Source: a virus | Direction: 5' to 3' (one strand) | Virus record (IMG/VR): IMGVR_UViG_3300042691_011893 | Span: 1-21,010 of that record | DNA length: 21,010 nt | Shown: piece after piece, positions 1-21,010 of the stretch | Position numbering within the stretch: the stretch's first letter is position 1 | How the letters are laid out: every line of letters starts with the position of its first letter | Translations under genes and position numbers: made by a program | The notes under the pieces: generated by a model | The model's input: only the letters and a program-made list of their open reading frames with translations | Databases searched by the model: none | Told to the model about the DNA's origin: nothing

Positions 1-35
1 CGGAACTTGAAGCCCTCGGCATCATCGTTCGCTAA
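1..35 (+). CDS. Head decoration protein, C-terminal end (partial)
   Basis: The window opens inside a reading frame (codons start at base 3) that encodes ELEALGIIVR and then stops with TAA at 33-35. Short endings of this kind (Leu, Gly, Ile, Val-Arg) are usual for the lambda gpD-like head decoration family. In lambda-type head modules that gene sits directly upstream of the gpE-type capsid gene, which follows here after a 29-base gap. Only ten residues are visible, so the assignment rests mainly on position. The decoration protein trims and stabilises the expanded capsid. Confidence 0.5.
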   Translation, partial: ELEALGIIVR

Positions 36-64
36 TCACCGACACAGGACTAGGAGTAAAGGAC

Positions 65-1084
65 ATGCCCACTCTCGACATCTTCAACAACGACGCCTTT
101 GGTCTGCAGTCGTTGACCAAGGCGATCAACGAATCGCCGTACCAGCCGATGCTGATCGGCTCGCTCGGCCTGTTCGGCGAAGAAGGAATCAGCACGACCA
201 GCCTCTCGATCGAGATGCGCGGTACGACCTTGACGCTGATTCCGGCGTCTGCACGTGGCGCCCCTGGGCGGCCTGAGCGCAACGACAAGTCTCGCCTGAT
301 CCCGATCAACACCGTACATCTGCCGCAGCGAGCGTCTGTGAACGCCGATGAAGTGCAGAACCTGCGCGCGTTCGGCACCGAGAACGAAGTTGAGACAGTG
401 CAGAACCTGATCAACCGCAAACTCGGTAAACTGCGGCGCAACCTGGATGTGACGATTGAGTGGCAGCGTATTGGCTCAATCAAGGGTCAAGTGCTCGACG
501 CGGACGGCACGACCGTGCTGCTGGATATGTTCACGACCTTCGGCGTGGCGCAGCAAACGCACCAGATGCTTCTGGCAACCGACGCGACCAAGGTCAAGAG
601 TCTGATCGTGCAAGCGCAGCGCAAGGCGGAAGACGCGCTCGGCGGCGTGATGCATCGTGGCTTCGTCGCGCTGTGCGGCAAGAACTTCTTCGACTCACTG
701 GTCGGTCATCCGGCCGTCGAGAAGGCTTATGACCGCTGGCTTGATGGTGCCTTCCTGCGCGACATCCAGCGCTCGCAAGAGAGCGGCTCGCCCGGCTTCC
801 AGTTCTGCGGCGTGTCGTGGCACGAGTACAGGGGCTCGGTGTCGGGTCAGAACTTCGTGGCTGACGATGAGGCTTACCTGATCCCGCAAGGCGTGCCGGA
901 TATGTTCATGACGAACTACGCACCGGCCGATTACATGGAGACGGTCAATACCATCGGTCTGCCCTACTACGCCAAGCAGGAGATGATGCGGATGAACAAG
1001 GGCGTCGAGATCGAGGCGCAGTCCAACCCGATCTCGATCTGCAGCCGCCCGAACGCGATCGTCAAGCTGCTGCGCACCACCTAA
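65..1084 (+). CDS. Major capsid protein (lambda gpE family)
   Basis: This is the 339-residue major head subunit, almost the length of lambda gpE (341). The N-terminus (MPTLDIFNNDAFGLQSLT) is typical of the Phage_cap_E family, in which the protein opens with a short 'D-I-F-..D-A-F' segment. The family C-terminus, with a run like 'N-P-I-S-I-C-S-R-P', is also present. The ATG is preceded by AGGAG at 52-56 with 8-base spacing, the strongest ribosome site in the head module, as expected for the most abundant virion protein. It lies between the decoration-protein end and the head-tail joining gene. Just downstream are a small start-codon hairpin and an intrinsic-terminator-like hairpin that could keep capsid expression above that of later genes. 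Family assignment is by recognition of motifs and gene order. Confidence 0.9.
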   Translation: MPTLDIFNNDAFGLQSLTKAINESPYQPMLIGSLGLFGEEGISTTSLSIEMRGTTLTLIPASARGAPGRPERNDKSRLIPINTVHLPQRASVNADEVQNLRAFGTENEVETVQNLINRKLGKLRRNLDVTIEWQRIGSIKGQVLDADGTTVLLDMFTTFGVAQQTHQMLLATDATKVKSLIVQAQRKAEDALGGVMHRGFVALCGKNFFDSLVGHPAVEKAYDRWLDGAFLRDIQRSQESGSPGFQFCGVSWHEYRGSVSGQNFVADDEAYLIPQGVPDMFMTNYAPADYMETVNTIGLPYYAKQEMMRMNKGVEIEAQSNPISICSRPNAIVKLLRTT

Positions 1085-1092
1085 CCGTGGTG
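1075..1092 (+). promoter_or_regulatory. Start-codon hairpin coupling capsid to next gene
   Basis: CACCAC (1075-1080) and GTGGTG (1087-1092) are perfect complements around a six-base loop that contains the capsid stop codon. The right arm holds both possible GTG starts (1087 and 1090) of the next gene, which has no Shine-Dalgarno sequence. The structure would hide the start unless a ribosome finishing the capsid gene opens it. The stem is seen directly; the coupling role is inferred, and a six-base stem can arise by chance. Confidence 0.35.
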
Positions 1093-1371
1093 AACCCGAT
1101 CCTGAGTCGGGCCGCAGAACGCATCCTCGCTCGCATGGGCGAGGATGCGTTTTTGCGTGGCACGGTCGAAACCGTGGTCAACATCCAGCAGGATGTCGAG
1201 ATGACCGACGCCGAGGGCAACGTGGCCTACATCCGCTACCTTGCCCGCCTGCCGTCAAAGCACGCGCCGCAAAAGGGCGACACACTCGCCGTTGGCACCG
1301 ACAACTACGTGCTCGACGCGCGAGTTGACGACGACAGTTACTTCGCCAGGTACATCCTGCGCAAGGTTTAG
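1087..1371 (+). CDS. Head-tail joining protein, gpFII-like
   Basis: A 94-residue protein located where lambda has the FII head-tail joining gene, between capsid and gpZ. Its C-terminal half has the beta-rich pattern 'KGD-L-VG--NYVLDARVDDD' expected for the small barrel of FII/Gifsy-2-type joining proteins (often labelled ATP-binding sugar-transporter-like). These sit at the neck, where the finished tail docks. It begins with GTG at 1087, or GTG at 1090, only two bases after the capsid stop and without a Shine-Dalgarno sequence, so it probably depends on ribosomes arriving from the capsid gene. Codons 11-23 form a 13-base-pair hairpin followed by five T residues, so part of this coding sequence may double as a terminator. 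The family is diverse; I am moderately sure of the role. Confidence 0.6.
   Translation: MVNPILSRAAERILARMGEDAFLRGTVETVVNIQQDVEMTDAEGNVAYIRYLARLPSKHAPQKGDTLAVGTDNYVLDARVDDDSYFARYILRKV
1118..1154 (+). terminator. Intragenic intrinsic-terminator-like hairpin after capsid gene
   Basis: AACGCATCCTCGC (1118-1130) pairs perfectly with GCGAGGATGCGTT (1139-1151) around an eight-base loop, and T residues run from 1150 to 1154. A 13-base-pair stem with a U-tract is a textbook intrinsic terminator shape on the plus strand. It lies entirely inside the joining-protein reading frame, 34 bases past the capsid stop. Partial termination here would give many capsid transcripts and fewer for later genes. Translation through it could prevent folding, which would make read-through depend on ribosome traffic. 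Confidence 0.6.
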
Positions 1372-1373
1372 CC

Positions 1374-2138
1374 GTGGCATTCGCAGTCGTCATCAACACC
1401 CGGGAAGTCGAGCGCGTGGCGCAACGTCTAGCACAGATTGACGCTGCGGACATCAACCGGGCCTCGTTGCGAGCCGTAAATCTCGTCGGCGAGCGCGCGT
1501 ACAAGGATTCGCTCACGCGCATGACCAAGCGCATCAACTGGTCCCGCGCGTACCTTGAGGAACGGATGGAGTTCGTCGCCGCAAACGACGAACGCAAGCC
1601 GCAGGCCAAGGTCGTTGCTTTCCGCGGCGGCTCGGGCAGCAAGAAGTCGGCGCTGCGACCGTCAAACCTTCGCCAGTTCGCGCCGCGGCAGATTTCGGTG
1701 CCGGTTAAGTTCGGCAACGAGTTTGCCAATGGGCCGATCTGGACAATGAGCGACGGGCGCCGCGCCGCGCAGATGCTCCGCAATCCGAGGCGTAAAGAGA
1801 AACGGCTGCCGTTTATTCTGCGCACTGGATCAACCCTGCGCAACATTCCTGTCGGCAAGAAGCAAGCGGGGATGAGTTTCGAGTTCGTCAAGGGGCGTCG
1901 CGTCGTGATCCCCTACGCTTTCCTTGGCGACACCAAGAAGGGGTCAGGTGTTCTCGTCATGCAACGCGAAAAGACCGACCGCAAAGGCAAGGGAAAGATG
2001 AAGGCGATGTACCGCCTGCAAGCGTGGTCGGTGTTCAAGAAGACTGCCGCTGTCATTCTGCCGTTCGTCCGCAAAGACCTTGAGAAGACGGTTGGTGACA
2101 ACGTGACGCGCGAACTCGCGCGGAGGATTACGGTATGA
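1374..2138 (+). CDS. Minor tail protein Z-like (tail completion)
   Basis: A 254-residue basic protein in the position of lambda gpZ (192 residues), which acts at the head-proximal end of the tail to make it competent for joining. Visible gpZ-like features are an N-terminal helical segment with 'ASLRAVNLVGERAYKDSL' (about residues 30-47) and a central 'RVVIPYAFL' followed by 'KGSGVLVMQR' (about residues 178-200), the segment usually written as AF-----GVF-R in the family. The C-terminus is a helical region ending in arginine-rich sequence. It starts with GTG two bases after the preceding stop, with AAGG at 1363-1366 as a ribosome site. It is longer than lambda gpZ by some 60 residues, in lysine/arginine-rich insertions. 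It overlaps the next gene as ATGA. Confidence 0.6.
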   Translation: MAFAVVINTREVERVAQRLAQIDAADINRASLRAVNLVGERAYKDSLTRMTKRINWSRAYLEERMEFVAANDERKPQAKVVAFRGGSGSKKSALRPSNLRQFAPRQISVPVKFGNEFANGPIWTMSDGRRAAQMLRNPRRKEKRLPFILRTGSTLRNIPVGKKQAGMSFEFVKGRRVVIPYAFLGDTKKGSGVLVMQREKTDRKGKGKMKAMYRLQAWSVFKKTAAVILPFVRKDLEKTVGDNVTRELARRITV

Positions 2139-2581
2139 GCAAGGCTAGTACGCTCGCACAGAAAGTCTCTGATCGCGTCAGCACGATCAACATCGCCAAC
2201 GGGTACAGCACTGACATCGGGCTTCGCGTGTTCCGTGGCCGAGCAAACCTCGTGCCGGAAGAACTGCCTTGCATCGTGATTGTCGAGGGTGAGGACGAGA
2301 TTCAGGACACCAAGAAGACCGAGGTCAAGGTACGTCAGTCGTACCAGATCGAAGGACACTCTGAATGTGATCCGCTGCACCCGAACGACACGGCGCATCT
2401 GATTCTGGCCGACTTGAAGAAATCCATCTTCGGCGTTGACCCTTCATTCGACGGCGTTGTGCGCCCGAGCGAACTTGAGTACGGCGGTCGGCAGATCGGC
2501 GTGCGCGAGGACGGCACGGCTTTCGTGTCGGCATCAATCAACATCCGCATCACCTTCGTTGAGAACCTGGCCGAGCCGTAA
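2135..2581 (+). CDS. Tail terminator protein (gpU-like position)
   Basis: A 148-residue protein that follows gpZ and precedes the tail tube, exactly the place of lambda gpU (131 residues), which caps tail polymerisation. The sequence has the pattern common to prophage tail-terminator proteins: an N-terminal helix, then 'NGYSTDIGLRVFRGR', 'EELPCIVIVEGEDE' and a C-terminal 'SASINIRITFVE' beta strand. A strong GGAGG ribosome site (2122-2126) lies 8 bases before the ATG, which overlaps the stop of the gpZ-like gene as ATGA. Function is inferred mostly from position and length; sequence similarity to lambda gpU itself is not obvious by eye. Confidence 0.55.
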   Translation: MSKASTLAQKVSDRVSTINIANGYSTDIGLRVFRGRANLVPEELPCIVIVEGEDEIQDTKKTEVKVRQSYQIEGHSECDPLHPNDTAHLILADLKKSIFGVDPSFDGVVRPSELEYGGRQIGVREDGTAFVSASINIRITFVENLAEP

Positions 2582-2649
2582 CGCAATTGAACCGGACAGC
2601 GTTTTGCTCTCGCCACCCTTAGACTCATTCCTGTTTTCGGAGAACTACT

Positions 2650-3600
2650 ATGGCATCTCGTGCATTCCTCGGCGCTGGCGACCTCTACATCGCGCGCTAC
2701 GTCAACGGCGCCTTTGAGGACTACAGCGGTCCTTATGAGTGCGATCAGTTTGAGATCAAGCCGAACATCGACCTCAAAGAAAAGACCTCCCGTGGTCGCA
2801 GCACCTACGGCCAGGTGATCGAGTCGGTTGCGGTTCCGCAGCCTGCTGACTTGACTGTCGCGCTGTCGGAGGTCAACAAGGAGTCGTTGGCGATTGCTCT
2901 GCTTGGCACGACCGCGGTGCTCAACCAAACTTCCGGCACTCTGACCAACGAGCGCTTTGCGGCAAAACTGGACAAGTGGGTTGCGCTCTCCAAGGCGAAC
3001 TTCACCGGCACGGTGACTGTCGCGGGTGACGCCGCCAGCGTGACCGGCGCAATCGCCGGTACGACTCTGACGGTATCGGCTGTCGCTTCTGGCACGCTGC
3101 ATGTCGGTCAGACGCTCACTGGTTCCGGTGTCACGGTCGGCACCACGATCACGGCGCTCGGCACCGGCACAGGTGGCACAGGCACCTACACCGTGAGCGC
3201 GACGCAGACGGTTACTAGCACGGCGATCTCTGCCTCTGGCCCGACCTACGTTGACGGCGTGGACTACTTGGTGAACAAACAGCTTGGATGGGTGAAGAAT
3301 CTGCCAGGCGGCGCTATCGCAAACGGACAGTTTGTGCGTGTCAGCGGTGCTTACGGCACGATCACCGGCACGGAAGTGCGCGGCATGACTGATTCACAAC
3401 TTCGCGCACGATTCAAACTGGACGGCAAGAACTTCGCCGATAACCAGCCTGTGATCGTCACGGTCCACGAAGCGGTTATCGCGGCTGACTCCGCGTTCAA
3501 CTTCTTGGCCGACGACTTTGCGTCGATCTCGCTGCCAGGCCGCATGAAGACTCCTGCGGGCTTCAGCGAGCCGTTCACCGTGCATCTGCGCGACGCCTAA
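2650..3600 (+). CDS. Major tail tube protein with inserted Gly/Thr-rich module
   Basis: A 316-residue protein that would form the stacked rings of the tail tube. Residues 1-118 and 198-316 match the plan of prophage tail tube proteins: 'DLYIARY', '[17 protein letters not shown]', then '[16 protein letters not shown]', '[11 protein letters not shown]' and the end '[20 protein letters not shown]'. Between them, about residues 128-196 are a Gly/Thr/Val-rich module that looks like a separate Ig-like or surface beta domain. The gene has its own good ribosome site (GGAG 2639-2642) after a 68-base gap and is followed by a strong terminator, both consistent with high output. In lambda, chaperone genes G and T follow the tube gene; here they are absent. 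Confidence 0.82.
3031..3237 (+). other. Gly/Thr-rich beta module inserted in tail tube protein
   Basis: About residues 128-196 of the tube protein carry '[20 protein letters not shown]', a low-complexity '[10 protein letters not shown]' and '[12 protein letters not shown]'. This type of module recurs in unrelated phage structural proteins and is inserted between two strands of the otherwise normal tube fold (after 'ANFTGTVTV', before '[10 protein letters not shown]'). It would be expected to project from the outer tail surface. The nucleotide sequence is repetitive (several GGCAC units), which may help exchange by recombination. The insertion is seen directly by comparison with the usual family layout; the decorative role is inferred. 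Confidence 0.6.
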
Positions 3601-3624
3601 TCATCGGTTGACGGGGGCCGGCTC

Positions 3625-3660
3625 GGGGCGTCTGGGTTAAGACCCTGACGCCCCGTTTTT
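3625..3660 (+). terminator. Intrinsic terminator between tail tube and tape measure
   Basis: GGGGCGTC (3625-3632) pairs perfectly with GACGCCCC (3647-3654), with further inner GGG/CCC pairing (3634-3636 with 3643-3645), followed by GTTTTT at 3655-3660. It lies 24 bases after the tube stop and 16 bases before the tape-measure ATG. It should give abundant tube transcripts and few for the tape measure, matching the very different copy numbers in a tail. The tape-measure start has no clear Shine-Dalgarno sequence, which fits low expression. Confidence 0.82.
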
Positions 3661-3676
3661 ATTTGGTTAATGAGCG

Positions 3677-6600
3677 ATGCCGACTGAGAACTCGCGCGAC
3701 ATCGAGCTTCGGATTGCAGCGACCACAAGTGGGTCGGAGCAAGTCAAGAAACTCGCCTCTGAACTCGATCAACTGTCCAAGGAGGGTGGTGAGGCCACCC
3801 CGGAGTTCGTTCGCCTTGGGGAAGCCCTTGATCGGGTCGCGGCGCAGGGTGATGCTGTTGCTGCGCTGAATGCTGTTGAACAACAGGTTGCGCAAACATC
3901 CTCGGCGTTCGCGGAAGCCCGCACGCGAGTCGAACAACTGCAGGCTGCGCTCAACGAGCAGCGCGCTACAACTGAGGGCTTCCGCGCCGCTCAGATCACC
4001 GCGCAGCAGGCCGTTGATCTGACGGCCAAGGGTCTACGTAAGCAAGAGGCTGCGCTCAACCTGCTACGCGCTGAGTACCAAGGTGCAGAGCGCAACACCG
4101 ACGCCTATCGCGCCAAGAACCGCGAATTGCAGCGGAGCATCGCGGAACTTGAGAACACCCTGGCCGATCAGCGCACCACGCTGAGGTCTGCGAACGGTGA
4201 TCTGCGGCAGAACGAGACTGCCCTGACCAGGGCTGAGGGCGCCTACAACCGCGCGTCTACGGCCGCTCGCCGTCTTGAGCAGACGCTATCCGGGCAGACT
4301 TCAAAACTCGCACAGTCTCGCGCTGAACTTGAGCGCCTTGGTGTATCGGCAACCACGGCGGCTGATGCGCAGAGCAAGGTCGATGCGGCCTTTACACAGG
4401 TCCGGCAGAAACTCAACGAGACCGCTAGAAGCTACACGCAGCTTGCGAGTGTCACTGAGGCAGTTGCTCGATCCAACGAGAGAAACGCTGCGCTTGCCCG
4501 TCAAGCCGCTGAGCAACGTGCTGACGCCGAAGCCCGTGCAGCGGCAGCCACTCGTCAGGCAGCACGTGAGCAGGAAGCCGCGGCGCTGCGCGCCAAACTC
4601 TCGACTGAGCAACAAGCGGCGGCTGCACGTCAGGCGGCTGCCGCGCAGAAGGTGCTTAATGACACGTTTGGCATAGCGGGCGTTCGCTCAACCGAAGCAA
4701 TCAAGGCTGAGATTGATCAGTTATCCCGCGCACTGGTTGAACTGCGCAACAACAGCAACGTCACTGCCGCCGAGTTCAACCGTGCGTTCCAAAGTGCGCA
4801 GGGGCGTCTCGGCGCTCTGCAAGCCGAACTTAACGGGGCGCCAGAGGCCCTTGGCAGGACGAATGTCGCTCTCGGCGCGGTGCGGTCTGCATTCTCCCAA
4901 CTGATCGCAATCTACGGCGTCTTTGAACTGTCGCAGAAGTTCATCGACGCGAATATTCAGCTTGAGACTCTGCGCCGCTCACTCGCTCTGGTCACGGGCA
5001 GCACTGAGGCTGCGACTCGTCAGATTCAGTTGTTGCAAGACACTGCCAGCCGGGCCGGTGTCTCTGTCGGAGAGATCAGCGCTGCCTTCATCAAGTTTCA
5101 AGCGTCGCTGAACGGCGCGAACGTCCCTCTGGAAACAACCGAGGGCTTGTTCAAAGCGGTAATCAACGCATCTGGACAGCTTGGCCTGTCCTCGCAGCGC
5201 ACAAGCCTGATCCTCGAAGCCCTTGCGCAGACCGCCAGCAAGGGCGTCGTGTCAATGGAAGAGTTGCGGCAGCAGCTTGGTGATTCGTTACCTGGCGCAC
5301 TCAGTTTGACCGCCAAGGGTCTTGGCATCACGACCGCTGAACTTATCGAACTGACTGAGAGCGGCCGGCTGTTGGCCGACGATTTTCTTCCTGCGCTTCG
5401 TAAGTCCCTAGTCGCAACATACGGCGAAGGGCAAACGCGAGTTGAAGGTCTGCGCGCAGCGTGGAACCGCTTCAAGAACACGCTCACCGAAACATCGCAA
5501 ATCGTCGGAGATAGCGGTCCTGTATCGATTCTTTCGAAGGCGCTAGACAACCTTAGCGGCAGGATTACTGCGGTAACAACGACGTGGCGCACATTCAGCA
5601 CGTTGGTATCTCAAACATCAACTAACACGCAGTTTGATCTAAGTCGGCCGATTGAGTCGCTGCGCTCATTTGGCAGCGCGGTGCAGACAGAGATTGGGCG
5701 GCTGGCTCGGCCAGAGTTCGTAAAATCAATTGCCGATTTTAGAACGGCACTTACAAACTTTGATGTCACGGATGTCGCGGCATCGTATCGCCGGTTGCAA
5801 ATTGAATCCGACAAGCTGGCTGAGTCTTACAAGAAGACCGCAGATCAGTATGTCAGAACTGCACAAGAGTCGCGCAGTCTTGAACAAGAGACAACCCGCC
5901 TAAAGAACGCCGCGCAAGCGCTTTCTACGCAGGCCACTAGCACTGCAAGTGCATGGGTCGGTCTTGAAGTCTCGTACAAGAAGGTTCGCACTGAGGTTGA
6001 GAAGAACATCACTCAGGCTCAGAAACTTGCCGAGGCGCAGAAGATTCAAGGCGAAGCGTCTGTCGCTGTCGCGCAGTTGTCTCTCAACGAGCAGCAGACC
6101 AGACAGGCATCGGCAGACGCCGCCGTCAACAACGCGCTGGCTCTGCGCAATCTTGCCGATCTGCGTCAGACAGAGGCGGACGTTATTCGTGCACAGATCG
6201 AGGCTCTGCGTGCCGAAGCCGAGCGAGTCGGCGACAACACTGGTGCGCGCAGGGAAGCGATAAAGGCGCTGCAAGACACGCTTGCAATCAGGACTGCCGA
6301 GGCTCAGAAGGCTAGGGAGTCGGCAGAGGCAACGCAGATCGACGCTGAGGCAAAGCTGCTTGCCGTGCGGGTCTATCAGGACAACTCGGCCGCTCTGACG
6401 CAACTGCGCGACGCGTATCTTCAAACCGAGCGCGCGCTTAGCGTCACGATTGCACTGGAAAAGCAGGGTCAGGCCACGAAGGAGGACGTTCGCAGAGCGA
6501 CCATCCTGGCAGCGGAAGCCGAAGCGCTATACCAGGATGCGGTCAACGATTCGGCCGCTGCCGTTGAGCGCAAGCGTCAGGCAATCAACGCCAGCCTAAG

Positions 6601-7507
6601 CGTTCAGGAAGCTAAGCTGCGCCTTGAGCAGCAGGAAATTCAAACCAGCATTGAATACGCGAAGCGCCGCGGCGATGAGCAAGCAGTCATCGAACTGACG
6701 ATCCGCCAGAAGCGGCTTGAGATCGAGATCATCGAGGCGAAGGCCAGGGCGCAGCGCGAAGAAATCCGGTTGCAGCAGATTCAACTTGAGGTCGAGCGCG
6801 CGGCGCTAGACCAGTCCGATCCGCTCTACGCGCAGAAGAAGCAGGAACTTGACATCCGCATTCAACTGCTTGAGGTCAAGCGTCTTGAGACGGCTGCCAC
6901 TGAGCAACAGGTCGAACGCATTGAACTTGAGATCAGGGCGCTGCGCGATCGTGCTAATGCCAGTCGGGAAACTGCTGATGGGTTTGTCAGCGACCGCGAC
7001 CGTGAGGCAACCGCCCTAGACCGCGTTGCCGACGCATCTGACCGTGCTGCCGATTCTGAGCGTCGGCGGCGTCGAGTCAACGCTGATGGCTTCTCAACTG
7101 ACCGCGGCGGCAACGCCATCTCAGCCGCAGGCGAGACGTTCCTGTCGTTGTTCAACCAGGCGCGCAGTGCCGGCTTGGACGACGCTACGGCGCAGGGCAT
7201 TGCCAACCAGTTCACAGACGCTCAAGGCAACGTACCGTTCTTTGACAACCCTGGGCAGTTGCGCTTTGGCGGCCGGGGATCAACGCTGTCGCAGGCATTC
7301 TCAAACGCGATCGCACAGGCCATCCGCAACCGCCCGTCGCAGGACCAGCAGGGCGGTTTTGCGGGCGACCAAGGGCAGCGCTCGATCCGGGTAGACATCA
7401 ACCTCAACGGCCAGAGGACGGCGGTCAACGTGGCGTCACAGGCTGACGCCACGGCCCTACAGTCACTCTTGCGGCAACTCCAACAGGCAGCACAGCGCAG
7501 CGGCTAA
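3677..7507 (+). CDS. Tail tape measure protein
   Basis: This 1276-residue protein sets tail length and is later ejected with the DNA. Residues 1-330 are long Ala/Gln/Glu/Arg-rich coiled coil. Residues about 415-580 match the lambda-type tape measure domain (TIGR02675-like): 'LETLRRSLALVTGSTEAAT', 'AFIKFQASLNGANVP', 'MEELRQQLGDSLPGA' and 'LADDFLPALRKSL'. Residues about 700-1130 are again coiled coil, and about 1133-1276 form a Gly-rich C-terminal region ending in 'IRVDINLNGQRTAVNVASQ' and a final helix. By the usual rule of about 0.15 nm per residue the tail would be near 190 nm, longer than that of lambda. No lysozyme or peptidase domain was seen. The start is ATG at 3677; an ATG at 3670 is out of frame and closes after five codons. 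Confidence 0.93.
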   Translation: MPTENSRDIELRIAATTSGSEQVKKLASELDQLSKEGGEATPEFVRLGEALDRVAAQGDAVAALNAVEQQVAQTSSAFAEARTRVEQLQAALNEQRATTEGFRAAQITAQQAVDLTAKGLRKQEAALNLLRAEYQGAERNTDAYRAKNRELQRSIAELENTLADQRTTLRSANGDLRQNETALTRAEGAYNRASTAARRLEQTLSGQTSKLAQSRAELERLGVSATTAADAQSKVDAAFTQVRQKLNETARSYTQLASVTEAVARSNERNAALARQAAEQRADAEARAAAATRQAAREQEAAALRAKLSTEQQAAAARQAAAAQKVLNDTFGIAGVRSTEAIKAEIDQLSRALVELRNNSNVTAAEFNRAFQSAQGRLGALQAELNGAPEALGRTNVALGAVRSAFSQLIAIYGVFELSQKFIDANIQLETLRRSLALVTGSTEAATRQIQLLQDTASRAGVSVGEISAAFIKFQASLNGANVPLETTEGLFKAVINASGQLGLSSQRTSLILEALAQTASKGVVSMEELRQQLGDSLPGALSLTAKGLGITTAELIELTESGRLLADDFLPALRKSLVATYGEGQTRVEGLRAAWNRFKNTLTETSQIVGDSGPVSILSKALDNLSGRITAVTTTWRTFSTLVSQTSTNTQFDLSRPIESLRSFGSAVQTEIGRLARPEFVKSIADFRTALTNFDVTDVAASYRRLQIESDKLAESYKKTADQYVRTAQESRSLEQETTRLKNAAQALSTQATSTASAWVGLEVSYKKVRTEVEKNITQAQKLAEAQKIQGEASVAVAQLSLNEQQTRQASADAAVNNALALRNLADLRQTEADVIRAQIEALRAEAERVGDNTGARREAIKALQDTLAIRTAEAQKARESAEATQIDAEAKLLAVRVYQDNSAALTQLRDAYLQTERALSVTIALEKQGQATKEDVRRATILAAEAEALYQDAVNDSAAAVERKRQAINASLSVQEAKLRLEQQEIQTSIEYAKRRGDEQAVIELTIRQKRLEIEIIEAKARAQREEIRLQQIQLEVERAALDQSDPLYAQKKQELDIRIQLLEVKRLETAATEQQVERIELEIRALRDRANASRETADGFVSDRDREATALDRVADASDRAADSERRRRRVNADGFSTDRGGNAISAAGETFLSLFNQARSAGLDDATAQGIANQFTDAQGNVPFFDNPGQLRFGGRGSTLSQAFSNAIAQAIRNRPSQDQQGGFAGDQGQRSIRVDINLNGQRTAVNVASQADATALQSLLRQLQQAAQRSG

Positions 7508-7510
7508 ACC

Positions 7511-7909
7511 ATGAGCACCGCCATTTCATATAGTGGAACGACAATCGACCTTGACCCGGACCTCTATTGGGAAGACGAGAGCAGTTGGCACCCGGTAGAG
7601 CAGAGCGTCCAGCGCACCGTCACAGGCGCCCTGATCGTGAGCGCGGCGACGCGCACCAAGGGGCGGCCGATTACCCTGCGCCCGCTGGACGACACGAGCG
7701 CTTGGATGGCGCGTACAACGCTGGACACACTTCGCGCATGGGCTGCTGTCCCAGGACGCGAAATGACGCTTACACTCCGCGGCACGTCGTACCAAGTGAT
7801 CTTCCGTCACCAAGACGGGGCAGCCATTGAGGCTGAGCCTATCGTCCACTACAGCGACGTATTCAGCACGGACTACTACAAGATCACTCTGAGATTCATG
7901 GAGATTTAG
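7511..7909 (+). CDS. Probable distal tail / tail-tip protein
   Basis: A 132-residue protein directly after the tape measure, where siphophages encode the first protein of the tail tip. It has the pattern of a common prophage family: 'DLDPDLYWEDESSWHPVEQS', 'TGALIVSAATRTKGRPITL', a helix 'TLDTLRAWAAVPG', then 'MTLTLRGTSYQVIFRHQDG' and a final strand 'YYKITLRFMEI'. The alternation of beta strands with one helix suits a ring-forming distal tail fold, but no function is proven for the family as I know it. It starts three bases after the tape-measure stop without a ribosome site, so it is probably coupled. Tail-tip role is inferred from position. Confidence 0.55.
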   Translation: MSTAISYSGTTIDLDPDLYWEDESSWHPVEQSVQRTVTGALIVSAATRTKGRPITLRPLDDTSAWMARTTLDTLRAWAAVPGREMTLTLRGTSYQVIFRHQDGAAIEAEPIVHYSDVFSTDYYKITLRFMEI

Positions 7910-7912
7910 GCC

Positions 7913-10900
7913 ATGCCAATAACCAGCGGCGACATCAAACTGGTCAAGTCACAGGTCATGCTCGACACGCCGGAGGGCGGCGGTGCGCCGACTTCTGGCG
8001 TTGTCGAGGATGGGACCAGCAACAGCATCTTCCCCGACATTTCAGAAGTTGATCGCGCTGGCGGGCGCGTCAACCTGCGCAAGCTGTTTGTTTCTGTGCA
8101 GACGGCCGACACCGATCAATACTTCGGCGCGAACGTCATCGTCGCCGATCCGCCTGACGATCCTCGCGTTTCTGTGACGCTGTTCACCACGGAGGACACG
8201 TTCGATCGGCGCACCAATGCGCAGAACAGGATGGAGAGTTACCTGGCTCAAGGTGGAATCTACTCGGGTTATCTGTTCGGCAACCACATCACCGGCATGC
8301 GAATCCTGACGATTCTTCAACGAGAGGAAATCGCCCTTCCTGTCGTCGGCGACACGTTTGTTTTGCGTGCGTTTGAGGGCGCTGGCAATCAGGTCGAGCA
8401 GTACGTGCGCGCGTCTGATGTGAGTTCGATCATCAGAACATTCTCAGACGCTAGTGGCGATTTCAAGCGTCGCCAAGTGACCATTGAAATCACTGACGCG
8501 CTGCGCGCTGACTACCCCGGCTTTGACGCGATCCGGCTCGATGCCTCGATCAACTACGCAGGCAAGACCAAGATTTACTCGACGATCGTCGCTGACGCCG
8601 CAAGGTACTACGGCGTCGTACCGCTTGAAACGGCGGTTGAGATCGGGGACTTCACGGCCAAGGGTACCGGCATCTTCACGCAGCTTGTACCGAGCACGCG
8701 CTTTGAAGTGCCGATCGGTGACGCGCGCATGAACAACCAGTCGGCCACGCTTGTCAGCGCAGGCGAGCCTTACACGCGCAACCTGACTATGACTTTTGAG
8801 GCCGGCAATTCAATGTTTGTCGGCGGGAGCATCTTGCCTGGCACTCTCAGTATCGCGCGCGGTGGAGTCACCGTCACCGACCGCGGTGGTGTGATGTACG
8901 ACATCGGCAGTAATCAGGTCGGAACCGTCGATTATGAGAACGGAATCGTCACGCTGACAAGCAGCGTCTTCGGAAGCGGAACTGGAACTCACACGGTCAC
9001 GTACACGCCGGCCAGTCGCCCGACGATCGTCAGTGAGTCTATCGGCGTGCCTGTCACTGCGCAGGGCCAGCGTTTGTCTTACTCGCTCACGCTCGACCCG
9101 CTGCCGGTGCGCAGCACGCTTACGATCTCGTATCGCACACTGAACAATTGGTACGTGTTGAGCGAAGATGGCAGCGGAGCTATCCGTGGCAGCGACTCGT
9201 CCTTTGGAGCGGGCACGATCAACTTCGGCACGGGTAACGTGACGGTAACGCTCGGCGCTTTGCCCGATGTCGATTCTCAGGTCATCTTCACTTACCAGTC
9301 TGCAGTCGCCGCCCGCACCGTAACGGCTCTGGCGCAAGCTGGTCCCGCGCTTGCCCGCGCTTTTGGCAAGGCTGTCACGACTGGATCGGCGCTGAACCCT
9401 GGCTCTCTCACATTCACATGGAACGACGGCTCGGTGCGGACGGCCAGTGATTCGGGCGGCACGCTCACTGGCGACGCCACTGGCACCGTCAACTACACCA
9501 CTGGCGAGATTGTATTCCGGCCGAACACGTTGCCGGCGAAGAACACCGCAATCAGTCTTGCGATCAGCACGATCACGAAGACCGACCTCAACATCAACTC
9601 CTTGATCGACAGCGGAGCCAACTGGACGCTCAACCTCGGCGTTCTTAACGTGAAGCCCAATACGGTCGAGATTGGCGTCACGGCCAACGCGGCGTTCAAA
9701 ACAGGGCCTAGAACGACCGCCAATCGATACTTTCCGCTGCGTGTCACTGACAACGGCTCCGGTAGCCTCGTTACGGGCAACGTGTCGTCCAACCTCGTCG
9801 TTGGGACGATCAACTACGCGACTGGCGTATGTACGCTGAGCAAGAGTATCGGCGGGTACAACGTAGAGCAACCTACGTTCTCGCCCGTTTATGGCAGCAG
9901 CAACCCTAACTCGGGATTCATAAGCGTTGATTACCGTCAGAGCGGCGTCGTCGTTCAGCCTACAACGCTGAACATTATGAACGGCGCAGGAATCTTCTCA
10001 AGCCAAGTTGAGTCGGCCCCGTGGCAGTGGTGGGCTGGCGTCACCGGCTTTGGTGCCATCGTTCGAGTGAGTTCTGGCGCAGCATCGCCAACGACCTATC
10101 CGTTTACCTTTGACGAAATTTTCCTGCCGAACAATCCCAACACGTTCACCGTCAACCGTGGATACACGCCGAAGATTCAGTCATTCTTCCTCGGCTCGTC
10201 ATTCTATGTGCGACGCGAGACAGACTTCATTGTCGATCCGAGCCCGACCACTGGTACAGGAACCGTCGTCGGTTCTGACGCAACCCTCGGCAACGTCGCA
10301 GGCGTATTGCTGACGACGTGGACCGCTGGCGTCTCATCGCAGCCTACATCGGTGTCGGGTGTCGGAGCACCATCGCTGACCGGCACGAGCACGCCGTTGA
10401 CGGTATCTGGTGTCACGTTCAGAACCGCTGTGGCGCCGCTGTTCAACGGAGGGTTCCAGATCGCCGGCAACTGGTATGACGACGCATCTAGCCTCACGGC
10501 GACGGCCAACGCCTCTGGCTTTATCTCGACGGGCAGTGCGGTTGTTGGCGAGACGCCAGGCAGCTACGGCGTGTTTGGCGTTGTGGACTATGAGTCGGGC
10601 ACCGTCACGTTGCGCTTTGGTCGCCGAGTTCCTGTCAGCATGGCGAACGACGATGGTGTGATCGACATCTCCGATCTGCAAATTCCTAGCACAACCTATC
10701 TTGAAGTGCGCCCGGTCGCTGCAGACACGCTGCGCTACAACGCCACCGGCTTCGCATACCTGCCGCTTGATGCCGACCTTCTCGGCCTTGACCCGGTGCG
10801 CTTGCCGAGCGACGGCAGAGTTCCAATCTTCCGACCAGGGTCGTTCGCCGTTATCGGTAACACTGGCACGGTCGGGCCTGTCACGGTGAGCAACGGTCAA

Positions 10901-11626
10901 ACGATCAACTGCGGACGGGTGCGTCTGTCTCGCGTGCGGGTCATCGGAAACAACGGTCAAGTTATCACTGTCGGTTACACGGAGAACCTCGACGCTGGCA
11001 CAGTGACGTTCAGCGACGTGACGGGTTACTCGCAGCCTGTCACGGTCGAACATCGGATCGAGGACATGCTGCTGGTCTCCGACGCGCAGATCAACGGCCA
11101 GTTGACTTTCACGCGCGCGATCACGCACGACTACCCGGCTCCGGGCAGCTACATCTCAAGCGCTTTGGTTGCGGGCGATCTGCGTGCTCGCGTTAGCGTC
11201 CTGTTCGACCAAGCCACGTGGACCAACGTGTTTCAGGACACGCTGATCGGCTCGTCTGCCAACGCGACCTTCAACGACATTCAGTACCCGATCGCGGTAA
11301 CAAACCGCGGCGCGCTAACCGAACGATGGGCCGTGCAGTTTTTGAGCACGACCACGTTCCAGGTCATTGGCGAGAAGGTCGGCATCATCGCCAACGGCAA
11401 CACGTCGGCCGACTGCGCGCCGATCAACCCTGCCACAGGGCAACCCTATTTCAGCATCCCGTTTCAAGGCTGGGGCGCTGGATGGGCGACGGGCAACGTG
11501 CTGCGCTTCAACATCGTTGGCACCTTCTACCCCGTGTGGGTCACGCGCACCGTGCTACAAGGCCCTGAGACGGTTATCAACGACTCCTTCACCCTTCTTG
11601 TTCGCGGCGACGTGGATCGCCCCTAA
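7913..11626 (+). CDS. Large tail-tip structural protein with beta repeats
   Basis: A 1237-residue protein, the second largest here. The N-terminal 270 residues resemble a conserved siphophage tail protein family ('ISEVDRAGGRVNLRKLFV', 'VQTADTDQYFGANVIVADPP', 'RVSVTLFTTEDTFDRR'). From about residue 337 a motif of the type G-T-V-(D/N)-Y-x-x-G-x-V-T-L recurs near residues 337, 434, 524, 631, 889 and (degenerate) 1029, separated by Ser/Thr/Gly-rich strands, suggesting a chain of beta domains. The C-terminal 110 residues ('FSIPFQGWGAGWATGNVLRF', 'NDSFTLLVRGDVDRP') look like a conserved end domain. GGAG at 7900-7903 precedes the ATG. It probably forms a central spike or a scaffold in the tail tip; exact role unknown. 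Large minus-strand open frames across it are shadows of GC-rich coding. Confidence 0.7.
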   Translation: MPITSGDIKLVKSQVMLDTPEGGGAPTSGVVEDGTSNSIFPDISEVDRAGGRVNLRKLFVSVQTADTDQYFGANVIVADPPDDPRVSVTLFTTEDTFDRRTNAQNRMESYLAQGGIYSGYLFGNHITGMRILTILQREEIALPVVGDTFVLRAFEGAGNQVEQYVRASDVSSIIRTFSDASGDFKRRQVTIEITDALRADYPGFDAIRLDASINYAGKTKIYSTIVADAARYYGVVPLETAVEIGDFTAKGTGIFTQLVPSTRFEVPIGDARMNNQSATLVSAGEPYTRNLTMTFEAGNSMFVGGSILPGTLSIARGGVTVTDRGGVMYDIGSNQVGTVDYENGIVTLTSSVFGSGTGTHTVTYTPASRPTIVSESIGVPVTAQGQRLSYSLTLDPLPVRSTLTISYRTLNNWYVLSEDGSGAIRGSDSSFGAGTINFGTGNVTVTLGALPDVDSQVIFTYQSAVAARTVTALAQAGPALARAFGKAVTTGSALNPGSLTFTWNDGSVRTASDSGGTLTGDATGTVNYTTGEIVFRPNTLPAKNTAISLAISTITKTDLNINSLIDSGANWTLNLGVLNVKPNTVEIGVTANAAFKTGPRTTANRYFPLRVTDNGSGSLVTGNVSSNLVVGTINYATGVCTLSKSIGGYNVEQPTFSPVYGSSNPNSGFISVDYRQSGVVVQPTTLNIMNGAGIFSSQVESAPWQWWAGVTGFGAIVRVSSGAASPTTYPFTFDEIFLPNNPNTFTVNRGYTPKIQSFFLGSSFYVRRETDFIVDPSPTTGTGTVVGSDATLGNVAGVLLTTWTAGVSSQPTSVSGVGAPSLTGTSTPLTVSGVTFRTAVAPLFNGGFQIAGNWYDDASSLTATANASGFISTGSAVVGETPGSYGVFGVVDYESGTVTLRFGRRVPVSMANDDGVIDISDLQIPSTTYLEVRPVAADTLRYNATGFAYLPLDADLLGLDPVRLPSDGRVPIFRPGSFAVIGNTGTVGPVTVSNGQTINCGRVRLSRVRVIGNNGQVITVGYTENLDAGTVTFSDVTGYSQPVTVEHRIEDMLLVSDAQINGQLTFTRAITHDYPAPGSYISSALVAGDLRARVSVLFDQATWTNVFQDTLIGSSANATFNDIQYPIAVTNRGALTERWAVQFLSTTTFQVIGEKVGIIANGNTSADCAPINPATGQPYFSIPFQGWGAGWATGNVLRFNIVGTFYPVWVTRTVLQGPETVINDSFTLLVRGDVDRP

Positions 11627-11638
11627 TCGGAGATAGTC

Positions 11639-12784
11639 ATGGCTACTGATGTCAAATGGTTCCACAGCGGCCAGGCCGGCGCGCCGTCGCTCAATAACGC
11701 GGCCGGCAGCTTGATTGGCGTGCTTGACGCCTGTCTAGTAAACGGGTTCTCCGCGCAGACCGTCGATTCGATCGTGATCGCCAGCGGCATCGCCACGGTA
11801 ACGCGCGCCGCGGGTCATCCGTTTGAACCGAACATGGTTACGGAGATCAGCGGCGCGACGGTGACGGGCGGCTCGATCAACGGCCAGAAAGAAGTTCTTA
11901 CCAACACGAGCACGAGCTACACGTTTGACGCGACTGGCATTCCGAATCAGACGGCGACTGGAACGATCACGCACAAGGCCGCATCCCTCGGATGGGGCAA
12001 GACGTTCAGCGGAACCAACCTAGCCGCGTATCGCTCGGCCGACGTAACTGGTACGCGAGATTTCTTGCGCGTCGATGACACTGGAACCAACAACGCTCGC
12101 ACGGTCGGGTACGAGAACATGACCGACGTGAATACCGGCACTGGTCCGTTTCCGACATCAGCACAATTGTCAGGTGGAGCTTTTTGGATCAAGTCGAGTT
12201 CCGCTACTGCAAGACCGTGGATCGTGTTTGGCGACAGTCGATTCTTTATTTTCGCTGTCGCAAACACCGGAACGTCAAGCTACTCGACGATGGCCTTCGG
12301 CGACTTCATTTCGTACAAGTCGCCGGACCCGTTTGGTTGCTTGCTAGCTGCACCAACTGTCGACGCGTCAGACAGTGTCAACTCGACGACGGAGCGTGAG
12401 TTTTCAGGAGTTAACGTAGCGTCAAACAACTCAATGTGGTATCCCCGCGCGGCCAGTGGGCTAGGTTCATCAGTCGTTGGTAGGAGGGGCACCTTCTCTT
12501 ATATAAACAGCGATAGGCTATCTGGCGCAGATGGTTTTACTTTTCCGAACCCTGCCGACAACGGTCTTTATATCGGCAACATGTATCTGTTCGATAGTGC
12601 TGCACCAGTTGCACTGCGCGGCGTTGCCCCAGGCTTTTACTTCTGTCCACAAAGCGTCGGTAATTTGATCTACGCCCCGCGCGAGCGGGTCAGCGGCGTG
12701 ACGGGCTTCCCTGGCAAGACGTTCTTGGCTGTGCCGAATGCCAGTGGCGTTTACTTCGTCGATGTTGTTGGGCCGTGGAGGTAA
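11639..12784 (+). CDS. Tail-tip associated protein, conserved phage family
   Basis: A 381-residue protein starting at an ATG preceded by GGAG (11629-11632). The N-terminal part ('DVKWFHSGQAGAPSLNNAAG', 'GVLDACLVNGFSAQTVDS') belongs to a family that I recognise from tail-tip regions of proteobacterial siphophages. It continues with a beta-rich segment ('GHPFEP', 'SYTFDATGIPNQTATGTI') and then 'GWGKTFSGTNLAAYRSADV' with 'RVDDTGTNNARTVGYENMTD'. No enzyme motif was seen. From about position 12160 the sequence becomes poorer in GC (a hand count of bases 12481-12540 gives 28/60, against 41/60 for 11761-11820), suggesting that the C-terminal half was exchanged together with the next gene's lectin domain. 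Likely a minor virion protein involved in surface contact; function unproven. Confidence 0.6.
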   Translation: MATDVKWFHSGQAGAPSLNNAAGSLIGVLDACLVNGFSAQTVDSIVIASGIATVTRAAGHPFEPNMVTEISGATVTGGSINGQKEVLTNTSTSYTFDATGIPNQTATGTITHKAASLGWGKTFSGTNLAAYRSADVTGTRDFLRVDDTGTNNARTVGYENMTDVNTGTGPFPTSAQLSGGAFWIKSSSATARPWIVFGDSRFFIFAVANTGTSSYSTMAFGDFISYKSPDPFGCLLAAPTVDASDSVNSTTEREFSGVNVASNNSMWYPRAASGLGSSVVGRRGTFSYINSDRLSGADGFTFPNPADNGLYIGNMYLFDSAAPVALRGVAPGFYFCPQSVGNLIYAPRERVSGVTGFPGKTFLAVPNASGVYFVDVVGPWR

Positions 12785-12787
12785 GTA

Positions 12788-13834
12788 ATGGGAAAGTTTG
12801 TGCAAAATAATGTTCCTAGCGCAGGCGTAATTGTTCTTAGGAACGGTGCCAGCGTGGACACAACCTTGCCTAAATTTGGCGCTGGATCACTTTTTCTTGA
12901 TGGCGATAAGCAATCTGCGCTTTGGAGCGATGTTGGGCGCGCCGAAGTCGGTTCTAGCGATTTTACGTTGGAACTGTTTTGCATGCTAACGGCGATCCCG
13001 TCACTCGGGGTTATTATCGTAAACAAGCGACGTGACGCAGCCTCATATGGCAGTTTTGCTTTAATAATTTCAGAAGCGCGTGTGCCTGCCATTTTTATTA
13101 CGAACGACAACACATCTTGGTTTGCTAGCGTTGGAACGTCCCCGCTGCCTCTAAATGTTTATCGCCATATAGCCGTATCCAGACAAGGCAATACGGTAAG
13201 ATGCTTTGATGACGGAATTGAATCTTGCTCATTATCGTTTAGTGGTGCCGTACCAACAAATGTATACCCAATGACATTTGGAGGTAGTTATGAGAATGAC
13301 CAGACATTCGGAACGCGAGGCTTCCCTGGCAGAATCGACTCGATAAGATTTACGGTAGGCGCGTCTCGATATAACTCAAACTTTACGCCGCCATCATCAG
13401 AGTTCGGAACAAGCATTATAGATGACGCGCTTTGGAACAATGTAGTTCTTCTGGCTAAGTTTGACGAAGCAGCAGAAGTCGATACTAGATCCTCTGGCAC
13501 CATTAATCGTAAAATCGAATACCCGCTGCCCACATTCAGCGCACGCGGCGTCGAGCGCATCCAGATGCCATATCGCGTCTACAACGGTGGACGCGGCAAG
13601 ATTTACGGCACGGTGAAGATCAAGGGCACACCAACGGTCCCGACCAGCCGCGCCGTGCGCTTGTTCCGCGACATCGACAGCATGTGCTTGGCCGAAACGT
13701 GGAGTGACCCTGTGACGGGTTACTACGAGTTCATCGGCTTTGATCTAAGCCAGAAATACACCGTGGTCGCCATCGACTATCAGAACAACTACCGCGCTGT
13801 TATCGCAGACAACCTCACTGCGGAGACTGCCTAA
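12788..13834 (+). CDS. LamG-domain tail protein, candidate receptor binder
   Basis: A 348-residue two-part protein. Residues about 16-228 have the hallmarks of a concanavalin-A-like LamG domain: 'FGAGSLFLDG', 'SSDFTLELFCML', 'NVYRHIAVSRQGNTVRCFDD' and 'FPGRIDSIRFTVGASRYNS' with 'FTPP'. Such domains commonly bind sugars. Residues about 268-348 form a second conserved module, 'GRGKIYGTVKIKGTP', 'RLFRDIDSMCLAETWSDPVT', 'YTVVAIDYQNNYRAVIADNL', which I know from the ends of other phage tail proteins; it resembles a carboxypeptidase-regulatory-type beta sandwich. A very good ribosome site, GGAGG at 12777-12781, precedes the ATG. The LamG half is clearly lower in GC (13021-13080: 27/60), whereas the C-terminal module has the composition of the phage. 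Adsorption is inferred. Confidence 0.68.
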   Translation: MGKFVQNNVPSAGVIVLRNGASVDTTLPKFGAGSLFLDGDKQSALWSDVGRAEVGSSDFTLELFCMLTAIPSLGVIIVNKRRDAASYGSFALIISEARVPAIFITNDNTSWFASVGTSPLPLNVYRHIAVSRQGNTVRCFDDGIESCSLSFSGAVPTNVYPMTFGGSYENDQTFGTRGFPGRIDSIRFTVGASRYNSNFTPPSSEFGTSIIDDALWNNVVLLAKFDEAAEVDTRSSGTINRKIEYPLPTFSARGVERIQMPYRVYNGGRGKIYGTVKIKGTPTVPTSRAVRLFRDIDSMCLAETWSDPVTGYYEFIGFDLSQKYTVVAIDYQNNYRAVIADNLTAETA

Positions 13835-14232
13835 TGGCTGCCGTTGACATCTCGCCTGACCACAACAATGCGCGCTTGCTCGCCACGCGAGACTTCCTCG
13901 ATCTCGGCACGCTGAACGGCAAGGTCCGTATCTACACCGGCACGCGGCCGGCGCCTGGCGCTGCGGCAAATGCGGCGAATCTGCTGGTCGAGATCACGCT
14001 GGACAAGCCGAGCGGGTCGATCGTCAGCAACCAACTGTCACTTACCTCGGCCACTGCAGGCATCGCAACGGCTACGGGGGCGCCAACATGGTCGCGTTGG
14101 GTGAACGGCAATGGCGCGTGGGCAATCGACACTGACGCGAGCGGGCCAAGCGGTAGCGCGCCTGTGATCGTTTCAGACGATACGATTCTCGCGGGCGGCT
14201 CGATCTCGCTGCTGAGCGCGCTCTTGGGGTAA
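13834..14232 (+). CDS. Conserved small tail-region virion protein
   Basis: A 132-residue protein whose ATG shares one base with the preceding stop (TAATG). It fits a family found beside the tail-tip genes of related prophages: 'NNARLLATRDFLDLGTLNGK', 'VRIYTGTRPAPGAAANAANL', 'LVEITLDKPSGSI' and, near the end, a Gly/Asp-rich segment before 'ILAGGSISLLSALLG'. It is rich in beta-forming residues and has no signal peptide, membrane span or catalytic motif. I do not know a proven function. Position between the LamG protein and the hub suggests a structural part of the tail tip or fibre attachment. Confidence 0.6.
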   Translation: MAAVDISPDHNNARLLATRDFLDLGTLNGKVRIYTGTRPAPGAAANAANLLVEITLDKPSGSIVSNQLSLTSATAGIATATGAPTWSRWVNGNGAWAIDTDASGPSGSAPVIVSDDTILAGGSISLLSALLG

Positions 14233-14236
14233 CGGC

Positions 14237-16189
14237 ATGCCGGCCGTACCAGCCGAACTGCTATTTCGGCAACCGCCAAAGAGCAACCCTGCCGAGTTGC
14301 TCTTTGGTGAAGTCGAGTCGCTGCCGGATCAGACGGTCAGCGCGAACTTCGCTCTGCCGCCTCTCACGGTGGCTGCGGTCGTTGGGACCGGAACCAATGT
14401 AGTTGCGAGTTTCAATCTTCCTGCGCTCACGCTAAGCGCGCTGATTGGCACGCCGGTTGAAGTGACCGCCGTATTCAGCCTGCCGGCACTGAGCGCAAGT
14501 GTCGATGTGCTGTTCAGATCAAACACAGACAGACCGCTTGTCTCTCGTGCGATCACGGATTGGGACAAGTCGGCCACGCTTAATATCGGCGCGGTTCAGC
14601 GCCACAACATCGCCCGCAGTTCGCTGTCTGGTCGTCAGACGCTGTGGAATCTCGCGCAGGTTCGTTCCAACAGCGCAGCACACCCGCACAGCGTCGGTGT
14701 ACCAGTTGGAGATGACACCGAGACTATGCAACAAGACGCACTTCAGCTTGGCGAGTGGCCTGTCCTAATCAAGTACCAAGACGCGCTGCGGGGCTTCCGA
14801 GAACTCGCTGCCACGCTTTTCCAAGACGCGATTAGAACGCCTGCCTCACCGCTAGTCGCTCCACACCAAGACTCGATCCGAGGCTTCCGTCCTTGGCTTG
14901 AGACAGGCTTCCAAGAGGGCATCCGCCTCAAGAAGCACTACGGCGCGGGATTCAAGAAGGGGGCGTTTATTCGACGTTCTTGGCGCTCGCCGTTTCAAGA
15001 GGCGATGCGACCGCCGCCAGGGGCGCGAACCGTTGTACCGCCAGTGGTTGACTCGTGTTACATACCAGACCCTGATCTTTTGTTCAGCCTTGCTGCTGCG
15101 TCTGACGGCAGTTTGATTTTCATCTGCGAGCGGCATGGCGATGGAGGCGGCGGTGGCGGTGGTCCGACTGACACCATCATCGTGCCGATAAGGAACGTCT
15201 ACATGGTCATCAACAACATTTCGCTGCGTCGCGTGAGCGACAACACAGTTATCCCGACGTTCTCGTTGTCACTGTCGATTGACGCAGATTCGTGGACGTG
15301 GGGATTCAGCGCGAGCCTGCCAGCCTCTGCGCTTGACGCCGTGATGCCATCAGGTGACACGCCGGTCGAGTTGGAAGCGAGCCTGAACGGCACCCCGTAC
15401 CGTGTCATTGTCGAGAGCATCGCGCGTGAGCGTGCGTTCAACAGCGACGCTATTCGCATCTCAGGCCGTGGCAAGAACGCTGTGCTCGCAGCGCCATACG
15501 CGCCGACTCTTACGTTCACCAACACGATCGCACGAACGGCGCAGCAGTTGATGGCCGATGTGCTCACCATAAACAACGTGCCGCTCCCGTGGTCGATTGA
15601 TTGGGAACTGGACGACTGGTTGGTTCCCCCTGGCGCGTTCGCTGTCCAAGGCTCCTACATAGACGGCCTGAACGCAATCGCGTCGGCCGCAGGCGCATAC
15701 CTGCAACCACATCCGACTTTGCAGGAGATTCGTGTCCTTCTACGCTACCCGACCGCCCCCTGGCAGTGGGGCTCAGTGGTTCCCGACTTCGAATTGCCAA
15801 GTGCCGTCACGGTACGTGAAAGCACGGAATGGATTGACAAGCCAACGTACAACCGGGTCTTCGTATCGGGCCAGTCGCAGGGCATTCTCGGCCAGGTGAC
15901 GCGCACCGGATCGGCCGGCGACCTCGTAGCGCCGATGGTCACTGATCCGCTCATCACTCAGGCCGTCGCTGCGCGGCAGAGGGGTATCGCGGTGCTTGGC
16001 GACACCGGCCGCAAAGCGATGCTCGGATTGCGGTTGCCTGTTTTGCAGGAAACTGGCGTTATCCTTCCGGGCAAATTTGTTCGTTATACCGATGGCACGG
16101 ACGAGATGATCGGTATCGTGCGTGGCACAAGCGTTGAAGCAACAAGCCCCGAGATGTGGCAGACCCTCGAAGTGGAGACGCAACTATGA
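14237..16189 (+). CDS. Tail hub / central tip protein with tandem repeats
   Basis: A 650-residue protein in two halves joined by a seven-glycine linker (residues 303-309). The N-terminal half is repetitive: three 21-residue units centred on Phe38, Phe59 and Phe80 ('F-LP-L---A--GT'), then about seven 15-residue units around residues 165-258 with the core Q-(D/E)-(A/S/G)-(I/L/M)-R. The C-terminal half from about residue 312 ('TIIVPIRNVYMVINNISLRR', 'LSIDADSWTWGFSASLPASA', 'ISGRGKNAVL', 'PGKFVRYTDGTDEMIGIVRG') matches conserved phage hub-type proteins, which sit at the tail end as the analogue of the gp27/gpJ hub. TTGGGG at 14224-14229 may serve as ribosome site. A perfect 12-base-pair hairpin lies in codons 14-24. 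The hub role is family-based inference. Confidence 0.7.
   Translation: MPAVPAELLFRQPPKSNPAELLFGEVESLPDQTVSANFALPPLTVAAVVGTGTNVVASFNLPALTLSALIGTPVEVTAVFSLPALSASVDVLFRSNTDRPLVSRAITDWDKSATLNIGAVQRHNIARSSLSGRQTLWNLAQVRSNSAAHPHSVGVPVGDDTETMQQDALQLGEWPVLIKYQDALRGFRELAATLFQDAIRTPASPLVAPHQDSIRGFRPWLETGFQEGIRLKKHYGAGFKKGAFIRRSWRSPFQEAMRPPPGARTVVPPVVDSCYIPDPDLLFSLAAASDGSLIFICERHGDGGGGGGGPTDTIIVPIRNVYMVINNISLRRVSDNTVIPTFSLSLSIDADSWTWGFSASLPASALDAVMPSGDTPVELEASLNGTPYRVIVESIARERAFNSDAIRISGRGKNAVLAAPYAPTLTFTNTIARTAQQLMADVLTINNVPLPWSIDWELDDWLVPPGAFAVQGSYIDGLNAIASAAGAYLQPHPTLQEIRVLLRYPTAPWQWGSVVPDFELPSAVTVRESTEWIDKPTYNRVFVSGQSQGILGQVTRTGSAGDLVAPMVTDPLITQAVAARQRGIAVLGDTGRKAMLGLRLPVLQETGVILPGKFVRYTDGTDEMIGIVRGTSVEATSPEMWQTLEVETQL
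14276..14307 (+). promoter_or_regulatory. Strong hairpin inside start of hub gene
   Basis: CCAAAGAGCAAC (14276-14287) and GTTGCTCTTTGG (14296-14307) are perfect complements separated by an eight-base loop. No T-run follows on either strand, so it is not an ordinary terminator. It overlaps codons for the duplicated peptide 'PAELLF', seen at residues 5-10 and 18-23. It may be an RNA processing or translation-control element, or a by-product of the duplication. The pairing is certain; the function is not known. Confidence 0.5.
14330..14512 (+). repeat. Three 21-residue beta repeats in hub protein
   Basis: Residues 32-92 of the hub contain three copies of a 21-residue unit: 'VSANFALPPLTVAAVVGTG', 'VVASFNLPALTLSALIGTP' and 'VTAVFSLPALSASVDV'. 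The key Phe residues fall at 38, 59 and 80, exactly 21 apart, each followed by Leu-Pro. The regular alternation suggests beta strands of a small prism or solenoid. Divergence at nucleotide level indicates old duplication. Confidence 0.75.
14729..15010 (+). repeat. Tandem 15-residue QDAIR repeats in hub protein
   Basis: Glutamine of the core Q-(D/E)-(A/S/G)-(I/L/M)-R recurs at residues 166, 181, 196, 211 and 226, exactly 15 apart. The unit continues in a degenerate copy ('KKGAFIRR', about 240) and a final 'QEAMR' at 254. Units look like 'FQDAIRTPASPLVAP' and 'HQDSIRGFRPWLETG'. The strict period and conserved Gln-Asp pair suggest a stacked fold, perhaps one that trimerises. The period was counted directly. 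Confidence 0.75.
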
Positions 16190-16404
16190 ACCTGTTTAAG
16201 GTCTTCAAGTCGCTCATCCCCGAACCGCCGCTACAGGTTGGCGATGTGATCGCAACCGACAACGGCACCGTTTTGATTGAGTTGCCAGGCGGCGGCATTC
16301 TGCAAGCGCGTGGCGATGCGATGGTTGGCGATCGAGTGTTCGTGCGTGACGGTGTTATTGAAGGCCCGGCACCAACGCTGCCGGTAGAGATCATTTCTGT
16401 GTGA
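16186..16404 (+). CDS. Small beta-barrel tail-tip protein
   Basis: A 72-residue protein. I chose ATG at 16186, which overlaps the hub stop as ATGA and has GGAG at 16174-16177 with 8-base spacing; a longer GTG start at 16156 would add ten residues read in another frame of the hub. The sequence 'QVGDVIATDNGTVLIELPGG', 'GILQARGDAMVGDRVFVRDG', 'VIEGPAP' is typical of a short SH3/OB-like barrel with two Gly-Asp turns. Small proteins of this sort follow the hub gene in related phages. It is likely to be a tail-tip accessory; no catalytic motif is seen and the function is unknown. Confidence 0.65.
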   Translation: MNLFKVFKSLIPEPPLQVGDVIATDNGTVLIELPGGGILQARGDAMVGDRVFVRDGVIEGPAPTLPVEIISV

Positions 16405-16413
16405 GGGGTTGTC

Positions 16414-16890
16414 ATGGTTGTGGAATCACTGTTAGGCGGCATCTTCGGCGGGTTGCTGCGCATCGCTCCTGAAGTAATGAAACTGTGGGATCGCAAAAGC
16501 GAGCGCGAGCACGAGTTCCGCATGGCCGGTCTTGAGATGCAGATTGCCGAGAAGAAGTTGGAGTTCGGCATGCGGCAGACTGAGGCGATGGTTGGCGTGG
16601 CAACGCTCGACGCGATTGGCGAAGCGCTCAAGGGCCAGTCGGAGATGGCGACGGCAGGGGGGAAGTTTGTCGCAGGCATAAGCGCACTGGTGCGCCCACT
16701 GGTGACATATTGGATGTTCTTTCTTTACTCGGCGCACAAGATCGCTTTAATGCTCGTGGCCTATGAACAGTCAGGCAACTGGCGCGACGTGTTTATCACG
16801 ACTTGGACCGAACAAGATTGGGTGCTGCTATCGGCTATCGCTACGTTCTGGTTTGTCTCACGCGTTTACGAGCGTCGAGCAACGCAATGA
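16414..16890 (+). CDS. Holin, 3-TM superfamily (GTA-type)
   Basis: A 158-residue membrane protein that fits the 'holin of 3TMs, for gene-transfer release' family. It has a Gly-rich hydrophobic N-terminus (residues 4-20), 'MKLWDRKSEREHEFRMAGLE' followed by a charged helix, a first clear membrane span after 'ALVRPLVTYWMFFLYS' (about 92-113) and a last span 'DWVLLSAIATFWFVSRVYER' (about 133-152). The motif R-P-x-V-T-Y-W and the final F-W-F-x-x-R are family signatures. It would form lesions in the inner membrane that let the lysozyme out. GAGGGG at 16403-16408 precedes the ATG. It overlaps the HNH remnant as ATGA. Confidence 0.85.
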   Translation: MVVESLLGGIFGGLLRIAPEVMKLWDRKSEREHEFRMAGLEMQIAEKKLEFGMRQTEAMVGVATLDAIGEALKGQSEMATAGGKFVAGISALVRPLVTYWMFFLYSAHKIALMLVAYEQSGNWRDVFITTWTEQDWVLLSAIATFWFVSRVYERRATQ

Positions 16891-17081
16891 CAAAGCCAAA
16901 AGCCAATGTATCTCGCCCGTGCGCAAACTTTCGGCACTTGTTTATTGGTACTCCAAAAGACAATGTTCTAGACATGCTTAACAAGGGACGACATTGGTCA
17001 CAAGATACTGAGAAGCGCAGAGAGACAGGCAAAAAGATTAAGAAAACGCGGTGGAGTTGCAATGCTCAACGAATCTCGTGA
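16887..17081 (+). CDS. HNH homing endonuclease remnant (C-terminal part)
   Basis: A 64-residue reading frame wedged between holin and lysozyme. Residues 12-35 keep the second half of a phage HNH motif: 'CANFRHLFIGTPKDNV', then 'DMLNKGR', which matches the family pattern C-x-N-P-x-H-L-F-x-G-T-x-x-D-N-x-x-D-M-x-x-K-G-R. The usual Pro is Phe15, and the whole upstream half with the first catalytic His pair is missing, so it should be inactive. It is much poorer in GC than its neighbours (16921-16980: 24/60; lysozyme 17221-17280: 40/60), a sign of transfer. Its ATG overlaps the holin stop, and its end overlaps the lysozyme start by 20 bases and carries that gene's ribosome site. It may be translated but is probably a decayed insertion. 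Confidence 0.6.
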   Translation: MTKPKANVSRPCANFRHLFIGTPKDNVLDMLNKGRHWSQDTEKRRETGKKIKKTRWSCNAQRIS

Positions 17082-17532
17082 CATTGCCATTGAGTTGTTG
17101 ATCAAGCCGTTCGAGGGGTGCCATCGCGTACTCCCGAACGGCATGATCGCGCCGTACATCTGCCCGGCCGGTTATCCGACGCAAGGGTGGGGCATCGTCG
17201 TTCCGAGCATGAGCGTGCCGCCGATTACGCCTGCGATGGCCGATGCGATCCTGGCCCGTGAGACGCCGCGCTACATGACCGACGCGCTGAACGCCAGTCC
17301 GATCTTGGCGCTGTATCCGCGCCGACTGGCAGCCGTCACGTCGTTCGTGTTCAACCTCGGCGCCACGCGCTACAGGTCGAGCACGCTGCGTCGTCGGATC
17401 AACGCGCAGGATTGGGACGCCGCCGCGGCAGAGTTCGACAAGTGGGTATTCGCTGGCGGTCGCAAACTGGCGGGGCTTGTCCGCAGGCGCGCTGCCGAGC
17501 GCAAGGTCTTTGAGTCGGAGACTCGGCCATGA
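17062..17532 (+). CDS. Endolysin, GH24 phage lysozyme
   Basis: A 156-residue muramidase that cuts the glycan strands of the peptidoglycan. Glu18 ('KPFEGC') is the catalytic acid. The motif 'PYICPAGYPTQGWG' carries Cys34 and Thr40 at the places of T4 lysozyme Asp20 and Thr26; the Cys variant is common in this 'CPAG' branch. Compared with T4, about seven extra residues sit between Glu and the Cys. The C-terminal half ('SFVFNLGATRYRSSTLRRRI', 'FDKWVFAGGRKLAGLVRRRA') is also typical. There is no signal peptide or N-terminal hydrophobic anchor, so export should depend on the holin. GGAG at 17053-17056 precedes the ATG and lies inside the HNH remnant. The stop overlaps the next gene as ATGA. Confidence 0.9.
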   Translation: MLNESRDIAIELLIKPFEGCHRVLPNGMIAPYICPAGYPTQGWGIVVPSMSVPPITPAMADAILARETPRYMTDALNASPILALYPRRLAAVTSFVFNLGATRYRSSTLRRRINAQDWDAAAAEFDKWVFAGGRKLAGLVRRRAAERKVFESETRP

Positions 17533-17954
17533 CAACGATCGTCGCCTCGTTCAAAGAGCGCGTGATGCTCTCCGACTCACGCACGACCGATGAAGACGCG
17601 GGCGTCAAGTGGCCCACGCGCAAGATCGAGCGCATCGGCGCGTCGCTGTTTGGCGCAGCCGGTGACTGCGTGGATATTGACGCCTTCTTCATCTGGCTGC
17701 AAACCCCGAAGCGTCGCCGGCCGAAGATCGCTGACAGTGCGTTCTCGGCGATCGAGTTAAACGAGCGCGGCATCTGGCTGTGGGATTACCGCCTCAAGCC
17801 TTTCGCAGCAGGTATTGAAAGACACGCAATCGGTTCTGGCGCGATGGCCGCGCTGGCGGTACTTGAGTTAGGCGCAGACGCTAGAACTGCAATCGAGATC
17901 GCGTGTCGCATTGACCCGAATAGCGAGGGTCCAATCCAGTCGGAGAGTCTGTAA
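17529..17954 (+). CDS. HslV-like Ntn-hydrolase (proteasome-type fold)
   Basis: A 141-residue protein with the start and spacing of HslV-type N-terminal-nucleophile peptidases. After Met removal it begins Thr-Thr-Ile-Val. Asp ('MLSDSRTT') falls at mature residue 15 and Lys ('PTRKIERIG') at 31, close to HslV Thr1, Asp17 and Lys33. 'LFGAAGD' matches HslV 'AGFAG', and 'HAIGSGAMAALAVLELGAD' matches the HslV 'AIGSGG--ALAAA' helix, with 'IACRIDPNSEGPI' closing the fold. It is shorter than HslV (about 175). Such proteins occur in some phages, but their substrate is unknown to me. No HslU/ClpX-type ATPase is in the window. It overlaps lysozyme (ATGA) and the next gene (TAATG), so all three are probably translated together. 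Confidence 0.75.
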   Translation: MTTIVASFKERVMLSDSRTTDEDAGVKWPTRKIERIGASLFGAAGDCVDIDAFFIWLQTPKRRRPKIADSAFSAIELNERGIWLWDYRLKPFAAGIERHAIGSGAMAALAVLELGADARTAIEIACRIDPNSEGPIQSESL

Positions 17955-19144
17955 TGCCCGCTCGAATTTGGAAGATTGATGAGGGCCTGAAAGAATTTGC
18001 CAGCGGTAGGCAAAAGACGTTCATTGATGCGGTCAATGAGCACCGAGGCATAACGCACGCCGAGAAAGCGTTGGGCGTTGCAAAAGGCACAATCAGCGTT
18101 TCGATTGCGCGGGTAAAGAAGAACGCCGCTTTGGCCGGCTACTCGCCAGAGCACGACATGACCAAGGTTGTGCCAGAACCCTACGTTGTCAAAGGCGTGT
18201 CCACGTACTACGACAAAGAGGGCAAGCCTCGTGGACAGTGGGTCAAGTCGAAACTCGATCACGAACGCTACCGGGAACTAATCAAGGAAGCCGCCACGGC
18301 GATCGCCAGTGAAGTGCGAGGCATGGCGCCTGTGACGCCTACACCGGATCGCACTATGAGCGATCTCCTAGCTGTCTATCCATTTGGCGACCCGCACTTC
18401 GGGATGTACGCATGGGGTCAGGAGACAGGCGAGGACTTCGATCTCGACATCGCAGAGCGCATCACGCAGGCCGCCGTTGATCGCCTCGTGGCGTCGGCGC
18501 CGGCTGCCGAGACGGCGATTCTCCTGCCGCTCGGCGATGTCCTGCACATGGATGACCAGACCAACCAGACGCCTGCCCACAAACACCAGCTTGACGCCGA
18601 TGGCCGCTTCGTGAAGGTGCTGCATGTCTGCATCAAGGCATACCGACATGCGGTCCTGCGCTGCCTGCAGAAGCACAAGAACGTGATCGTGCGCTTCGTC
18701 AGCGGCAACCACGACCCGCATGCCGTGTGGTCGATTGCCTTCACGATCGCGGCCTACTTCGACAGCGATCCGCGGGTGACGGTCGATCTGAGTCCTGCCC
18801 CATTCTGGTTTTACCGCTTCGGCAAAGTGCTCATCGGCGCCACGCACGGCGACAAGGCCAAAGGTGACAGTCTTCTCGGAGTCATGGCGACCGATCAGGC
18901 TGAGGCGTGGGGACAGACCAAGTTCCGGTACTGGTATCTCGGCCACGTCCACCACGAGCGCGTCAAGGAGCTTCCAGGCGTGACGTGTGAGTCCTTCCGC
19001 ACCCTGGCCGCCAAGGACGCCTACGCGACCGCCTACGGCTACCGCGCCGGCCGCGACATGCGCTGCATCGTCCACCATCGGGAGTTCGGCGAGATCGAGC
19101 GTCACCGCTGCGACGTGGCAATGCTAGACGCTATCTCGGACTAA
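17954..19144 (+). CDS. Metallophosphoesterase with N-terminal HTH-like domain
   Basis: A 396-residue two-domain protein. Residues about 20-60 ('TFIDAVNEHRGITHAEKALG', 'VAKGTISVSIARVKK') look like a helix-turn-helix, followed by 'EPYVVKGVSTYYDKEGKPRG', a segment I associate with other phage DNA-binding proteins. From about residue 138 comes a calcineurin-like phosphoesterase: D146-x-H148 ('GDPHFG'), G194-D195 ('LGDVLHMDD'), G251-N-H-D254, H298 ('THGDKAK') and G330-H-x-H333 ('GHVHHE'). All metal-binding motifs are present, so an active two-metal enzyme is likely; a nuclease acting on DNA fits the fusion but is inference. It ends the late operon. The ATG shares a base with the previous stop. Confidence 0.82.
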   Translation: MPARIWKIDEGLKEFASGRQKTFIDAVNEHRGITHAEKALGVAKGTISVSIARVKKNAALAGYSPEHDMTKVVPEPYVVKGVSTYYDKEGKPRGQWVKSKLDHERYRELIKEAATAIASEVRGMAPVTPTPDRTMSDLLAVYPFGDPHFGMYAWGQETGEDFDLDIAERITQAAVDRLVASAPAAETAILLPLGDVLHMDDQTNQTPAHKHQLDADGRFVKVLHVCIKAYRHAVLRCLQKHKNVIVRFVSGNHDPHAVWSIAFTIAAYFDSDPRVTVDLSPAPFWFYRFGKVLIGATHGDKAKGDSLLGVMATDQAEAWGQTKFRYWYLGHVHHERVKELPGVTCESFRTLAAKDAYATAYGYRAGRDMRCIVHHREFGEIERHRCDVAMLDAISD

Positions 19145-19310
19145 CTACTAGCAGGTTGCCGTATCTCGCAATTCGTGCTTAGACAGCGAGACACGAAATT
19201 CTAAGCGAATCAGTAAGTTAATGCGTTACGCGACAGGTACTGCTGCATCATTGGCGTGTGCGTTATGTCGTTGATTCCATTTCGCATTGTGGAATCTGTC
19301 TGCTTGACGC
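19145..19310. other. Non-coding junction, candidate attP region
   Basis: This 166-base gap separates two convergent transcription units (late operon and integrase). It is less GC-rich than the genes and contains an 11-base direct repeat shared with the end of int, a seven-base-pair inverted repeat at 19273-19296, the imperfect pair ATTCGTGCTTA (19171-19181) and TAAGCGAAT (19202-19210), and two imperfect copies of TGCGTTAYGYSG. In lambda-type phages attP lies beyond the 3' end of int, so this is the natural place for it. No classical terminator with a U-tract is visible for either operon, and I saw no tRNA-like sequence. The att core cannot be named without host sequence. Confidence 0.45.
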
Positions 19311-19330
19311 TTACCCCTTCTTAGACAGCG
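19178..19330 (+). repeat. 11-base direct repeat flanking candidate attP
   Basis: CTTAGACAGCG occurs at 19178-19188 and again at 19320-19330. The second copy is inside the last codons of integrase. The copies are 142 bases apart, a spacing compatible with integrase arm-type sites or with ends of an att region. Two exact 11-mers so close together are unlikely by chance, but function is unproven. Confidence 0.45.
19273..19296. repeat. Inverted repeat near integrase 3' end
   Basis: GATTCCA (19273-19279) and TGGAATC (19290-19296) are perfect inverted copies separated by ten bases, 15 bases from the integrase stop. No T-run follows on either strand, so it is a weak terminator candidate. It could be an integrase core-site pair, since tyrosine recombinases bind inverted half-sites around a 6-8 base overlap, although ten bases is a little wide. 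Confidence 0.45.
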
Positions 19331-20282
19331 CAGTCGGCCCCTTGACCAGCGGCACCCGCTTGCGTCGGATGTAGCGCTCGGTCATCTGGCGGCTGGCGTG
19401 ACCGCCGAGCTTCTGCGGGTCAAGCCCCTGGTTCTCGGCGTCTGTGAGGCTCTTGGCGCGCACGTCATGGATCGTGGCGTCCGGGATGCCTGCGAGCGCC
19501 CTGGCGCGATCCCATTGGTCCTTGACGGTCTTGTAGGCCGGCGCCCCGCCTCGGCGACTGTGGAACAGCGTCATCGCCTTGACGTTGGTGTGCAAGACCA
19601 ACGCGGTGTCCACCGCAGCGCGCAATTCTTGCGACCAGACCACCACGAGCTTCGCCTTGCCCTTCTGCTGCCGGAAGGCGAGCCCCTGGTCGGTGATCTG
19701 ACTCCGGTGCAACCCGATCACGTCGCCGACGCGCTGGCCGGTCAAGTACAGGATGTCAATCATGCACTGCAACCGCAGCGGCGCGTGCGAGCGGATGGCA
19801 GCCAGTTCGTGATCCTCAAGGTAGCGATCTCGCTCGCGCTCATCAAAGCGCTTGATCCCGATGCATGGATTCCATTCGACCAACTGCTGCTCAACCGCAT
19901 AGGCGAAGATTGAGCGCAGCACTGAGAGCACGCGGTTCGCCATGTTCGGCGTCTTGCGCATCGCCAGTTTTATCTCCGCAACGTGCTTAGGCTTCACGTC
20001 CTCTGGTCGGAACTCCACCAATGCCGCCTTCAAGCGCACGGCTGCTGCGTCGTACTGCTTGCGTGTGTTCTCGGCGAGACCTTCGCAGATGATCGGCATC
20101 GCCACGTCAATGAGAGAAATCATCGAGCCTGTCGGCGCGGCTGCAGTGCGCTCAGCGTAAGCCTGTAGCGATTCGTCAAGCGTCTCGCCAAGCCGATGCC
20201 ACTTGTTCCTCTTGTCTACAAAATAAAACGCCCCGTGCTTTTGGTGCATGCGGGGCGGGAGATGCCGGGCTTTGCGTGGCAT
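19311..20282 (-). CDS. int: Tyrosine recombinase integrase
   Basis: A 323-residue phage integrase that would join the phage to the host chromosome. Residues about 55-135 are the core-binding domain ('AENTRKQYDAAAVRL', 'NMANRVLSVLRSIFAYAVEQ'). The catalytic set is complete: Arg184 ('LTGQRVGDV'), Lys207/Lys209 in the beta hairpin ('RQQKGKAKLVVVW'), His272 and Arg275 ('IHDVRAKS'), His295 ('LGGHASRQM') and Tyr304 ('TERYIRRKR'). The N-terminal 50 residues ('GAFYFVDKRNKWHRLGE') form the short arm-binding region. The ATG shares one base with the upstream DUF4224 stop, so the two are coupled. A terminator-like hairpin lies in codons 9-18. The gene ends beside the candidate attP. Confidence 0.93.
   Translation of the reverse strand: MPRKARHLPPRMHQKHGAFYFVDKRNKWHRLGETLDESLQAYAERTAAAPTGSMISLIDVAMPIICEGLAENTRKQYDAAAVRLKAALVEFRPEDVKPKHVAEIKLAMRKTPNMANRVLSVLRSIFAYAVEQQLVEWNPCIGIKRFDERERDRYLEDHELAAIRSHAPLRLQCMIDILYLTGQRVGDVIGLHRSQITDQGLAFRQQKGKAKLVVVWSQELRAAVDTALVLHTNVKAMTLFHSRRGGAPAYKTVKDQWDRARALAGIPDATIHDVRAKSLTDAENQGLDPQKLGGHASRQMTERYIRRKRVPLVKGPTALSKKG
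20219..20257 (-). terminator. Terminator-like hairpin inside 5' end of integrase
   Basis: Read on the minus strand, CGCCCCG (20257-20251) pairs with CGGGGCG (20235-20229), with a further TGC/GCA pairing inside after a small bulge. TTTTATTTTG follows immediately (20228-20219). A stem of seven mainly GC pairs plus a T-rich tract has the form of an intrinsic terminator, placed only about 25 bases into the integrase frame. It may hold back int transcription unless translation or antitermination lets polymerase pass. Confidence 0.55.
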
Positions 20283-20467
20283 TAGAGTCGCAACTTCGGT
20301 TCAGTTTTTCTTTCTGTCGTGTCACGCGCGACGTGGGCGGCCAAGACGACAAGAGAGCCATCAGGGCGAGGCTTGTATGGTATTCCCAAGTGTGCGAGGA
20401 CGCGCGCTTGGGCCTTTGGTCTTTGACGCTTCGTTAACGAACGAAGTTCGGATTCAGTGAGGAACAC
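20282..20467 (-). CDS. DUF4224 protein, candidate excisionase-like factor
   Basis: A 61-residue protein read from GTG at 20467, chosen because the recognisable domain starts at once: 'FLTESELRSLTKRQRPKAQA', 'RVLAHLGIPYKPRPDGSLVV', 'LAAHV'. This matches DUF4224 (F-L-T-x-x-E-L-x-x-L-T ... A-Q ... L-x-x-x-G-I ... D-G-S). A farther upstream start is open but would overlap more of the previous gene. The family is small, basic, probably a helix-turn-helix, and typically sits just upstream of a phage integrase, so a recombination directionality (Xis) role is attractive but inferred. It overlaps the winged-helix gene by 14 bases and int by one base. An 18-base palindromic element lies within it. Confidence 0.7.
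   Translation of the reverse strand: MFLTESELRSLTKRQRPKAQARVLAHLGIPYKPRPDGSLVVLAAHVARDTTERKTEPKLRL
20429..20446. repeat. Palindromic element within DUF4224 gene
   Basis: The 18 bases CTTCGTTAACGAACGAAG contain the perfect palindrome TTCGTTAACGAA and can also fold as a seven-base-pair hairpin (CTTCGTT/AACGAAG). It may be an operator for a dimeric regulator or a codon-level coincidence in the segment for residues 7-13. No supporting second copy was found in the window. Confidence 0.3.
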
Positions 20468-20828
20468 TGCGGTTGATCTCGAACACGGCACTAAGACTGC
20501 GCCCCTTTTTGTTAATCCTGTAGCGCTTGCGATTAGCCTTGCTGTTGGACCGAGGCTTCGGTTTGTCAGGCGCATCGCCAATCGCGTACACGGCTCGCGG
20601 ATAGCGCCGCTCGCCATCGTCGCCGTCGTAAACCCACGCAAAGACATGGACGCGCCTCGGGCCAGGGGGACGCAGTTGTGGCCGAGTCAGGCGACTGAAA
20701 ATCGCTGCGCACTCCTGCCGCGTCAGACGAAGATGCGCGCACATCTCGCCCCGGGTCATTGGGCCGATATGCTCAAGCGCGTCGAGTATGCGCAGCGTGG
20801 TGACGCCCCAAGGGCGAGCGGTCTTCAA
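20454..20828 (-). CDS. Winged-helix-like phage regulator, conserved family
   Basis: A 124-residue basic protein. I start it at TTG 20828 (MKTARPWGVTTLRILDALEH): AGAGGG lies 4 bases upstream, the TTG overlaps the previous stop as TTGA, and the next ATG would cut into the helix-turn-helix. Residues about 8-50 ('TLRILDALEHIGPMTRGEMC', 'AHLRLTRQECAAIFSRLTR') look like a MarR/ArsR-type winged helix. Then come 'VHVFAWVYDGDDGERRYPRA', 'VYAIGDAPDKPKPRSNSKAN' and a basic tail. I recognise the family from operons next to integrases in Burkholderiales prophages, without an assigned function. It could regulate lysogeny or excision genes. Confidence 0.7.
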   Translation of the reverse strand: MKTARPWGVTTLRILDALEHIGPMTRGEMCAHLRLTRQECAAIFSRLTRPQLRPPGPRRVHVFAWVYDGDDGERRYPRAVYAIGDAPDKPKPRSNSKANRKRYRINKKGRSLSAVFEINRSVPH

Positions 20829-20920
20829 TCGTCCCTCTGATCCGACGTGAAGATCATCAGGCACATCACGCCGATCCCGATCGCTGCGCCAAGCATCAAT
20901 CCGATGATAAATGTGCCCAT
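20825..20920 (-). CDS. 31-residue single-span membrane peptide (DUF3789-like)
   Basis: A very short gene encoding MGTFIIGLMLGAAIG followed by IGVMCLMIF and a polar tail TSDQRDD. Residues 3-24 make one Gly-rich membrane span, much like the tiny DUF3789-type peptides found in phages. GGGGAA lies about 7 bases before the ATG. The ATG shares a base with the stop of the upstream frame (TGATG), and its own TGA overlaps the TTG start of the next gene. These tight overlaps support a real gene despite its size. Function unknown. Confidence 0.65.
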   Translation of the reverse strand: MGTFIIGLMLGAAIGIGVMCLMIFTSDQRDD

Positions 20921-21010
20921 CAGGCTTTCCCCGGCAGCAAAGGGCGATCGTCACCCTCTGGATAGAAATGAACGTAGTGCATCAACATGATGATGTTGCA
21001 GGCGAAGTGA
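20920..21010 (-). CDS. Unidentified ORF, partial at window edge
   Basis: The frame is open from the window edge to a TGA at 20922-20920 and ends 'MLMHYVHFYPEGDDRP' then 'LLPGKA'. Its stop overlaps the ATG of the membrane peptide (TGATG), the same chaining seen in the rest of the operon, which is the main reason to believe it. Two in-frame ATGs near 20987 and 20981 could also start a 20-residue peptide. I do not recognise the protein. Confidence 0.4.
   Translation of the reverse strand, partial: HFACNIIMLMHYVHFYPEGDDRPLLPGKA

Follow-up and report, generated by a model that had tools for sequence, protein, structure and literature searches.

A terminator-like hairpin embedded in the coding sequence after the major capsid gene of a family of tailed phages

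The capsid-joining gene junction

The window analysed here is a virus fragment of 21 kb (21,010 nucleotides in full). Near its left end lies a major capsid protein gene of the Phage_cap_E family (65–1084, plus strand; Pfam PF03864, E 2.6e-97; PHROG 29, major head protein), followed on the same strand by a small head-tail joining-like open reading frame (1087–1371). The capsid stop codon, TAA, occupies positions 1082–1084, and the GTG start of the joining gene, at 1087, comes only 2 nt later. The name ‘joining protein’ is fair but unproven, as the gene matches the lambda FII-like attachment family only weakly (Pfam PF05354, Phage_attach, E 0.0045, below cut-off). Further downstream, a major tail protein gene (2650–3600, plus strand; PHROG 807, major tail protein with Ig-like domain, E 8.5e-36) precedes the tape measure gene at 3677. 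A tyrosine integrase gene on the minus strand (19311–20282) makes it probable that the phage is temperate. A search of the window for tRNA genes gave none.

At 1118–1154 of the plus strand, within codons 11–23 of the joining-like gene, we find an element with the anatomy of an intrinsic terminator, that is, a short G+C-rich stem with a small loop, followed at once on the sense strand by a U tract. A sequence-only reading of this DNA had described here a perfect 13-bp stem, an 8-nt loop and five T residues, all located right after a capsid gene. Base-by-base complementarity bears out this description: the 5′ arm (1118–1130, AACGCATCCTCGC) is perfectly complementary to the 3′ arm (1139–1151, GCGAGGATGCGTT) across the loop (1131–1138, TCGCATGG), and the Pfam match given above identifies the upstream gene as a capsid gene. 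The loop could be closed further, to 4 nt, by pairing of 1131–1132 with 1137–1138 (T-G and C-G). The T run (1150–1154, codons TTT TTG) overlaps the stem, two of its five T residues pairing with the AA of the stem; alternatively, the element can be read as a G+C-rich stem of 11 bp followed by TTTTTG. The U tract, TTTTTGCG, is short and is broken by GCG.

The 71-nt fold at this site has an energy of −41.7 kcal/mol (z −5.35), a value reached by none of 200 dinucleotide shuffles. The hairpin itself, at −27.1 kcal/mol, is the most stable T-tailed hairpin on either strand of the window, and in 60 dinucleotide shuffles of the whole window the best T-tailed hairpin had a median energy of −13.2 and a minimum of −27.0 kcal/mol. 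A generic scan of the whole window gave 15 terminator-like sites versus 20 expected; there is no excess, so that a general abundance of such sites in the window is not the explanation. Synonymous recoding of the peptide from the window sequence alone gave p = 0.008 for pairs and p = 0.027 for energy, and it is the comparative evidence described below, rather than these single-sequence values, that we regard as decisive. No Rfam family matched the window above its gathering score, the two hits obtained (E about 0.4) falling far below it.

The second most stable call in the window is an intergenic intrinsic terminator (CGGGGCGTCTGGGTTAAGACCCTGACGCCCCG TTTTT; 3624–3660, plus strand), situated downstream of the major tail protein gene and ahead of the tape measure gene.

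Predicted terminators after the capsid and tail genes of relatives

Capsid queries recovered 246 loci with a capsid open reading frame, 118 of them with distinct downstream sequence; these relatives are mutually related, and were thinned by identity of the downstream stretch only. Terminators, defined as hairpins of −12 kcal/mol or lower with a T tail, were called in 100-nt bins around the capsid stop, using a home-made caller whose hand-set thresholds were identical for all bins and strands. Among the 118 distinct loci, the first 100 nt after the capsid stop contained 38 sense-strand calls; the other 39 bins contained 29 together, averaging less than one each, and on the antisense strand the first bin after the stop contained 7. 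This first caller admitted loops of up to 9 nt, and it misses two relatives with 12-nt loops (L032 and L065); the limit in a later caller was 14 nt.

Some of the post-capsid calls lie inside the next gene and some lie between genes. The family of the joining gene comprises 39 distinct members, for which the codon register was set on an invariant glycine. The start of the joining gene overlaps or abuts the capsid stop, and the embedded element begins 25–46 nt after that stop in the 39 relatives, with the hairpin 21–33 nt into the gene. As the start of the next gene coincides with the capsid stop or is at most a few bases away from it, the terminator is written in the first codons of that gene. 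The embedded form is also present in two cultured phages, Curvibacter phage PCA1 and Acidovorax phage ACPWH, and, when 299 genomes from the family to which Cupriavidus belongs were searched with a covariance model, two of the hits, L252 and L269, proved to be true prophage copies. Six further, weaker matches of the model (E 5e-5 to 4e-4 per genome) have no adjacent capsid or joining gene and are probably due to chance.

Where there is room between the genes, an ordinary intergenic terminator follows the capsid stop, as in L010, L012, L014, L015, L018, L077, L094, L224 and L229, as well as in phages PAK_P4, rV5, CR9, ICP1 and Cy-LDV1. It is annotated in the PAK_P4 and rV5 records; for Cy-LDV1, the hairpin was identified by eye in the printed sequence. 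The five named phages have their terminator at the same post-capsid place and belong to the same capsid superfamily (Phage_cap_E), but their terminators are intergenic, with the next gene starting after them, whereas the one in the window is embedded. The predicted post-capsid element is common, not universal: among the relatives checked, it is absent or unclear in L216, L005, L051, Wolbachia WO, AcaML1, RR1-A, Ahp2 and Turba. The first three of these carry the joining gene or one related to it, which counts somewhat against the reading as a terminator.

Some loci carry other hairpins near the capsid gene. In L007, L090, L093 and their relatives, a 9-bp hairpin (GCACCGCCTTTAGGGCGGTGC) with no T run lies within the following gene, at +33 to +53 from the capsid stop; it may be a degenerate or a different element. 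In L002, L008, L055, L147, L200 and L221, sense-strand terminators lie about 1,000–1,100 nt before the capsid stop, a short way upstream of the capsid gene. They probably follow the decoration gene, which would add a third step in some relatives.

Given its position 21–33 nt into the joining gene, which itself overlaps or adjoins the capsid stop, the hairpin might also act on translation, slowing or gating the ribosomes that reinitiate at that gene and thereby setting the level of its protein. However, the start codon and the region upstream of it are outside the hairpin, the T run is left unexplained by such a role, and in distant relatives the element lies between the genes, ahead of the next one. 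We, therefore, consider an action on translation very unlikely.

The terminator after the major tail protein gene is conserved as well. A call follows this gene in 32 of the 44 loci with a recognisable relative of it, and, under relaxed thresholds, both the post-capsid and the post-tail sites are called in 30 of 35 joining-family members. The stem of the embedded site is the stronger of the two (median energy −24.1 versus −18.4), while its U tract is the weaker (median score 1.87 versus 3.24). The post-tail stem CCCGCCA...TGGCGGG is common to many relatives.

Selection on pairing, codon choice and the U tract

In nearly all of the 39 joining-family members, the best stem falls in the same register relative to the codons (i + j = 59 in a 63-nt frame). 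The pairing in this register amounts to 86.5% of cells (36 distinct sequences, 15 pairs), in contrast to 40–52% in slid controls, in which the 3′ partner was moved by 1–3 columns. Cells with a double change numbered 78, as against 27 in shuffles, and none of 500 shuffles reached the observed value of any measure. On a capsid-protein tree, about 61 independent paired-to-paired double changes were counted versus 4–12 in slid registers, a large margin, though one obtained from one tree and one parsimony reconstruction. L216 and, in part, L034 are without the in-register stem; L034 has a small hairpin with a T run about 15 nt upstream of the usual place. Two members, L046 and L064, have the embedded hairpin displaced against the codon frame by one base on either side, and it is stable there too.

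The stem is a near-perfect inverted repeat in the DNA too, as would be expected of a palindrome that binds a dimeric protein or serves as a signal for recombination or packaging. The sequence of the arms, however, changes freely while the pairing stays, and the stem is followed on the sense strand by a synonymously selected T run (see below), both of which make a DNA palindrome extremely improbable.

Each peptide was also recoded synonymously, according to the codon usage of the capsid and joining genes from the same locus. The members form on average 12.5 of 14 pairs, versus 9.0 of 14 after recoding (39 sequences); p was below 0.01 for pairs in 26 of the 39 sequences and for energy in 29, with a median z of −3.3. 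Synonymous structure peaks strongly at just one place in the joining gene, the hairpin, where the mean z is −3.2 and 89% of members lie below −2. Outside it, z stays between about −0.9 and +0.6, without a second strong peak and with a weak one 9–13 codons after the glycine. The residues encoded on both flanks of the hairpin are conserved in relatives.

These results bear on the possibility that the stem arises incidentally from the peptide RILARMGEDA in a genome rich in G+C. Indeed, the peptide alone favours about 9 of the 14 pairs. However, almost all relatives gain further pairs through synonymous choices and through matched swaps of amino acids, and the rest of the joining gene is without such a signal; we consider this explanation refuted. 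A chance origin of the hairpin is ruled out by recoding, covariation, the tree-mapped double changes and the shuffles.

A second long hairpin is seen at +82 to +122 from the capsid stop in L068 and at +63 to +102 in L035 and L036, spanning the codons around the conserved VNIEHGVQ of the joining gene. The mean z of this region is about −0.8 overall, and the signal is very strong in a few members.

The register of the stem pairs whole codons as reverse complements (CGC-GCG, ATC-GAT, CTC-GAG, GCC-GGC), and the choice of codon at one position follows the residue at the other. Where Val (GTC or GTT) is partnered with Asp, the latter is encoded by GAC in 17 of 17 cases, versus GAT in 12 of 12 cases where the partner is Ile (ATC) (Fisher p 2e-8 for Val/Ile versus GAC/GAT). 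Other members swap both partner residues, to Leu-Glu, Ala-Gly or Gly-Pro. The RNA constraint, therefore, extends into the protein sequence. A signal kept despite changes in both its letters and its amino acids must be under selection.

The double constraint on these codons had been predicted by the sequence-only reading, which also proposed an alignment of homologues as the way to find it; indeed, compensatory and synonymous changes across the relatives preserve the stem and the T run. The same reading held that homologues with the same residues and no stem would count against the element. Nearly all relatives keep the hairpin; besides L216 and, in part, L034, mentioned above, a Hahella locus (L015) retains GEDA in its joining gene with no stem readable at that site in its sequence, and has its terminator in intergenic DNA, right after the capsid stop.

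Selection is also visible beyond the stem. Of 34 Leu codons after the stem, 22 are TTG or TTA, versus 4.5 expected, and the synonymous excess of T (z 12.7, 7.8 and 6.3) is confined to the three codons that follow the stem. The selection of T right after the stem favours a terminator over a plain hairpin. An alternative of the latter kind is a 3′-end protector or processing barrier, which would stabilise the capsid part of the transcript after cleavage without stopping transcription. The maintenance of a strong hairpin 25–46 nt past the capsid stop would suit such a barrier, as would the 5 of 39 relatives that keep the stem with few T. However, a protector needs no U tract, yet synonymous T is selected in the three post-stem codons, and the intergenic counterparts of the element are standard terminators; we thus regard protection of a 3′ end as unlikely. 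Programmed frameshifting was rejected, as in the alignment the T run comes after the hairpin, not before it, and there is no in-frame X XXY YYZ heptamer.

Predicted role in late transcription

The above comparisons indicate that the element is very probably a leaky intrinsic terminator, written in coding sequence, which steps transcription down after the capsid gene. It would act as an RNA signal of the sense strand: a polymerase that has passed the capsid gene would meet the G+C-rich hairpin and the short U tract, where a part of the polymerases would stop and a part would read on. Such partial stopping would leave more capsid mRNA than mRNA of the neck and tail genes, and the intergenic terminator after the major tail protein gene would bring a further step down. 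We infer from the sequence and its conservation that termination would take place at this site, would be partial and would set the ratio of the capsid to the other structural proteins. Through it, the terminator probably determines the amount of shell protein relative to the rest of the particle.

The plus strand of the window yielded no sigma-70-like promoter, so that the downstream genes would need readthrough, antitermination or another type of promoter for their expression. Tailed virions usually contain the products of the capsid and major tail genes in the greatest amounts, and predicted terminators after these two genes fit a stepwise decrease of the transcript along the operon.

The hairpin may also be subject to translation. 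With its start 25–46 nt past the capsid stop, it is beyond the reach of a ribosome positioned on the stop codon, given the ribosome footprint; ribosomes translating the capsid gene, therefore, should not block it. Reinitiation on the joining gene, by contrast, could bring a ribosome into a position to do so. It is conceivable, though rather doubtful, that reinitiating ribosomes melt the hairpin, tying transcription of the neck and tail genes to translation of the capsid, and that the RNA constraint has shaped the N terminus of the joining protein throughout the family.

A terminator is known immediately after capsid gene 10 of T7, where genes 11 and 12 are expressed by readthrough (PMC5592923). 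The element described here resembles this terminator, Tphi, in lying immediately downstream of the major capsid gene. However, Tphi acts on the phage's own RNA polymerase and is placed between genes, whereas the present element is inside the codons of the following gene, and the 21-kb fragment showed no phage RNA polymerase. An apparent strong terminator was also reported immediately downstream of the MCP gene of LUZ100 (PMC10134795), a T7-like phage with a capsid operon unrelated to the present one.

In B. subtilis bmrB, impaired translation makes an intrinsic terminator internal to the open reading frame more efficient (PMC4191407). The present element is similarly embedded in a translated open reading frame, in codons 11–23. 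bmrB, however, is a leader peptide gene with alternative, antibiotic-responsive antiterminator folds, whereas the host of the present element is a structural protein gene in which our scan of the gene showed no other strongly constrained fold. No report of an embedded post-capsid element was found in the open-licence literature.

Terminators after the capsid gene were, thus, already known; the one described here is embedded in coding sequence and is kept by compensation of base pairs and amino acids across a broad set of tailed phages. Terminator finders that are limited to intergenic DNA miss embedded sites of this kind. Two transcriptional steps are predicted in one late operon of these phages, one following the major capsid gene and the other the major tail protein gene, and at the first of them an RNA signal dictates part of the sequence of a structural protein.
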